A stretch of DNA of 64,000 nt. Origin: Arthrobacter agilis (GTDB lineage Bacteria > Actinomycetota > Actinomycetes > Actinomycetales > Micrococcaceae). Under the pieces are notes generated by a model that was given only the letters and a program-made list of their open reading frames with translations, did not search any database and was not told the DNA's origin. The position numbers and the translations under genes are program-made. Numbering within the stretch: the stretch's first letter is position 1; each line of letters starts with the position of its first letter. The stretch spans positions 2,046,001 through 2,110,000 of the forward strand of contig NZ_JAUSXO010000001.1 in the NCBI RefSeq assembly GCF_030816075.1, given 5' to 3'. Below, piece by piece: positions 1-64,000 of this stretch.

Positions 1-8
1 AACGCGTT

Positions 9-17
9 TCCTCTCTG
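9..17 (-). promoter_or_regulatory. Probable ribosome binding site of atpB (gene lies left of the window)
   Basis: On the minus strand positions 16 to 10 read AGAGGAA-like purines (AGAGAGG then AAACGCG), a good Shine-Dalgarno sequence pointing off the left edge. Downstream of two atpI-like genes the expected next gene is atpB, the F0 subunit a. The gene itself is not visible, so this is an inference from order and the purine run. Confidence 0.4.
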
Positions 18-87
18 CAGTGTCCATCGTTGGGCAAGATCTGTTCGGTCGCAGTGGAACTGGTCCGACTCGTTAAGTTCTGGGGAT

Positions 88-408
88 TCACTCGTGTCCG
101 TCCTCGGCACCGGTCGACGCCCGGGATCCGTCCTGCGGACTCGGGGTGTGGTTCCGGGTGAGGTTGTGCATGTGGGAGAGGTAGAAACCCCCTGCTGCAC
201 CTAAGAACGCTCCCGCCAGCACCAACCAGCGCGTGTCGAGGAGATTATCCAGCCCCCAGCCTATCAAACTCCACACTGCGATCCCGCCAATGATGTAGCT
301 GAGGACGGCTATACCGGCGTTGTAGCCGCCGTTCGCGAGGCGCGCGTCCTCGGTGCGTGCCGCGGGGTCGCCGTTCGCTCCCCGGGCGGGTTCCTGGGGG
401 GTCGCCAT
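88..408 (-). CDS. AtpI/AtpZ-like small membrane protein (F0F1 ATP synthase assembly)
   Basis: This 106-residue protein has a hydrophilic N-terminus, two membrane helices at about residues 31-51 and 61-80, and a charged His/Glu-rich tail. That layout matches the small ATP-synthase-associated AtpI/AtpZ-type proteins encoded just before atpB in actinobacteria. The ATG has an AAGGA site 7 bases upstream and starts one base after the stop of the preceding atpI-like gene, so the two are co-translated. Such proteins are thought to help assemble the c-ring or supply Mg2+. Sequence conservation is weak, so the assignment rests on topology and on the wecA-atpI-atpB order. Confidence 0.6.
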   Translation of the reverse strand: MATPQEPARGANGDPAARTEDARLANGGYNAGIAVLSYIIGGIAVWSLIGWGLDNLLDTRWLVLAGAFLGAAGGFYLSHMHNLTRNHTPSPQDGSRASTGAEDGHE

Positions 409-409
409 G

Positions 410-1105
410 TCAGCGTCCTTCCGTCAGATCGGACGGATCACCGGAGGACCGGCCGGCCGTGGGCCGTGCCGGAGCCTGCCCGGAAGGCTGTGCCGAAGGA
501 CCCGTCGGCGGCTCGGTCGACGGCTCGGTCGGCGGCAGCGATCGATCGGCGGCCGCGGAGTCCGTGGCGGCCCCGGTCCCTGTGTAGAGCGGCGTGCGGA
601 GGCGGGAGAAGGCGAACACCTCGGCGGCCTGCCAGACGAGGACTGTCGCGAGGGCGCCCGTGAAGAACCACGTGCGGTCCAGCCAGTCCGGTGTGCCGAG
701 GAGGAACAGGACGGCGGCGAAGCCGACGACCTTGATCGCGTAGGTGACGATGAACAGGCCGAGCGCCCCGGAGGGGTTCGTCCTTCCCGTGAAATGTCCG
801 ATCAGGAGACTGATGCCGAAGAAGGCCATCACGAGGACGGCCCCGAACAGCACGCTCAGGCCGGCCTCGGGCGAGGTGGCGAGGAATGCGGCGGCGGCGA
901 GGACGAGCGCGACCGCGCCGGCCGCTGCCGCGCTCCTGGCGAGGATGCCCAGCCAGGGGGATTCGGTGGCGCCGGACGCCCGAACGAGGTTCGGGTCGGC
1001 TCCGTTGGCCGGATGCTCCGGTCGTGGCACGCGTTGTCCGCTCTCTCGTCTGCGCCGCAGGGCGCACTGCTGGTCCTCCGTCGACGGCGTCGCGAGGCCT
1101 GGCAC
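410..1105 (-). CDS. AtpI-family ATP synthase accessory membrane protein
   Basis: A protein of up to 231 residues with four predicted membrane helices in its middle part (starting about residue 55) and a long Pro/Thr/Ser-rich low-complexity C-terminal tail. Four helices followed directly by the small two-helix protein and atpB is the usual actinobacterial layout for ATP synthase protein I. The start is uncertain. The GTG at 1105 lacks a clear ribosome site, and an in-frame GTG at 1030 would give 206 residues, but codon use between them looks coding. The tail of about 50 residues is not a family feature and may be disordered. Confidence 0.6.
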   Translation of the reverse strand: MPGLATPSTEDQQCALRRRRESGQRVPRPEHPANGADPNLVRASGATESPWLGILARSAAAAGAVALVLAAAAFLATSPEAGLSVLFGAVLVMAFFGISLLIGHFTGRTNPSGALGLFIVTYAIKVVGFAAVLFLLGTPDWLDRTWFFTGALATVLVWQAAEVFAFSRLRTPLYTGTGAATDSAAADRSLPPTEPSTEPPTGPSAQPSGQAPARPTAGRSSGDPSDLTEGR

Positions 1106-1181
1106 CGGGTCGACACGACGCGGCGTCGTCGTGCCCGGCGCCTGAAATTCTACCGCATGCCGAAGTCCGGGCCGGGTCCGC

Positions 1182-2204
1182 TCAGGCGTCCGCTGCGGCC
1201 CGCCGGCGGGCCAGCGCGCGGAAGATCCGCGGCGAGTACAGGTAGAGCGCGACGACGGCCGCGGCGAAGAGCGAGGCCGACACGGCGAGGGGCGCGGCGG
1301 CCGTGGCGGACACGAAACCGGCGGCTCCCGTCAGCGCGGACAGCACGGTGACGAGGAGCGACACCTGGACGTGGCCGAGTCCGGTGTCTGTGAGCCGCTG
1401 GTACACGTGCTGCCGGTGCGCGATGTAGAGGGGTTCACCGCGCCGGGCGCGCCGCACGAGCGTGGTGAAGGTGTCCGCGAGGTAGATCAGGACCGGCGAG
1501 AGCAGGTACTCGAGGTAGACCCCGGCCAGGAGACCCGTGACGGCGATCGCCGCGATGGTCGCGCCCAGCAGGTAGCTGCCCACGTCGCCGAGGAACACGA
1601 ATCCGCGGCCGAGGTTCCACGGCAGGAAACCCGCGAAGGCGGCGGCGAGCACGAGACCCGCGACGGTCAGCCACAGCTGGTCGCTGAGCACTCCCGCCGC
1701 GGAGTAGAACAGGCCCACGACGACTCCGTGCATGCCGGAGATGCCGTTGATGCCGTCCATGAAGTTGGCCGCGTTGATGTAGGTGGCCACGGCGATGGCG
1801 CCGACCGGCACCCACCAGTAGCTGCTGTCGTCGATGGTGGTCGCGAGGGCGACGGTGCCCACCGCCCCGACGAGGAGCTGCGCGGAGGCGCGGACCCTGA
1901 TGGAGAGGCCGCGGAAGTCCTCGATCCACCCGAGGGTCGCAGCGGCGGCGACCATGCAGAGGATGATCGCGATGAGCGACCGGTCGACCGAGACGAGCCC
2001 CGTGGCGAGGGAGAGCACCAGGGCGACGAGGATCGCGACAGCGACGGCCACTCCCATCCCCCGGATGACCGTGGTCGAGTGGGAGGAACGGTCATTGGGG
2101 ATGTCGATGACGCCCAGGCGCTTGAGCAGGGGCTTCACGACGACGGGCAGCGCGAGCGACAGCCCCAGGGCGACGATCCCGACGAGGGCGAGGAGCGGGC
2201 TCAC
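1182..2204 (-). CDS. WecA/TagO-type undecaprenyl-phosphate GlcNAc-1-phosphate transferase
   Basis: This 340-residue polytopic protein belongs to the MraY/WecA superfamily, which moves a sugar-1-phosphate from a UDP-sugar onto undecaprenyl phosphate at the inner face of the membrane and so starts glycopolymer synthesis. Visible signatures are an acidic loop EDFRGL near 95-100, NAANFMDGINGI at 144-155, FLGDVGSYLLG at 204-214 and the HRQHVYQRL loop at 263-271. About ten membrane helices are apparent. The GTG start overlaps the stop of the upstream CapD-type gene (GTGA), implying coupled translation. In mycobacteria the equivalent wecA-like gene also precedes the atp operon. The exact sugar cannot be read from sequence. 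Confidence 0.85.
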   Translation of the reverse strand: MSPLLALVGIVALGLSLALPVVVKPLLKRLGVIDIPNDRSSHSTTVIRGMGVAVAVAILVALVLSLATGLVSVDRSLIAIILCMVAAAATLGWIEDFRGLSIRVRASAQLLVGAVGTVALATTIDDSSYWWVPVGAIAVATYINAANFMDGINGISGMHGVVVGLFYSAAGVLSDQLWLTVAGLVLAAAFAGFLPWNLGRGFVFLGDVGSYLLGATIAAIAVTGLLAGVYLEYLLSPVLIYLADTFTTLVRRARRGEPLYIAHRQHVYQRLTDTGLGHVQVSLLVTVLSALTGAAGFVSATAAAPLAVSASLFAAAVVALYLYSPRIFRALARRRAAADA

Positions 2205-4156
2205 GACGACCGCCCACCGACGCCCGAGGCGGACGGCGGGACGTGGGCTGCCGGACGCCGTCCGGGCTCGCGGGAGGCCTCATGGACCGTGTCCGGGGAC
2301 GCCGGCCCGGGCTCGATCCCGCGCCTGCCGTGTCCGAAACCGCCCTCGGCCTTCCACTCCTGGAGGCTGAGCTGCTGCGGGTCGAGCGGCGCGACCGAGG
2401 TGTGGGAGATCTTGGGGTGCAGCGGGCGGGAGTCGTTCTCGCCCTCGCCGATCAGGTCCTCGTGCATCTTCTCGCCCGGTCGCAGGCCGGTGAAGACGAT
2501 GTCGATGTCCTTGCCGGACATCGCGATCATGCGCTGGGCCACGTCGAGGATCCGGACGGGCTCCCCCATGTCGAGGATCAGCACCTCCCCTCCCCTGCCG
2601 ATCGCGCCGGCCTGCACCACGAGCTGGCACGCCTCGGGGATGGTCATGAAGAAGCGCGTGACCTCGGGGTCCGTCACGGTGATCGGTCCGCCGTTGCGGA
2701 TCTGCTCGGTGAACAGCGGCAGCATGGAGCCGCGGCTCCCGATCACGTTGCCGAAGCGCACCGACACGTACTTCTGCCCGGTGCGCTCCGCGTGCCAGGA
2801 CGTGAGCTTCTCGGCCACGCGCTTGGAGTGGCCGAGGACGCTCGTGGGGTCGGCCGCCTTGTCCGTCGAGATGTTGACGAAGTTGGTGACCCCCACGGCG
2901 CCCGACGCCCGCAGGACGTTGAGGGACCCCTGGACGTTCGTCTTCCACGCCTCCTCGGGGTACTGCTCGAGCAGCGAGACGTGCTTCAGCGCCGCCGCGT
3001 GGAACACGACCTGCGGCCTGCGGTCCTCGAAGATGTTCAGCAGCGCGTCCGCGTCGCGGATGTCGGCGAGGACGGTGTCGCGCCCGGTCAGGAGGCCGCG
3101 CCCCGTCAGGGAGATCTGCGTGGACTGCAGGCCGGTCTCGTCGCGGTCGAGCATGATGAGTTCGGCGGGCGCGAAGGCCGCGAGCTGGCGGCAGAGCTCG
3201 GAACCGATCGAACCTCCCGCGCCGGTGACGAGCACGCGCTTGCCGGTGACGTACCCGGCCACTTCGTCGGGGTGGATGTCCACGGGGCGCCGCCCGATCA
3301 GGTCCTCGACCGCGACCTCCCGGAAGTCGGCGATGGCGGCCCCGGCAGCGCCGAGCATGTCGCGCAGCGGCGGCAGGACGAGCACCTTGATCCCGAGGCC
3401 CGCCACGAGATCGGAGACACGGCGGACCTGCGCCGCCTCGACCTCCGCGAACGCGATGACGAGGACCTGGGCCTGCGTCCTGGCGGCGATGTCCCGGAGG
3501 TCGTCGATGCGCCCGAGGACGGGCACGGTGGACAGCCGGAGGTGCTTCTTGGCGGGGTCGTCGTCGATCAGGCCCACGGGGAAGTAGGGCGACTCCGGGT
3601 CCTGCATCATGCGGCCGACCAGCGAGTTGCCGAGGAACCCGGCCCCGTAGATGAGGGTGCGCTGGGCGTCCTCCCCCGGCTTGGCCTTGCTCTCCACGTA
3701 CATGCGCTTCAGGTAGCGCGTCGCGGCGAGGAACATGCAGGCGAACGGGAACGCGATGATCCCGATGCTGCGCGGCACCTCGATGACGGTGAAGAAGGCG
3801 ACGCTCGTGAGCACGAGGATGACGGCGACGAGCACGGCGACGATGACCAGCAGCTTGGCCTCGTGGAAGCTGCCGAAGCTGTATCTGCCGCGGTACAGCG
3901 CGAAGCTCAGTCCCACCACCAGCTGGGCGACGACGGCGACGGCGCAGAACGCCGCGACGCCCGGGACGTTGACCTCCTTCACGAGGAGCTCGTAGCGCAG
4001 GATCAGCGCGAGGAGGATGGCCACGATCCAGGCGACGGCGTCCAGCAGGTACTGCGACCACAGCCAGATCGCAGGCTTGTCGCCCGCTGGAGCCGTGGCG
4101 GTGGAGTCTGGCGTCCGGGCGGTGGAGCCTGGTGTCCGGCCTTGGTTGAGTCCCAT
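2201..4156 (-). CDS. CapD/FlaA1-like membrane-bound nucleoside-diphosphate-sugar epimerase/dehydratase
   Basis: A 651-residue protein with four N-terminal membrane helices (about residues 30-150). A first Rossmann-like domain has LIYGAGFLGNSLV near 170, and a second SDR domain has VTGAGGSIGSELCRQ near 310-325. This is the long CapD/WbpM class, which acts on UDP-sugars such as UDP-GlcNAc for envelope polysaccharides. At the catalytic stretch STDKAADPTSVLGHSK (about 425-440) the classical Tyr of YxxxK is Leu, where long-form members usually carry Met. An ATG at 4156 with AGGA close upstream was chosen over a GTG at 4267, because the extra residues look non-coding. The stop overlaps the wecA-like start. 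Confidence 0.85.
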   Translation of the reverse strand: MGLNQGRTPGSTARTPDSTATAPAGDKPAIWLWSQYLLDAVAWIVAILLALILRYELLVKEVNVPGVAAFCAVAVVAQLVVGLSFALYRGRYSFGSFHEAKLLVIVAVLVAVILVLTSVAFFTVIEVPRSIGIIAFPFACMFLAATRYLKRMYVESKAKPGEDAQRTLIYGAGFLGNSLVGRMMQDPESPYFPVGLIDDDPAKKHLRLSTVPVLGRIDDLRDIAARTQAQVLVIAFAEVEAAQVRRVSDLVAGLGIKVLVLPPLRDMLGAAGAAIADFREVAVEDLIGRRPVDIHPDEVAGYVTGKRVLVTGAGGSIGSELCRQLAAFAPAELIMLDRDETGLQSTQISLTGRGLLTGRDTVLADIRDADALLNIFEDRRPQVVFHAAALKHVSLLEQYPEEAWKTNVQGSLNVLRASGAVGVTNFVNISTDKAADPTSVLGHSKRVAEKLTSWHAERTGQKYVSVRFGNVIGSRGSMLPLFTEQIRNGGPITVTDPEVTRFFMTIPEACQLVVQAGAIGRGGEVLILDMGEPVRILDVAQRMIAMSGKDIDIVFTGLRPGEKMHEDLIGEGENDSRPLHPKISHTSVAPLDPQQLSLQEWKAEGGFGHGRRGIEPGPASPDTVHEASREPGRRPAAHVPPSASGVGGRSS

Positions 4157-4360
4157 GATTCCTAACGGTGTCAGGCAGTGCACCACCGCGTCCCGCACCG
4201 GGCGTGCTGCTGCCGGGACAGTCCCGCGCCGGCAGGGCCGGGACCGGACCGACGGGGGCCGGAACACGGTGTAATAGACTGCTGTTACCCGAGAATACTA
4301 GCCGCCCCGCCCGTGCCAGGCCCGTTGCGCACCGCGCTGGCGCGGCCCGGAAGGACCACG

Positions 4361-5347
4361 TTGCACGTCCCCGACGCCGGCAGTCCGCGCGTGTTCATCG
4401 TCATCACCACCTTCAATCGGGCCGACCACCTGCAGCAGCTCCTCGCCTCGATCGACACCCTGGATCCCGCACCGTCGGGCGTGGTCGTCGTCGACAACGC
4501 GAGCACCGACGGCACCGCGGACCTCCTGGCGGCCCTCGAGCCGCGCGTGCCGGTGATCGTGCACCGCCTCCCGACGAACGTGGGCGGCTCGGGCGGTTTC
4601 GCGGCCGGCGTGTCGCGCGCGATCGGCGAGGGGGCCGAGTGGCTGTGGCTCATGGACGACGACGTCGTCGTCATGCCCGACGCGCTCGCGTCCTTCCGGC
4701 CCTGGCTGGACCATTACTCCTGCATCCACGGGCGCCGGTACGACCACGCGGGCGAGCCGTTCTTCTGGCAGCACATCCTCGACGAGTTCCTGGGGGTCCA
4801 TCTGCCGGTGCGCGGGGACGTGTTCGCCCGTTCCTCGGTGTTCCACACCAACGTGGGCTGCTTCGAGGGCATGCTCGTCTCGGCGGACGTGGTGCGTGAG
4901 ATCGGGCTGCCCGACGCGCGGTTCTTCCTCAACGGCGACGACCTCACCTATGGGTGGCTCATCTCCCGGCGGTATCCGGTGGCGTACGTCGACGCCTTCG
5001 TGCTGCGGAAGACCCGCGCCCAGCGGCAGGTGGACCTCGGCGTCCGGCACCTCAACGACTCCAGCGATCTCTCGCGGTTCTGCGGCATGCGGAACCGGGG
5101 GCACCTCGCCCGCTACCTGCGCCTGCACGGCCGGTTCAACCGCGTGGGGTTCGGCCTCGGGACGCTCCTCTCGGCCGGGAAGGAGCTGGTGCGCCTCGTC
5201 GCCGTGGAGAGGTCCCTTTCCGGTGCGCCGGCGCTGTGGCGGGGATGGCGGGCCGCCCGTGCGATCCTGCGCGATCCCGACTGGCAGCCGGAGCCGCCCC
5301 TGACCGCGCCGGCCGGGCAGTCCCGGTCCTCGGGAGGGACGCGATGA
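4361..5347 (+). CDS. Family 2 glycosyltransferase (galactofuranosyl/rhamnosyl-transferase-like)
   Basis: A 328-residue GT-A fold enzyme. Seen are VFIVITTFNRADHL at 11-24, the nucleotide-binding VVDNAST at 43-49, NVGGSGGF at 73-80 and the metal-binding WLWLMDDD at 94-101. The combination N[VL]GG[SA]GGF plus WxWLMDDD is typical of GlfT- and rhamnosyltransferase-like actinobacterial enzymes that build cell-wall glycans. The start is a TTG: AAGGA lies five bases upstream at 4351-4355, and earlier in-frame GTG/TTG codons lack such a site. The ATGA overlap with the next gene indicates an operon of two. The donor and acceptor sugars cannot be told. Confidence 0.8.
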   Translation: MHVPDAGSPRVFIVITTFNRADHLQQLLASIDTLDPAPSGVVVVDNASTDGTADLLAALEPRVPVIVHRLPTNVGGSGGFAAGVSRAIGEGAEWLWLMDDDVVVMPDALASFRPWLDHYSCIHGRRYDHAGEPFFWQHILDEFLGVHLPVRGDVFARSSVFHTNVGCFEGMLVSADVVREIGLPDARFFLNGDDLTYGWLISRRYPVAYVDAFVLRKTRAQRQVDLGVRHLNDSSDLSRFCGMRNRGHLARYLRLHGRFNRVGFGLGTLLSAGKELVRLVAVERSLSGAPALWRGWRAARAILRDPDWQPEPPLTAPAGQSRSSGGTR

Positions 5348-6300
5348 CCTGGCTCGTGCTCGGCGCTTCGGGTTTCGTCGGCTCCGCGATCATGCACGCC
5401 CTCCGGAGCGGCGGGATCGATGCCCGCGGGCTCCCCGCGCCGCGCCTGGCGGCGTCCGCACAGACACCCGCTGCACTCCTCGAGGCCGCTGCCGGGACGG
5501 ACGTCCAGGGGCTGGCGGCCGCGATGGAGGGCCACGACGTCGTCGTCAACGCCGCCGGACTGGCCACGCCCTCCGCCTCCGGGGGCGAGGACCTGCTGGG
5601 GGCGAACGCCCTGCTCCCCGCCGTCCTCGCACGGGCCGCGGCAGCGGCAGGGACGCGCCGCTTCATCCACCTCAGCAGCGCCGCGGTGCAGGGCCGGACG
5701 GAGAGGCTCGACGAGACGGACACCGTGCGCCCGTTCTCCGCCTATTCGCGCAGCAAGGCGCTCGGTGAGCAGGCGCTGGCGCTCGCGGCGGACCGCGCAC
5801 CCGGGCTGTCCGTGGTGACGGTCCGCGCCACCTCGGTCCAGGGGCGGGGCCGTCCCACGACGGCGTCCCTCGCGCGGCTCGCGCAGTCCCCGCTCGCCTC
5901 GGTGGCGTCCCCCGGCGACGCGCGCTCGCCGATCACTTCCGTGGAGGCCCTCGCGGACCTCGTCCTCGCCGTCGGACGGCACGGGGACGCCCCGCCGCGG
6001 ATCGTCCTGCAGCCGTGGGAGGGGCTCACCGTCCGCACGGTCCTCGAGGCGGTGGGCGGACGGCCGCACGTGCTGCCGTCCGCGCTCTGCCGGGTGGCGG
6101 TCCGGGGCGGCTACGGTGTGTCGGCGCTCCTCCGGGGACGGCTCGACGGCCACGTACGCCGCGTGGAGCTGATGTGGTTCGGCCAGGACCAGGCGCCCGG
6201 GTGGGCCCTGGAGGAGGGCCTCGCACCGGAACCCAGGGTGCGCGCTGTGCTGGCCGAGGCGCAGGACCGGGCACGCACGCCCGGGGCCGCGTCCGCCTGA
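5344..6300 (+). CDS. NAD(P)-dependent epimerase/dehydratase (extended SDR)
   Basis: A 318-residue short-chain dehydrogenase-like protein. The glycine-rich nucleotide motif LVLGASGFVGSAI spans 4-16, HLSSAAVQG follows near 109-117, and the catalytic pair appears as YSRSK (Tyr134, Lys138). This class epimerises or dehydrates nucleotide sugars. Its start overlaps the stop of the upstream glycosyltransferase by four bases (ATGA), so both are probably used in one glycan pathway. It ends facing the sua5 gene across a short stretch with tandem repeats. The substrate is unknown. Confidence 0.8.
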   Translation: MTWLVLGASGFVGSAIMHALRSGGIDARGLPAPRLAASAQTPAALLEAAAGTDVQGLAAAMEGHDVVVNAAGLATPSASGGEDLLGANALLPAVLARAAAAAGTRRFIHLSSAAVQGRTERLDETDTVRPFSAYSRSKALGEQALALAADRAPGLSVVTVRATSVQGRGRPTTASLARLAQSPLASVASPGDARSPITSVEALADLVLAVGRHGDAPPRIVLQPWEGLTVRTVLEAVGGRPHVLPSALCRVAVRGGYGVSALLRGRLDGHVRRVELMWFGQDQAPGWALEEGLAPEPRVRAVLAEAQDRARTPGAASA

Positions 6301-6311
6301 CGCCGATCAGC

Positions 6312-6337
6312 GGGCCGATCAGGCGGGCCGATCAGGC
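6312..6337. repeat. Tandem 13-bp repeat between convergent genes
   Basis: Two perfect copies of GGGCCGATCAGGC follow each other, with a diverged third copy (CGCCGATCAGC) just to the left. The right copy runs into the 3' end of sua5 and supplies its stop codon on the minus strand. No terminator with a T-run is visible here. Confidence 0.7.
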
Positions 6338-7030
6338 GGAGGGTGCTCCCGCGTCGTGCCCGTCCGTCGCCGGGGCACCGTCGATGCCGATGATGCCCGG
6401 CACCACCTCGCGCAGGCGCTCGAGCGGGATGGTCCCCTGACGGACGACGCTGAGGGTACCGCCCGTCGCATCGACGATGGTCGAGCCCGTCCCGTCGGCC
6501 GCGGTGCGGGGACCCGCGTCCAGGTACACGGCGACCGATTCCTCGAGCTGGCCGGCGGCGTCGGCCGCAGTGGTCGCCGCGGGGTGGCCCGTCCTGTTCG
6601 CCGACGAGACGGCCAGCGGCCCGGTCAGGGTGAGCAGTTCGAGGGCGACGTCGTCGTCGGGCATGCGGAGGGCGACCGTTCCCAGCGTGTCGCCGAGATC
6701 CCAGGTCAGGGAGGGCTGCGCATGGCAGATCAGCGTCAGGCCGCCGGGCCAGAAGGCCTCCGCGAGGGCGCGTGCATCCGGGTGCACGTCCGTCGCTAGC
6801 CCGTCGAGTGTCTGGATCCGCGGGATGAGGACGGGCGGCGGCATGTTCCGGCCGCGTCCCTTGGCGGCGAGCAGGGTCGCGACGGCCTGGGGTGAGAAGG
6901 CATCCGCGCCGATGCCGTAGACGGTGTCCGTCGGCAGGACGACGCACTGCTTGAGCGAGACGGCGCGCTGGGCGGCAGCGAGCCCCTCGCGGCGCTGGGC
7001 GGGGTCGGAGCAGTCGTAGCTGGTGGTCAC
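6332..7030 (-). CDS. L-threonylcarbamoyladenylate synthase (Sua5/YrdC family)
   Basis: This 232-residue protein makes threonylcarbamoyl-AMP from threonine, bicarbonate and ATP for the t6A37 modification of ANN-decoding tRNAs. Recognisable stretches are VVLPTDTVYGIGADAF at about 30-44, KGRGRNMPPPVLI near 57-69 and VSSANRTG near 145, all within a single YrdC domain. The GTG start has AAGGA eight bases upstream. The gene follows prmC and a glycosyltransferase in the same direction, as in other actinobacteria where sua5 follows prmC. The length fits the short YrdC/TsaC-like form rather than long Sua5 with its extra C-terminal domain. Confidence 0.9.
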   Translation of the reverse strand: MTTSYDCSDPAQRREGLAAAQRAVSLKQCVVLPTDTVYGIGADAFSPQAVATLLAAKGRGRNMPPPVLIPRIQTLDGLATDVHPDARALAEAFWPGGLTLICHAQPSLTWDLGDTLGTVALRMPDDDVALELLTLTGPLAVSSANRTGHPAATTAADAAGQLEESVAVYLDAGPRTAADGTGSTIVDATGGTLSVVRQGTIPLERLREVVPGIIGIDGAPATDGHDAGAPSA

Positions 7031-7077
7031 CGGTTCATCCTTCCACTGCGGGGCGGGCCTCCGCACATCGGCGCGGA

Positions 7078-8163
7078 TCAGGACGGCGGCGGACCGAAGC
7101 CGGTTCCCCGCAGTCCGGCGGAGTAGGCCGCGAACCAGGCCCTCAGCCCCTTGAGGTCGCGCCGGGTGAGGAAGTAGTAGGGGAAGCCGACGACGTCCGC
7201 ACCGAACCAGCGCAGGTTGCGGTACTTGCGCGCGTTGTAGGCGCGGTTGCGGAAGTAGGAGAAGCGCTTGAAGTCGCCGTCGGGGATGACGGGCGTGATG
7301 AACCCGCCGAAGATCGGCTTCATCTCCGACCACGTGGCGGGGTGCCGGACGGCGACGGTGGCGAGCGTGCCGTACTTCAGGCCGGCCTTGCGCACACGGG
7401 CCAGGAAATCCACCTCGTCGCCGCGGATGAAGTACTTCATGTCGGGCAGCCCGATCGTGGAGAACACCTCCGCGCGGATCAGGGCGCCGTTGAAGAAGTG
7501 CACCATGTCCGGCAGGTAACCCAGCGGTTCGAGGGTGGCGCGGTCGTTGGTCAGCAGCCCGTTGATGCGGAAGTTGAAGGACAGCCGCGTGGGGTCGTCC
7601 GTCGCGGCGACGAGCGGGCTCACGATGTCCAGGTCGTGCTCGTGTGCGGCACGGAGCAGTTCGGCCAGGCAGCGCTCGTCCTCGGGGTGCCCGTCGTCGT
7701 CCATGAGCCAGATCCAGCGGGCGCCGCTCGCGAGGGCCGCGAGGATCGCGAAGGCGAAGCCGCCCGCCCCTCCGAGGTTGGCCTCGGAACGGAGGTAGTG
7801 GATCGCGCTGCCCGCGGCCGTCGCCGCATCGACGACGTCGGTGGCGGGCTTCGTGCCCGAGTCCACGAGGGCCACGCGTGCGATCGGCGCGCTCTGGGCG
7901 GCGAGCGAATGCAGGAGCTGCGCGAGCTCCTCGTGCCGGTCGTAGGTGACGGCGGCGACGGCGACGGTGTCCCGCGCGTCGGCGACGGCGGCCGCGGCGG
8001 CCTCCTCGACGGTCGTCGCGACCGACTCGCCGGCGTCCGGGCCGGTGGTCGAGCCCGCGATCGAGCCCGTGATCGAGCCCGTGATCTTGCCCGAGCCCGC
8101 GTCCGGGACCGGTGTCGTGCCTGGCACCGATACCGGCCCGGCCTCCGTGCTGCTGTCCGTCAT
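7078..8163 (-). CDS. Family 2 glycosyltransferase coupled to prmC
   Basis: A 361-residue GT-A enzyme. The first ~75 residues are low-complexity (GSITGS-type repeats and an Ala-rich stretch) and the catalytic domain follows. It has VAAVTYDRHEEL, then LVDSGT, NLGGAGGF and WIWLMDDDG, with a later FIRGDEVDFL acid pair. The same motif set occurs in the plus-strand glycosyltransferase at 4361, so the two probably serve related cell-wall glycans. Its ATG overlaps the prmC stop (ATGA), giving tight translational coupling to a release-factor methylase. The partner sugar is not identifiable. The N-terminal Thr/Gly/Ser repeat is unusual for the family. Confidence 0.8.
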   Translation of the reverse strand: MTDSSTEAGPVSVPGTTPVPDAGSGKITGSITGSIAGSTTGPDAGESVATTVEEAAAAAVADARDTVAVAAVTYDRHEELAQLLHSLAAQSAPIARVALVDSGTKPATDVVDAATAAGSAIHYLRSEANLGGAGGFAFAILAALASGARWIWLMDDDGHPEDERCLAELLRAAHEHDLDIVSPLVAATDDPTRLSFNFRINGLLTNDRATLEPLGYLPDMVHFFNGALIRAEVFSTIGLPDMKYFIRGDEVDFLARVRKAGLKYGTLATVAVRHPATWSEMKPIFGGFITPVIPDGDFKRFSYFRNRAYNARKYRNLRWFGADVVGFPYYFLTRRDLKGLRAWFAAYSAGLRGTGFGPPPS

Positions 8164-9029
8164 CGTGGTGTCTCTTCCGTCGTCGTGGCCGGGCGCTGGG
8201 AGGCGAGGACGGCGCTCGTCGCGCGGTCGCGTCCGCCGAGATCCTGGTGGGTGGTCACGGTGCTCCACGAGCCCGTGTGCTCGAGGAACGCGGCGATCCA
8301 GGGCGCCTGGACCTCGGCGTGCTCCATCACGAAGTAGCCGCCGGGCCTCAGCAGGCGGGCGGCGGTGCGCGCGGCGGCACGCGGGAGGTCCATGCCGTCC
8401 GCTCCCCCGCCGTACAGCGCCATGCGCGGATCGTGCTCCGCCACCTCGGGTTCCAGCGGCACGGCGTCCGCTGGGATGTAGGGCGGGTTGGACACGACGA
8501 TGTCGAACGAGCCGTCGTGCTCGGGGAGGGCAGTGGCGAGGTCGCCCTGGACGAGGTGGACGCCGAAGGGCTCGAGGTTGGGCCCGGCCCAGGCGAGGGC
8601 GAGGTCGCTGAGTTCGACGGCGAAGACGTCCGCCCCGGGCACCTCGTCCGCGACGGCCGCGGCGATGGCGCCGCTGCCGGTGCCGAGGTCCACGATCTTC
8701 GGGGCGTCGAGACCGGCGGCGCGGTCGATCACGAGCTGCGCGACCGTCTCGGTCTCGGGCCGCGGGACGAACACACCGGGCCCGACGGACAGTTCGACGT
8801 GACGGAACGACGCCCTCCCCGTGAGGTGCTGCAGGGGGACGCGGCGGGCGCGTTCGTCGACGAGCGCCCCGTACCCCTCGGGGGCCGCAGCCCCGGTGAG
8901 GGCCAGGGCTCGCAGCCGTCCGCGGGACACGCCGAGCAGGTGCGCGGCCAGGAGTTCGGCGTCGACGCGGGGGCTCGGGACGCCGGCGTCGCGGAGCTGC
9001 CGTTCGGCCGCCCGCAGGGCCTCCTCCAC
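8160..9029 (-). CDS. prmC: Peptide chain release factor N5-glutamine methyltransferase
   Basis: A 289-residue SAM-dependent enzyme that methylates the Gln of the GGQ motif in release factors. It shows an N-terminal helical domain, the link VPRPETE at about 88-94, the SAM motif VDLGTGSGAIA at 113-123 and the diagnostic NPPY at 181-184. The GTG start lies two bases after the stop of prfA, its substrate gene, which is the universal prfA-prmC order. A following glycosyltransferase overlaps its stop. Length and motifs are normal. Confidence 0.95.
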   Translation of the reverse strand: MEEALRAAERQLRDAGVPSPRVDAELLAAHLLGVSRGRLRALALTGAAAPEGYGALVDERARRVPLQHLTGRASFRHVELSVGPGVFVPRPETETVAQLVIDRAAGLDAPKIVDLGTGSGAIAAAVADEVPGADVFAVELSDLALAWAGPNLEPFGVHLVQGDLATALPEHDGSFDIVVSNPPYIPADAVPLEPEVAEHDPRMALYGGGADGMDLPRAAARTAARLLRPGGYFVMEHAEVQAPWIAAFLEHTGSWSTVTTHQDLGGRDRATSAVLASQRPATTTEETPR

Positions 9030-9031
9030 GC

Positions 9032-10111
9032 CTACTCGTCCGCGCCGATGGCGTCGAGGCGGGCCTGCTCGTCCATCTCGATCGCCGACTGCACCACGGG
9101 TTCGAGATCACCGTTCATGACGGCGTCGAGGTTGTACGCCTTATAGCCCGTGCGGTGGTCGGCGACCCGGTTCTCCGGGTAGTTGTAGGTCCGGATGCGC
9201 TCCGAGCGGTCCATGGTGCGGATCTGCGACTTCCGGATGTCGGAGTTCGCGGCGTCGATCTTCTCCTGCTCGTGGGCGAGGATCCGCGAACGCAGCACGC
9301 GCATCGCGGCCTCGCGGTTCTGCAGCTGCGACTTCTCGTTCTGCATCGCGACCACGATCCCGGTGGGGAGGTGCGTGATGCGGACGGCGGAGTCGGTGGT
9401 GTTCACGGACTGCCCGCCCGGACCCGAGGACCGGTACACGTCGATCTTCAGGTCGTTCTGGCTGATCTCGACCTCTTCCGGCTCGTCGACCTCGGGCAGC
9501 ACGAGGACGCCCGCGGCGGAGGTGTGGATGCGGCCCTGCGACTCGGTGACGGGTACGCGCTGCACGCGGTGCACGCCGCCCTCGAACTTGAGCCGGGCGT
9601 ACACGCCCTCGGCGGGATCGTTCGAGGAGCCCTTGATGGCCATCTGCACGTCCTTGTAGCCGCCGAGGTCGGACTCGGTCGCCGAGATCAGCTCCGTCTT
9701 CCAGCCGCGCGACTCGGCATAGCGTGCGTACATGCGCAGCAGGTCGCCGGCGAACAGGGCCGCCTCGTCGCCGCCCTCGCCACCCTTGACCTCGATGATG
9801 ACGTTGCGGCCGTCGTTGGGGTCCCGGGGGATGAGCAGGCGCCGCAGCCGCTCCTGCGCCGTGGCGAGCTGCTGCTCGAGGACGGGCACCTCGGCGGCGA
9901 ACTCGGGGTCCTCGGAGGCCATCTCGCGGGCCGCCTGGAGATCGTCGTCGAGCGCGCTCCAGCGGTTGTGGGCATCGACGATGCGCCCGAGTTCCGCGTA
10001 CCGGCGGCCGAGCCTGCGGGCCAGCGCCTGGTCGGCGTGGACGGCGGGATCGGCGAGCTGGTCCTGCAGCTCGGAGTGTTCGTCGAGCAGTCCCTGGATG
10101 GACTCAAACAT
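9032..10111 (-). CDS. prfA: Peptide chain release factor 1
   Basis: A 359-residue RF1 that recognises UAA and UAG stop codons in the ribosomal A site and triggers peptide release. The codon-recognition PxT element appears as PVT at 187-189, and the catalytic GGQ at 232-234 lies in [17 protein letters not shown]. The ATG has AGAGG eight bases upstream. It sits 183 bases downstream of rho behind a strong hairpin, so it may have its own promoter. prmC follows immediately. Confidence 0.96.
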
Positions 10112-10244
10112 CGGGTGTACCTCTTTCGGCGTGTGCAGCCAGTCTACGAAGATCGGGAGGGCAGGGACGACCACTGGTCGGGGCTCGACGCGGTCGTCGC
10201 CGCCGTCGCGGCACGGGGGTGCCGGTTAACGGACGAAGCCGCCC

Positions 10245-10279
10245 GGGACGGGCCGGCCATGATCTGGCCGACCCGTCCC
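10245..10279 (-). terminator. Hairpin between rho and prfA
   Basis: Arms at 10245-10259 and 10265-10279 pair 14 of 15 bases around a five-base loop (TGATC). It lies just after the rho stop codon on the minus strand. No U-run follows, so it may stabilise the rho mRNA end or attenuate readthrough into prfA rather than be a canonical terminator. Confidence 0.6.
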
Positions 10280-10294
10280 GAACGGCTGCCGTTC

Positions 10295-12457
10295 CTAGTC
10301 GGAGTCCTTGGAGCCCAGGGTGGTCTTCTGGACCTGCATCAGGAACTCGACGTTGGACTGCGTCTCCCGGATCTTGTTGGTGAGCAGCTCGAGTGCCTGC
10401 TGGGTCTCCAGACCCGACAGCACGCGGCGCAGCTTCCACATGATCTTGACCTCGTCGGGCGAGAGCAGGTTCTCCTCGCGCCGGGTACCGGACGCGTTGA
10501 CGTCCACGGCGGGGAAGATGCGCTTGTCGGCGAGGCTGCGCGAGAGGCGGAGCTCCATGTTGCCGGTGCCCTTGAACTCCTCGAAGATGACCTCGTCCAT
10601 CTTGGAGCCGGTCTCCACGAGCGCGGTGGCGAGGATGGTGAGCGAGCCACCGTTCTCGATGTTGCGCGCGGCACCGAAGAAGCGCTTCGGCGGGTACAGC
10701 GCGGCCGAGTCGACACCACCGGAGAGGATCCGGCCCGACGCCGGGGCGGCCAGGTTGTAGGCGCGTCCGAGGCGGGTCATCGAGTCGAGCAGCACGACGA
10801 CGTCCATGCCCATCTCCACGAGGCGCTTGGCACGCTCGATGGAGAGTTCGGCGACCGTGGTGTGGTCGTCGGCGGGGCGGTCGAACGTCGAGGCGATGAC
10901 CTCGCCCTTGACCGTGCGCTGCATGTCCGTGACTTCTTCGGGACGCTCGTCGACCAGGACCATCATGAGGTGGACCTCAGGATTGTTGATCGTGATGGCG
11001 TTCGCGATCGCCTGCAGGATGAGCGTCTTGCCGGCCTTCGGCGGGGACACGATCAGGCCACGCTGGCCCTTGCCGATCGGGGCCACGAGGTCGATCACGC
11101 GGGGGCCGATCTTCTTCGGGTCCGTCTCGAGGCGCAGGCGGTCCGAGGGGTAGAGCGGGACGAGCTTCGCGAACTCGACGCGGTCCTTGAGGTCCTCGGC
11201 GGGCTTGCCGTTCACCGAGGTGACGCGCACCAGGGCGTTGAACTTCTGGCGTGCGCTGGCCTGGGTCTCGCCCTCGCGGGGAGCACGGATGGCGCCGACG
11301 ACGGCGTCGCCCTTGCGCAGATTGTGCTTCTTGACCTGGGCGAGCGACACGTAGACGTCGTTCGGACCCGGCAGGTAGCCGGAGGTGCGCACGAAGGCGT
11401 AGTTCTCGAGGACGTCGAGGATGCCGGCGACCGGCAGCAGGACGTCGTCCTCCGTGACCTCGACGTCGTCGACGTCCGGCTGGTTGCGTCCGCGGCGGCG
11501 GTCGTTGCGCTCGTTGCGGTCGTTGCGGTCGCGGAAGCGGCTGTTGCGGTCCTCGGGGCCGTTGCCCCCGGGGCCGCCGTTGCGGTTCGCGCGGTTGCGG
11601 CGGTTGCGGCCGCGGCCCTCGTCGTCGTTCGCGCCGTTGCCGCGGTTGTCGCTGCGCTCGCTGCCGTTGCGGCCGTTGTCGAACTGGGTGTCGCTGTTCG
11701 AGCCGTTGGAGCCGTTGGAGCCGTTGGAGCCGTTGTTCGAACCGTTGGAGCGATCGTCGTCGCGTCCGTTGCGTGACCGGGTGCGGCGCTCGTTGCGGCC
11801 CTCGCCCTGCTGGCCGGACTGCGTGTCGGCCTGGGACTCGCCCTGGCCGGCGTTCTGGGTCTCGCCCTGGCCGTTCTGCGTGTCGGCCTGACCGGACTGC
11901 GCGTCCGAGCGGTCCTCGCCGCGACGGTTGCGGCGGTTGCGCTGGTTGCGTCCTCCGCTGTCGCGGTCGCCGCGGTCCTGCTGCTCGTCCGCCGGGGTGT
12001 CCTCGGCGGTGCGGGACGGTGCCTCGACCTGCTCGCCCGGCACGACGGCGTCCGGGGCGGGGGTGGACACGACGCCGTCACTGCCTGCGCGGCGGTTGCG
12101 GTTGCGGGTCCGCGGCTGGCGCTCGGCGGGGGCGGACTGGTCGTCCTGCGGCCGGTCCTCGGCCGCGGCGGGCGTGCCCACGACGGCGGGGCGCTCGGCG
12201 TCGGCGGTGTGCTCGCTGCGGACGCTGGGGGTCTTCTGGCGATCGGCGACGGCGGAACCGCGCTGGTGGTCGGAGATCGCGGACACGAGGTCGCTCTTGC
12301 GCATCCTCGATCCGCCGGTGATCCCGAGCTGGCCGGCAAGGGCCTGGAGCTGGGCGAGCTTCAGGCCCGCGAGGCCGCTGCTCTTGGAAGTTGTTGCGCC
12401 GGTTGCTTCAGCGTCTTGGGTTGCCACACCTGGTAACAGGTCAGTGGTGTCAGTCAC
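10295..12457 (-). CDS. rho: Transcription termination factor Rho with large Arg/Asn/Gly-rich insertion
   Basis: A 720-residue hexameric RNA helicase that terminates transcription. Residues 30-65 form the N-terminal helical SAP-like part (GLKLAQLQALAGQLGI). Residues ~70-335 are a low-complexity insertion rich in Arg, Asn, Asp, Gln and Gly, including four NGS units. The cold-shock-like RNA-binding domain starts near 340 (LPVAGILDVLENYAFVRTSG), and the Walker A is SPPKAGKT at 471-478. E. coli Rho has about 420 residues; long insertions are known in high-GC actinobacteria such as Micrococcus. The GTG start has AAGGA six bases upstream. A long leader of about 230 nt precedes it. Confidence 0.95.
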   Translation of the reverse strand: MTDTTDLLPGVATQDAEATGATTSKSSGLAGLKLAQLQALAGQLGITGGSRMRKSDLVSAISDHQRGSAVADRQKTPSVRSEHTADAERPAVVGTPAAAEDRPQDDQSAPAERQPRTRNRNRRAGSDGVVSTPAPDAVVPGEQVEAPSRTAEDTPADEQQDRGDRDSGGRNQRNRRNRRGEDRSDAQSGQADTQNGQGETQNAGQGESQADTQSGQQGEGRNERRTRSRNGRDDDRSNGSNNGSNGSNGSNGSNSDTQFDNGRNGSERSDNRGNGANDDEGRGRNRRNRANRNGGPGGNGPEDRNSRFRDRNDRNERNDRRRGRNQPDVDDVEVTEDDVLLPVAGILDVLENYAFVRTSGYLPGPNDVYVSLAQVKKHNLRKGDAVVGAIRAPREGETQASARQKFNALVRVTSVNGKPAEDLKDRVEFAKLVPLYPSDRLRLETDPKKIGPRVIDLVAPIGKGQRGLIVSPPKAGKTLILQAIANAITINNPEVHLMMVLVDERPEEVTDMQRTVKGEVIASTFDRPADDHTTVAELSIERAKRLVEMGMDVVVLLDSMTRLGRAYNLAAPASGRILSGGVDSAALYPPKRFFGAARNIENGGSLTILATALVETGSKMDEVIFEEFKGTGNMELRLSRSLADKRIFPAVDVNASGTRREENLLSPDEVKIMWKLRRVLSGLETQQALELLTNKIRETQSNVEFLMQVQKTTLGSKDSD
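11700..11750. repeat. Tandem 9-bp repeat inside rho
   Basis: The unit TTGGAGCCG (plus-strand reading) is repeated about four times in a row, followed by diverged copies. It encodes the SNG repeats of the Rho insertion. Such a run can gain or lose units by slippage without breaking the frame. Confidence 0.75.
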
Positions 12458-12822
12458 GAAGGATCCTTCCCCCTCGTCGGGCGGCCACCTGATCGGTGGT
12501 CCGCGGTGGTTTGCCCCGAGCCGCATGGGAAGCGGGCGGGGTTCAGTCGGGCCGGATGCGATCCGGCTCAGGCTGGGTCTGCTGGGAGCCTGAGGATGTC
12601 GTTGTGCGGGAGGTGGGTCCGCACGCACAAAGATAAGGTCGGAGGCTACACCTGAGGATGTGCTACTGCCGGTCGGACCTGCAGTTTCGCGGCGGTCTAG
12701 AGATGAGGACGCCCAGTTCAACAGCACGCGGTGCCTGATGTGGGACACGGTGTCTGCTGAAAGACACGGTCATTGCTTGAGACACACTGGTTCCGATGGG
12801 GGCATGACGCCCCCGGCGGTTC
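12458..12822. other. Intergenic region between thrB and rho (365 bp), rho leader
   Basis: No gene is supported here. On the minus strand it holds a small hairpin after thrB (arms 12798-12803 and 12809-12814, GGGGGC/GCCCCC) without a U-run. A second hairpin lies at 12750-12767 (GTGTCT/AGACAC), followed by a candidate promoter at 12694-12721 and a leader of about 230 nt. Long leaders before rho are a known site of Rho autoregulation in other bacteria; here that is inference. Confidence 0.55.
12694..12721 (-). promoter_or_regulatory. Candidate rho promoter
   Basis: On the minus strand TTGAAC at 12721-12716 is followed after 16 bases by TAGACC at 12699-12694, a fair match to the housekeeping -35/-10 consensus. 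It would start a transcript about 230 nt before the rho start codon. Confidence 0.45.
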
Positions 12823-13812
12823 CTACCCTTGGTGCACTCCCACTTTAGCACCTTCCCGCTGCACAGCGAGCCTGACCACGCGCCACATCCCCGGCGTGTC
12901 GCCGCGTCCGAGCAGGTCGTGGAGCGCCTCTTCCGCCGCCCGCGCCCCGGACTCCCCGACGGCGATGGTCAGGACGCTGGGACCGGCCCCCGAGATGGTG
13001 CTCGCGAAGCCGGCCGAGCGCAGTGCGCGCAGCAGCGTGGCGCTCGGCAGCATGGCCTGGGCCCGGTAGTCCTGGTGCAGCGCGTCCTGCGTGGCGGCGA
13101 ACAGCAGGGACGGATCGGCCCCGAGCGCGTGCACGAGGAGCGCGGCGCGTCCCGCGTTCGCGGCGGCGCTCCGATGGGACACCGACGCCGGCAGGAGCGC
13201 GCGGGCGCTGTCCGTCGACAGGGCCAGGTCGGGGATGGCGAGGACGGGGACGATGTCCGGGCGCACCTCGACCCGCGTGCTGTGGAAGGCGTGGCCGCTC
13301 TCCCAGGAGATGGCGAGCGACCCCTGCAGCGCCGGGGCCACGTTGTCCGGGTGGCCCTCGATGGCCGCCGCCCACTGCAGGAGGTGTGCGGCATCGAACT
13401 GCTCCGCGGGGGGCAGGAGCGCGTTGCCGGCGAGGACGCCGGCCACGATGGCCGCCGCCGAGGAACCCATGCCCCGGCCGTGCGGGATGACGTTCGTGGT
13501 GTCGAGCTCCAGCCCGGGCGCCCGCCGTCCGGCGTGGTGCAGCGTGCTGATGAGCGACTTCGCGACGAGGTGGGTCTCGTCGGTCGGCAAACCGGCCACG
13601 CCCTCCCCCGTGGCCCGCACGATCGTGGTGCCGGACGTCGTCGTGCGCACCCGCACGGTGTCCTGCAGCGTCAGTGCGAGACCGAGGGAGTCGAAGCCCG
13701 GGCCGAGGTTCGCGCTCGTGGCGGGAACGGTGACCTCGACGTCCTGGCCTGCCTCGACGGCGGGGAGGTCGAGCACCTCGGCCGGCACCGGGGCGGCGTG
13801 CAGCCCGGCCAC
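12823..13812 (-). CDS. thrB: Homoserine kinase
   Basis: A 329-residue GHMP-family kinase that phosphorylates homoserine with ATP, the penultimate step of threonine synthesis. Visible are VPATSANLGPGFDSLGLAL near 29-47, the glycine-rich ATP loop PHGRGMGSSAAA at about 116-127, and STISGAGPSVL in the C-terminal part. The GTG start is one base from the thrC stop. It is the last gene of the argS-lysA-hom-thrC-thrB run. Length is normal for the family (~300-330). Confidence 0.95.
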   Translation of the reverse strand: MAGLHAAPVPAEVLDLPAVEAGQDVEVTVPATSANLGPGFDSLGLALTLQDTVRVRTTTSGTTIVRATGEGVAGLPTDETHLVAKSLISTLHHAGRRAPGLELDTTNVIPHGRGMGSSAAAIVAGVLAGNALLPPAEQFDAAHLLQWAAAIEGHPDNVAPALQGSLAISWESGHAFHSTRVEVRPDIVPVLAIPDLALSTDSARALLPASVSHRSAAANAGRAALLVHALGADPSLLFAATQDALHQDYRAQAMLPSATLLRALRSAGFASTISGAGPSVLTIAVGESGARAAEEALHDLLGRGDTPGMWRVVRLAVQREGAKVGVHQG

Positions 13813-13813
13813 G

Positions 13814-14917
13814 TCAGTCCTCGAGCCCGAGCGCGGCGGCGACGCTGACGACGTCGAACTCCACCTTGGTGGGCTCGACGTCCGAGCCGTCCGCCATGCG
13901 CAGCGCCCACTGCGGGTCCTTCAGGCCGTGGCCCGTCACGGTGATGACGATGGTCTTCCCGGTGGGCACGAGGCCCTCCGCGTGCTTCTTGATGAGTCCC
14001 GCCACGCCGGCCGCCGAGGCGGGCTCCACGAAGACGCCCTCGCGGGCGGACAGCCAGCGGTGCGCGTCGAGGATCTCCTCGTCCGTCACGGCGTCGATGA
14101 GCCCGCCGGACTCGTCCCGCGCGGCGACGGCGAAGTCCCAGGACGCGGGATTGCCGATGCGGATGGCGGTCGCGATGGTGTCCGGCTCGGTGACGGGGTG
14201 GCCCTTCACCAGCGGCGACGCGCCCTCGGCCTGGAAGCCCCACATGATGGGCGTGCGCGTGGCGACAGCGGGGAGCTCGCCGTGCTCCAGGGAGGCGTAA
14301 GGCGCCGCGTACTCCTTGTAGCCCTTCCAGTACGCGCTGATGTTCCCGGCGTTCCCCACCGGCATGAGGTGGTAGTCGGGGGCGTCGCCCAGGGTGTCGA
14401 CGACCTCGAAGGCGGCCGTCTTCTGGCCCTCGAGCCGCGCCGGATTGACCGAGTTCACGAGGAACACCGGGTACGCCTCGGAGAGCTTCCGGGCCACGTC
14501 GAGGCAGTTGTCGAAGTTCCCGTTGACCTGCAGGAGCTGCGCACCGTGGGCGATCGCCTGGCTCAGCTTGCCCATGGAGATCTTGCCGTCCGGCACGAGC
14601 ACGGCACACGTGATGCCGGCCTGCGTGGCGTAGGCCGCGGCGGACGCGGAGGTGTTGCCCGTCGACGCGCAGACCACGGCCTTGGCACCGGCGGCGACGG
14701 CGGCGGTCATCGCCATGGTCATGCCGCGGTCCTTGAAGGACCCCGTGGGGTTCATGCCCTCCACCTTGAGGTAGACGGTGGATCCGGTCAGTTCGGACAG
14801 GTGCCGGGCATGCACGAGGGGCGTGCCGCCCTCACCGAGGGTGATGACCTCGGTGGCGTCGGTGACGGGCAGGCGGTCGGCGTATTCGCGGATGACTCCG
14901 CGCCACTGGTGGGCCAC
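13814..14917 (-). CDS. thrC: Threonine synthase
   Basis: A 367-residue PLP enzyme converting O-phosphohomoserine to threonine. The PLP lysine is Lys62 in [10 protein letters not shown] (58-67), [13 protein letters not shown] binds the cofactor phosphate, and EGGTPLVHA lies near 29-37. It is the short class found in actinobacteria and plants. Its GTG directly abuts the hom stop codon with no spacer (TAAGTG), so it is translated from the same message. Confidence 0.95.
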
Positions 14918-16249
14918 TTAGATTCCCTCTACTCGGAGCACGGACGAGACGGCGGTGATGACCTCGAGCGCGGCGACCTGCTTCACGGTCGCCGCGAGGG
15001 ACGCCTCCGGAGCGCGGTGCGTGACGATCCGCAGCTCGGCGGTGGTGCCGCCGTCGGGCCCGCCCTGGTGGATGCGCTGGCGCATGGTCTCGATGGAGAC
15101 GCCGTTCTCGGCGAAGATCTGCGCGATGCGGGCGAGGACGCCGGGCTGGTCGGCGACCTCCAGCCCGATGCAGTAGCTGGTGCGCACGGTGTCGATGCTC
15201 AGCGGCGGTACGTGGCCCGTGGTGGTCTCGGTCCGGCCGGGACCGCCGAGCACCATCCGCCGGGCGGCGCTGACGACGTCGCCCAGGACGGCGGAGGCCG
15301 TCGGGGTGCCGCCGGCGCCCTGGCCGTAGAACATGAGCTCGCCGGCATTCTCCGCCTCGATGAACACGGCGTTGAACGCGCCGCGGACTGCGGCCAGCGG
15401 GTGGGAGCGGGGCAGCAGGGTGGGGTGCACGCGGACGCCGACGCCCGCCGCCCCCGCCTCGTCGGTGAGCATCTCCGCGATGGCCAGCAGCTTGATGACG
15501 TAGCCGTCCTCCGCGGCGGCCGCGATGTCGTCGGCGGTGACCGACGTGATGCCCTCGCAGTGGACGTTCTCCAGGGCGAACCGCGTGTGGAACGACAGCG
15601 AGGCGAGGATGGCGGCCTTCGCGGCGGCGTCGTGGCCCTCGACGTCGGCCGTCGGGTCCGCCTCGGCGTAGCCGAGGTCCTGGGCGGCCTTCAGCGCATC
15701 CGCGAAGGAGGCTCCCGTGGAGTCCATCTGGTCGAGGATGTAGTTGGTGGTGCCGTTGACGATCCCGAGCACGCGCGTGATGCGGTCGCCGGAGAGGCTG
15801 TCGCGGATGGGGCGGAGGATCGGGATGGCGCCCGCCACCGCGGCCTCGTAGGAGAGCTGCACGCCCGCGGCGTCGGCCTGCTCGTAGAGCTCGGGGCCGT
15901 CCTGCGCGAAGAGCGCCTTGTTGCCGCTGACCACTGTGGCGCCGTGGCCGATCGCCCGGAGGATCAGCGACTTGGCCGGCTCGATCCCGCCCATGAGCTC
16001 GATGACGATATCGGCGTCCTCGACGAGTGCCTCGGCGTCCGTCGTGAGGAGCCCGGCCGGCAGGTCGACGTCGCGGGGGGCGTCGAGGCTGCGGACGGCG
16101 ACGCCGGTGAGCTGGAGCGGGGCGCCGGCGCGGCGGCCGAGGTTCTCCGCGTCCTCGAGGAGGATGCGGGCGACCTGCGCGCCGACGTTGCCGCAGCCGA
16201 GCAGGGCTACGCGCAGGGGTCCTGCGGAGGGTGTGGCTGGTGAGTTCAT
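14918..16249 (-). CDS. hom: Homoserine dehydrogenase
   Basis: A 443-residue NAD(P)-dependent enzyme reducing aspartate semialdehyde to homoserine, the branch toward threonine and methionine. The N-terminal Rossmann motif is VALLGCGNVGAQVARIL at 14-30 and the substrate domain has GTTNYILDQM. The C-terminal ~90 residues form an ACT domain (DQPGVLARIAQIFAENGVS) expected to bind threonine for feedback inhibition. The ATG overlaps the lysA stop (ATGA). The adjacent genes make the products of both aspartate branches. Confidence 0.95.
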   Translation of the reverse strand: MNSPATPSAGPLRVALLGCGNVGAQVARILLEDAENLGRRAGAPLQLTGVAVRSLDAPRDVDLPAGLLTTDAEALVEDADIVIELMGGIEPAKSLILRAIGHGATVVSGNKALFAQDGPELYEQADAAGVQLSYEAAVAGAIPILRPIRDSLSGDRITRVLGIVNGTTNYILDQMDSTGASFADALKAAQDLGYAEADPTADVEGHDAAAKAAILASLSFHTRFALENVHCEGITSVTADDIAAAAEDGYVIKLLAIAEMLTDEAGAAGVGVRVHPTLLPRSHPLAAVRGAFNAVFIEAENAGELMFYGQGAGGTPTASAVLGDVVSAARRMVLGGPGRTETTTGHVPPLSIDTVRTSYCIGLEVADQPGVLARIAQIFAENGVSIETMRQRIHQGGPDGGTTAELRIVTHRAPEASLAATVKQVAALEVITAVSSVLRVEGI

Positions 16250-17796
16250 GCTGTCCGTGAGGCTCCTGAATCCGTGGCGGGCTCTGCTTTCCCTGGCGAG
16301 GCGGGCTCGCGCTGGACGTCCCTGCGGAACAGGTCCTCCTCCGTCTCGCCGCGCACGATCAGCCGCGCGACCCCGTCGACGACCGCCACGACCGGCGGAC
16401 GCGTCAGGTAGTTGTAGTTGCTCGAGAGCACCCAGCAGTAGGCCCCGGTGCCCGGGACGGCGAGGAGGTCACCGGCCCCGATGTCCTCGGGGAGGTAGAC
16501 GTCCCGCACCACGATGTCACCGCTCTCGCAGTGTTTGCCAACCACGCGCGAGAGCACGGGGGCCGCCTCGGGTGTCCGTGAGGCCAGGACGGCCGAGTAA
16601 TCCGCGCCGTAGAGCACCGGACGGGGGTTGTCGCTCATGCCGCCGTCCACCGACACATAGCGCCGCGGGTGCGTAACGGAAGTGTCCTCGAGGACCTCGG
16701 AGCCGTTGGCCGCCGCGTCCACGCGGACCGTCTTGGTGGTGCCGGCGGTGTAGAGGGTGAACGTGCTCGGGCCCACGATGGCCCGGCCGGGCTCGATCGA
16801 GATGCGGGGCACGGCCAGTCCCAGGTCCCGGCACGTCGCCCCGACGACGGCGGCCATCGCCTGCGCGATCTCCCGGGCGGGACGCGGCTCGTCGGCCTCG
16901 GTGTAGGCGATGCCGTAGCCGCCGCCGAGGTCGAGCTCGGGCAGTTCGACGCCGTGCCGGTCGCGGACCTCCGCCAGGAAGCCGAGCAGCCGCTGTGCGG
17001 CGAGTTCGAAGCCTTCCGGCTCGAAGATCTGCGACCCGATGTGGCAGTGCACGCCGAGGAGCTCGATGCCGGGGTGGGCCAGGGCGTCGGCGACGGCGCG
17101 GGCGGCCGGCGAGGAGGCGTCGTCACCGCCGCTCCCCTGCCCCGGGCCCTGGTCGGTGGTCAGGGAGAGGCCGAACTTCTGGTCCTCGTGGGCCGTGGCG
17201 ATGAACTCGTGCGTGTGCGCGTGGACGCCGGGCGTGAGGCGCAGCATGACGTTGGCCGTCCGTCCGCGCTGCACGGCGAGGTCGCCGACGAGCGCGACCT
17301 CCTGGATGCTGTCGACGACGATCCGGCCGAGGCCGGCGTCGATGGCGCGGACGATCTCGGCGGCGGACTTGTTGTTCCCGTGCAGGCCCAGCCGGGAGCC
17401 CGGCAGGCCCGCGCGGAGGGCGACGGCGAGCTCGCCGCCCGAGCAGGTGTCGAGCCCGAGGCCCTCCTCCCGGACCCAGTGGGCCACCTCGGTGCAGAGG
17501 AACGACTTGCCCGCGTAGAACACGTCCACGCCACCGCAGAGGTCGGCGAAGGCCTCGTCGAACGCGTCGCGGAACGTCGCGGCACGGGTGCGGAAGTCGC
17601 GCTCGGACACGACGAACAGCGGGGTGCCGTACTGCGCGGCGAGGTCGGTCACGGGCACGCCGTCGACCCGGACGACGCCATCGGCCCCGCGGTCGACGTC
17701 CTCGGCCCACAGTTTCGCGTCGAGCCGTGCCTGGTCGGCGGGTACGGACAGCCACTCCGGTGCGAGCGGCGATGCCTGGGCGGATGTCATCGCCAT
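16246..17796 (-). CDS. lysA: Diaminopimelate decarboxylase
   Basis: A 516-residue fold-III PLP decarboxylase making L-lysine from meso-diaminopimelate. The PLP lysine is Lys97 in VFYAGKSFLC, HCHIGSQIF follows, and GKHCESGDIV carries the Cys-Glu-Ser-Gly-Asp site supplied to the partner subunit. The protein is somewhat long because of a Gly/Ser/Asp-rich loop (GQGSGGDDASS) and a C-terminal extension. The start is ATG at 17796 with GAGAGGA upstream; an in-frame ATG two codons later is possible. It lies five bases after argS, the conserved actinobacterial argS-lysA pair. Confidence 0.95.
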   Translation of the reverse strand: MAMTSAQASPLAPEWLSVPADQARLDAKLWAEDVDRGADGVVRVDGVPVTDLAAQYGTPLFVVSERDFRTRAATFRDAFDEAFADLCGGVDVFYAGKSFLCTEVAHWVREEGLGLDTCSGGELAVALRAGLPGSRLGLHGNNKSAAEIVRAIDAGLGRIVVDSIQEVALVGDLAVQRGRTANVMLRLTPGVHAHTHEFIATAHEDQKFGLSLTTDQGPGQGSGGDDASSPAARAVADALAHPGIELLGVHCHIGSQIFEPEGFELAAQRLLGFLAEVRDRHGVELPELDLGGGYGIAYTEADEPRPAREIAQAMAAVVGATCRDLGLAVPRISIEPGRAIVGPSTFTLYTAGTTKTVRVDAAANGSEVLEDTSVTHPRRYVSVDGGMSDNPRPVLYGADYSAVLASRTPEAAPVLSRVVGKHCESGDIVVRDVYLPEDIGAGDLLAVPGTGAYCWVLSSNYNYLTRPPVVAVVDGVARLIVRGETEEDLFRRDVQREPASPGKAEPATDSGASRTA

Positions 17797-17801
17797 GACC
17801 G

Positions 17802-19442
17802 CTACATCCTCTCCGGCGCGGAGACCCCGAGGAGGTCCAGCCCGTTGGCGAGGACCTGCTGCGTGGCGTTGTTCAGCCACAGGCGCGAGCGGTGCACGTC
17901 CTCGACCGGCGCGTCGCCGAGCGGCGCGACGCGGCACGCGTCGTACCACCGGTGGTAGGTGCCGGCGATGACCTCGAGGTGGCGGGCCACGCGGTGAGGC
18001 TCGCGGAAGGTCGCCGACTGCGCGACGACGCCCGGGAACTGGCCGAGGGCGGCCAGCAGCTCGCCCTCCGTGGGGTGGCCCAGCGAGGCGGCGTCGAAGG
18101 TGCTCGTGTCCACGCCGGCGGAGACGGCGTTGCGGCCGACGGCGTGCGTCCTGGCGTGGGCGTACTGCACGTAGAACACGGGGTTCTCGTTGGTGTTCTT
18201 CCGCAGCAGCTCGGGATCGATGGACATGGCCGAGTCGGCCGGCGAGCGTCCCAGCGAGTAGCGCAGGGCGTCCTTGCCGAGCCAGTCGAGCAGGTCCCGC
18301 AGCTCGATGATGTTGCCGGCGCGCTTGGAGAGCCGGGCGCCGTTCACGGACACCATCTGGCCGATGAGGACCTGGATGTTCTGTTCCATGTCGTCGCCGG
18401 CGCAGGCCGCGATGGCCTTGAGGCGGCCGATATAGCCGTGGTGGTCCGCTCCGAGGAGGTAGATCTTCTCGGGGAAGCCGCGGTCCTTCTTGGAGAGGTA
18501 GTACGCGGCATCGGAGGCGAAGTACGTGGGCTCGCCGTTGGCCCTGATGAGGACGCGGTCCTTGTCGTCGCCGAAGTCGGTGGTGCGGAGCCAGACGGCG
18601 CCGTCCTCGTCGAAGACGTGGCCCTGCTCGCGCAGGCGGTCGACGGCCTGCTCCACGGCGCCGCCGTCGTGCAGCGCCGACTCGGAGAAGAACACGTCGA
18701 AGTGGACGCCGAAGTCCGCCAGCGTCTCCTTGATGTCGGCCATCTGCGCCTCGTAGGCGAGGGCGCGCACGATCGGGAGCGCGGTGTCGTCGTCGAGGTC
18801 CGCCACCTCGGGGCGGCCGGCGAGGACGGTGCGGCCGAGGTCCGCGATGTACTGGCCGGGGTAACCGCCCTCGGGCGTCGGCCGGCCCTTGATGGTCGCG
18901 AGGACGGAGGCCGCGAAGTTGTTCATCTGGGTGCCGGCGTCGTTGATGTAGTACTCCGTGGTCACCTGCGCACCGCTGGCCCGAAGGACGCGCGCGATGG
19001 AGTCGCCGAGAGCGGCCCAGCGCGTGTGGGCCAGGTGCAGCGGGCCCGTCGGGTTGGCCGACACGAACTCCATGTTGATGGTGTGGCCCGCGAGCGCCTC
19101 GTTGGTGCCGTAGGCGGGGCCGGCCTCGACGATCGTGCGGGCCAGCTCGCCCGCCGCGCCGGCGTCGAGCGTGATGTTCAGGAAGCCGGGACCGGCGATG
19201 TCCACTGCCTTGACGCCGTCGATGCCCGCCAGGCGGTCGCTGAGGAGCTGCGCGAAGTCGCGCGGGTTCATGCCCGCCTTCTTGCCGAGCTGCAGGGCGA
19301 TGTTCGTGGCCCAGTCCCCGTGGTCCCGGTTCTTCGGTCGCTCCACGCGCACCTCCGAGGGGAGGTCGATGTGCAGGTCGCCCGCCTCGACGGCGGCCTT
19401 CAGGCAGGCGGAAATTGCGGCAGAGAGTTCTTCGGGAGTCAC
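17802..19442 (-). CDS. argS: Arginyl-tRNA synthetase
   Basis: A 546-residue class I synthetase. The N-terminal Arg-tRNA additional domain spans about 1-100. The HIGH signature appears as HLAH at 136-139 within SANPTGPLHLAHTRW, and the KMSKS region as GARLSKRAGN near 358, a common degenerate form in ArgRS. The C-terminal DALR anticodon domain follows. It heads the argS-lysA-hom-thrC-thrB operon, a pairing known in corynebacteria to give coordinated arginine/lysine control. The start ATG lies at the end of a 233-base divergent region. Confidence 0.95.
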   Translation of the reverse strand: MTPEELSAAISACLKAAVEAGDLHIDLPSEVRVERPKNRDHGDWATNIALQLGKKAGMNPRDFAQLLSDRLAGIDGVKAVDIAGPGFLNITLDAGAAGELARTIVEAGPAYGTNEALAGHTINMEFVSANPTGPLHLAHTRWAALGDSIARVLRASGAQVTTEYYINDAGTQMNNFAASVLATIKGRPTPEGGYPGQYIADLGRTVLAGRPEVADLDDDTALPIVRALAYEAQMADIKETLADFGVHFDVFFSESALHDGGAVEQAVDRLREQGHVFDEDGAVWLRTTDFGDDKDRVLIRANGEPTYFASDAAYYLSKKDRGFPEKIYLLGADHHGYIGRLKAIAACAGDDMEQNIQVLIGQMVSVNGARLSKRAGNIIELRDLLDWLGKDALRYSLGRSPADSAMSIDPELLRKNTNENPVFYVQYAHARTHAVGRNAVSAGVDTSTFDAASLGHPTEGELLAALGQFPGVVAQSATFREPHRVARHLEVIAGTYHRWYDACRVAPLGDAPVEDVHRSRLWLNNATQQVLANGLDLLGVSAPERM

Positions 19443-19577
19443 CCGTCCAGCATACCGGCGCGGACCTCCGCGCCCTGCTTCGCGTGACGCGGTCGGCAGC
19501 GGCGGTGACGGCTGGGCCCGGTGGGCCCTCGTGCTCCTGCGGGAGTCCCTCGTCCTGGGGGAAACGAATCGTGCGGC

Positions 19578-19603
19578 GGAACGTTGGACGATGCAGGTAC
19601 GTT
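19578..19603 (+). promoter_or_regulatory. Candidate SigR-type promoter before the flavin module
   Basis: GGAAC at 19578-19582 is followed after exactly 18 bases by GTT at 19601-19603, close to the SigR/SigH consensus GGAAT-N18-GTT. Transcription would start near 19610, giving a leader of about 66 nt before the lipoprotein gene. A perfect match to the same consensus precedes sigR in this window. The fifth base differs, and a match this short can arise by chance. Confidence 0.45.
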
Positions 19604-19675
19604 GGTTCGAGCTTCAACCTTCCCTCGGTGTCCGGCCCCCGGCCCCCGTCCCGGCGATCTCCCCAGGAGCACCCC

Positions 19676-20227
19676 GTGAGCGCACGCCCCCACACCCTTC
19701 CCGCTGCAGCGACCCGTTCCGCCGGGTCCCCCCTGCCCCGCCGGGTCCTGACGGCCCTCGCCGCGGTCTCGATCCTCGGCGCCGCGGGCTGCGCGGGTGC
19801 GGAGGCCGAGCCGCCCGCGCCCGGGTCGCAGGCGGGGGCACCGTCGGAGGCACCGTCGGAGGCACCGTCGGAGGCACCGTCGGGCACGGGACCGGCGGCG
19901 GGCGACACGGGCGCTGACGCCTCGGGTGCGTCCTACAGGGACGGCACCTACACGGAGACCGGCTCGTACCAGTCCCCGGCCGGCCGGGAGGAGGTGGGCG
20001 TGACGATCACGCTGGAGGCCGACGTCGTCACCGCCGTGGAGGTGGAGCCCATGCCCGACAACCCGACCACCACCATCTACCAGGAGCGGTTCGCAGGCGG
20101 CATCTCGGACGCGATCGTGGGCCGGAAGCTCGACGATCTCGCCGTCGACAAGGTGGCCGGGTCCTCCCTCACGAGCGGCGGCTTCAACGAGGCGACCGGC
20201 AAGATCAAGAGCGAAGCCCGGCTCTAG
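19676..20227 (+). CDS. FMN-binding-domain lipoprotein (RnfG/NqrC-like), redox
   Basis: A 183-residue secreted lipoprotein. After an Arg-containing N-terminus and hydrophobic stretch, a lipobox-like GAAGC ends at Cys39. A Pro/Ala/Ser linker with four APSE units follows, then an FMN_bind domain from about 85. The family carries FMN covalently on a Thr in a SGAT-type motif, attached by ApbE. Here the aligned stretch AGSSLTS (161-167) has Ser164 at that position. The GTG start has AGGAG seven bases upstream. The gene is followed by apbE and a membrane flavoreductase, so it is probably the extracytoplasmic electron acceptor of that chain. Confidence 0.8.
   Translation: MSARPHTLPAAATRSAGSPLPRRVLTALAAVSILGAAGCAGAEAEPPAPGSQAGAPSEAPSEAPSEAPSGTGPAAGDTGADASGASYRDGTYTETGSYQSPAGREEVGVTITLEADVVTAVEVEPMPDNPTTTIYQERFAGGISDAIVGRKLDDLAVDKVAGSSLTSGGFNEATGKIKSEARL
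19837..19884. repeat. Tandem 12-bp repeat in the lipoprotein linker
   Basis: Four copies of GCACCGTCGGAG (last one diverging at its end) encode the APSE repeats between the lipidated Cys and the FMN-binding domain. The number of copies can change without shifting the frame and would set linker length. Confidence 0.8.
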
Positions 20228-20236
20228 GGCGGTACC

Positions 20237-21097
20237 GTGGCGGACTCCTTCAGCTTCGAGGCGATCGGCACCCGCTGGCGTGTCGACAGTCGCGCGCCGC
20301 TCCCGGCCGGGCAGCGCGCCGGGCTGCTGCAGCTCGCCGGCGAGTACGACGCCCTCTATTCGCGCTTCCGCGCCGACTCCGGCGTCACAGCCCTCGCCGC
20401 CGCCGGAGGCAGCCTTCCCCTGCCCGGCCACGGCGCCGCGCTGGGCCGGCTCCTGCGCACCCTCTACGACGTGACCGGCGGCGGGGTCTCGCCGCTCGTC
20501 GGCGAGCGCCTCGCGGCCCTGGGCTACGATGCCGCGTACTCGTTCGTCCCCACGGCGGCGCCCGCGCCCTCCCGCGCCTGGGACGGCCTGCTGGACTGGA
20601 CGGACGACGGCGTCACCCTGAGCGCGCCCGCCCTCCTCGACGTGGGCGCCGCGGGCAAGGGCCAGCTCGTCGACCTGATGCTGGAGTACCTCCTGGCCGC
20701 GGGCCACGAGGAGGTGATCGTCGACGCGAGCGGCGACATGCGGCGTGCCGGCGCCGGGACCATCACGGTCGGGCTCGAGCATCCCTATGATCCGTCGTCG
20801 GCCATCGGCACGGTGCCCCTCGGAGTCGGGGCGTTGTGCGCCTCGGCGTCCAACCGCCGGGTGTGGGGTGACGGGCTGCACCACGTCCTCGATGCCCGGA
20901 CGGGCCGCTGCGTCGACACCGTCGTCGCCACGTGGGTCCTCGCCGAGGACGCGATGACCGCCGACGGCCTGTGCACCGCCCTGTTCGTCGCGGACCCGGC
21001 CGACCTCGGCCGGGCCTTCGGCTTCGACTACGTCCTCGTGTACTCGGACGGGCGCGCCCGCTCGTCCGCCGCACTCCAAGGAGCCCTGTTCCCATGA
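20237..21097 (+). CDS. apbE: FAD:protein FMN transferase (ApbE family)
   Basis: A 286-residue flavin transferase that attaches FMN from FAD to Thr/Ser of flavin-carrier proteins. Family features seen are LLDVGAAGKGQLVDLM (the DxGxxxKG Mg/FAD site), VDASGDMR, HHVLDARTGRCVD and EDAMTADGLCTALFV with the metal-binding acidic and Thr positions. It is short, and begins directly with the mature fold (FSFEAIGTRW), without a signal peptide or lipobox. Typical ApbE proteins are exported. It sits between its likely substrate and the membrane reductase and shares an ATGA overlap with the latter. The start is GTG. Confidence 0.88.
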   Translation: MADSFSFEAIGTRWRVDSRAPLPAGQRAGLLQLAGEYDALYSRFRADSGVTALAAAGGSLPLPGHGAALGRLLRTLYDVTGGGVSPLVGERLAALGYDAAYSFVPTAAPAPSRAWDGLLDWTDDGVTLSAPALLDVGAAGKGQLVDLMLEYLLAAGHEEVIVDASGDMRRAGAGTITVGLEHPYDPSSAIGTVPLGVGALCASASNRRVWGDGLHHVLDARTGRCVDTVVATWVLAEDAMTADGLCTALFVADPADLGRAFGFDYVLVYSDGRARSSAALQGALFP

Positions 21098-22605
21098 CCG
21101 CAGCACTCGACGGCCTGCTGGGCCGCGTGACCATGTACCGGCTGACGCTGATCGTCCTCCTGGTCCTGACCCTCGAGGCGTTCGCCCTGTCACTCGCGGG
21201 CCTCCTCGCCTACCCGCCCGCCGAGCTCGGCGGCTCGCTCCTCGCCGCGGTCGGGGGGACGATCATCGGCACCCGCGTGATGGCGCTCATCCTGCGGCTC
21301 CGCCCGCACAGTGAGTCCTCCCTCATCACCGGCCTGATCGTGTTCCTCATCATGTTCCCGTCCGCCACCGCCGCCGGGCTCGGCGGCGTCCTCGTCGCCG
21401 GTGCCGCGGCCGGCGCGTCGAAGTTCCTCCTGGCCTTCCGGGGACGGCACATCTTCAATCCCGCCGCGACGGGCGCCGTCGTCGCCACGCTGCTCGGCGT
21501 CGGTGCAGCCGCGTGGTGGGTCGCGAACGCCTACATGCTGCCCGTCGTCGCGGTGGGGGCCGCCCTGCTCCTGTACCGCACCCGGAAGCTGGCCATGGGA
21601 GCCGTGTTCCTCGTCGTGGCGCTCGGGATCCTGCTGGCGGGCCTGGTGCAGGGCGGCATGGCACCCGGCGCCGGCCTGCAGCTCGTCCTGACGTCCTACC
21701 CCGTGCTGTTCCTGCTCGGGTTCATGCTGACCGAACCGCTCACCCTCCCCCCGCTGCGCTGGCAGCAGTGGCTCTTCGCGGCGATCGTCGCCGCCGTGTT
21801 CGCGCTCCAGCTGTCGGCCGGGCCGGTGTTCCTCGGCCCGGAGTTCGCCCTGGTGATCGGCAACGCCGTGGCGTTCCTGATGGGACAGCGGCGGGGCGTG
21901 CGGCTGTCCTTCACGGGGTCGCGGCGGCTCACCCCGACCAGCACCGAACTCGTGTTCGCCCCGGCGAAGCCCGTACGCTTCCGGGCCGGCCAGTACATGG
22001 AGCTGAGCATGCCGCACCGGGGGGCGGACAGCCGCGGCAGCCGGCGGGTCTTCAGCATCACCTCCGCACCCCAGCAGGGCGACGCCGTCACCTTCGGGCT
22101 GCGGACCACCGGGTCCGGGAGCTCGTTCAAGAAGGCCCTGCTCGACCTGCCGAAGGACGCGCAGGTCACCGGGACGCTCGTGGGTGGCGACTTCTTCCTG
22201 CCGCGGGACCCGTCCGTCCCGCTGCTGCTCGCCGCAGGGGGCATCGGCGTGACGCCGTTCCTCAGCCAGCTCAGGGACCTCGCCGCCCGCGGGGAGACCC
22301 GCGACGTCGTCCTCGTGTACGTGGTGCGGGACGAGCAGGAGATCGCCTTCCGCGACGAACTGGCCGACCTCGGCACCCGCGTGGTGCTCTTCCTGCCCAC
22401 CGCGGACGGTGTCCCCCCGCTGCCCGGCACGTGGACCTACGCGGGGGCGGATGCGTCGGCCGAGGACCTCCTGGCCGCCGTCCCGGATCTCGGCAGGCGC
22501 AGGGTGCTCGTCTCGGGCTCACCCCGGTTCATCGGCGACTTCCGCGCCGCGGTGCGCTCGGCGGGCGTGTCCCGGGTGACGACGGACGCCTTCCTGGGCT
22601 ACTGA
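21094..22605 (+). CDS. RnfD/NqrB-like membrane domain fused to ferredoxin-NADP reductase domain
   Basis: A 503-residue protein in two parts. Residues 1-270 carry about nine membrane helices with HIFNPAATG near 119-127, reminiscent of the FNPA stretch of RnfD/NqrB. Residues 270-503 form a flavoreductase: FAD-binding FRAGQYMEL and RRVFSITSAP, NAD(P)-binding LLLAAGGIGVTPFLSQL near 378-394, and SGSPRFIGDF near the end. The likely role is to take electrons from cytosolic NAD(P)H through the membrane to the flavin lipoprotein upstream. The SGAT flavinylation motif of true RnfD/NqrB is not seen. ATG overlaps the apbE stop. Confidence 0.8.
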   Translation: MTAALDGLLGRVTMYRLTLIVLLVLTLEAFALSLAGLLAYPPAELGGSLLAAVGGTIIGTRVMALILRLRPHSESSLITGLIVFLIMFPSATAAGLGGVLVAGAAAGASKFLLAFRGRHIFNPAATGAVVATLLGVGAAAWWVANAYMLPVVAVGAALLLYRTRKLAMGAVFLVVALGILLAGLVQGGMAPGAGLQLVLTSYPVLFLLGFMLTEPLTLPPLRWQQWLFAAIVAAVFALQLSAGPVFLGPEFALVIGNAVAFLMGQRRGVRLSFTGSRRLTPTSTELVFAPAKPVRFRAGQYMELSMPHRGADSRGSRRVFSITSAPQQGDAVTFGLRTTGSGSSFKKALLDLPKDAQVTGTLVGGDFFLPRDPSVPLLLAAGGIGVTPFLSQLRDLAARGETRDVVLVYVVRDEQEIAFRDELADLGTRVVLFLPTADGVPPLPGTWTYAGADASAEDLLAAVPDLGRRRVLVSGSPRFIGDFRAAVRSAGVSRVTTDAFLGY

Positions 22606-22695
22606 CCCCCGCGCGGGCGGCCCCGGCGTTTTCCCGAGCCGGGCTCACCTGCTAAGCTCTACGAGTCCCTAACGGGCACGGGAACCACCGTGTCT

Positions 22696-22768
22696 GCCTT
22701 CGTAGCTCAGGGGATAGAGCGTCTGCCTCCGGAGCAGAAGGTCGTAGGTTCGAATCCTATCGAGGGCA
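22696..22768 (+). tRNA. tRNA-Arg (anticodon CCG)
   Basis: A 73-nt cloverleaf. The acceptor stem GCCTTCG pairs with CGAGGGC (one G-U), D stem GCTC/GAGC, anticodon stem TCTGC/GCAGA with loop CTCCGGA (anticodon CCG at 22729-22731), T stem GTAGG/CCTAT with loop TTCGAAT, and discriminator A at 22768. CCA is not encoded. It decodes CGG. A plausible -10 (TAAGCT) lies about 40 bases upstream. Confidence 0.97.
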
Positions 22769-22789
22769 CCCCGACTCACGCAGAGTCCA

Positions 22790-22827
22790 CCGCCGTCGGC
22801 CATCAGGCCGGCGGCGGTTCTGCTTTT
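22790..22827 (+). terminator. Intrinsic terminator after tRNA-Arg
   Basis: Arms at 22790-22801 and 22806-22817 form a 12-bp stem (one G-U) with loop ATCA, followed by TTCTGCTTTT. A possible -10 (TAGGCT, 22830-22835) for the downstream operon follows directly, about 50 bases before the DUF4129 gene. Confidence 0.8.
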
Positions 22828-22884
22828 GGTAGGCTCACCAGCACGCGGCCCTCGGACCGCACTGGCACCGACGACGGGGGAGGC

Positions 22885-23619
22885 GTGGCGACGAAGGCGT
22901 GGCCCCGGCGCGCGGCATCGGCCGGCCCCGCCGTCCTGACCGTGATCATGCTGGTCCTCGCCGTGCTCGCGGCCGCGTTCATGGGGGACTTCTCGGCCGA
23001 CCCCGTGGTGGAACCTCCCGCCGCCGTCCGGCAGCAGGACGCCGTACCCGCCCCGACGGCCACCGCCACCCCCGCCCCCCTGCCCGACGGCGAGCGCCTC
23101 GAGATCGGCGGCGACTGGGCCGTGGCGGCGCTGCTGGTCCTGGGCATGGCCGCGCTCGCGCTCCTGCTGAGGTTCCTGCTGCGGTTCCGTGCCCTCCGGG
23201 AGGCCGAGGACGGCCTGCTGGAGCAGACCGGCCTCCAGCAGCAGGACACCTCCGCGCTCGCGCCCCACGTCCTGCCGGCCTGGACGGACGCCTCGCGCGC
23301 CCTGCTGGCCGGAGCGGACACCTCGGACGCCGTCATCCGGTGCTGGCTCGACTTCGAGCGCCTCTGCGCGGCGGCAGGCATCGCGCGAACACCGGCCCAG
23401 ACCACGTCGGACTTCGCCGCGACCGCCGCCACCGCCCTCACCCTGCCGCTGCCGCCGCTGGCGACCCTCACCCGCCTCTACCAGCGCGCCCGGTTCGGCA
23501 GGAGCGGCACCGGGGGCCGCCCGAGCCTGGGGCAGGACGACCGGGAGCTCGCTCTCGGCGCCATCCGGGAGCTCTCGGCGGTCCTCCCCTCCCCCCGCAC
23601 CGGAGCGGACGCCCCGTGA
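22885..23619 (+). CDS. DUF4129-domain membrane protein
   Basis: A 244-residue protein with a membrane helix at about 15-33, a Pro/Ala/Thr-rich extracytoplasmic stretch, a second helix at about 75-95, and a cytoplasmic C-terminal DUF4129 region (VIRCWLDFERLCAAAGI, then TLTRLYQRARFG). DUF4129 is usually found next to transglutaminase-like, DUF58 and MoxR proteins. Four further overlapping genes follow here. The GTG start with GGGGGAGG close upstream is tentative because the spacing is short. Function of the family is not established. Confidence 0.75.
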   Translation: MATKAWPRRAASAGPAVLTVIMLVLAVLAAAFMGDFSADPVVEPPAAVRQQDAVPAPTATATPAPLPDGERLEIGGDWAVAALLVLGMAALALLLRFLLRFRALREAEDGLLEQTGLQQQDTSALAPHVLPAWTDASRALLAGADTSDAVIRCWLDFERLCAAAGIARTPAQTTSDFAATAATALTLPLPPLATLTRLYQRARFGRSGTGGRPSLGQDDRELALGAIRELSAVLPSPRTGADAP

Positions 23620-24074
23620 AGCGCTCCGCCTGGGTCATCACCGCCGTCCTGGTCGCCCTCGCCCTCGTCGCGGGGTGGTTCTTCGGCCTCGACGCCCGGC
23701 ACGCCACGGCCCTCGCCGGAGCCGCGGTCGCGGCCGGCATCGCGAACGGACTCCTCGAAGCCGTCGACGTCCGGCGCGCCGTCCTCCCGCCGCTGCCCGG
23801 CCCGGCCCTCGGGCTCGCCGACCTGCACGCGCTCGAATTCTCGCTGGCCTCGTCGGAACCCGGCACCCGCGCGGTCCTCGAGGTGCACCGGCTCGCCGTC
23901 GCAGCGGCGGAGGCCCGTCCGGACGCTCCACGCAGCGACGCGCTCCGAGCCTTCACCGCCCGGTCCTCCCCCCTCCCCCTGACCTCCCGCGACCTGCGCG
24001 CCGTCCTCGACGAACTCGAAGCGCTCGTCCTCACCCCGGGCCCGCCGCCCGCCCACCGCCAGGAGACCCCATGA
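23616..24074 (+). CDS. Small membrane protein of the MoxR-DUF58 operon
   Basis: A 152-residue protein with two N-terminal membrane helices (about 5-22 and 28-46) and a soluble Ala/Leu-rich C-terminal region. The GTG start overlaps the stop of the DUF4129 gene (GTGA), and its own stop overlaps the moxR start (ATGA). I recognise no named domain. Its position between DUF4129 and MoxR suggests a membrane partner of that system. Confidence 0.75.
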   Translation: MKRSAWVITAVLVALALVAGWFFGLDARHATALAGAAVAAGIANGLLEAVDVRRAVLPPLPGPALGLADLHALEFSLASSEPGTRAVLEVHRLAVAAAEARPDAPRSDALRAFTARSSPLPLTSRDLRAVLDELEALVLTPGPPPAHRQETP

Positions 24075-25090
24075 ACACCCCCGATCGCAACGGGTCCGCC
24101 GCCGCACCGGCCGGCCGGCCCACCCGGCAGTCCGGGCCGGAGGAGGCCGCCCGGGTGGGCCGGGAGGTCCTCGACCGGACGGGCACCGTCGTCGTCGGCG
24201 CGGAAGAAGCACTGCGCCTGGCGCTCGCGGCGGTCCTCGCCGGCGGCCACGTGCTCTTCGAGGACCTTCCCGGGCTCGGCAAGACCCTCGCGGCCAAGAC
24301 CCTCGCCCAGGCGCTCGGCCTGGACTTCCGCCGCCTGCAGTTCACCCCCGACCTCCTGCCCTCGGACGTCACCGGGTCCTCCATCTTCAACCCGGCCACC
24401 CGCGAGTTCGAGTTCAGTCCGGGGCCGATCTTCGCAGGGCTGTTCCTCGCCGACGAGATCAACAGGACATCCCCGAAGACGCAGTCCGCACTGCTGGAGG
24501 CCATGGCGGAGGCGCAGGTGTCGGTGGAGGGCACCACCCTCCCGCTGCAGCGCCCCTTCCACGTCTTCGCGACCTCCAACCCGATCGAGTTCGAGGGCAC
24601 CTATCCGCTGCCCGAGGCGCAGCTGGACCGCTTCCTGGTCCGCCTCCGCTTCGGCTACCCCGCCGCCGGCGGGGAGCAGGACATCATCGCGCGGCGCATC
24701 GCCCGGCGGCAGGACGAGACCCGGGTGGCGAACGTGACGACGGCGCACGAACTGCTGCGCCTGCAGGAAGCGGTCGAGACCGTGGGCGTCGACGCCGACG
24801 TCATCGACTACGCGGTGCGCCTCACCGCGGCGACCCGCCGCCACCCCGACGTCGAGGTGGGCGCCTCGCCGCGCGGCTCCCAGGGCCTCGTCCTGCTCGG
24901 TCGTGCCCTCGCGGTCCTCGACCGGCGCACCTTCGTCCTCCCCGAGGACATCCAGGAGGGCGCCGTGGCGGTCCTCGCCCACCGGCTCACGCTGACGCCG
25001 ACGTCCTGGGCGCAGGGGGTCGCCGCCGAGCGCGTGGTGCGGGATGTGCTGGCCGAGGTGCCCACCCCGTCGACCGTGCCCCATGGTTAG
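24071..25090 (+). CDS. MoxR-family AAA+ ATPase
   Basis: A 339-residue MoxR-type AAA+ chaperone. Seen are Walker A EDLPGLGKTLAAK at about 63-75, Walker B GLFLADEINR near 124-133, SNPIEFEGTYPLPEAQLDRF typical of the subfamily, and the C-terminal AAA lid with GASPRGSQGLVLL. MoxR proteins help fold, activate or insert metal into partner complexes, which often include DUF58/VWA-like proteins. It overlaps the preceding small gene by four bases and the DUF58 gene by eight. Confidence 0.92.
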   Translation: MNTPDRNGSAAAPAGRPTRQSGPEEAARVGREVLDRTGTVVVGAEEALRLALAAVLAGGHVLFEDLPGLGKTLAAKTLAQALGLDFRRLQFTPDLLPSDVTGSSIFNPATREFEFSPGPIFAGLFLADEINRTSPKTQSALLEAMAEAQVSVEGTTLPLQRPFHVFATSNPIEFEGTYPLPEAQLDRFLVRLRFGYPAAGGEQDIIARRIARRQDETRVANVTTAHELLRLQEAVETVGVDADVIDYAVRLTAATRRHPDVEVGASPRGSQGLVLLGRALAVLDRRTFVLPEDIQEGAVAVLAHRLTLTPTSWAQGVAAERVVRDVLAEVPTPSTVPHG

Positions 25091-26630
25091 CGGCAGGGCC
25101 GGGACCGGGAGGACCGGAGCCGGCCGGTCCCCCGGGGGCGCCCTGGCCGTCGTCCTCGCCCTGCTGTGCATCGTGGCGGGGCTCGTCTCCGGCCGTCCCG
25201 ACACCACCGCACTGGCCGCGCCGTTCGCCCTCCTCGCCCTCGCCGCCCGCACCGGGCCGCGCGGCCGGGAGGAACCACCTGTCCGCATCACCAGCGACCG
25301 GCGGCCCGGAGCGCAGGGCGCACGCGCTCGCCTGCTGCTCGGACCGTCGACGGGCAGGGCGTCCGGGGGCGGCCTCACCGCGACGATCCTGGCCGCGCCC
25401 GGCTGTCCACCGGACGGCCTCGTGCTGACGACCGGCGAGGAGTGCCCGCTGCTGGTCGGGGCACCGCCCTCCGGGGAGCGCGACGTCCTGTCGTACGCGT
25501 CGGCCGGCGTTCCAGCGGACGTCACCGGGTCCTCGTCCTTCATCGCGGGCCGGCCCGTGCGCCTCAGCATCCTCCCGCCGGTCGGCGTGGCCCTCGCGCG
25601 TCCCGTGGCGAGGCGGCTCCTCGGTCTCGCCGGCACGCACGTGTCGAGGCGGCCGGGTGAGGGTGTCGAACTGCGGTCGGTCGCACCGCTCCAACCGGGC
25701 GATGCCCTGCGGCGGATCGACTGGCGCGCCACCGCCCGCCGTTCCACCGACCAGGACAGGCTCATGGTGCGGCGCTCCTATGCCGATGCGGAGGCCTCCG
25801 TCCTCCTCGTGGTCGACCCCGCACAGGACCTCCCGTCGTCGACCGCCGACTGGTTCGCCACGGGGAGTCCCCGCATCACCAGCGGGTCCCTCCACGTGGC
25901 GCGGGCCGCCGCCACGGCGGTCGCCGCCTCCTTCCTCGCCGGCGGCGATCGGGTAGGACTGGACGACCTGTCCGGGACCCGGCGCGCCCTGCGCTCCGCC
26001 GGCGGCGCCCGGCACCTCGAGCGGATCCGTACGCGGCTCGCAGGGACGTCCGTGGTCCCCCGACGGCGCCGCAGCCGGGACCCCGTGCCGCCGCCGGGCG
26101 CCGTCGTCGTGGTCTTCTCGCCCTTCCTCGATGACGAGCCGGCGCGCCTGCTGCGCCTGTGGCACGCCCAGGGCCACCTCGTGGTCGGCGTCGACTGCGT
26201 GCCACAGCTGCTGCCGGGCGGGACGACGGCGTCCCAGGCCCAGGCCGTGCGGCTGACGCTCCTCCGGCGCCGCCTGCTGCTCGAGGGCCTGCGGGAGGAC
26301 GGCATCCCGGTCCTCGCGGGCACGTCGACGGCCACGCGGGGCGGAACGCCCGGCGTGAACTCCGCACCGGCGGAGGTCGCTGCCCGCAGAGCGGCCGGTG
26401 CGGCCGGCGCGGATCTCTTCGCGCCGTCCGGCCCCGATCTCGAGACCGGCCTCCGCCTGCTCGCGCGGCAGGCGGGCAGGCGGAGCGCCGGCAGCACACG
26501 GGGTGGCGCCCGCTCGGTTGGCGGGGGTACGTCCGGCGTCCCCGGTCGCCCGCTCCGCTTCGGTGACGGCCGGTCCGCCGGAGCCGCCGGAGCCGCCGGC
26601 GGACCCTCCGGCGCGGGTGCGGTCCTGTGA
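25083..26630 (+). CDS. DUF58-domain protein, MoxR partner
   Basis: A 515-residue protein with two hydrophobic segments near the N-terminus (about 18-60). A central region leads to the DUF58 signature near 200-235, GDALRRIDWRATARRSTDQD followed by LMVRRSY. A VWA-like part with LLVVDPAQDL comes next. The C-terminus is Gly/Ser/Ala-rich. DUF58 proteins are encoded with MoxR ATPases and are likely their client or adaptor at the membrane. The start overlaps moxR by eight bases; the stop overlaps the next gene (GTGA). Confidence 0.88.
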   Translation: MVSGRAGTGRTGAGRSPGGALAVVLALLCIVAGLVSGRPDTTALAAPFALLALAARTGPRGREEPPVRITSDRRPGAQGARARLLLGPSTGRASGGGLTATILAAPGCPPDGLVLTTGEECPLLVGAPPSGERDVLSYASAGVPADVTGSSSFIAGRPVRLSILPPVGVALARPVARRLLGLAGTHVSRRPGEGVELRSVAPLQPGDALRRIDWRATARRSTDQDRLMVRRSYADAEASVLLVVDPAQDLPSSTADWFATGSPRITSGSLHVARAAATAVAASFLAGGDRVGLDDLSGTRRALRSAGGARHLERIRTRLAGTSVVPRRRRSRDPVPPPGAVVVVFSPFLDDEPARLLRLWHAQGHLVVGVDCVPQLLPGGTTASQAQAVRLTLLRRRLLLEGLREDGIPVLAGTSTATRGGTPGVNSAPAEVAARRAAGAAGADLFAPSGPDLETGLRLLARQAGRRSAGSTRGGARSVGGGTSGVPGRPLRFGDGRSAGAAGAAGGPSGAGAVL

Positions 26631-27154
26631 GTCCCGTACGCCCCGCGCGCCGCACGGGTGACCGCGCCGTCCCGGACCGCGGCGGGCTCGTCCCGCTGGC
26701 CCTGGTGCGGGGTGCGACGGCACTGGCGGCGGGGTCGCTCGGCGCGCTCGTCTGGGGCGGTTCCGCCTGGATCGCCGTGCCCCTCGCGGTGGCCGTCGGC
26801 GCCGCGGTCCTCCCGTCGATCGGCCTGGTGTTCCTGGCCCTGCTGCTGCTCGTCGTGGCCTACGCGGTGAACATGCCCGCCGGGTCGCCGTGGCTCCTGG
26901 CCTTCGTCGCCGGGCTCCACGCCGTGTTCGTCCTCTACCTCCTGCTCCTGCACCTCCCCCTGCACGGGTGGATCAGTGTCGCGGCACTGCGGGAGCTCGC
27001 ACTGTCGTTCCTGCGTCGGCAGGTCGTGGCGCAGCCCGTGGCACTGCTCGCGCTGCTGCTCGGCGGCGCCGGCTCGAGCCTGGCGGTCGTGCTCGGCGGG
27101 GTCGCGGCGTTCTCCGGGTGGGCGCTCTGGCTGGTGCTGGGACGACGCGCGTAG
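26627..27154 (+). CDS. Polytopic membrane protein ending the MoxR-DUF58 operon
   Basis: A 175-residue protein with about five membrane helices filling residues 20-170 and short loops. It shares a GTGA overlap with the DUF58 gene, so it belongs to the same message. No family motif is recognised. In related clusters this place is often taken by a transglutaminase-like membrane protein, which this is not: there is no soluble catalytic domain. Confidence 0.75.
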   Translation: MSPVRPARRTGDRAVPDRGGLVPLALVRGATALAAGSLGALVWGGSAWIAVPLAVAVGAAVLPSIGLVFLALLLLVVAYAVNMPAGSPWLLAFVAGLHAVFVLYLLLLHLPLHGWISVAALRELALSFLRRQVVAQPVALLALLLGGAGSSLAVVLGGVAAFSGWALWLVLGRRA

Positions 27155-27238
27155 GGCTGTGCCGGCCCTGGGCGCTTCCGCCGTCCACCGGGCCCGACGT
27201 GTCCTGTCGGGACCTTCCGACGGCCGTGAGCAGCGCTG

Positions 27239-27244
27239 TAGTGT
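27239..27244 (+). promoter_or_regulatory. -10 box of a leaderless gene
   Basis: TAGTGT lies six bases before the GTG of the methyltransferase gene, and no Shine-Dalgarno sequence is present. This TANNNT-N6/7-start arrangement is the usual mark of leaderless transcripts in actinobacteria. Confidence 0.55.
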
Positions 27245-27250
27245 GAGCGC

Positions 27251-28126
27251 GTGATTGTCCCCGACATCTCCCAGGACGCCGCGGCGGTCGCGGACCACTA
27301 CGACGAGCTCGATCCGGTCTATCGCGCCGTCTGGGGCGAGCACGTCCATCACGGACTCTGGGTGACGGGTCGCGAGACGTCCACCGAGGCCGTCGAGGCG
27401 CTCGTCGACACCGTGGGCGACCGGCTCCGCCTCGTACCCGGAGAGGCGTGCATCGACATCGGCTGCGGCTACGGCTCCACCGCACGGCTGCTCGCGGCGA
27501 CGCGTGGGGTCCGCGTGACCGGCTTCACGCTCTCCGCCGAGCAATACCGCTACGCCGCCGCGTGCCCCGGGCCCGACGTCGACATCCAGCTGCGCGACTG
27601 GTTCGCCAACGGGCTGGCCGACGCCTCGGCCGATGCCGCCTGGGCGATCGAGTCGAGCGAGCACATGGTCGACAAGCCCGGGTTCTTCGCCGAGGCGCAT
27701 CGCGTGCTGACGCCCGGCGGCCGCCTCGTGGTCTGCGCGTGGCTCGCGGAGACGGATGCCGGCGGGTGGAAGGTGCGTCACCTGCTCGAGCCGATCTGCC
27801 GCGAAGGGCGCCTGCCGGCGATGGGCACGCGCGAGGAGTACGAGGCGATGGCGAGGGCGGCGGGCTTCACGATCGACGGCTACGAGGATGCCAGCCGCCG
27901 CGTCGCGCGCACCTGGACGATCTGCGCCCGTCGGCTCGCGAAGGCCCTGCTCGTCGATCGCGAGACCCGCCGCCTCGCCCTCGGCGGACGCAACCGCGTC
28001 TTCCTGCTGAGCATCCCCCGCCTGATCCTGGCCTACCGTACCGGTGCGATGCGCTACGGGATCTTCACGCTGTCGGCGGCGAGTGAGGCCCCGGCGCCAC
28101 GCGCAGCCACCCCTGCCGGGGACTGA
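27251..28126 (+). CDS. Class I SAM-dependent methyltransferase
   Basis: A 291-residue methyltransferase. Motif I is CIDIGCGYGSTARLLA near 76-91, followed by GFTLSAEQYRYA, the acidic stretch AAWAIESSEHMVDKPGF and VLTPGGRLVV. The layout, with an N-terminal HYDELDPVYRAVWG helix and the ESSEHM stretch, resembles small-molecule methyltransferases of the tocopherol/sarcosine type. The substrate is not identifiable. The gene stands alone between the MoxR operon and a WYL regulator and appears leaderless. Confidence 0.75.
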   Translation: MIVPDISQDAAAVADHYDELDPVYRAVWGEHVHHGLWVTGRETSTEAVEALVDTVGDRLRLVPGEACIDIGCGYGSTARLLAATRGVRVTGFTLSAEQYRYAAACPGPDVDIQLRDWFANGLADASADAAWAIESSEHMVDKPGFFAEAHRVLTPGGRLVVCAWLAETDAGGWKVRHLLEPICREGRLPAMGTREEYEAMARAAGFTIDGYEDASRRVARTWTICARRLAKALLVDRETRRLALGGRNRVFLLSIPRLILAYRTGAMRYGIFTLSAASEAPAPRAATPAGD

Positions 28127-28147
28127 GGCTCCGACGGCACCTGTGGG

Positions 28148-28168
28148 CCGGCCCCCGCCGCGGGCCGG
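28148..28168. other. GC-rich hairpin without T-run
   Basis: CCGGCCC and GGGCCGG form a seven-base stem around a seven-base loop just after the methyltransferase gene. With no T-run it is at best a weak terminator. Confidence 0.35.
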
Positions 28169-28219
28169 ACGCCGCACGCCCCGCAGGGATCCAGGACACC
28201 TCCTGTCCGCGATCGGACG

Positions 28220-28225
28220 TACCGT
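28220..28225 (+). promoter_or_regulatory. -10 box of leaderless WYL regulator gene
   Basis: TACCGT lies six bases before the ATG of the regulator gene, with only G-rich bases between. This fits a leaderless transcript. Confidence 0.55.
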
Positions 28226-28231
28226 GGGGGC

Positions 28232-29233
28232 ATGATCGAGACGTCGGCACGCCTGCTGCAGCTCCTCTCGCTCCTCCAGCTGCGACGCGAGTGGACCGGT
28301 CCGGCCCTCGCGCAGCGCATGGAGGTCACGGAACGCACGGTCCGCCGGGACATCGGGAAGCTCCGCACCCTGGGCTACCCCATCAACGCGTCGCCCGGCG
28401 TGGCGGGCGGCTACCAGCTGGGCGCCGGCGCCCAGCTGCCACCGCTCCTGCTCGACGACGACGAGGCGCTCGCCGTCGCGATCGGCCTCACCGCGGTCAC
28501 GGCGAGTCCCGTCTCGGGGGTCGGCGAGGCGTCCGTCCGGGCCCTCACCAAACTGGAGCAGGTGCTGCCACCCCGCCTCCGGCCCCGCTTCTCCGGCCTC
28601 CGCTCGGCGGTGACCCGCATGGCGGCGGCGAGCACACCCGTGAATCCCGAAGTACTCACCGCGTTCTCCGCGGCCATCACCGAGCGCCGCTGCGTGGCCT
28701 TCCGCTACGACCGGCACGATGGCGAGTCCTCCCGGCGCATCGTGGAACCGTACCGGCTCGTGGACACGGGCCGACGCTGGTACCTCGTGGCCTTCGACCG
28801 TTCACGGGAGGACTGGCGGACCTTCCGGGTGGATCGCTGCCGGAGCGTCCCCGTGGCACGCGACCGCTTCGCACCCCGGACCCTGCCGGCCGCGGACCTC
28901 GCCGCCTATGTGCAGGAATCCATCACCCGCTCGCCCTTCTCCTACGACGCCGTCATCCGGTTCCATGCGCCCCTGCACGAGTTGGAAGCACGCGTGCCGC
29001 CGACCACGGGAACCCTGGAGGCGGACGGCGACCACGCCACACTGCTCCGGGCCGGCTTCGACTCGCTCGATTTCCCCCTCGCCTACGTGGCGAGCTGGGA
29101 CATCGACTTCGAGGTCCTCGAGCCGGCCGAGATGCGCGAGCGGGCCGTGGTCGTCGCCGAACGCCTGCGCCGATCGGCGGGCGCTCCCGCCCGTACCGAC
29201 GACGCCGTGCAGGCCGGGCCCAGCCCTCAGTGA
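28232..29233 (+). CDS. YafY-type HTH/WYL-domain transcriptional regulator
   Basis: A 333-residue regulator. An N-terminal winged HTH (about 1-60, WTGPALAQRMEVTERTVRRD) is followed by a middle helical region and a WYL domain around 140-220 containing the literal RRWYLVAFD and RTFRVDR stretches. A WCX-type C-terminal domain completes it. WYL domains sense nucleotides or nucleic acid ligands in the characterised cases. The gene is flanked by a methyltransferase and hrpA, and its target is unknown. The -10 box next to the ATG indicates a leaderless mRNA. Confidence 0.85.
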   Translation: MIETSARLLQLLSLLQLRREWTGPALAQRMEVTERTVRRDIGKLRTLGYPINASPGVAGGYQLGAGAQLPPLLLDDDEALAVAIGLTAVTASPVSGVGEASVRALTKLEQVLPPRLRPRFSGLRSAVTRMAAASTPVNPEVLTAFSAAITERRCVAFRYDRHDGESSRRIVEPYRLVDTGRRWYLVAFDRSREDWRTFRVDRCRSVPVARDRFAPRTLPAADLAAYVQESITRSPFSYDAVIRFHAPLHELEARVPPTTGTLEADGDHATLLRAGFDSLDFPLAYVASWDIDFEVLEPAEMRERAVVVAERLRRSAGAPARTDDAVQAGPSPQ

Positions 29234-29279
29234 ACGGCCGCCTGCGGCCCGGCGCGAGCAACTAGACTGGCAGGCAACC

Positions 29280-32200
29280 ATGACACTGACAATCTCCTAC
29301 CCCGCGGACCTCCCTGTCTCGGAGCGCCGGGCAGACATCATGGCCGCGATCGCGGCCAACCAGGTCACCATCATCGCCGGTGAGACCGGGTCCGGGAAGA
29401 CGACGCAGATCCCCAAGATGTGCCTCGAGCTCGGGCTGGCGGAGCACGGACTGATCGGCCACACCCAGCCCCGGCGCCTCGCTGCACGCACCGTGGCCGA
29501 GCGTATCGCCGAGGAGCTGCAGGTACCGCTCGGCGAGGAGGTGGGCTACCAGGTCCGCTTCACCGGCTCGGTGGGCCGCACGACGAAGATCAAGCTCATG
29601 ACCGACGGCATCCTGCTCGCCGAGATCCAGCACGACCGGATGCTGCGCAAATACAGCACCATCATCATCGACGAGGCGCACGAGCGCAGCCTCAACATCG
29701 ACTTCATCCTCGGCTATCTCCGGCGGATCCTGCCCGAGCGCCCGGACCTCAAGGTCATCATCACCTCGGCCACCATCGACCCGGAGCGCTTCGCCGCCCA
29801 CTTCGCCGCCGACGCCGCCGTCGAGAACACCTCCCCCGCGCCGATCATCGAGGTCTCCGGGCGCACCTACCCCGTGGAGATCCGGTACCGGCCGCTCGAC
29901 CAGCCGCCCGGCGGGCTCGACGACGGCGACGGCGGCGCGGACAGCGAGCTCGAGGAGGAACGCGATCCCCTCGATGCCGTCTGCGACGCGGTGGACGAGC
30001 TGTCCCTCGAGGCGCCGGGCGACATCCTCGTCTTCTTCTCCGGCGAGCGCGAGATCCGCGACGCCGCCGACGCGCTCCGGGCACGGATCCAGTCGACGAC
30101 GCGGCTGCGCGGCACGGAGGTCCTGCCCCTGTTCGCGCGCCTGTCCCTCGAGGAGCAGCACCGGGTCTTCCGCCCCACGGGCAGCCACCGCCGGATCGTG
30201 CTCGCCACGAACGTCGCCGAGACCTCCCTCACCGTGCCGGGCATCAAGTACGTGATCGACACGGGCACGGCGCGCATCTCGCGCTACTCCCACCGCACCA
30301 AGGTGCAGCGCCTGCCGATCGAGCGCGTCTCCCAGGCGTCCGCGAACCAGCGCTCGGGCCGCAGCGGGCGTGTCTCCAACGGCATCGCCATCCGCCTCTA
30401 CTCCGAGGAGGACTTCGCGTCGCGGCGTCCGTTCACCGAGCCGGAGATCCTCCGCACGAGCCTCGCCGCCGTCATCCTGCAGATGGCGGCCATGGGCGTC
30501 ACGCGCAGCCCGAAGGACATCGCCGAGTTCCCGTTCGTGGAACCGCCCGAGACCAAGGCGATCAACGACGGCGTGGCCCTGCTGCGCGAGCTCGGCGCCC
30601 TGAAGGACGACGGCGGACTCTCAGCCGTCGGACGCAAGCTCGCCCAGCTCCCCGTCGACCCCCGGCTGGGACGCATGATCGTCGAGGCCGGCGCCCGCGG
30701 TGCCGTCAAGGAGGTCATGGTCCTCGCTGCGGCGCTGACCATCCAGGACCCGCGCGAGCGGCCCTCCGCCGACCAGCCCGCGAAGCAGCAGCAGGCGGCG
30801 GAGAAGCACAAGCGTTTCGTCGACGAGAACTCGGACTTCACCGCCTACCTCAACCTGTGGCGCTACCTGCAGGAGAAGCAGGCCGAACTCTCCTCGACGC
30901 AGTTCCGGAAGCTGTGCCGCACCGAGTTCATCAACTACCTGCGCGTACGCGAGTGGCAGGACCTCTTCCAGCAGCTGCGCCAGCTCGCCAAGCCTCTCGG
31001 CATCACGCTGCCCGCCGGCCCCGTGGACCCTGTGGGCCTGCACGAGCAGATCCACGTCAGCCTGCTCTCGGGGCTGCTCAGCAACATCGGGCTCTACGAC
31101 CAGCGCAAGCGCGAGTACGCCGGGGCACGGGGCACCCGCTTCGCCGTCTTCCCCGGGTCCGCGCTGTTCAAGAAGTCGCCCGACTGGGTCATGGCCGCCG
31201 AGCTCGTGGAGACCTCCCGGCTCTGGGCCAGGGTCGTCGCCCGCATCGACCCGCTGTGGGCCGAGCAGGTGGCGCCGCACCTCGTGAAGCGCACCTACAG
31301 CGAGCCACACTGGTCCCGGAAGATGGGCTCGGTCATGGCGTACGAGAAGGTCACGCTGTACGGCGTGCCGATCGTGCCGCAGCGCCGCATCAACTACGGC
31401 CGGATCGACCGGGAGGTCGCCCGTGAGCTGTTCATCCGCCACGCCCTCGTGGAGGGCGACTGGAAGACGCACCACACGTTCTTCAGCCGCAACCAGGCCC
31501 GCCTGGCCGAGGTGGACGAGCTCGAGAACCGCCTGCGACGGCGTGACCTGCGGGTCGACGACGAGACGCTCTTCGAGTTCTACGACCAGCGCATCGGCCC
31601 CGACGTCGTCTCGGAACGGCACTTCGACTCCTGGTGGAAGAAGGCCCGCCACGAGCACCCCGACCTGCTCGACTTCGACCCGGAGCAGCTCCTCAGCGAG
31701 GATGCCGCGGAGCTCGACGAGGCCGCATTCCCGAGCGTCTGGCACCAGGCGGGCTTCGAGCTGCCGCTGACCTACGAGTTCTCGCCACTGACCCCGGGGG
31801 CGCACGACGGCGTCACGGTCACCATCCCCGTCCTGTTCCTCAACCAGCTCGAGCCGAAGCCGTTCCGCTGGCAGATCCCCGGCCAGCGCGTGGAGCTCGT
31901 CACCGCGCTCATCAAGTCCCTGCCGAAGCAGATCCGGAAGAACTTCGTGCCGGCGCCCGACGTGGCCCGCACCGCAGTCGCCGCCCTCGCCGCGGACTTC
32001 GACCCCGCACAGGACGATCTCGAGGCGTCCCTCGAACTCGCGCTGCGCCGGCTGCGCGGGCACATCATCCCGCCCGGGTCGTGGAACTGGTCCGCGGTGC
32101 CGCAGCACCTGCTGATGATGTTCCGCATCGTCGATGCCGGCGGCCGGGTCCTCGACGAATCCCGCGACCTCGAGGCACTGAAGGAATCGCTCGCGCCCGC

Positions 32201-33308
32201 GGTGAGCCGTGCCATCGCGCAGTCCCTCGGCGCCACGCCCGGCAGCACGCGCCCCTCCGGGGGCCCCGGGCGCGGCGGCCGCGGAGGAGGCACGGGACCC
32301 GCCGGGCGGGACGACGGACGCGCCGCGGGCACGCGGGGCGGACGGGGCGCACCGGTCACCGACGCACCCCGGGCGGGCAGCGGCGTCGCCCCTGCCTCCC
32401 GCGGCGGGGTCGCCGTGGCCGAGGCACCGGCCGTCGCGGAGCGCACGGGAGAGACGTCGTGGGTCTTCGGCACCCTCGAGCGCGAGGTGTCGCGGACCGT
32501 CGCCGGGCACCGGGTCACGGGTTTCCCTGCCGTGGTGGACGAGGGCACGTCGGTGGGGCTGAAGGTCTTCCCCGACGCCGGCCAGCAGGCGACGGTCATG
32601 CGGGCGGGCGTCATCCGGCTCCTGTCCCTGCGCATCCCGAGCCCGGCGAAATACGTCCTCGAGCACCTGAGCAACACCGAGAAGCTCACGTTCAGCCAGA
32701 ACCCGCACGGCAGTGTCGCGGAGCTGATCCGCGACTGCTCGCTGGCCGCGATCGACAAGCTCGTGCCGGAGGAGCTGCCCTGGACGGAGGAGGCCTTCGA
32801 CCGGTTGTACGAGGCGGTCCGCGCGGAGCTCATCGACACCGTCTTCACGGTGACGGCCACGGTCGAGCGCGTGCTGTCCAGCACCCGTCGGATCCAGAAG
32901 CAGCTGAAGGGCACGACGAGCCTTGCGCTCATCACGGCGCTGAACGACGTCCGGAGCCAGCTCGAGCACCTCGTCTACCCCGGCTTCGTCGCGGCGACCG
33001 GCTACGCGCAGCTTGCGCACCTCCCCCGCTACCTGAGGGCCATCGAGGTCCGGCTCGAGAAGCTGCCGACGAACGTGCAGCGCGACGGCCTCGGCATGGC
33101 CGTCGTCCAGCGGCTGGAGGACGAGTACGACGACGCCGTCGCGTCGCTGGCGGCAGGGCGCCATCGCCCGGCCGCACTCCGGCGCGTGCGCTGGATGATC
33201 GAGGAGCTGCGCGTGAGCCTGTTCGCCCAGGATCTCGGGACGGCGTACTCGGTGTCGGAGAAACGCGTCAGGACGGCCCTGAACGAGGCCCTCGCGGCCA
33301 CCCGGTAG
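29280..33308 (+). CDS. hrpA: ATP-dependent RNA helicase HrpA
   Basis: A 1342-residue DEAH-box helicase. Walker A GETGSGKTTQ is near 35, DEAH in IIIDEAHERSLNIDF near 130, then helicase C with the QRSGRSGR arginine-finger stretch, HA2/OB parts and a C-terminal DUF3418 region. HrpA acts on structured RNA and on stalled ribosomes. An acidic Gly/Asp loop occurs near 205-235, and residues ~988-1047 are a Gly/Arg-rich insertion absent from E. coli HrpA. The ATG at 29280 fits the family N-terminus. TAGACT lies 11 bases upstream, so the leader is very short. Confidence 0.95.
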   Translation: MTLTISYPADLPVSERRADIMAAIAANQVTIIAGETGSGKTTQIPKMCLELGLAEHGLIGHTQPRRLAARTVAERIAEELQVPLGEEVGYQVRFTGSVGRTTKIKLMTDGILLAEIQHDRMLRKYSTIIIDEAHERSLNIDFILGYLRRILPERPDLKVIITSATIDPERFAAHFAADAAVENTSPAPIIEVSGRTYPVEIRYRPLDQPPGGLDDGDGGADSELEEERDPLDAVCDAVDELSLEAPGDILVFFSGEREIRDAADALRARIQSTTRLRGTEVLPLFARLSLEEQHRVFRPTGSHRRIVLATNVAETSLTVPGIKYVIDTGTARISRYSHRTKVQRLPIERVSQASANQRSGRSGRVSNGIAIRLYSEEDFASRRPFTEPEILRTSLAAVILQMAAMGVTRSPKDIAEFPFVEPPETKAINDGVALLRELGALKDDGGLSAVGRKLAQLPVDPRLGRMIVEAGARGAVKEVMVLAAALTIQDPRERPSADQPAKQQQAAEKHKRFVDENSDFTAYLNLWRYLQEKQAELSSTQFRKLCRTEFINYLRVREWQDLFQQLRQLAKPLGITLPAGPVDPVGLHEQIHVSLLSGLLSNIGLYDQRKREYAGARGTRFAVFPGSALFKKSPDWVMAAELVETSRLWARVVARIDPLWAEQVAPHLVKRTYSEPHWSRKMGSVMAYEKVTLYGVPIVPQRRINYGRIDREVARELFIRHALVEGDWKTHHTFFSRNQARLAEVDELENRLRRRDLRVDDETLFEFYDQRIGPDVVSERHFDSWWKKARHEHPDLLDFDPEQLLSEDAAELDEAAFPSVWHQAGFELPLTYEFSPLTPGAHDGVTVTIPVLFLNQLEPKPFRWQIPGQRVELVTALIKSLPKQIRKNFVPAPDVARTAVAALAADFDPAQDDLEASLELALRRLRGHIIPPGSWNWSAVPQHLLMMFRIVDAGGRVLDESRDLEALKESLAPAVSRAIAQSLGATPGSTRPSGGPGRGGRGGGTGPAGRDDGRAAGTRGGRGAPVTDAPRAGSGVAPASRGGVAVAEAPAVAERTGETSWVFGTLEREVSRTVAGHRVTGFPAVVDEGTSVGLKVFPDAGQQATVMRAGVIRLLSLRIPSPAKYVLEHLSNTEKLTFSQNPHGSVAELIRDCSLAAIDKLVPEELPWTEEAFDRLYEAVRAELIDTVFTVTATVERVLSSTRRIQKQLKGTTSLALITALNDVRSQLEHLVYPGFVAATGYAQLAHLPRYLRAIEVRLEKLPTNVQRDGLGMAVVQRLEDEYDDAVASLAAGRHRPAALRRVRWMIEELRVSLFAQDLGTAYSVSEKRVRTALNEALAATR

Positions 33309-33325
33309 CCGGCCGACCGGTAACT

Positions 33326-33355
33326 AACGGGCCGGCCGGTAACGGGCCGGCCGGT
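33326..33355. repeat. Perfect 15-bp tandem repeat after hrpA
   Basis: AACGGGCCGGCCGGT occurs twice in a row, and each copy contains the palindrome GGCCGGCC. Degenerate copies flank it from about 33309 to 33385. It separates the convergent hrpA and HIT genes and could form alternative hairpins; no T-run is present. Confidence 0.75.
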
Positions 33356-33398
33356 AGGCGGCCACCCGGAAACGGCCGGCCCTGCCCGTCCGTTCCGC

Positions 33399-33824
33399 CT
33401 ACTGCGGGACGGAGTCCCCGTGCCCGGCGTCGCGCAGGGCGGCCCGGAGGGCGTCGGCGGCGCTGTCCATGGCGGCGGGGTCGGGCGCGTGGTCGACGCG
33501 CCTGACGTCGAAGTCGTCCGGCGACTGCGTGGGCCAGACGTGGACGTGCAGGTGGGGCACCTCGTAGCCCTCGAGGAGGACCCCGACGCGCCTGGCCCCG
33601 AAGGCCTTCTCCTGCGCGCGGCCGACCGCCTGCGCGACCGCCATCACCCTGGCCAGCGTCCCGGCGTCGGCCTCGAGCCAGTGCTCGATCTCCCGGCGTG
33701 GCACCACGAGCGTGTGCCCCGGGGTGATCGGGGCGATGGTCAGGAAGGCGACGACGTCCTCGTCCTGCCAGACGAACCGGCCGGGTATCTCTCCGTCGAT
33801 GATCTTCGTGAACAGCGTGGGCAT
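33399..33824 (-). CDS. HIT-family nucleotide hydrolase
   Basis: A 141-residue histidine-triad protein with the catalytic HLHVHVWPT at 91-99 and the N-terminal FTKIIDGEIPGRFVWQDEDV typical of HinT-like enzymes that cleave purine nucleoside phosphoramidates. The ATG has AGGAGG four bases upstream, which decides the start against a longer reading from 33944. It is followed on the minus strand by no close partner. Confidence 0.9.
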   Translation of the reverse strand: MPTLFTKIIDGEIPGRFVWQDEDVVAFLTIAPITPGHTLVVPRREIEHWLEADAGTLARVMAVAQAVGRAQEKAFGARRVGVLLEGYEVPHLHVHVWPTQSPDDFDVRRVDHAPDPAAMDSAADALRAALRDAGHGDSVPQ

Positions 33825-34020
33825 GGTTCCTCCTGGAGTTGCGGCCGTATCGACGCCGTCGGCGCCCGCCGCCTCATCCGGCGCCGGGGAGGGCAGTGCC
33901 ACTGCGCCGCGCAGGGGTGGTGGCACGGGACGTCCTGGGGTCATGCCCCGACGCTACCGCGCCGCCCGGGAAGGGGCCAGCGGCAGGGTCGGGGCACGCC
34001 CTGCTCGGTCTGTGCCGGCG

Positions 34021-34848
34021 TCAGGCGCCCGTCGCGACGGGCAGGCCCTCGGTCGTGGACCACTGCGACCACGAGCCCGGGAACAGCGCGGCGTCGATGC
34101 CCGCGATGTCCAGGGCCGCGATCTCGTGGGCGGCCGTGATGCCCGAGCCGCAGTAGACCGCGACGCGTCCCTGGCCGGCGCCGAGGGCGCCGAAACGGCG
34201 CCGGAGTTCGTCGGCGGACCGGAAGCGCCGGTCCGGCGTGAGGTTGTCCGCCGTCGGCGCGCTGACCGCTCCGGGGACGTGGCCGGCCTTCGGGTCAACG
34301 GGCTCCTGCTCCCCGCGGAACCGTTCGCCGGCGCGTGCGTCGAGCAGGACATCGACCGCCGGGGCGTCGAGGAGGTCGGGTATCGACACGACCGGCATGT
34401 GGCCCGGGGTGAGGTGGACGGACCCGACGCAGTGGCGCTCCTCCCCGCCCTCGACGCCGAACCCCGCGGCGCGCCACGCCGTCAGGCCGCCGTCGAGCAG
34501 GCTGACCGACGCGAAGCCGGCATCGCGCAGGAGCCACCACAGGCGGGCCGCCGCGAGGTTGCCCGAGTCGTCGTAGGCGACCACCGTGTCGCCGTCGTTG
34601 AGGCCCCACTGGCGGGCCGCTTCCTGCAGTGCCTCGGCAGCAGGCAGGGGGTGGCGGCCGAGACCGGGGCCGCCGGGCGCGCAAAGCTGGGTCTCCATGT
34701 CCACGTACACGGCACCGGGTATGTGGGCCGCGCGGTAGTGCTCGTGGCCGTGGGGGTCACCCAGCGACCAGCGCACGTCGAGCAGGATGGTCTGCGCACC
34801 GGAGGTCATCCGGTCCTGCAGTTCCTGCACATCCATCAGAGTCTTCAT
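34021..34848 (-). CDS. Thiosulfate/3-mercaptopyruvate sulfurtransferase (two rhodanese domains)
   Basis: A 275-residue tandem rhodanese. The first, inactive domain contains LLDVRWSLGDPHGHEHY and HIPGAVYVDMETQL. The second has the active Cys233 in VYCGSGITA, a CGSGITA loop typical of mercaptopyruvate-type members. It transfers sulfane sulfur to cyanide or thiols. The ATG has AGGAGA five bases upstream. It stands alone. Confidence 0.88.
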   Translation of the reverse strand: MKTLMDVQELQDRMTSGAQTILLDVRWSLGDPHGHEHYRAAHIPGAVYVDMETQLCAPGGPGLGRHPLPAAEALQEAARQWGLNDGDTVVAYDDSGNLAAARLWWLLRDAGFASVSLLDGGLTAWRAAGFGVEGGEERHCVGSVHLTPGHMPVVSIPDLLDAPAVDVLLDARAGERFRGEQEPVDPKAGHVPGAVSAPTADNLTPDRRFRSADELRRRFGALGAGQGRVAVYCGSGITAAHEIAALDIAGIDAALFPGSWSQWSTTEGLPVATGA

Positions 34849-35028
34849 CGAGATCTCCTGTCGGGACGGGCGGCCGGACTGCGGCGGTCGCCGCGGCCGG
34901 CCCTGATGCAGGCCAGTCCACCACACGGCGGTCCGCCCACCAAGGATCCCGCGGCCGTGCCGACGGCTCAGGCACCGATTCTCTCCGGGACTCCGACGAC
35001 CGGAACCGGCGACCGCGGGACGGCGGCC

Positions 35029-35688
35029 TCAGAGCTCGACGCTGGAGCGCACGTCCAGATGGCGGAAGGTGGTCCCGTACCGTGCTCCGAGCCGCGTGAC
35101 GTGGCCCTCGACCATGCCGAGCCCGGTCTCGTTCAGCAACGCGTCGTGGATCTGGAACGCGCGGGGGGCGCGGACGGAGGTGACGAAGTCCACGACCTCG
35201 GCGAGCTTCGACCAGGGCGCGTGGACGGGCACGAGCAGCGTCCGCACCTCGACCCCCTCGGGGACGATGAACGAGTCGCCCGGGTGGTAGACGGTCCCTC
35301 CGACGAGGAATCCGACATTGGCGACCAGGGGGATGAGGGGGTGGATCAGCGCGTGCTGGCCGCCGAACGTCCGGACGTCGACGCCGGCCGCGGAGAACTC
35401 CTCACCGCCGCCGACCGCGTGGATCCGGTCCCCCGCGGCGTCACCCAGGCCCTCGGCGACGGCGTCGGCGACACCGCGTGGGGCCCAGAGCTGCACGGAG
35501 AGGTCCGCCGCGAGCACGGCGACCACCCGGTCGACGGCGATGTGGTCCGGGTGCTCGTGCGTGACGAGGACGGCGGAGGCACCCTCGAGCGCCTCCTCGA
35601 CCTCGGAGAACGAACCCGGATCGATGACGAGCACGGAACCGTCCTGCTCGAGGCGCACGCAGGAGTGCGAGAACTTGGTCAGCAGCAT
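35029..35688 (-). CDS. UlaG-like metallo-beta-lactamase-fold hydrolase
   Basis: A 219-residue MBL-fold protein beginning MLLTKFSHSCVRLE, with IDPGSFSEVEEAL and the metal site THEHPDH at 43-49 (His44, His46, Asp48, His49). Later ligands may be in YHPGDSF and the C-terminal IHD. This is the UlaG-like group, whose substrates vary. The gene is divergent from zur. Confidence 0.85.
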   Translation of the reverse strand: MLLTKFSHSCVRLEQDGSVLVIDPGSFSEVEEALEGASAVLVTHEHPDHIAVDRVVAVLAADLSVQLWAPRGVADAVAEGLGDAAGDRIHAVGGGEEFSAAGVDVRTFGGQHALIHPLIPLVANVGFLVGGTVYHPGDSFIVPEGVEVRTLLVPVHAPWSKLAEVVDFVTSVRAPRAFQIHDALLNETGLGMVEGHVTRLGARYGTTFRHLDVRSSVEL

Positions 35689-35768
35689 GCGCCCAGATTA
35701 CCCGCCGCCGCGCTGATAATCTTGACTCCGGTCCAGGCACGTCGAGTGCCCGCCGGGAAGGGTAGAAC

Positions 35769-36215
35769 ATGACGCCGGAGGCGACATCCGAGGCAGCACC
35801 GGCAGGTACGGGCGGTGCGCAGCGCGTCACGCGCCAGCGCCGTGCCGTCAGCGCCGCGCTCGACGACCTCGACGATTTCGTCAGCACGCAGGAACTCCAC
35901 CGCCTGCTCCACGATCGCGGCGAGTCTGTCTCCCTCGCCACGACCTACCGGATCCTGCAGTCCATGGCCGACGACGGCCTCGTGGACGTGCTGCGCAGCG
36001 GGGACAACGAGGCGGTGTACCGTCGCTGCGCCGTCGAGCACCACCACCACCACCTGCTGTGCAGGAACTGCGGCAGGGCCGTGGAGATCGAGGCTCCCGC
36101 GGTCGAGCAGTGGGCCGCGCGCATCGCCGCCGAGCACGGCTTCACCGACACCGCCCACACGGTCGAGATCCATGGACTGTGCCCTGAATGCTCCGCCCGG
36201 CCATCCCTCCCCTGA
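35769..36215 (+). CDS. zur: Fur-family regulator, probably the zinc uptake regulator Zur
   Basis: A 148-residue Fur-family protein. The winged helix spans about 20-85 (VSLATTYRILQSMADDGLVDV), a His run HHHHH at 91-95 forms metal sites, and two CxxC pairs (Cys98/Cys101 and Cys138/Cys141) hold the structural zinc. It lies about 1.3 kb from a znuACB set with a candidate Zur box, which favours Zur over Fur. The ATG has GGGAAGGG upstream. A TGATAATCT element at about 35714-35722 could be its promoter. Confidence 0.85.
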   Translation: MTPEATSEAAPAGTGGAQRVTRQRRAVSAALDDLDDFVSTQELHRLLHDRGESVSLATTYRILQSMADDGLVDVLRSGDNEAVYRRCAVEHHHHHLLCRNCGRAVEIEAPAVEQWAARIAAEHGFTDTAHTVEIHGLCPECSARPSLP

Positions 36216-36357
36216 GCCGTCCCCTGGGCCGTCCCTTGGGCCGTCCCCCCGGTCCGTCTCCTGGGCCGTCCCGGAGGGGACGGTACTGCACCCGGCAGGG
36301 CAACCGGTAGCCTCCGGAAACCGGTCGGGGGCGCAGACGACGATCACCGCCCTCGAC

Positions 36358-36363
36358 TAGGCT
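36358..36363 (+). promoter_or_regulatory. -10 box of leaderless MarR gene 1
   Basis: TAGGCT sits seven bases before the GTG start with no ribosome binding site between, as expected for a leaderless mRNA. Confidence 0.55.
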
Positions 36364-36370
36364 GATTCCT

Positions 36371-36976
36371 GTGATGGCCTCCGACCGACCGACCCCCTCG
36401 CCTGCGGCCCCTGCAGCGGCGGGCCCCGGCGGGCACGGCCCGGACGCCGAGCACCTCGAGGCCCTGACCGATGCGGTGCGGAGCTACCGGACCGCGGAGA
36501 TCGCCATGCGCGGCCGGAGCAGGGACTCCATGCACCTAGGCCGGTCGGACATGACGGCACTGCGGCTCCTGCTCCAGGCCAAGCGGACCGGCCGGCCCCT
36601 CAGCGCGGCGGTACTCGCCCGGGAGCTCGGCATCTCGACCGCGGCCACGACCGTCCTGATCGACCGCCTTGCCAGGAGCGGCCACGCGGAGCGACGCGCC
36701 AGCCCCACCGACCGTCGGGGCGTGGAGATCTGGCCCACCGCGTCCACGGACGAGGAGGTCCGCTCGACCATGGGGGCCCTCCACGAGCGCATGATGGCCG
36801 TCGTGACGGGGCTCCGGCCCGAGGAGTACGCCGTGATCCACCGGTTCCTCGGCAGCCTGGGGGCGGCGATGGCGGAGCTCGACCTGCCGGATTTCCCCAC
36901 CGAGGGCCCTGACGCGGGCGCCCCGGGACAGGACGGGACGACATCCGGCGGGTTAGCTAGAGAGACTGACTACTAG
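36371..36976 (+). CDS. MarR-family transcriptional regulator (paralogue 1)
   Basis: A 201-residue winged-helix regulator. After a disordered Pro/Ala/Gly N-terminus, residues ~35-165 form the MarR fold with VLARELGISTAATTVLIDRL (recognition region) and the wing ERRASPTDRRGVEI. It shares the pattern YRTxE..MR, TALRLL, LGISTA.TT, IDRL and P.DRR with the next gene, so the two are tandem duplicates. The C-terminal ~30 residues are acidic and Gly-rich. The ligand is unknown. The GTG follows a -10 box directly. Confidence 0.85.
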   Translation: MMASDRPTPSPAAPAAAGPGGHGPDAEHLEALTDAVRSYRTAEIAMRGRSRDSMHLGRSDMTALRLLLQAKRTGRPLSAAVLARELGISTAATTVLIDRLARSGHAERRASPTDRRGVEIWPTASTDEEVRSTMGALHERMMAVVTGLRPEEYAVIHRFLGSLGAAMAELDLPDFPTEGPDAGAPGQDGTTSGGLARETDY

Positions 36977-36990
36977 ATGTTCTAAGCTAA
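36953..36990. promoter_or_regulatory. Possible MarR operator: spaced inverted repeat
   Basis: TTAGCT at 36953-36958 and AGCTAA at 36985-36990 are perfect inverted arms around an AT-richer stretch with repeated CTAG. The right arm overlaps the -10 box TAAGCT (36983-36988) of MarR gene 2, six bases before its ATG. Binding there would block transcription, as expected for an autoregulating MarR protein. Confidence 0.45.
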
Positions 36991-36994
36991 GAGC

Positions 36995-37531
36995 ATGATC
37001 TCCCCGGACGCACAGCAGGGAGCCGGCTACTGGTACCCGGCAGCCGCCGACGTGCCCCATGCCACGGCGACAGGAGTCGACGTCCTCAACGCCCTGCGGG
37101 CGTACCGGACGCTGGAGAGCGGCATGCGCCGGCGGCTCAGCCAGCAGCTGAGCATCAACGAGACGGACCTGAGCGCGCTGCGCTACCTCTTCGCCGTCTG
37201 GCAGCGGGACGAGGGGGCGAGCCCGAAGGAGCTCGCGCTGGCCCTCGGCATCTCGAGTGCCTCGACGACGCTCGTGATCGACAGGCTCGAGAAGGCGGGC
37301 TTCATCCGGCGTCGACGCCATCCCGTGGACCGCCGTGCCGTGATCCTCGAGCCGGGAGAGAAGGCCACCGGGGAGTTCCGCGCCGGCTTCGACATCGAGA
37401 AGCGCAGCGTCCTGGCAGCGGCCGAGGGCCTGACCGACGCGGAGACCGAGACGGTGACCCGGTTCCTGCGCAGCATGGAACAGACCATCACGGACGCCGT
37501 CGACCAGGCCGACCGCCCGCCGGAGTCCTAG
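36995..37531 (+). CDS. MarR-family transcriptional regulator (paralogue 2)
   Basis: A 178-residue MarR protein with LALALGISSASTTLVIDRLEKAG as its HTH region (about 80-102) and wing RRRRHPVDRRAVIL. It is clearly related to the preceding gene and lies 18 bases after it. The ATG is six bases after a TAAGCT box, so it can also be made from its own leaderless transcript. Its stop codon overlaps that of the convergent znuB gene in the palindrome CTAG (37528-37531). Confidence 0.85.
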   Translation: MISPDAQQGAGYWYPAAADVPHATATGVDVLNALRAYRTLESGMRRRLSQQLSINETDLSALRYLFAVWQRDEGASPKELALALGISSASTTLVIDRLEKAGFIRRRRHPVDRRAVILEPGEKATGEFRAGFDIEKRSVLAAAEGLTDAETETVTRFLRSMEQTITDAVDQADRPPES

Positions 37532-38430
37532 CCCCGCGCACCCGCCGCGATGGCCTGCGAACCGCCGGCGGCCACCGCCCCGGACCGTCGCGCCGCCCGA
37601 CGCGGACCGACGAGTCGGCACACCACGTAGATCGCGAAGGAGATCGTGGTGACGTAGGGGCTGATCGGGATGCGGCCGCCCAGCGCCAGGAGGATGCCGC
37701 CCACCACCGAGGTGCAGGCGAACAGCACGCTGAGCAGCACCACGAGCCCGGGCGCGGAGGTCACCTTCAGCGCCGCCGCCGCCGGGGTGATGAGCAGGGC
37801 GAGCACCAGCAGGGCACCGACCACCTGGATGGACAGCGCCACGGAGATCCCCAGCAGGACCATGAACAGGATCGAGAGGGCCCGCACGGGGACGCCGCGC
37901 GCCTCGGCGAGGTCCGCATCCGCACTCGCGAAGGTCAGCGGGCGCCAGATCGCGGCGAGGGCGAGGATCACCACCGCGGCGCACCCGACCAGCAGGTTCA
38001 GCTGCACGTCGTCGACCGAGACGATCTGCCCGGTGAGCAGGCCGAACTTGTTGGCCGCACGCCCCTCGTAGAGCGCGAGGAACAGGATGCCGAGGCCGAG
38101 GCCGAACGGCATCACCACCCCGATAATCGAGTTGTGGTCGCGGGCCCGGATGCCCATGAGGCCGAGGACGAGCGCCGCGAGCACCGAGCCCACGAGCGAG
38201 CCGGCGACGACGTTGGCTCCGACGAGCAGCGCGAAGGCCGCCCCGGCGAAGGAGAGTTCCGCGATGCCGTGCACGGCGAAGGCGAGGTCGCGCATCATGA
38301 CGAAGGTCCCGATGAGTCCGCCCAGCAGGCCCAGCACCGCCCCGGCGATCAGTGAGTTCTGCACGAGGGGCAGCAGCTGCGCGTAGTTGTCGAAGGTGAA
38401 GACGGCATCGATCATCTCGGCGAAGTCCAT
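37528..38430 (-). CDS. znuB: Zinc/metal ABC transporter permease (ZnuB-like)
   Basis: A 300-residue ABC-3 family permease with about eight membrane helices. The family stretch IRARDHNSIIGVVMPFGLGLG is seen near 94-114 and a helix-ending VGALLVLALLITPAAAAL near 205-222. It completes a metal-uptake system with the ATPase and binding protein upstream, two bases after the ATPase stop. Nearness to zur supports zinc. Its last codon overlaps the MarR stop on the opposite strand. Confidence 0.9.
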   Translation of the reverse strand: MDFAEMIDAVFTFDNYAQLLPLVQNSLIAGAVLGLLGGLIGTFVMMRDLAFAVHGIAELSFAGAAFALLVGANVVAGSLVGSVLAALVLGLMGIRARDHNSIIGVVMPFGLGLGILFLALYEGRAANKFGLLTGQIVSVDDVQLNLLVGCAAVVILALAAIWRPLTFASADADLAEARGVPVRALSILFMVLLGISVALSIQVVGALLVLALLITPAAAALKVTSAPGLVVLLSVLFACTSVVGGILLALGGRIPISPYVTTISFAIYVVCRLVGPRRAARRSGAVAAGGSQAIAAGARG

Positions 38431-38432
38431 GG

Positions 38433-39269
38433 TCAGGCGCTCTCGTGGTGGTGGGTCGTGGCGTCGGGCAGGCCCACGACGACGATCCGGCCGTTGCTGT
38501 GCAGCACCTCGACCGGGCTGTCGTAGAGATCGGACAGGACCTCGCTCGTCATGACGTCGGCGGGCGCCCCGACCCGGAACCGGCCGTCGGCGAGGTAGAG
38601 GACGCGGTCCACGTAGTCGATGACGGGGTTGATCTCGTGCGTCACGAAGACCACCGCGCTGTTCCGGTCATGGCACTGCCGGTTGATGAGCGAGCTCACG
38701 GCCTGCTGGTGGTTGAGGTCCAGCGACAGCAGGGGCTCGTCGCACAGGAGGACCGTCGGATCGGTGGCCAGCGCCTGCGCGGCACGCAGGCGCTGCTGCT
38801 CGCCACCCGAGAGGAGACCCACGGGTGCGTCGGCGTAGGATTCCGCACCGACATCGCGCAGCAGGCCGTCCACCCGCTCGCGGTGGGCCCTGCCGCGCAG
38901 CCGCAGCCCCCACCGGTGGCCGTCCACGCCGAGTCCCACGAGATCGCGCGCGCGGAGCGGCGTCTCGGCCGGGAAGGACTTCTGCTGCGGGATGTAGCCG
39001 AGGCTCCGGCTGCCGCGCGTGATGGGGCGGCCGTCGATCGTCGCCGTGCCCGCGTCGAGTGGCTGCAGGCCGAGCAGCACCTTCAGGAAGCTGGTCTTGC
39101 CGGAGCCGTTCGGCCCGAGCACGGCGAAGAACTCACCCGGCATGATGTCGAGGTCCAGGCCCTGCCACAGCGTGCGCCGTCCGAAGGAGAGCGCCGCACC
39201 CCGCAGGCTGATCGCCGGGCCGGCCGTCCCGTCCGGGGTGGGTACGTGGCGGGACGTCGTCGAGGTCAT
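38433..39269 (-). CDS. znuC: Zinc/metal ABC transporter ATP-binding protein (ZnuC-like)
   Basis: A 278-residue ABC ATPase. Walker A is GPNGSGKTS at 52-60, the signature LSGGEQQR near 153, Walker B TVLLCDEPLLSLD, and the switch His in VFVTHEINP. A short His-rich tail (HHHE) ends the protein. It powers metal import with ZnuB and ZnuA. It lies 58 bases after znuA on the minus strand and two bases before znuB. Confidence 0.9.
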   Translation of the reverse strand: MTSTTSRHVPTPDGTAGPAISLRGAALSFGRRTLWQGLDLDIMPGEFFAVLGPNGSGKTSFLKVLLGLQPLDAGTATIDGRPITRGSRSLGYIPQQKSFPAETPLRARDLVGLGVDGHRWGLRLRGRAHRERVDGLLRDVGAESYADAPVGLLSGGEQQRLRAAQALATDPTVLLCDEPLLSLDLNHQQAVSSLINRQCHDRNSAVVFVTHEINPVIDYVDRVLYLADGRFRVGAPADVMTSEVLSDLYDSPVEVLHSNGRIVVVGLPDATTHHHESA

Positions 39270-39327
39270 GCGGGGCGGCTTCCAGTCTGTCGTGATGGGG
39301 GCGTGCCGGGATCGGACGGCCGGGACC

Positions 39328-40293
39328 TCACGATCCGAGCGCGGCCTCGATGCTATCCGTGTTGGCCGTCATCCAGGAAACGTAGTCCTCGCCCTCGGGC
39401 AGGGTCTCGGTGAAATCGAGGACCGGGAGGCCCGCGTCCCCGGCGGCGGTGCGGACCGCTTCGGTCTGCGATCCCTCGGTCTGGTCGTTGTAGGCGAGGA
39501 AGGAGAGCGTCCCACCCGTGACGAGCGTCTTCATCTCCTCGAGGACCGCGACGGGGACGTCGGACTCCTCCTCGATGGCCTCGGTGAACTCCTCGGGCGT
39601 CGCGTTGGTGAGGCCGGCGGCTTCCAGCAGGTACACGGGGACGGGCTCCGTCACAGCGACCCTCCCGCCGGGCCCGTCCGCCGCGAGCGCCGCCAGGCGG
39701 TCCTGGAGTCCCTGGAGGTCCGCCGTGAAGGCGTCGGCGCGTTCCCGGTACGCGTCCGCGTTCGCCCCGTCGAGCCGGCCGAGCTCCTCGGCGAGGGCGT
39801 CGGCGAGGGCCGTCATGGCGGGCAGGTCGTACCAGACGTGCTCGTTGAAGGCTCCGTGCGCGTGCCCCTCCTCGTCGGAGTGCTCCTCGCCGGCCTCCTC
39901 CGTCGCGTCGGCGCCCTCGAGACCGGAGAGGTCGACGGCGCTGAGCACCGTCTCCACGCCCGTCTCCTCGGCGAGGCGGCCGAGGAAGGGGTCGTAGCCT
40001 CCCCCGTTCTCGATGACGAGATCAGCTTCGGAGACGGCGAGCTTGTCCTGCACGGTGGCCTCGTAGGAGTGGGGGTCCTGGCTGAGGCTGTCCACGATCG
40101 CGGTCACCTCCACGTCGTCGCCGCCCACGGCGGCGGCGATGTCCCCGTACACGTTGGTGGCGGTGACGATCGTGAGGGCGCCGCCGGAGGCGTCCCCCGT
40201 CCGCGCTCCCGCCGCGCCGTCCCCGCAGGCGGCGAGCCCGACGACGGAGACGGCCAGGAGCGCGGGGACGGCGAGACGGCGGGACAGGTGCAT
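39328..40293 (-). CDS. znuA: Zinc-binding lipoprotein of ABC transporter (ZnuA-like)
   Basis: A 321-residue cluster A-I binding protein. The signal peptide ends with lipobox GLAAC (Cys23). Metal ligands probably include His75 in QDPHSYE and His152 in NEHVWYD. Between them, residues 131-150 form an acidic, His-containing loop (EEHSDEEGHAHG), which marks zinc rather than manganese binding proteins. A candidate Zur box lies 18 bases upstream of the ATG. First gene of znuA-znuC-znuB. Confidence 0.92.
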   Translation of the reverse strand: MHLSRRLAVPALLAVSVVGLAACGDGAAGARTGDASGGALTIVTATNVYGDIAAAVGGDDVEVTAIVDSLSQDPHSYEATVQDKLAVSEADLVIENGGGYDPFLGRLAEETGVETVLSAVDLSGLEGADATEEAGEEHSDEEGHAHGAFNEHVWYDLPAMTALADALAEELGRLDGANADAYRERADAFTADLQGLQDRLAALAADGPGGRVAVTEPVPVYLLEAAGLTNATPEEFTEAIEEESDVPVAVLEEMKTLVTGGTLSFLAYNDQTEGSQTEAVRTAAGDAGLPVLDFTETLPEGEDYVSWMTANTDSIEAALGS

Positions 40294-40310
40294 GGGACCT
40301 CGATCAGACT

Positions 40311-40329
40311 AATGAGAACTGTTTACGTT
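40311..40329. promoter_or_regulatory. Candidate Zur box upstream of znuA
   Basis: AATGAGAACTGTTTACGTT is an imperfect 19-bp palindrome (six of nine pairs) centred on 40320, within an unusually AT-rich patch (40306-40370). Its AAC-T-GTT core and flanking AA/TT resemble actinobacterial Zur sites. It lies directly before znuA. Confidence 0.45.
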
Positions 40330-40388
40330 AGCGTCACGAGCATAACCGAAACGCGAATGGTTCGCATTCCCGTCGGCGGTGCCGGGCC

Positions 40389-41477
40389 TCAGCCCACGGA
40401 CGCCTCCGCGCCGCCGACGCCCTCCCCGGTCCGTCGCACGCCCTGGTTCTGCGTGGCGTCCCTGATCTCGCCGATGAGCTGCTCGATCACGTCCTCCAGG
40501 AAGAGCACGCCCCGGGTGGACCCGTCGGGTCCGAGGACGCGCGCCAGGTGGGATCCCGTCCGCTGCATCACCCCGAGGGCGTCCTCGATCCCGTCGCCGA
40601 CCGAGAGATTCACGAGCGTGCGCACCTTGTTCTCCGTGATCGGCCTCCGGTACATGGCCTGCGGCATGGACATGACGTCCTTCAGGTGCATGTAGCCGGT
40701 GAGGTTCCCGGACTCGTCCTCCATCACGAACCGGGAGAAGCCGGTGCGTCCCACGGCACGCTCGAAGTCCTCCGGTGTCGCGTCCGTGCGGACCGTGACG
40801 AGTTCCCCGAGGGGGACCATCGTCGTCTCGGCCGTCTGGCCCGAGAACTCGAGGGCGCTGGTGATCAGCCCGGACTCGTCGTCCACCAGGCCGCTCCGCG
40901 TCGACTCCTCGACGATCGACTGCACCTCCTCGAGCGTGTACGTCGACGACACCTCGTCCTTCGGCTCCACCTTCAGGGCGCGCAGGATGTGGTTCGCGGC
41001 CCAGTTGAGCGTGGAGATCACCGGGTTGACGACCCTCGCGATCATCACGAGCGGCGGCGCCAGGAGCAGGGCCGCCTTGTCGGCCACGGAGACCGAGATG
41101 TTCTTGGGCACCATCTCGCCGAAGGTCACGTGCAGGAAGGTGACCAGGATCAGGGCCAGCGCGAAGGCGACCCCGTCGGCGAGTCCTTCGGGGATGCCGA
41201 ACGCCTCGAACGGCACCACGAACAGGTGGTGGATGGCCGGTTCCGCCACCTGCAGGATCAGCAGCGAACAGACGGTGATGCCCAGCTGCGAGCAGGCGAG
41301 CATGAGGGAGACGTGCTCCATGGCCCAGATGGTGGTCCGGGCGCGCTTGGACCCGGCCTCGGCCAGGGGCTCGATCTGGCTGCGGCGGGCCGACATGATG
41401 GCGAACTCCGAGCCCACGAAGAAGGCGTTGCCCATCAGGAGGACGACGAGCCAGACGATTCCTGCCCAGTCACTCAT
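40389..41477 (-). CDS. CNNM/CBS-domain membrane protein (HlyC/CorC-type)
   Basis: A 362-residue protein with an N-terminal CNNM domain (four membrane segments, with LACSQLGITVCSLLI and FGEMVPKNISVS) followed by two CBS motifs (SRFVMEDESGNLTGYMHLKD and ARVLGPDGSTRGVLFLED). Such proteins are implicated in Mg2+ or other divalent metal efflux. Unlike its neighbour it lacks the C-terminal CorC_HlyC domain. Its ATG overlaps the stop of the upstream paralogue (ATGA). Confidence 0.88.
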   Translation of the reverse strand: MSDWAGIVWLVVLLMGNAFFVGSEFAIMSARRSQIEPLAEAGSKRARTTIWAMEHVSLMLACSQLGITVCSLLILQVAEPAIHHLFVVPFEAFGIPEGLADGVAFALALILVTFLHVTFGEMVPKNISVSVADKAALLLAPPLVMIARVVNPVISTLNWAANHILRALKVEPKDEVSSTYTLEEVQSIVEESTRSGLVDDESGLITSALEFSGQTAETTMVPLGELVTVRTDATPEDFERAVGRTGFSRFVMEDESGNLTGYMHLKDVMSMPQAMYRRPITENKVRTLVNLSVGDGIEDALGVMQRTGSHLARVLGPDGSTRGVLFLEDVIEQLIGEIRDATQNQGVRRTGEGVGGAEASVG

Positions 41478-42925
41478 CGGTGGTCCTTCCGTACGGCGGT
41501 ACTGCCCGCGAAGGCGGGACGGGCGGTGGCCCGGGGAACGGTGTCGTGGGAGCCGGTGTCGTGGGGGCCGGTGCCCTGCGGCACCTGCTGGTGCTCGGGC
41601 ACCACGGCCTCGTCGGTCTCCCCTGCGGGGACGGGCGCCGGCCGGAAGTGGACGCGGTCGATGCGCCGTCCGTCCATGCGCTCCACCGTGAGGGTGCCCG
41701 CGGGCACCTCGACCTGATCGCCCGGCGCCGGGACGCGGCCGAGCTCGGCCATGATGAACCCGGCCACCGTCTCGTACCCGGACTCGTCCGGGACCACGAG
41801 GCCGGGGACCAGCACCGTGACCTCGTCCGGACGCAGGAGACCGGGGAAGAACCAGTCCCCGGCCGCGCTCTGCAGCACGCCGGGCTTCAGCTTGTCGTGC
41901 TCGTCCTTCACCTCGCCGACGATCTCCTCCACGAGGTCCTCGAGCGTCGCGACGCCGGCTGTGCCGCCGTACTCGTCGAGGACGACGGCGAGCTGCAGGT
42001 TCGCCTCGCGGAGCTCGCTGAGGAGCGAATCCAGGTGCACCGTCTCGGGGACGCGGAGGACATCGGTCATGATGGTGCCGGCCGGGAGCTCCGCACGCTT
42101 GTGCCGGGGGACGGCCACCGCCTTCTTGACGTGGACCACGCCCCGGATGTCGTCGGCGGAGTCCCCGATGAGCGGGAACCGGGAGTACCCGGTGCGCCGC
42201 GCCGCCTCGACGACGTCGGCCACGGTCTGGTCGGAGTCGATGACCTCCATGCGGATGCGCGGCGTCATGACGTCGGCGGCCGTGCGCTCCGAGAAGCTGA
42301 ACGTGCGGGCCAGGAAGTTGGCCGTGCCCTGGTCGAGCGTGCCCATCTCGGCGGAGCGGCGCACGAGCGACGAGAGCTCCGACGGCGTCCTCGCACCCGA
42401 GATCTCCTCCTTGGCCTCGAGGCCGAAGATGTTGAGGATCCGGTTGGAGAAACCGTTCAGCACGATGATGGCGGGCTTGAAGACGGCGGTGAAGACGAGC
42501 TGCGGACGGGCGAGGGCCTTACCCACCCGGAAGGGCAGCGCGATGGACAGGTTCTTGGGGACCAGCTCGCCGATGAGCATCGAGAGCAGGGTCGCCAGGA
42601 TCATCGCGATGATGATCGACGACGAGGCCACCAGGGCCTCCGACAGGCCGAGACCCGTGAGGGGCGCCTCGAGCAGCCGACCGACGGACGGTTCCATGAC
42701 GTACCCGGTGAGCAGGGTGGTCAGCGTGATGCCGAGCTGGCAGCTCGACAGCTGCGTGGAGAGCGACTTCAGGCAGCGCAGCAGCGGCTCCGCCCTCGTG
42801 TCGCCGTCGTCCACGGCGCGCTGCACGTAGGTCTGGTCGAGCGCGACGAGGGCGAACTCGACGGCCACGAAGAACCCCGTGCCGAGGACGAGGAGCAGGC
42901 CGACGGCCAGGAGGATCCATTCCAC
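41474..42925 (-). CDS. CNNM/CBS/CorC_HlyC-domain membrane protein
   Basis: A 483-residue paralogue of the next gene. The CNNM domain spans about 1-200 (SCQLGITLTTLLTGYV, IGELVPKNLSIAL), two CBS motifs about 220-340 (SRFPLIGDSADDIRGVVHVK; VVLDEYGGTAGVATLEDLVE) and a CorC_HlyC domain about 360-435. A Pro/His/Thr-rich tail ends it. The pair is translated together and may form a heteromer. About 290 bases upstream (42926-43218) hold no convincing gene; TAAACT at about 43138 on the minus strand could be its -10. Confidence 0.88.
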   Translation of the reverse strand: MEWILLAVGLLLVLGTGFFVAVEFALVALDQTYVQRAVDDGDTRAEPLLRCLKSLSTQLSSCQLGITLTTLLTGYVMEPSVGRLLEAPLTGLGLSEALVASSSIIIAMILATLLSMLIGELVPKNLSIALPFRVGKALARPQLVFTAVFKPAIIVLNGFSNRILNIFGLEAKEEISGARTPSELSSLVRRSAEMGTLDQGTANFLARTFSFSERTAADVMTPRIRMEVIDSDQTVADVVEAARRTGYSRFPLIGDSADDIRGVVHVKKAVAVPRHKRAELPAGTIMTDVLRVPETVHLDSLLSELREANLQLAVVLDEYGGTAGVATLEDLVEEIVGEVKDEHDKLKPGVLQSAAGDWFFPGLLRPDEVTVLVPGLVVPDESGYETVAGFIMAELGRVPAPGDQVEVPAGTLTVERMDGRRIDRVHFRPAPVPAGETDEAVVPEHQQVPQGTGPHDTGSHDTVPRATARPAFAGSTAVRKDHR

Positions 42926-43218
42926 CGCTACCTCCCCTCCCCGATCAGCGCAGGGCGGGGATGCAGCGGTCCGCGTCTGAGGGGGTCCGCCGCGTCGGAG
43001 GACAGGAGGGCTGCGTCGGAGCCGGACCCGGCGTCGGCCGGGTGGTCCGGATCGGTTCCGGGCAGCAGATGGGCACGGGAGGAGGGTATGCCGGCATCGA
43101 GCCGGCCCCTAGAAGGACTGTCCATAAGGAGGCCCAGTTTACCGGTTCGGGCACGTCTCCCGCCGGGGACTTTCTCCCCGGGCGGAACTGCGCGCACCCG
43201 CGGGGTGGATCGGCCGGC

Positions 43219-44772
<1,554 letters not shown>

Positions 44773-44804
44773 TCACACGACGCCGCCCGGCGCGACACGC
44801 CTGA

Positions 44805-44834
44805 TTGGCCGTGACCTACTCCTGTCACTACACT
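44805..44834 (+). promoter_or_regulatory. Candidate kgd promoter
   Basis: TTGGCC at 44805-44810 and TACACT at 44829-44834 are separated by 18 bases. Transcription from here would give a leader of roughly 75-80 nt to the kgd start. Confidence 0.55.
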
Positions 44835-44917
44835 TGAACAGGGTCCAGACACGGCTTTCCGCCGATCGTGACGCCCGCACCGCGCTCAGGGCAACTTACG
44901 GAAGAGGCGTATACCAA

Positions 44918-47900
44918 GTGCCAGAACAAACCAGCCACCGCCTGCCTGAAGAATTCGGCGGGAACGAGTGGCTCGTTGATGAACTCTACGAGCAGTTCCA
45001 GAAGGACCGACACTCGGTCGACAGGAAGTGGTGGGACCTCTTCGATTCGTTCGATGCGGAGAGCACGCCGCCGCAGAACGGCCGCGCGGCCGACAAGCCC
45101 GTGAACCCCGCATCGGCCCCTGCCGCGACCACCCCGGAGGCCCGTCCCTCGAACGGGAACACTCCCCCGGCACCCGCGGCCGCCCACCCGCCCACCAAGG
45201 AACTGCCGGTGGTGCAGGCCGAGGCCCCCGCGCCCAAGGCGTCGGGTGAGAGCCCGGCGAGCACGCAGCAGAGCGGGAAGCCCCCCGTGGCGAAGGAACC
45301 GGCGAAGAAGCCGGAGACGTCCCGCGAGGACAAGCCCGCCGCGAAGCCCATCCCGGCGCAGCTGCCCGCCTCGGACCGCAGCGCCGAGATGGAGGAGAAC
45401 AGGGTCAGCGTGCTGCGCGGCCCGGCCAAGGCCATCTCCACCAACATGGAGGCCAGCCTCAGCGTCCCCACCGCGACCAGCGTCCGGGCCATCCCGGCCA
45501 AGCTGCTCATCGACAACCGCCTGGTCATCAACAGCAACCTGGCCCGTGCGCGCGGCGGCAAGGTCTCCTTCACGCACCTCATCGGCTACGCGATCATCCG
45601 GGCCCTCGCCCAGTTCCCGTCGCAGAACGTCTACTACGACGTCGTCGACGGCAAGCCGTCCGCGATCCAGCCGGCGCACGTGAACTTCGGCCTCGCGATC
45701 GACATGCCGAAGCCCGACGGCACGCGCTCGCTCGTGGTGCCGAACATCAAGAAGGCCGAGACCATGAACTTCTCGGAGTTCTGGCACGCCTACGAGGACC
45801 TCGTGAAGAAGGCGCGCGCCGGCAAGCTCGGCGCCGACGACTACGCCGGCACCACGGTGTCCCTCACCAACCCGGGCGGTATCGGCACGGTCCACTCCGT
45901 GCCCCGCCTGTCCAAGGGCCAGGCGTGCATCATCGGCGCCGGCGCCCTCGAGTACCCGGCGGAGTTCCAGGGCTCGAGCGAGAAGACCCTCGCCAAGCAC
46001 GCCATCAGCAAGACCATCACCCTGACCTCCACCTACGACCACCGCGTCATCCAGGGTGCGGGCAGCGGCGAGTTCCTGCGGATCATCCACCAGCTGCTGC
46101 TGGGCGAGCAGGGTTTCTACGACGAGATCTTCGAGTCGCTGCGGATCCCCTACGAGCCCGTGCGCTGGAGCGCCGACATCCAGGTGGACCCGGTGGACCA
46201 GATCAACAAGGTCGCCAGGATCCAGCAGCTCATCCACGCCTACCGCGTGCGCGGCCACCTGATGGCCGACACGAACCCGCTCGAGTACGTCCAGCGCAAG
46301 CACGCCGACCTCGACATCCGCACGCACGGCCTCACCCTCTGGGACCTCGACCGCGAGTGGCCCACGGGCGGTTTCGGCGGGCAGCCGATGCTCAAGTTCC
46401 GCGACATGCTCGGTGTCCTGCGTGACGCCTACTGCCGCACGACGGGCATCGAGTACATGCACCTCCAGGATCCCGCCGAGCGGCAGTGGTTCCAGGACGA
46501 GCTGGAGCACCCCTACTCCAAGCCGAGCCGTGAGGAGCAGCTGCGCATCCTGCACAAGCTGAACTCCGCCGAGGCCTTCGAGACGTTCCTGCAGACGAAG
46601 TTCGTCGGCCAGAAGCGTTTCTCCCTCGAGGGCGGCGAGTCCCTGATCCCGCTGCTCGACGCCGTGATCTCCGGTGCGGCCGACGACGGGCTGGACGAGG
46701 TCGCGATCGGCATGGCCCACCGCGGCCGCCTGAACGTGCTCACGAACATCGCCGGGAAGACCTACGCCCAGGTGTTCCGCGAGTTCGAGGGCACCCAGGA
46801 TCCGCGCTCCGTGCAGGGGTCCGGTGACGTGAAGTACCACCTCGGCACCGAGGGCACCTTCACCTCCGACGCCGGCAACGAGACCCGCGTGTACCTCGCG
46901 GCGAACCCCTCCCACCTCGAGGCCGTCGACCCCGTGCTCGAGGGCATCGTGCGCGCCAAGCAGGATCTCCTGGACCAGGGCGACACGTTCCCCGTGCTGC
47001 CGATCCTCATCCACGGCGACGCGGCGTTCGCGGGCCAGGGCGTGGTGGCGGAGACCCTGAACCTCTCGCAGCTGCGTGGCTACCGGACCGGCGGAACCAT
47101 CCACGTCATCGTCAACAACCAGGTCGGCTTCACCACGAGCCCCACCTCGTCGCGCTCCTCGGTGTACTCCACCGACGTCGCGAAGATGGTCCAGGCCCCG
47201 GTGTTCCACGTGAACGGCGACGATCCCGAAGCCGTGGTCCGCGTGGCCCAGATGGCGTACCAGTTCCGGCAGCGGTTCAACAAGGACGTCGTCATCGACA
47301 TGGTCTGCTACCGCCGCCGCGGCCACAACGAGGGCGACGACCCCTCGATGACCCAGCCCATGATGTACAACCTGATCGAGGCGAAGCGCTCGGTCCGGAA
47401 GCTCTACACCGAGGCCCTCATCGGCCGCGGGGACATCACGCAGGAAGAAGCCGAGCAGGCCCTGCGCGACTACCAGGAGCGCCTCGAGCGGGTCTTCGCG
47501 GAGACGCACGCGGCGCAGACCTCGCCGATCCCCGTGATCACCCGGGACCCCCAGGCGAAGTCCGATCTCGAGCGCCCCTACGCCCAGCAGGCGGACGGCG
47601 GCGAGAGCGAGGCCCCGCAGACGGCGATCAGCACGGAGACCCTCGCGCGGATCGGTGCGGCGCACACCGCCATCCCCGAAGGCTTCACGGTGCACCCGAA
47701 GCTCAAGGCCCTACTCGACAAGCGCGAGCAGATGTCCCGCGAGGGCGGCATCGACTGGGGCTTCGGCGAGATCGCCGCGTTCGGGTCCCTCCTCATGGAG
47801 GGCGTGCCCGTGCGGCTCGCCGGCCAGGACTCGCGCCGCGGGACCTTCGTGCAGCGCCACGCGGTGTTCCACGACCGGGCCACCGGCCACGAGTGGCTGC

Positions 47901-48772
47901 CGCTCGACGATCTCGGCCCGGACCAGGCCAAGTTCTGGGTCTACGACTCCCTGCTCAGCGAATACGCCGCCATGGGCTTCGAGTACGGCTACTCCGTGGA
48001 ACGCCCGGACGCACTCGTGATCTGGGAGGCGCAGTTCGGTGACTTCGTCAACGGCGCGCAGATCGTCATCGACGAGTTCATCAGTTCCGCCGAGCAGAAG
48101 TGGGGGCAGCGCTCGTCCCTCGTGCTGATGCTGCCGCACGGCTACGAGGGCCAGGGCCCCGACCACTCCTCCGCCCGGATCGAGCGCTTCCTGCAGATGT
48201 GCGCCGAGGAGAACATGGTGGTGGCTAACCCCAGCTCGGCCGCGTCCCACTTCCACCTGCTGCGCCGGCACGCCTACCACCGTCCGCGGAAGCCGCTGGT
48301 GATCTTCACCCCGAAGCAGCTGCTGCGCCTGAAGGCCGCGGCGAGCTCGGTGGAGGACTTCACGCAGGGCACCTTCCGTCCCGTCATCCCGGACACGCTT
48401 CAGACGCCGGGCAACGACGTCGAGCGCGTGATCCTCGTCTCGGGCCGGCTGTACTACGATCTCCTGGCCTCGCGGCAAAAGCTCGACGACGGCAGGACGG
48501 CCATCGTGCGCGTGGAGCAGCTCTACCCGCTCCCCGTGGACGAGATCCGCGACGCCCTGGCCACCTACCCGAACGCGGAGATCGTGTGGGCGCAGGACGA
48601 GCCGGCGAACCAGGGGCCCTGGCCGTTCATCGGTCTCAACCTGCCGCAGGAGCTTGATCGGAGCGTGCGGCTGGCCTCGCGGCCCGCCTCGGCGTCGACC
48701 GCGACCGGATCCGCGAAGAACCACGCGGTGGAGCAGGAACTCCTCATCAAGAGGGCGTTCGGCCGCCAGTAG
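44918..48772 (+). CDS. kgd: Multifunctional 2-oxoglutarate dehydrogenase E1/E2 (Kgd/OdhA)
   Basis: A 1284-residue actinobacterial fusion. Residues ~1-40 resemble the E1o N-terminal helix ([20 protein letters not shown]). A Pro/Ala/Lys linker runs to about 160, then an E2-type succinyltransferase domain contains [15 protein letters not shown] near 370, without any lipoyl domain. The thiamine-diphosphate E1 follows from about 410 ([30 protein letters not shown]). It oxidises 2-oxoglutarate to succinyl-CoA in the TCA cycle together with lipoylated pyruvate dehydrogenase E2, as shown for Corynebacterium and Mycobacterium. The GTG start has AAGAGG upstream; earlier in-frame codons lie in the promoter region. 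Confidence 0.95.
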
Positions 48773-48787
48773 CAAGGCCATCAGTAT

Positions 48788-48822
48788 GATGTCAGGTGGG
48801 GCTTCAGGCCCCACCTGACATC
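48788..48822 (+). terminator. Strong intrinsic terminator after kgd
   Basis: A perfect 15-bp stem (arms 48788-48802 and 48808-48822) with loop TTCAG, followed by TTTAAGGG. It lies 16 bases after the kgd stop. Confidence 0.9.
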
Positions 48823-48897
48823 TTTAAGGGCAGATGAGCGCGCGTGCCGTTCCCGGCAGCCCGGCTCATCTTCGACGACCAGCACACCGAGGGACCA

Positions 48898-49497
48898 GTG
48901 GAACAACGCAGAATCCGGCTAGCAGCAGTGGGCGACGAACTCCTCGCGGGGCTCGGTGATCCGCGCGCTCTCGGCTGGTTCGGGCGCGTGATGGCCCGGA
49001 CCCGGCCGGATACCGCCAGTGTGGAGGCGTACAGCCTCCCGGCCCCCGGCGAGGGCACCGAGGCCCTCGCGAACCGCTGGCTGCAGGAGGCCGGCCGGCG
49101 CTTCGAGACCGGCTTCGAGAACCGCCTCGTGATCGGTCTCTCGGACCGGGACCTGGACCTCGACCTGTCCACGGCGCGGAGCCGGCTCAATCTCGCGAAC
49201 ATCCTCGACGGCGCCTCGCAGATGAGCGTCAAGGTGCTCGTCGTCGGTCCTCCGCCGGGTCTCGACGCGGAGCGCAACCGCCGCCTCGCCGACCTGTCGG
49301 CCGCCTTCGGTGATGTCACCACGCGCCGCAAGCACGTCTTCGTCGACACCTTCTCCCCGCTGCTCGCGCACGAGCAGTGGCGCCACGATCTGGCCTCCAA
49401 CGCGGGGACCCCGGGCCAGGCCGGCTACGGGCTCATCGCCTGGCTCGTCCTGCACCGTGGCTGGTTCCAGTGGCTGGAAGTGCCGGCGCCAGAGTAG
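48898..49497 (+). CDS. Degenerate SGNH/GDSL-hydrolase-like protein
   Basis: A 199-residue protein of the SGNH fold. Block I reads AAVGDELLAGLGDPRALGW at 9-27, where hydrolases have GDS: Glu14 stands at the nucleophile position. A block III-like VIGLSDRDLDLDLS is seen, but the C-terminal DxxH expected before GYGLIA is replaced by SNAGTPGQAGYG. Both catalytic Ser and His therefore seem missing. The start is GTG at 48898 with GAGGGA four bases upstream, better than a GTG at 48844. It lies between two strong terminators and is a single-gene unit. A binding or scaffold role is possible. Confidence 0.7.
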   Translation: MEQRRIRLAAVGDELLAGLGDPRALGWFGRVMARTRPDTASVEAYSLPAPGEGTEALANRWLQEAGRRFETGFENRLVIGLSDRDLDLDLSTARSRLNLANILDGASQMSVKVLVVGPPPGLDAERNRRLADLSAAFGDVTTRRKHVFVDTFSPLLAHEQWRHDLASNAGTPGQAGYGLIAWLVLHRGWFQWLEVPAPE

Positions 49498-49516
49498 GCC
49501 ACCGGACACGCGCCGG

Positions 49517-49549
49517 GCCCCGGGGACACGCTGTCCCCGGGGCTTTTTT
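49517..49549 (+). terminator. Strong intrinsic terminator
   Basis: Perfect 12-bp stem (49517-49528 and 49532-49543), loop CGC, then six T residues. It ends the SGNH-like gene unit. Confidence 0.93.
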
Positions 49550-49633
49550 ATTGGCCAGAGGCCTTATATTTCGGACAGGTAACAGTTGGGTTATCAAAGG
49601 TTCACTGAGTGTCCGGAGGCAACGATCCTTCGC

Positions 49634-49639
49634 TATGCT
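49634..49639 (+). promoter_or_regulatory. Possible -10 box of the oligopeptide transporter operon
   Basis: TATGCT lies about 88 bases before the binding-protein ATG in an AT-richer patch (49550-49640). No good -35 is at the right distance, so this is tentative. Confidence 0.3.
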
Positions 49640-49726
49640 GTGCGAGTGTGATTGCCGTCACGGCAGCAATCCCGCCTCGTGGGGCGCCCCTTCGCCCCTC
49701 GCGCCAAGCACAGTAAGGACTATTCA

Positions 49727-51511
49727 ATGCGTAATAAGCGCACTATGACGCTCGCCGCACTGTCCATCGGAGCGCTCATGCTGAGCGCCTGTGGATCGGC
49801 GGGCGGAACGGCCGAGACCCCCGCATCGGAAGGTGCCGCGGAGAACCTGGCGACGACGATCAACATCGCGATCAGCCAGGCGCCCACGGGCTACAACGGC
49901 AACACCGCGGCCACGAACTCCGTGTACAACGGCTACGTCGACAACCTGACCTCCAGCGGCTTCGCGGCCTTCACGGCAGCCGGGGAACTGGAGCCCAACG
50001 AGGACTTCGGCACCTACGAGAAGGTGAGCGACGACCCGCTGACGATCAAGTACACCATCAACGACGATGCTGTCTGGTCCGACGGCGTGCCGATCGACTA
50101 CGACGACGCCCTGCTGACGTGGGCGGCGCTCTCCGGTACGCACCCGAGCGGTGAGAAGGACCCCGAGACGGGCGCCGAGTCCGACCTCTTCCTGGCCGCC
50201 TCGACCAACGGCTTCGCCCAGACGAAGATGATCGAGGGCGAACCGGGTGACAAGGAGTTCGAGCTCGTCTTCGACGAGCCCTACGCCGACTGGGAAGCCC
50301 TCCTGACCGGCGGGGTCTTCATGCCCGCACACATCGCCGCGGAGCAGGGTGGACTCTCCACCGAGGGCGATGGCGCCGCACTCGTCGACGCCATCCAGAA
50401 CGACGACACCGCGGCCCTCAAGCCCGTCGCCGATTTCTGGAACACCGGCTGGGACTACGAGCCCGAGCTGCCGGCACTCCCGGACACGGCCCTGCTGCCC
50501 TCCTCCGGTCCGTACAAGCTGGACAACGCCACGAACGGCACGCTCACGCTCGTGAAGAACGACAAGTACTGGGGCGAGGAGCACGCGGGCAAGACGGACA
50601 CCATCGTCTTCAAGACCATCGTCGACGAGGAGGCCGTCCAGGCGCTCCAGAACGGCGACGTCGACGTGATCGACCCCTCCAGCCCCTCGGTCGACACCAA
50701 GACGGCCCTCGAGCAGATCGGCGACACCGTCACGGTGGACGCCGGGACCTCCCTGACCTTCTCGCACGTGGACCTCGACCAGCGCCCCGGCGCGGTCTTC
50801 GAGGACGTCAAGGTGCGCCAGGCCTTCAACGCCTGCATGCCCCGCGCCGACATGGTCGACAAGTTCGTGACCCCGATCGATCCCGAGGGAACGGTCATGA
50901 ACCTGCGCGAGTACCAGCCGGGCCAGCCCGACTACGAGACGGTCCTCGAGGGCGCTCCTGCCGCCCAGGGTGACGGCACCGCCGACATCGAAGGCGCCAA
51001 GAAGCTCCTGACCGAGGCCGGCAAGGCCGAGCCCGTCAAGGTCAGCCTGATGTACGCCTCGACCAGCCAGCTCCGCGCCGACATGGTCGCGCTCATCAAG
51101 GACTCCTGCGACAAGGCCGGCTTCGAGATCGTCCCGCAGCCCGAGGCCGAGTGGAGCGCCAAGCTCTCCCAGCCCGGTGCCTGGGACGCCGTCCTGTTCG
51201 GCTGGTCCGGTTCCGGACTCGTCGCTTCCGGCCAGTCGATCTACGTCTCCGGTGGCGAGCAGAACTTCGGCGGCTACGCCGATCCCGAGGTGGACCGCCT
51301 CTGGTCGGAGATCGCGACCACCACGGACGCCGATAAGGTCCCCGCTCTGAAGACCGAACTCGAGCAGCGGCTCGCCGAGACCCAGTACAACGTGGTGCTC
51401 TACGCGAACGCCGACATCATCGGGTACTCCTCCAAGCTCGAGGGCGTGGAACTGAACCCGACGCAGACCGGCATCACCTGGAATGCCTACAGCTGGACGA
51501 AGCAGAGCTGA
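49727..51511 (+). CDS. Oligopeptide/dipeptide ABC transporter substrate-binding lipoprotein
   Basis: A 594-residue family 5 binding protein. The signal peptide ends in LSAC with Cys22. The mature part has the family hallmarks VWSDGVPIDYDDALLTWAA, SSGPYKL, KNDKYWG and VRQAFNACMPRADM. It captures peptides or related solutes outside the membrane for the two permeases and the fused ATPase downstream. The ATG has AAGGA eight bases upstream. Substrate specificity cannot be read. Codon use matches highly expressed genes. Confidence 0.93.
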   Translation: MRNKRTMTLAALSIGALMLSACGSAGGTAETPASEGAAENLATTINIAISQAPTGYNGNTAATNSVYNGYVDNLTSSGFAAFTAAGELEPNEDFGTYEKVSDDPLTIKYTINDDAVWSDGVPIDYDDALLTWAALSGTHPSGEKDPETGAESDLFLAASTNGFAQTKMIEGEPGDKEFELVFDEPYADWEALLTGGVFMPAHIAAEQGGLSTEGDGAALVDAIQNDDTAALKPVADFWNTGWDYEPELPALPDTALLPSSGPYKLDNATNGTLTLVKNDKYWGEEHAGKTDTIVFKTIVDEEAVQALQNGDVDVIDPSSPSVDTKTALEQIGDTVTVDAGTSLTFSHVDLDQRPGAVFEDVKVRQAFNACMPRADMVDKFVTPIDPEGTVMNLREYQPGQPDYETVLEGAPAAQGDGTADIEGAKKLLTEAGKAEPVKVSLMYASTSQLRADMVALIKDSCDKAGFEIVPQPEAEWSAKLSQPGAWDAVLFGWSGSGLVASGQSIYVSGGEQNFGGYADPEVDRLWSEIATTTDADKVPALKTELEQRLAETQYNVVLYANADIIGYSSKLEGVELNPTQTGITWNAYSWTKQS

Positions 51512-51612
51512 TTGCTCCATCCGGAGAACGCATGAGGACGGGCAGGCCCTCGGGCCTGCCCGTCCCTGTGCCCGGCACCGCGACAGCCTGCACCGTTTCC
51601 TAGGAGCCCCCC

Positions 51613-53145
51613 GTGTTCTACTTCATCGCCAAGCGAACGATCATCTCGTTCTTCATCATGCTCGCAGCGACCACGCTGATGTACTTCCTCACCATCTCGT
51701 CGGGCGATCCCTTCGAGGACCTCGGTGAGACCAGCGGTCCGGAGAAGGCAGCCACCATCGCCGCCCGCACGGCCGCCATGAACCTCGACGTACCGCCGAT
51801 CCCCCGCTACTTCCTGTGGCTCCAGGACGTCGGCCACTGCCTCGTCCCCGGCGGTGTCAGCTGCACCCTCGGCCAGGACCGCTCCGGCGCCGAGGTCCTC
51901 CCGCAGCTCCAGAACGCCATGGGCTCCACCCTGCGCCTCGTGGTCATCGCGACGGTCCTCGCCCTGGTCCTCGGCGTGATCGTGGGCATCGTCACCGCGA
52001 TCCGCCAGTACAGCACGTTCGACTATTCCGTCACCTTCATCTCCTTCCTGCTCTTCTCGCTGCCCCTGTTCTGGCTCTCGACGATCCTCAAGCAGTACCT
52101 GGCGATCGACCTCAACACGTGGCTGGCGAATCCGCAGTTCTCCTATCTCACGATCGCCCTGATAGGCCTGCTTGCCGGCGTGGTCTGGGCCGTCGCCGTC
52201 GGCGGTGACCGCCGGCGCCGGCTCACCGTGTTCGTGGTCGCCACCGTCGCGACCGCCCTCGCCCTGTACCTCCTGCTCGTCACGGGCTGGTTCGTCACCC
52301 CGGGCCTCGGCCTCGTCGGGATCCTCGTCTCCGCCGTCGGTGTCGCCGTCCTCTGGACCGCGCTGCTCGCCGGGTTCCGCCGACGCCGCGTCCTGCACGC
52401 GGCCCTCGCTGCCGCCGGCGTCAGCTTCGTCGGCTACCTCGTCTCCATCCCGCTGCTCGAGGAGCCGAACTGGCTCGTCGTCGTCGCGCTCGTGGTCGTC
52501 ATGGCGGTGCTCGCCTACGTCGTCGCCGGCGTGGTCGGCGGACCGTTCCGGGGCCAGGCGGGCAAGATCGGTGCGGTCATCGCCGTCTCGGTGGGCCTGC
52601 TGATCGTGCTCGACCGCCTCCTCCAGGCGTACCCGGTGCTCTCCGCGAAGGCCGGCGGCCGACCGATCCCCACCACCGGGTCGCAGTCGGCGAACCTCAA
52701 CGGCACGTTCTGGGAGACCAACCTGGACTATGCGCTGCACCTGATCCTGCCCACCATCGCGCTGACCCTGATCTCCTTCGCCACCTACACGCGGTACACC
52801 AGGGCGAGCCAGCTGGACGTCATGAACCAGGACTACATCCGCACGGCCCGCGCCAAGGGCCTCAGCGAACGCACCGTCCTGGTCAAGCACGCCTTCCGCA
52901 ACGCGATGATCCCGATCACCACCCTGATGGCCTTCGACTTCGCGGGCGTCCTCGGCGGCGCCGTCATCACGGAGCAGGTCTTCGGCTGGAAGGGCATGGG
53001 CAACATGTTCGTCGTGGGCATCAACAACGTGGACCCCGGGCCGGTCATGGCCTTCTTCCTCGTGGTCGGCACGGCCGCCGTGCTGTTCAACATGCTGGCC
53101 GACATCGCATACGCGTTCCTCGACCCGCGCATCACCCTGAGCTAG
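51613..53145 (+). CDS. DppB/OppB-type ABC permease with large extra membrane insertion
   Basis: A 510-residue permease, where family members have about 310-340. The N-terminal helix and periplasmic part (1-105), following helices and the C-terminal core with the EAA loop (DYIRTARAKGLSERTVLVKH near 408-427) are normal. Between about residues 175 and 345 there is an insertion of roughly 170 residues with about seven hydrophobic segments and Arg-rich loops (GGDRRRRL, GFRRRRVL). It is in frame, with unbroken codon use. The insertion splits the permease before the EAA loop. The gene lies 101 bases after the binding protein gene. Confidence 0.9.
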   Translation: MFYFIAKRTIISFFIMLAATTLMYFLTISSGDPFEDLGETSGPEKAATIAARTAAMNLDVPPIPRYFLWLQDVGHCLVPGGVSCTLGQDRSGAEVLPQLQNAMGSTLRLVVIATVLALVLGVIVGIVTAIRQYSTFDYSVTFISFLLFSLPLFWLSTILKQYLAIDLNTWLANPQFSYLTIALIGLLAGVVWAVAVGGDRRRRLTVFVVATVATALALYLLLVTGWFVTPGLGLVGILVSAVGVAVLWTALLAGFRRRRVLHAALAAAGVSFVGYLVSIPLLEEPNWLVVVALVVVMAVLAYVVAGVVGGPFRGQAGKIGAVIAVSVGLLIVLDRLLQAYPVLSAKAGGRPIPTTGSQSANLNGTFWETNLDYALHLILPTIALTLISFATYTRYTRASQLDVMNQDYIRTARAKGLSERTVLVKHAFRNAMIPITTLMAFDFAGVLGGAVITEQVFGWKGMGNMFVVGINNVDPGPVMAFFLVVGTAAVLFNMLADIAYAFLDPRITLS

Positions 53146-53155
53146 GACATCCATC

Positions 53156-54190
53156 ATGAGTAACCACGAGAACCCGCGGGACGACACCCGCACCTCCCTG
53201 GAACTGTCCGAGATGACACTGCAGAGCCAGGACACCGACATCGCGACGGCCATCCCCACGAGGGACCAGACCGATCGCATCCGCACCACCGAGGCGAAGA
53301 GCCAGGGACGCCTGATCCGGGAGCGGTTCTTCCGCCACAAGGGTGCGCTGGCGGGCATCGCCCTGCTGGTGCTGATCTTCCTCCTCGCCTTCACCTCGAT
53401 CGGCTTCGCGGGCATCCCCGGCTGGTGGAACAAGGACTACGACGTCCTGGCCGCACGCTTCAACGAGGGCCGGCCCACGCTGACCCTCTGGCCCTTCAGC
53501 CTCGGCGAGCACCCCTTCGGCCAGGACGTCCTGGGCCGCGACTACTTCGCCCTGACGATGCGCGGCATCCAGACCTCGCTCATCATCGCGTTCATCGTGG
53601 GGATCGTGGCCATGGTCATCGGCACCACCGTCGGCGCATTCGCCGGGTACTTCCGCGGCTGGACCGAGGCAGTCCTGATGCGCCTGACCGACGTCGTCAT
53701 CACCATCCCCACGGTCGTCATCGCGGCAGCGGTCGCCGGCATCGTCGCGAAGCACGGCATCATCCCCTTCGCACTGTTCCTCGGAGCCGTCACCTGGACC
53801 GGACTGGCGCGGCTCGTCCGCGGCGAGTTCCTGTCCCTGCGCGAGAAGGAGTTCGTCGAGTCGGCGAAGTCGGTCGGTGCGAGCTCCGGCCGCATCATCT
53901 TCCGCCACATCCTGCCGAACACGGTCGGCGTCATCATCGTCTCGACGACGCTCGCGATCTCGGGCGCCATCCTCCTCGAGACCGGCCTCAGCTTCCTGGG
54001 CCTCGGCGTCACGGCACCCGACACCTCGCTCGGCAAGGCCATCAACGACAACCGCTCGGCCCTCACCGTGCGCCCCTGGCTCTTCCTCTGGCCCGGTGCG
54101 TTCATCATCGGCATCGCCCTCGCGGTCAACTTCATCGGAGACGGCCTGCGCGACGCGTTCGACCCCAAGCAGACAAGGGTGAAGCAGTAA
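53156..54190 (+). CDS. DppC/OppC-type ABC permease
   Basis: A 344-residue permease with a ~50-residue cytoplasmic N-terminus, a first helix (about 62-82) and the periplasmic signature HPFGQDVLGRDYFALTMRGI. Five further helices follow, with the EAA loop ESAKSVGASSGRIIFRHILP. It pairs with the upstream DppB-like protein. Spacing is 10 bases before it and its stop overlaps the next ATG (TAATG). Confidence 0.93.
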   Translation: MSNHENPRDDTRTSLELSEMTLQSQDTDIATAIPTRDQTDRIRTTEAKSQGRLIRERFFRHKGALAGIALLVLIFLLAFTSIGFAGIPGWWNKDYDVLAARFNEGRPTLTLWPFSLGEHPFGQDVLGRDYFALTMRGIQTSLIIAFIVGIVAMVIGTTVGAFAGYFRGWTEAVLMRLTDVVITIPTVVIAAAVAGIVAKHGIIPFALFLGAVTWTGLARLVRGEFLSLREKEFVESAKSVGASSGRIIFRHILPNTVGVIIVSTTLAISGAILLETGLSFLGLGVTAPDTSLGKAINDNRSALTVRPWLFLWPGAFIIGIALAVNFIGDGLRDAFDPKQTRVKQ

Positions 54191-55971
54191 TGAGTACCAG
54201 TTCCGTCATCATCTCGGATGAGCAGACAGTGCCCGGAGACGGCCCCATCCTCGCGGTCAAGGGCCTCGGCGTGGAGTTCAACGTCGACAACGAGTGGGTG
54301 ATGGCCGCCGAGGACGTCTCCTACGAGATCCACCCGGGCGAGATCCTCGCGATCGTCGGGGAGTCCGGCTCGGGCAAGAGCATGTCCTCCATGGCCCTGC
54401 TGGGCCTCCTCCCCCGCAACGGGCGTTCCACGGGCAGCGCGAAGATGCTGGGCAAGGAGCTCATCGGGGCGTCGCAGGGCACGCTCCGGCGCGTGCGCGG
54501 CAACGAGATCGCGATGATCTTCCAGGAACCCATGACCGCGCTCAATCCCGTGCTGACGGTCGGTGAGCAGATCCGCGAGGCGATCGAGCAGCACACCGAG
54601 CTCTCCCCCGCCCAGGCGAAGAAGCGCGCCATCGAGCTGCTGAGCATGGTGGAGATCCCGGAGCCGGAACGCCGCTACGACTCGTTCCCGCACCAGTTCT
54701 CGGGTGGCCAGCGCCAGCGCGCCATGATCGCGATCGCCCTCTCCAACGACCCGATGCTGCTCATCGCGGACGAACCGACGACGGCGCTCGACGTGACGGT
54801 GCAGGCCGAGGTCCTGGATCTCCTGCGCAAGCTCAACAAGCGGCTCAACAGCGCGGTGCTCCTCATCACGCACGACATGGGGGTGGTCGCCGACCTGGCC
54901 GACCACGTCGTGGTGATGGAACGCGGGCGCATCGTGGAGGCGGCTCCCACGGCGCAGCTGTTCGCGGCTCCCGCCGAGGCGTACACCCGGCAGCTCCTCG
55001 GGGCCGTCCCGCACCTGGGTTCGAAGGTGGGCGGCGTCCTCACCGACGTCGAGGTCGTGGACGGGCAGGCGACCATCCACAGGGAGTATGCGGAGGCCGC
55101 GCTCCGGGCCCAGGAGACGCACGCCGCCTCCGGCGTCGTCCCCGCCCTCGAGCTCACGGACGTGGACATCGAGTACCCCGGACGCTTCCGCCAGCCGCCC
55201 TTCAAGGCCGTCGCGGGCGTGTCGTTCACCATCAACCCGGGCGAGGTCCTGGGCCTGGTCGGTGAGTCCGGATCGGGCAAGTCCACCATCGCCCGCGCCG
55301 TCACCGGCCTGATCCGGACCTCCGGCGGCCGGGTCCGGATCGGCGGCACCGACATCACCGAACTCAGCGCCCGGCAGCTGCTGCCGCTGCGCAAGAGGTT
55401 CGCGATCGTGTTCCAGGATCCGGCGGCGTCCCTCAACCCGAGGCTGTCCATCGGCGACAGCATCGGCGAGCCCATGCTCCTGCACGAGAAGCCGGGCCGC
55501 GCGGAGCTGGACAAGCGCGTGGCGGCCCTGCTGGAGGATGTGCAGCTGCCGGTCGCGTTCCGGAACCGGTACCCGCACGAGCTCTCCGGCGGACAGCGCC
55601 AGCGCGTCGGGATCGCCCGTGCGCTGTCGCTGCGGCCGGACCTCCTCGTCGCGGACGAGCCCACCTCGGCGCTCGATGTCTCCGTCCAGGCGAAGGTCCT
55701 GGAGCTGCTGCAGGAGCTCCAGCGCGAACGCGGGTTCGCCTGCCTGTTCGTGAGCCACGACCTCGCGGTCGTGGAGCTCCTCGCCAGCCACGTCGCGGTG
55801 CTCAACAAGGGCACCCTCGTGGAGCAGGGCACCACCGAGCAGATCCTGAAGTACCCGCGCGATCCGTACACGCGCCGGCTGCTCGCCGCGGCGCCCGTAC
55901 CGGACCCGGCGCACCAGGCGCTGCGCCGGGAGCAGCGCTCCGCCCTCATGGCGGCCGGAGCCGTCGACTAG
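54190..55971 (+). CDS. Fused dipeptide ABC transporter ATPase (DppD-DppF)
   Basis: A 593-residue double ABC ATPase. Domain 1 has GESGSGKSMSS near 57, FSGGQRQR near 177 and LLIADEPTTALD. Domain 2 has GESGSGKSTIA near 358, LSGGQRQR near 464 and LLVADEPTSALD. Each half carries the oligopeptide-specific C-terminal extension (PYTRRLLAAAP). One polypeptide thus supplies both nucleotide-binding sites of the transporter. Start overlaps the previous stop; a strong hairpin follows. Confidence 0.94.
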   Translation: MSTSSVIISDEQTVPGDGPILAVKGLGVEFNVDNEWVMAAEDVSYEIHPGEILAIVGESGSGKSMSSMALLGLLPRNGRSTGSAKMLGKELIGASQGTLRRVRGNEIAMIFQEPMTALNPVLTVGEQIREAIEQHTELSPAQAKKRAIELLSMVEIPEPERRYDSFPHQFSGGQRQRAMIAIALSNDPMLLIADEPTTALDVTVQAEVLDLLRKLNKRLNSAVLLITHDMGVVADLADHVVVMERGRIVEAAPTAQLFAAPAEAYTRQLLGAVPHLGSKVGGVLTDVEVVDGQATIHREYAEAALRAQETHAASGVVPALELTDVDIEYPGRFRQPPFKAVAGVSFTINPGEVLGLVGESGSGKSTIARAVTGLIRTSGGRVRIGGTDITELSARQLLPLRKRFAIVFQDPAASLNPRLSIGDSIGEPMLLHEKPGRAELDKRVAALLEDVQLPVAFRNRYPHELSGGQRQRVGIARALSLRPDLLVADEPTSALDVSVQAKVLELLQELQRERGFACLFVSHDLAVVELLASHVAVLNKGTLVEQGTTEQILKYPRDPYTRRLLAAAPVPDPAHQALRREQRSALMAAGAVD

Positions 55972-56024
55972 CCATCGATTAGCCATCGACCAGCTGCCCG
56001 AAGGGCGGCGCCCAGGCCGGCACA

Positions 56025-56062
56025 CGAAAGGAGACCCTCCGTCAGCGGAGGGTCTCCTTTCG
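56025..56062. terminator. Bidirectional hairpin terminator between convergent genes
   Basis: A perfect 17-bp stem (56025-56041 and 56046-56062) with loop TCAG. It lies after the ABC ATPase gene and faces the 3' end of the oxidoreductase gene. Short A/T runs (AAAGG and CCTTT) are within the stem itself. Confidence 0.8.
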
Positions 56063-56147
56063 TCCGTGCGGTGCTATTCGGTGCTAACCGGTACTACCCG
56101 GAGATCTCCGGCGCTTCCCGGTGGTCCCCGGTGCTTCCCGGTGGTCC

Positions 56148-57113
56148 TCAGTGGCGGAAGACGATCTTCCCGAACACCTCGCCGTCGAGCATGCGCCGGA
56201 AGCCCTGGGCGGCGTCGTCGAGGGGCAGCACGGTGTCGATGACGGGCCGGACGCCCGTGGCGACGAGGAAGCGCGTGAGCCGCTGCAGCTCCTCGCGGGT
56301 GCCCATCGTCGAGCCCAGCACGCGCAGCTGGAGGAAGAACACGCGGTTGAGGTCCGCGGACGGGGCGGGCCCGCTCGTCGCGCCGCAGGTCACCACGGTC
56401 CCGCCGGGCACGAGCGACTTCAGGGAGTGCGCCCACGTGGCCTCACCCACCGAGTCGAAGACGACATCGACGCGCTCGGGCAGCCGGGCACCGGCGTCGA
56501 ACACCTGCTCCGCGCCGAGGTCCAGTGAGCGCCGGCGCTTCTCCTCGCTGCGGCTCGTGGCCCAGACCCGGAAACCGGCCGCCGCGGCGAGCGCGATGAG
56601 CGCGGTGGCCACGCCTCCCCCCGCCCCCTGGACGAGGACCGTGGAGCCGGGGGCCGCCGGGGAGACCGTGAAGAGCATGCGGTAGGCCGTGAGCCAGGCC
56701 GTGGGCAGGCAGGCCGCCTCCTCGAACGTCAGCTCCGCCGGCTTGGGCACGAGGTTCCGCTCGGGCACCCACACGTAGTCGGCCATCGTGCCCGGGTGGC
56801 GCTCGGAGAGCAGGGAACGGCGGGGGTCGAGGGTCTCGTCGCCGCGCCAGTCGGGCGAGGAGACGACGCCGTGCACGATCACCTCGTTGCCGTCGTCGTC
56901 GACCCCTGCCGCGTCGCAGCCGAGCACCATGGGCAGGCTGTCCTCGGGCAGACCGACACCCTTCAGCGACCACAGGTCATGGTGGTTCAGGCAGGACGCC
57001 ACGACCCTCACCCGCCGGAAGCCGGCGGGAGCGTCGGGTACCTCGAGGTCGCCGACGGTGAGGCCGTCGAGCGGATCGTCCGCGGACTGGGTGGCGGCAT
57101 AGGCGGCGCGCAT
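56148..57113 (-). CDS. Zinc-binding-dehydrogenase/quinone-oxidoreductase family protein
   Basis: A 321-residue medium-chain reductase. The GroES-like N-terminal half has SCLNHHDLWSLKG and LGCDAAG. The NAD(P) motif is VLVQGAGGGVATALIALAA near 154-172, and DVVFDSVGEATWAHSLK follows. The catalytic zinc Cys/His set of alcohol dehydrogenases is not apparent, so a quinone- or enone-reducing role is likely. The ATG has AAGGAG seven bases upstream. Confidence 0.85.
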   Translation of the reverse strand: MRAAYAATQSADDPLDGLTVGDLEVPDAPAGFRRVRVVASCLNHHDLWSLKGVGLPEDSLPMVLGCDAAGVDDDGNEVIVHGVVSSPDWRGDETLDPRRSLLSERHPGTMADYVWVPERNLVPKPAELTFEEAACLPTAWLTAYRMLFTVSPAAPGSTVLVQGAGGGVATALIALAAAAGFRVWATSRSEEKRRRSLDLGAEQVFDAGARLPERVDVVFDSVGEATWAHSLKSLVPGGTVVTCGATSGPAPSADLNRVFFLQLRVLGSTMGTREELQRLTRFLVATGVRPVIDTVLPLDDAAQGFRRMLDGEVFGKIVFRH

Positions 57114-57262
57114 GCAGGACTCCTTCGACGGGGGATGATCCCCTCATCCTAGGGCCAGGTCCGACGGCGGCAGCGGCGCGGTTTAGGTGACGCCCGCAGC
57201 GGTATGGGAGACTTGGGTGCAGTTCTGCACGAATCCAGTGCCTGAAGAAGAAGGAGGCAGCC

Positions 57263-57337
57263 ATGAGCAAGCGAGCACGCAAGCGTCGCGACCGGAAGCG
57301 TGGAGGCGCGAACCACGGTAAGCGCCCCAACACCTGA
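57263..57337 (+). CDS. Ribosomal protein bL37 (24 residues)
   Basis: A 24-codon gene starting ATG at 57263 and ending TGA at 57335-57337. The peptide begins MSKRARKRRDRKRGG and ends ANHGKRPNT, extremely basic. The start and the KANHGKRPN-like end match the tiny actinobacterial 50S protein bL37 seen in mycobacterial ribosome structures. AAGGAGG lies six bases before the ATG. It is flanked by the rsrA-sigR pair, as in mycobacteria, and followed by a strong hairpin. Confidence 0.85.
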   Translation: MSKRARKRRDRKRGGANHGKRPNT

Positions 57338-57360
57338 GTCCGGACGGTGCCATCGGGCAC

Positions 57361-57408
57361 CAACGACAGAACCTCCGGCCCGTCAGGGTACCGGAGGTTC
57401 TGTCGTTG
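57361..57408. terminator. Hairpin terminator between bL37 and rsrA
   Basis: A perfect 18-bp stem (57361-57378 and 57391-57408) with a 12-base loop that itself can pair CCC/GGG. It separates two convergent genes and probably serves both. Confidence 0.85.
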
Positions 57409-57433
57409 ATGCCGTCAGTGCCTGACGAGGCCG

Positions 57434-57694
57434 TCAGTGGTCGGCGGTCTGCAGGTGGCTGATGCGGTCGAGGATGCTCGCCTTCAGGGTGGACGGTGCC
57501 ACCTCCGTGCAGGATCGCTTCACGACCGACCGGATGACGCACTCAAGGTCATGCTCCTCGGCGCACTGCGGGCACCCGTCGAGGTGGTCCTTGATCTCGA
57601 CGAGGTCCTGGTGTGAGAGCGCACCGTCGAGGTATTCGTACAGCCGCTCGATCCTCGAGTCGGCGCAATCGCCCAAACTGCCGCAATCGCTCAT
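57434..57694 (-). CDS. rsrA: Mycothiol-system anti-sigma factor RsrA
   Basis: An 86-residue zinc-binding anti-sigma factor. The ZAS motif is H37-x3-C41-x2-C44 in [13 protein letters not shown], with further Cys at 4, 10, 52 and 62. In Streptomyces, disulfide stress oxidises such cysteines, releases zinc and frees SigR. Its ATG overlaps the sigR stop (ATGA), so the two are made together. Confidence 0.93.
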
Positions 57695-58500
57695 TTCCTC
57701 ATCTCCTGTTCCTTGCCCGCTGCACCTGCTGCGACCGGGGTCTTGGCACCAGCACCGGTGGTGGTACGCAGTCCCCGCTCATGCGCGTACTCCGCGAGGA
57801 GCTCCCTGAGGAGCTTGCGGCCGCGATGCAGCCGGGACATGACGGTCCCGATGGGCGTGTTCATGATTTCCGATATTTCCTTGTACGCGAAGCCCTCCAC
57901 GTCGGAGAAGTACACCGCGAGCCTGAATTCCTCCGGGATGGCCTGGAGGGCGCTCTTCACGTCGGAGTCCGGGAGGTGGTCCAGCGCCTCGGCCTCCGCC
58001 GACCTCAGGCCGGCCGGGGTGTGCTCGGCCGCCTTCGCGAGCTGCCAGTCCTCGATCGTGTCCGAGTGGGACTGCAGGGGCTCGCGCTGCCTCTTGCGAT
58101 AGAGGTTGATGTAGGTGTTGGTGAGGATCCGGTACAGCCACGCCTTCAGGTTGGTTCCCGGCTTGTACTGGTGGAACGCCGAGAATGCCTTGGTGTAGGC
58201 CTCCTGCACCAGGTCCTCGGCGTCGCTCGGATTCCGGGCCATGCGCATGGCGGCGGAGTAGAGCTGGTCCACGTACTGCATGGCGTCGCGCTCGAAGCGT
58301 GCCTTGCGGTCCGCTTCGGACTCGGTCGACACGTCCAACTCTGCGTCTTCGGCGGGGCTGCTGCCTGCGGGGGCTGTGGTATTCATCGTGCCAAAGTCTA
58401 CGCGTCGAAGCTGTCGCGGCCCTGTGGGGGCCTCATGCTTGACCGACGTCGAGAGCTGGAAGCCCGGTCTGTCGACCGTCGCGGTCGGTATACCTGCCAT
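57691..58500 (-). CDS. sigR: Thiol-stress ECF sigma factor SigR (SigH-like)
   Basis: An ECF sigma factor with region 2 ([30 protein letters not shown]) and region 4 ([36 protein letters not shown]). It is expected to switch on thiol-homeostasis genes. Two starts are plausible. ATG at 58500 (269 residues) has AAGGGGA about eight bases upstream and lies behind a SigR-type promoter. ATG at 58386 (231 residues) starts nearer the conserved core but has no clear ribosome site. Streptomyces makes a longer, unstable SigR form from an upstream start on the SigR-dependent transcript, a close parallel. rsrA follows, overlapping. Confidence 0.93.
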
Positions 58501-58543
58501 TCGTGCGTCCCCTTCCCCCTGCTGTCTCCGTTACCCCTGTTCC

Positions 58544-58569
58544 AACCGGCCCGCGTGCCCTTCTATTCC
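58544..58569 (-). promoter_or_regulatory. SigR-type autoregulatory promoter
   Basis: On the minus strand GGAAT (58569-58565) is followed by exactly 18 bases and GTT (58546-58544), a perfect match to the SigR consensus. Transcription would begin near 58537, about 37 bases before the upstream sigR start codon. This implies positive autoregulation. Confidence 0.8.
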
Positions 58570-58705
58570 TGCCGGCCGCCCCCGTCCCCGTCCCGCACCG
58601 GAGGATCGTGGAGCAACCTCGCGCCTGGAGGCACAGCAGGGCGGGCCGTGCGTGGCGGGTTACGGATCGCCCCGTGCGGTGCGGCATGCAAAACTAGACC
58701 CAGCG

Positions 58706-58718
58706 TGCTTAGTAAGCA
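58706..58718. promoter_or_regulatory. Perfect palindrome upstream of the DoxX gene
   Basis: TGCTTAGTAAGCA is a 13-bp perfect inverted repeat, AT-rich in a GC-rich setting, 48 bases before the DoxX start and just after TAGACC (58695-58700), a possible -10. It could be an operator; no regulator can be assigned. Confidence 0.4.
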
Positions 58719-58766
58719 GTACGGAACCGATGTCCGGCGCACCCCGCCGGCAACCAGGAGGCAGTT

Positions 58767-59315
58767 GTGACCCTTGTCCGCGTAATCGCCCGACCCCTGC
58801 TCGCCAGCAGCTTCGTGTTCTCCGGCGTCGACCGCCTCCGCACCGCCGGTGCGACGGCCCCGCAGCTCAAGCCCGTCCTCGCCGGGGTGACGAAGGTCGT
58901 CCCGTCCGCCGGCGCCTTCACCAGCAACGAGAAGCTCGTGGGCCAGGTCCTCGGGGCCACGCAGGTCGGCGCGGCGGTCCTGCTCGGCATCGGGCGGTTC
59001 TCCCGTGTCGCGGCCCTGCTGCTGACCGTCACCGCGACGGTCAACGCCCTCGTCGACTACCGCTCGGCGGATGCCTCGACGCCCGACGCCAAGAAGGCAC
59101 GCCGCGCGCAGCTGCTGAAGCAGCTCTCGCTGATCGGCGCCGTCCTGCTCGCCGCCGTGGACACCAACGGCCGGCCGGGCATCGCCTGGCGCGCCGAGCA
59201 CATCGCCCTGGACGCCAGGAAGAACGCCGCAGGCTTCCGCAAGGACGCCCGCAAGCAGCTGAAGAAGGCCGACCAGGCCGTGCGCAAGACCGCATCCGAC
59301 GTCGTCGGTTCCTAA
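58767..59315 (+). CDS. DoxX-family membrane protein
   Basis: A 182-residue protein with the DoxX start [20 protein letters not shown], about four membrane helices and a charged C-terminal helix rich in Lys and Arg. In mycobacteria a DoxX protein takes part in a membrane complex with superoxide dismutase and a thiosulfate sulfurtransferase that resists oxidative stress. Placement next to sigR fits a redox role but does not prove it. The GTG has AGGAGG six bases upstream. Confidence 0.82.
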
Positions 59316-59320
59316 GCGAC

Positions 59321-60679
59321 ATGACCGTTACCTCAGGCGGGGTGTCCGACCAGACTCTGTGGCGGGCGCCCCGCCTGACGCGTCCCGTGGACGCCGAGAT
59401 CTCGGTGCCCGGGTCCAAGTCGCTCACCAACCGCTACCTCGTGCTCGCGGCGCTCGCCGACGGTCCGTGCCTCATCCGCCGGCCGCTGCACTCCCGTGAC
59501 TCCGCCCTGATGGTCGACGCCCTGCGGGCGCTCGGCGCCGTCATCGAGGACGTACCGGGCGACGGCGGCTTCGGGCCGGACCTCCGGGTCGTCCCCCTGC
59601 CGGCAGGGCCGGGACCGGCCGTGGACCGCGCCGTCGACTGCGGCCTCGCGGGCACCGTCATGCGCTTCGTGCCGCCCCTCGCAGGGCTCGTCACGGGGAG
59701 CACGCGGTTCGACGGCGACCCGCACGCGCGGCGCCGCCCGATGGGCAGCATCATCGCGGCCCTGCGCGGGCTCGGCGTGACGGTCGACGACGACGGCTCC
59801 GGTGCGCTGCCGTTCACGGTCGAGGGCGACGGACACGTCCGCGGCGGGCGGCTCGTCGTCGACGCGTCCGCATCCTCCCAGTTCGTCTCCGCGCTCCTCC
59901 TCGTGGGCGCCCGCTTCGCCGAGGGCCTGCACCTCGAGCACGTCGGCAAGCCCGTCCCCAGCCTCGACCACGTGAGGATGACGGTGCGGACCCTGCGCTC
60001 CCTCGGCGTGGACGTCGACGATTCCGTGCCGGACCTCTGGCGGGTCTCCCCCGGACCGATCGCGGCCTTCGACGTCGCCGTGGAGCCCGACCTCTCCAAC
60101 GCCGGACCGTTCCTCGCCGCCGCCCTGGTCACCGGCGGGACCGTCCGTGTGCGCAACTGGCCCGACGGGACCACCCAGGTCGGCGACGCGTGGCGGCGCA
60201 TCCTGCCGCTCATGGGTGCGGAGGCGACCCTGGCGGACGGCGTCCTGACCGTCACGGGCGGACCCTCGATCGCCGGGGGCACGTTCGCCGACACGTCCGA
60301 ACTCGCCCCCACCGTCGCGGCCCTCTGCGCGCTGGCCGACTCGCCGTCGACCCTCACCGGCATCGCCCACCTCCGGGGGCACGAGACGGACCGGCTCGCC
60401 GCGCTCGTCGCGGAGATCACCGCGCTCGGCGGCGACGCCGAGGAGACGGCCGATGGACTGACCATCCGCCCGGCGCCGCTGCACGGCGGCGTCTTCCGCA
60501 CGTACGACGACCACCGCATGGCGACCGCCGGCGCGATCATCGGGCTGGCCGTGGACGGCGTCGAGGTCGAGAACATCGGCACCACCGCCAAGACGCTGCC
60601 GGAGTTCCCCGCCCTCTGGACGGCGCTCACGGGCTCGGCCGGCACGCCGGGCGCGGCCGACGGGCAGGGCCGGGCATGA
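59321..60679 (+). CDS. aroA: 3-phosphoshikimate 1-carboxyvinyltransferase (EPSP synthase)
   Basis: A 452-residue shikimate-pathway enzyme joining PEP to shikimate-3-phosphate. Seen are [17 protein letters not shown] near 29-45, the PEP loop [18 protein letters not shown], and the C-terminal [11 protein letters not shown]. The loop equivalent of E. coli GNAGTAMRP has Leu for Asn and Phe for Pro101. The ATG lies five bases after the DoxX stop; its ribosome site is weak, so translation may be coupled. The stop overlaps rsgA (ATGA), a pairing conserved in actinobacteria. Confidence 0.94.
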
Positions 60680-61806
60680 GCGAGGCCGGCAACCGCCGCG
60701 GGTCGCGTGCCTGGGACGAGTCCGACGTGCGGATCCGCCCCAACAAGAAGGGGTCCCGCCCGCGCACCAAGACGCGCCCCGCCTACGAGGACGCCGTGAC
60801 CGGGCGCGTCGTGACCGTGGACCGTGGACGCTACACCACGGTGGTCGACGAGGACACGCCCGACGAGCGGACCGTCGTCGCCGCGAGGGCCCGCGAACTG
60901 CGCCGCAGCGCCGTCGTCGCCGGGGACCTCGTGGCCCTCGTCGGCGATCTCTCCGGCGGGCCCGATTCCCTCGCGCGCCTCGTCCGGATCGAGGAACGGC
61001 GCACCGTCCTGCGGCGCAGTGCGGACGACACGGACCCCGTGGAGCGCGTCGTCGTCGCCAATGCCGACCAGCTCGTGATCGTCGTCGCCGCCGCCAACCC
61101 GGAGCCGCGGACCGGCTTCATCGACCGCGCACTCGTGGCGGCCTACGACGCCGGGATCGAGCCGCTCCTGTGCATCACCAAGGCCGACCTCCGCGACCCG
61201 GCCCCCCTGCTCGCCAACTACGAACACCTCGACCTGCGCGTCATCATCAGCAGGACCGACGAGGCCGTGGGGCTCGAGGCCACCTCCGACGACGGCGAGT
61301 CGGCTCGGCTCTCGCACGGCGCCGTCGACGCCCTGCGGGACGAACTGGACGGACAGGTGAGCGTGCTGCTCGGCCACTCCGGCGTCGGGAAGTCCACCAT
61401 GGTCAACGCCCTCACCGGGTCCACCCGGGCCACCGGCGGCGTGAACGCCGTGACGGGCAGGGGGCGCCACACGTCGTCGTCGGCCCTCGCGCTCAAGGCG
61501 GCCGACGCCGCTCCCGGCACCTGGATCATCGACACCCCGGGCATCCGGTCCTTCGGGCTCGCGCACGTCGACGCCGACCGCATCCTGAAGGCGTTCCCCG
61601 ACCTGGAGCCGGGCACCGACCGCTGCGAGCGAGGGTGCCGGCACGACGACAACGCCGTCGACTGCGGCCTGGACAGCTACGTGGCGGAGGGGCTCGCCGG
61701 TGACTCGGGGCCCGTCCGGCTCGCCAGCCTGCGGCGCCTGCTGACGGCCGGGACCGCGGACCCGCGGGGCAGCGCGCACGACGCCAAGGAGCTCGGACAG
61801 CAGTGA
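60676..61806 (+). CDS. rsgA: Ribosome small-subunit-dependent GTPase A
   Basis: A 376-residue circularly permuted GTPase that checks late 30S assembly. After an OB-fold N-terminus ([15 protein letters not shown]), G4 CITKADL precedes G1 [17 protein letters not shown] and G3 [10 protein letters not shown] zinc site [16 protein letters not shown] follows. The basic N-terminal ~35 residues are longer than in E. coli. It is translationally coupled to aroA. Confidence 0.94.
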
Positions 61807-61992
61807 CGGCGGGCACAGGATGCCGGACACCGGCCCCTGGGCTGTTAGGGTGAACACAGTTGTTGTTTGCGCATTAAATTTCAAGCCTTGACCCTCCACC
61901 TGGAGTTCGACAGCTTTTGACGATAAGCGGGTAACGAACACCACGATGAGCGCCCGAACGTCGGGATGCTCTCCCAGGTAAGGATGTACGAC

Positions 61993-62196
61993 ATGGCTAC
62001 TGGCACAGTGAAATGGTTCAACGCCGAAAAGGGCTTCGGCTTCATCGCTCCCGAGGACGGCGGCGCTGACGTGTTCGCCCACTTCTCCGCGATCAACTCG
62101 AACGGCTACCGTTCCCTCGAAGAGAACCAGAAGGTCAACTTCGAGACCACCCAGGGCCCCAAGGGTCCCCAGGCCGAGAACATCACCGTTCTCTAA
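61993..62196 (+). CDS. cspA: Cold-shock protein (CspA family)
   Basis: A 67-residue single-strand nucleic-acid-binding protein, starting [18 protein letters not shown] with RNP1 KGFGFI and RNP2 VFAHFS. The ATG has AAGGA nine bases upstream. A TAGGGT box at 61846-61851 would give a leader of about 135 nt, and long leaders are typical of cold-shock genes. Codon use is strongly biased, as in abundant proteins. Confidence 0.95.
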
Positions 62197-62228
62197 CTGT
62201 CCCCGTGCCGCCCAGCGGCGACGGACCG

Positions 62229-62264
62229 GAAGCCACCGTGCGGCGCGAGCCCGCGGTGGCTTTC
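62229..62264 (+). terminator. Hairpin terminator after cspA
   Basis: AAGCCACCG (62230-62238) pairs with CGGTGGCTT (62254-62262), with GC-rich bases between, followed by TCTGCTGT. It is a probable intrinsic terminator about 30 bases after the cspA stop. Confidence 0.65.
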
Positions 62265-62325
62265 TGCTGTCCGGTCCCGACCGGCCCGCCCCGCACCGAA
62301 GCGCCTGATGCGCCCGCCCAGACGA

Positions 62326-62331
62326 TAGGTT
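62326..62331 (+). promoter_or_regulatory. -10 box of leaderless hisN
   Basis: TAGGTT lies seven bases before the hisN ATG with no ribosome binding site between, so the mRNA is probably leaderless. Confidence 0.6.
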
Positions 62332-62338
62332 GATCGGT

Positions 62339-63148
62339 ATGAGTTTCACGCAGGGCTACAACGACGACCTCCGTCTTGCCCACATCATGGCCGATTCGGT
62401 CGACGACCAGACCATGTCGCGCTTCAAGGCGCTCGACCTGCGGGTCGAGACCAAGCCGGACCTCACCCCCGTGACGGATGCCGACAAGAGCGCCGAGGAG
62501 GCCATCCGCGGCCAGCTCTCCCGGGCGCGGCCGCGCGACGCCGTTCTCGGCGAGGAGTTCGGCAGCACCGGCTCCGGTTCGCGCCGCTGGGTGATCGATC
62601 CCATCGACGGCACGAAGAACTTCGTCCGGGGGGTCCCGGTGTGGGCCACCCTGATCTCCCTCATCGACGAGGGCCGGCCCGTGGTCGGCCTGGTGAGTGC
62701 GCCTGCGCTCGGCAAGCGGTGGTGGGCGGCCGAGGGTACCGGCGCCTACACCGGCAAGTCGCTCGCCGCGGCCCAGCGCCTCCGGGTCTCGAACGTCTCC
62801 CGGCTCGCGGACGCCTCACTGTCCTACTCCAGCCTGTCCGGCTGGCGGGAGCGCGGCACGCTGGCCGAATTCGTCAACCTGACCGACAAGGTCTGGCGGA
62901 CGCGCGCCTACGGCGACTTCTGGTCCTACTGCCTGGTGGCGGAGGGCTCCGTGGACGTCGCCTGCGAACCGGAACTGAACCTGCACGACATGGCGGCGCT
63001 CGTGCCCATCGTGACCGAGGCCGGTGGCCGGTTCACCTCGCTCGACGGCGTGGACGGCCCCTTCGGCGGCAACGCCCTCGCCACGAACGGGTCCCTGCAC
63101 AGCGAGGTCCTGCGTACCCTCAACCCCGATGTGGATGACCTCCTCTAG
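62339..63148 (+). CDS. hisN: Histidinol-phosphatase (inositol-monophosphatase family)
   Basis: A 269-residue Li+-sensitive-type phosphatase. Metal-binding stretches are VLGEEFG near 72-78 and [19 protein letters not shown] near 86-104, with [12 protein letters not shown] near the C-terminus. In actinobacteria this group hydrolyses histidinol phosphate; some relatives act on inositol phosphates. ATG at 62339 was preferred to a TTG three codons earlier because of the -10 box spacing. Confidence 0.88.
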
Positions 63149-63175
63149 CGCGACGGGCGGTCCGCAGGGCATGTC

Positions 63176-63940
63176 GTGGTGAGGGGCGGGCCGCGCCTCG
63201 ACGAGCAGCGCCGGCGGGAGATGGCCGACGCCTATCTCTCCGGTGCAGGACGGTACGACCGCGTCCGCCCCGGCTACCCCGACGTCGTCGCGGACTGGGT
63301 CGTCCCTGAAGGTGCCCGTCGGGCGGCCGACCTCGGCGCCGGGACCGGCATCTTCACCGCCCTGCTGGCCGCACGCGGCCTCGGCGTCACCGCCGTCGAC
63401 CCGTCCGAGGACATGCTGGCCGTCCTCTCGACCCGGCTCCCCTCCGTGCCCGCCGTCCGCGGCACGGCGGAGCACTCGCACCTGCCGGACGCCTCCGTGG
63501 ACCTGCTCACGCTGGCCCAGGCCTGGCACTGGTGCGACCACCCGGCGACGGTCCGGGAGGCCGCGCGGGTGCTGACGCCCGGAGGACGGCTCGCCCTGCT
63601 CTGGAACCAGCTCGACGTCACCCTGCCCTGGGTCCATCGCCTGTCCCGCATCATGCACGCGGGTGATGTCTTCTCCCCCGCCTATCGCCCGGCCTTCGGG
63701 CCGTCCTTCGGGCCGCCCGAGGAGATCCTCGTCCGCTGGTCCCAGGAACTGACCGTCCCCGGCATCGTGGATCTCGCGCGGTCCCGCAGCTACTATCGGC
63801 GTGCCTCGTCCGCGGGGCGGGCCCGCGTCGAGGCGAACCTCCTCTGGTACCTCACCGATTACCTGGCCTTCCCGGCCGAGGCCGTCGTCCGGATCCCCTA
63901 TTACACGCACGCGTGGCGCGCGGCCCTGCTCCCCGCCTAG
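63176..63940 (+). CDS. Class I SAM-dependent methyltransferase
   Basis: A protein of up to 254 residues with motif I AADLGAGTGIFTALLA, VDPSEDMLAVL, LAQAWHWCDHPATV and VLTPGGRLALLWNQ, a methyltransferase domain-11 layout. The C-terminal part is aromatic-rich. The GTG start lacks a ribosome site; an ATG at 63221 is an alternative. The substrate is unknown. Confidence 0.75.
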   Translation: MVRGGPRLDEQRRREMADAYLSGAGRYDRVRPGYPDVVADWVVPEGARRAADLGAGTGIFTALLAARGLGVTAVDPSEDMLAVLSTRLPSVPAVRGTAEHSHLPDASVDLLTLAQAWHWCDHPATVREAARVLTPGGRLALLWNQLDVTLPWVHRLSRIMHAGDVFSPAYRPAFGPSFGPPEEILVRWSQELTVPGIVDLARSRSYYRRASSAGRARVEANLLWYLTDYLAFPAEAVVRIPYYTHAWRAALLPA

Positions 63941-63945
63941 ATTTC

Positions 63946-63980
63946 GGCATGCCTAAAGGCTAGTTTTAGGTATGCCTCAA
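63946..63980. promoter_or_regulatory. Candidate iron/metal (DtxR/IdeR-type) box at the right edge
   Basis: GGCATGCCTAAA (63946-63957) and TTTAGGTATGCC (63965-63976) are near-perfect inverted arms. The right part, TTAGGTATGCCTCAA at 63966-63980, resembles half of the IdeR/DtxR consensus TTAGGTTAG-CTAACCTAA. It may control a gene just right of the window, or be a terminator hairpin for the methyltransferase. Confidence 0.4.
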
Positions 63981-64000
63981 CTCCGGCGGTCCCCGTCCGC

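Follow-up and report, generated by a model that had tools for sequence, protein, structure and literature searches.

A three-gene NQR/RNF-like flavin operon of Arthrobacter agilis with an exported predicted substrate and a signal-less FMN transferase

How can a flavin transferase modify a protein destined for the cell surface if the transferase itself bears no export signal? The question is raised by three genes of Arthrobacter agilis that lie within the 64,000-nucleotide stretch of contig NZ_JAUSXO010000001.1 analysed here (the window) and that, judged from their sequences, probably pass electrons from the cell interior to an outer, flavin-tagged protein. They encode a lipoprotein, an FAD:protein FMN transferase (ApbE) and a fusion of a membrane domain with a reductase (Table 1). 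To our knowledge, this is the smallest chain known from NAD(P)H to a flavin at the cell surface, and in it the transferase apparently sits on the opposite side of the membrane from its exported substrate. The general assumption that exported proteins are flavinylated outside the cell, with a need for exported FAD, thereby becomes an answerable question. The host is a soil Arthrobacter.

Table 1. Features of the operon and its surroundings, in positions of the window.
Feature	Coordinates	Strand	Remarks
FMN_bind-fold lipoprotein, 183 aa	19676..20227	+	RnfG/NqrC-like substrate of flavinylation (predicted); GTG start 19676, stop at 20227
Lipobox cysteine Cys39 (ILGAAGC)	19790..19792	+	Predicted lipid attachment, from sequence; column invariant in alignment A2 (42)
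Flavinylation motif D-K-V-A-G-S-S	20147..20167	+	Predicted acceptor Ser164 at 20165-20167
ApbE, FAD:protein FMN transferase, 286 aa	20237..21097	+	Without signal peptide; PF02424 match
Fused transmembrane electron-transfer protein, 503 aa	21094..22605	+	Frame; structure model pLDDT 89.8, pTM 0.84
RnfD/NqrB-like membrane domain, fusion residues 1-265	21094..21888	+	About 10 helices in model; folds, hhalign, PF03116 in orthologs
Asn145 of fusion	21526-21528	+	hhalign-aligned next to flavinylated Thr of RnfD
FNR-type FAD/NAD(P)H reductase domain, fusion residues 266-503	21889..22605	+	Pfam, folds (4eh1_A Z 25.6)
argS, divergent neighbour	17802..19442	-	TIGR00456 E 3e-111; beside operon in most loci
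tRNA-Arg (CCG)	22695..22771	+	Downstream of operon

An earlier note on this DNA had described three tightly packed genes and had proposed to search for the same order across genomes. All three genes were recovered as a tight operon in the order lipoprotein-ApbE-fusion, with AGGAG at 19665-19669 upstream of the GTG of the lipoprotein and with the fusion gene sharing its first 4 bases with the end of the ApbE gene. Of 86 family loci, 84 keep this order, as do all 16 loci from other families of the class, and a Mesorhizobium plasmid carries it as well; because of this recurrence, we consider the arrangement to be beyond chance. The two loci excluded from the family counts have neither lipoprotein nor ApbE (L045 at a contig end, L082 with its partners not found), and L303, whose fusion frame has an internal stop, was retained in the gene-order, ApbE and lipoprotein counts. 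An additional set B of 80 named records shares genomes with set A and was kept out of the totals; in it, one locus is without both partners (L133) and two on short contigs are without the lipoprotein (L146 and L173). Alignments A1 (43 fusion sequences) and A2 (42 lipoprotein sequences) were selected from the 86 and 84 loci of the family, respectively.

The Pfam results for the window proteins alone are misleading, as PF03116 fails to match the membrane domain even at E up to 10 and the lipoprotein stays under the FMN_bind cut-off. Most aligned fusion orthologs in A1 likewise miss PF03116 at E<=0.001, with matches in 8 of 43 at this limit and in 12 of 43 at E<=0.1. Comparison of the fusion family with 16 PF03116 proteins of the phylum by hhalign, however, gave a probability of 94.4% (E 8.8e-8), and the single-chain structure model matches the RnfD chains 8rbq_D (Z 22.4), 8ahx_D (Z 22.3) and 9eri_D (Z 21.9), in alignments that have an rmsd of 3.9-4.5 A and extend beyond the membrane domain. 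The 50 Foldseek matches listed for the whole fusion were reductases or reductase-bearing proteins, with no RnfD chain among them; the RnfD matches come from a second look. Both the hhalign and the fold results are independent of the E limits chosen for PF03116 and FMN_bind. That the membrane domain is instead an unrelated transporter fused to a reductase by chance, an outcome which the earlier note had named as refuting and which did not materialize, is extremely improbable, since its only transporter match is to PF02690, at an E of 0.79 and thus below the cut-off, and the orthologs, the profile alignment and the RnfD folds speak against it.

The C-terminal part of the fusion, which would lie on the cytosolic side, matches PF00175 in its NAD-binding portion (E 1e-6, 29.8 bits, cut-off 22), as do 24 of 43 orthologs at E<=0.001 and 38 of 43 at E<=0.1, and its fold resembles 4eh1_A (Table 1) and NqrF FAD domains (Z about 24). 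Thus, the earlier view of the fusion as an RnfD/NqrB-like membrane domain joined to an NAD(P)H flavoreductase holds, and the structure prediction it had called for recovers both folds. The further claim that no iron-sulfur subunit is present agrees with our results: no ferredoxin domain was detected in the fusion by Pfam, structure model or fold search. The genome has no match at E<=0.001 to PF02508 (RnfA/E, NqrD/E), nor one to PF03116 at E<=1e-10.

The remaining two genes had been taken to encode an FMN-binding lipoprotein and an FMN transferase, and both assignments are supported. ApbE matches PF02424 with an E of 5e-30. The lipoprotein of the window scores 16 bits to FMN_bind, where the cut-off is 22, and most orthologs in A2 miss the profile at E<=0.001 (16 of 42 match; 30 of 42 at E<=0.01). 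In the structure model, residues 65-158 match domain 2 of SaFMN3 (Z 10.4), NqrC (Z 8.9) and RnfG (Z 8.2), and there are also resemblances to a lipoylation protein (Z 8.8) and to IscU-type scaffolds (Z up to 8.5). The model therefore supports a predicted FMN_bind fold, although the sequence itself stays under the Pfam cut-off.

In kind, the three-gene module is not new, since both its arrangement and its electron path are described for the NQR/RNF-like systems published by Meheust et al. (2021, eLife, PMC8238504) and analysed further by Huang et al. (2024, mSystems, PMC11334425). The text of both papers proposes the same one-way path; the 2021 set comes mostly from Actinobacteria and CPR. Shared with these systems are an FMN_bind protein, an ApbE and a single protein that combines an NqrB/RnfD-like membrane domain with a PF00175 reductase. 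By the definition of Meheust et al., such a system lies in a flavinylation cluster with an ApbE and/or an FMN_bind gene nearby, at least one of them bearing a signal peptide or lipidation site, and this is the case here through the ApbE and the lipobox of the lipoprotein. Moreover, the membrane subunit lacks the conserved flavinylated Thr, as described by Huang et al.: position 145 of the fusion varies (T 23, N 11, A 5, S 4; n = 43; Asn in the window) behind an invariant WW, so that the D-x-x-T-x-A-T motif is gone. What sets the operon apart is a lipoprotein substrate with an invariant S-S, an ApbE without signal and a genome in which no exported ApbE was found. Neither the signal-less ApbE nor the S-S motif was found in the text of the two papers, figures and supplements being outside this scope, and the text of the published descriptions yielded no experimental test of the module.

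With the Rnf complex, the operon shares the membrane-domain and FMN_bind folds of RnfD and RnfG, but it lacks RnfA/E, its reductase is fused to the RnfD-like part, and the covalent-FMN motif of RnfD is lost. Na+-NQR has in common with it an FAD/NADH domain like that of NqrF and an FMN_bind domain like that of NqrC, whereas the operon shows no NqrF-type ferredoxin domain in the fusion, no NqrD/E and no sign of a pump.

On balance, we favor the reading that the operon belongs to the NQR/RNF-like flavinylation systems and leads from NAD(P)H to an outer, serine-linked FMN that is probably loaded before export. In this chain, NAD(P)H would reduce FAD in the C-terminal reductase domain of the fusion, and the RnfD-like domain would use a non-covalently held flavin to carry electrons over the membrane. 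The lipid-anchored FMN_bind protein at the outer face would accept them on FMN linked to Ser164 and may pass them on to an acceptor that either diffuses or is encoded elsewhere. For Ktedonobacter, Huang et al. describe the corresponding site as lying next to the flavin pocket of the membrane part, an arrangement that would favor direct transfer. The FMN itself would probably be attached inside the cell by the operon's own ApbE, to the not-yet-folded precursor and before export, because neither this genome nor 21 others of the genus yielded a signal-bearing ApbE.

The evidence for this last step comes from a home-made signal test, which differs from SignalP and would miss export without a classical signal. 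By this test, an export signal or lipobox is absent from the ApbE of the operon, from all 84 family and all 16 other-family ApbEs and from the 79 of set B; by inspection rather than by script, a signal is also absent in the two readable distant relatives, L353 and L355 (in a third, L354, the ApbE sequence breaks off in N letters and is not part of the count). As a control, the same test was applied to 30 other phylum ApbEs, a non-random sample made up of the loci given for the best matches, and found a signal in 24. Among 40 further phylum ApbEs, likewise non-random as they were picked from a list, only 1 has a signal, which implies that signal-less ApbEs are common in the phylum and not special to the operon. 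Of 22 genomes of the genus, 20 yielded ApbE genes, 24 distinct ones in all, and none of these has a signal; no exported FMN transferase was thus found, yet the substrate is an exported lipoprotein. In both the phylum and the genus sets, the domain start was moved upstream where the profile match began late.

With the electron path unchanged, ApbE could instead be exported non-classically or be carried out along with its substrate, and would then flavinylate outside, as described for other bacteria. ApbE action on exported substrates is indeed described as extracytosolic, with a need for FAD outside, in the text of PMC9973259 and PMC12052999. However, in the window only 3 codons of open frame precede the GTG of ApbE, which leaves no room for a hidden signal there, and the uniform absence of signals from the operon ApbEs and from those of the genus also speaks against an external ApbE. 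The usual assumption of an exported ApbE that attaches flavin outside the cell is not supported by sequence, and we regard this alternative as unlikely. For the preferred, cytosolic attachment, it is quite possible, if somewhat short of an even chance, that flavinylation does not depend on exporting FAD, unlike in the extracytosolic scheme described for Listeria and others. Should FMN indeed be loaded first and the protein then be exported by Sec, the channel would have to let a bulky, covalently bound cofactor through, an unusual event. A literature search (figures and supplementary tables outside its scope) found no account, for Actinobacteria, of an ApbE that lacks a signal while its substrate is exported.

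Of the 84 family loci, 80 have a lipoprotein signal according to the home-made test. Tat export was considered as a family-wide route and rejected: a twin-arginine-like motif occurs in only 8 of 84 family lipoproteins, in 10 of 77 in set B and in 1 of 16 from other families, and a folded Tat route therefore fails to explain the family. The lipoprotein of the window is one of the 8, with an RR pair ahead of its hydrophobic stretch, and may by itself use Tat.

The acceptor motif x-x-[VI]-x-[GSA]-S-S is present in all 100 loci (84 family and 16 other), with the S-S invariant. Compared with D-x-x-[ST]-G-A-[ST], by which FMN_bind substrates of ApbE are recognized, no sequence has the Ala, and among the 84 family loci 69 deviate at the [ST] position and 48 at the Asp; canonical [ST]GA[ST] was found in the last 60 lipoprotein residues in none of the 84 family, 77 set B and 16 other-family sequences. 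According to the text of PMC12052999, ApbE recognizes a seven-residue motif and can use serine as acceptor, a Thr-to-Ser change decreases flavinylation by 10-55%, an Ala-to-Val change leaves about 50%, and tags are labelled best at a terminus (19 residues lie C-terminal to Ser164). By analogy, the Ala-to-Ser and Thr-to-Ser differences could lower flavinylation of the lipoprotein. Had the motif decayed altogether, FMN would be bound non-covalently or be absent, and ApbE would serve another, for example cytosolic, substrate. Besides the departures from the consensus, this would fit Klebsiella, for which a JBC 2025 review, naming cytosolic ApbEs, gives a soluble fumarate reductase as substrate. 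On the other hand, the S-S pair is invariant over 100 loci from several families, which argues that the motif is in use rather than decayed. Furthermore, the three genes remain adjacent across loci, distant relatives retain SGAT or TGAT, and serine is within the reach of ApbEs. We therefore consider a lipoprotein free of covalent flavin to be quite improbable.

As for the role, ferric iron reduction for uptake would be compatible with the proposed electron path, and a VIT1 iron transporter in six published clusters (PMC8238504, in its text) as well as a VIT family gene near the Mesorhizobium copy point in this direction. However, none of the recurring downstream gene clusters that were read by eye resembled iron uptake, and none reaches more than 34 of 102 loci, which makes this role somewhat unlikely. 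By the same limit, the search for an acceptor through the neighbourhood was rejected: in line with the earlier note, which saw no final acceptor encoded nearby, no acceptor gene recurs within about 5 kb among the 102 loci. Neighbouring frames were clustered at >=80 aa and a similarity of >=90 bits, and two clusters of antisense open frames, from 75 and 41 loci, were left out of the count as they fall within the operon itself, on its opposite strand. What does recur is a frame matching the argS frame of the window, in 83 of 102 loci, and the tRNA-Arg (CCG), which 34 of the 35 family loci examined for it have close to the operon.

The same genome carries a second, MsrQ-like flavinylation cluster (L001, L118), which comprises two FMN_bind genes, again a signal-less ApbE, and a membrane reductase with PF01794 and FAD/NAD domains. 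It differs from the operon in its canonical SGAT motif, its membrane protein and its unlinked locus.

The central idea of the earlier note, that this operon is a flavin-based transmembrane electron-transfer module, is right but not new, because Meheust 2021 and Huang 2024 describe such systems. The relevant passages of Meheust 2021 (PMC8238504) report 127 NQR/RNF-like clusters from 127 genomes, mainly of Actinobacteria and CPR, which contain a fusion of the operon's kind and in which electrons are proposed to flow one way only, from NAD(P)H to an extracytosolic FMN_bind protein; those of Huang 2024 (PMC11334425) present the membrane subunit as being without the flavinylated Thr and as modelled in close contact with the FMN_bind subunit. 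The fusion position that hhalign puts next to the flavinylated Thr of RnfD is Asn145 in the window and varies among 43 fusions (T 23, N 11, A 5, S 4), all of which carry an invariant WW ahead of it and are devoid of the flavinylation motif. Electrons would probably, with some reserve, pass from NAD(P)H via FAD and a non-covalent membrane flavin to FMN on Ser164, the predicted acceptor residue of the lipoprotein, and on to an acceptor outside the cell. An ion-pumping partner (PF02508) was not found in the window's genome, which is complete (3.86 Mb, single contig), and no acceptor gene recurred among the neighbours of the operon at 102 loci. What the cofactors of Rnf and Nqr are called and do is, outside the cited passages, background knowledge.

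Features of the operon, its surroundings and the second flavinylation cluster
Feature	Coordinates	Remarks
Lipoprotein	19676-20227	first operon gene; GTG start
Tandem repeat in lipoprotein linker	19838-19882	between lipobox and FMN_bind domain
ApbE	20237-21097	second operon gene
Fusion protein	21094-22605	third operon gene
argS		divergent from operon; TIGR00456
tRNA-Arg(CCG)	22695-22771	downstream of operon
Stretch from argS to tRNA-Arg(CCG)	17802-22771	
Second flavinylation cluster, MsrQ-like type (L118, L001)	C1:1380000-1392000 (L118)	same genome

Pfam profiles matched the window's ApbE (ApbE, E 5e-30) and fusion (NAD_binding_1, E 1e-6), while the lipoprotein reached only 16 bits for FMN_bind (cut-off 22) and none of the window's own proteins matched PF03116. 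Among aligned orthologs chosen from the family loci, FMN_bind was matched by 16/42 lipoproteins at the strict limit of E<=0.001 (30/42 at a looser limit), PF03116 by 8/43 fusions (12/43) and PF00175 by 24/43 (38/43). Furthermore, when the fusion alignment was compared as a profile with 16 PF03116 proteins of the phylum (hhalign; probability 94.4%, E 8.8e-8), the motifs around SSLITG, RHIFNPAA and FMLTEPLT were aligned. The AlphaFold model of the fusion (pLDDT 89.8, pTM 0.84) matched cryo-EM chains of RnfD (Z 22.4, 22.3 and 21.9; 247-259 residues, rmsd 3.9-4.5 A), with matched ranges that extend into the reductase part, as well as the reductase domains of flavohemoglobin and NqrF (Z about 24-26); the Foldseek matches listed were reductases. 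For the lipoprotein, whose model has a mean pLDDT of 76.7 (>80 in the blocks from residue 61 onward), Foldseek gave no match at E<=0.001; the model matched SaFMN3 domain 2 (Z 10.4), holo-NqrC (8.9) and RnfG (8.2), and likewise resembled a lipoylation protein (Z 8.8) and IscU-type proteins (Z <=8.5).

Export signals were sought with a liberal, home-made test, which accepts any start codon within the 75 codons that precede the ApbE domain and any uncharged 12-residue stretch with a mean hydropathy >=1.7. It found a signal in none of the operon ApbEs (0/84 in the family, 0/79 in named records from overlapping genomes, 0/16 in other class families), and the same hydropathy rule with a wider search range found one in 80/84, 74/77 and 16/16 of the lipoproteins. 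As controls, 24/30 ApbEs among the best phylum matches and 1/40 lower-scoring phylum ApbEs, picked by hand, carried a signal. Both ApbE genes of the window's genome (three match rows) lack one, as do all 24 distinct genes (27 rows) found in 20/22 genomes of the genus sample, 16 of which have an operon-type ApbE, by score, as the sole ApbE found. The window's ApbE frame opens three codons ahead of its GTG. By inspection, the readable ApbE of two distant operon relatives begins right at the domain, and their substrate has a hydrophobic N-terminal stretch. The signal-less ApbE was thus seen in every branch that could be read.

The target motif of ApbE is given in a passage of the 2025 review (PMC12052999) as D-x-x-[ST]-G-A-[ST]. 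In the operon's lipoproteins, position 6 and the acceptor are both Ser in 84/84, 77/77 and 16/16, none of which contains [ST]GA[ST]; position 1 is Asp in 36/84 and Ser in 34/84. Because distant operon relatives retain SGAT or TGAT, the S-S pair is, as judged from these sequences, a trait of the operon's lipoprotein clade, unlike the more widespread signal-less ApbE. The linker differs in length among orthologs, and in the window it contains, by eye, a short tandem repeat that codes for A-P-S-E units.

Since no exported ApbE was found and the short target motif lies near the C-terminus, the lipoprotein may be flavinylated before export, a tentative reading whose chances we put slightly below even. 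According to the same review, ApbE accepts its short motif as a tag. Pre-export flavinylation is opposed to the Listeria scheme, in which, according to the relevant passage of PMC9973259, FAD must be exported; a passage of PMC10339131 has SaFMN3 from Streptomyces azureus anchored on the outer side, "in line with" transferases that are extracellular.

The closest named relatives of the fusion are from Arthrobacter (A. ruber, A. bussei, Arthrobacter sp. B0490 and others; 87-89% identity). It was found in 86/295 family genomes from 9/32 genera at E<=1e-20 and in 19/296 class genomes at E<=1e-30, of which three belong to the family; each of the 19 class rows covers nearly the whole profile, and one has an internal stop. 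In the phylum sample, 68/396 genomes pass E<=1e-20, most rows representing the reductase part only; eight cover nearly the whole profile, two from a distant family. The order lipoprotein-ApbE-fusion is kept at 84/86 family loci (L045 reaches the contig end and L082 is without both partners) and at 16/16 loci of other class families, with each gap, taken singly, within the chosen spacing limits at 84/84 and 15/16, respectively. We read the operon, from these comparisons, as stable and mostly vertically inherited.

No consensus promoter for the operon was found in the window sequence; a terminator-like hairpin lies 3' of tRNA-Arg(CCG). At 83/102 loci there is a frame that matches the argS frame of the window, and a neighbour cluster with an ArgS-like representative at 90/102, on the opposite strand every time. 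tRNA-Arg(CCG), tested at 60/182 loci of sets A (family loci), B (named records) and C, occurs within the fetched stretch at 34/35 family loci and 0/25 outside the family. The operon sits between argS and this tRNA at most family loci tested, with no obvious reason for keeping this arrangement.

The distant copy on a Mesorhizobium plasmid (L353) has an identical operon order and 4-base overlap, and matches PF04205, PF02424, PF00175 and PF03116; VIT family and PepSY genes are present too. There the operon is adjoined by a sensor kinase paired with a response regulator, as it is, by eye, in the distant phylum copy L354. Arthrobacter-type operons also occur in a record named Vibrio cholerae 35D (L124, WNZI01000018.1; fusion identity 85%) and in a small one labelled Pseudomonas sp. 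DR48 plasmid (L356, NZ_CP081947.1; 48%), both of which seem likely to be mislabelled or contaminant sequence.

In the second flavinylation cluster, the two FMN_bind proteins have hydrophobic N-termini and carry canonical SGAT motifs; the cluster also encodes a PF01794 membrane reductase and an ApbE without a signal. A motif scan of 41 loci revealed an exported-looking SGAT partner near a signal-less ApbE in nine (L118, L230-L232, L234, L236, L237, L239, L261) and none in 32; several partners have two or three motifs each. In L231, L234 and L239, three SGAT motifs occur together with one RR-preceded N-terminal hydrophobic stretch, alongside a signal-less ApbE.
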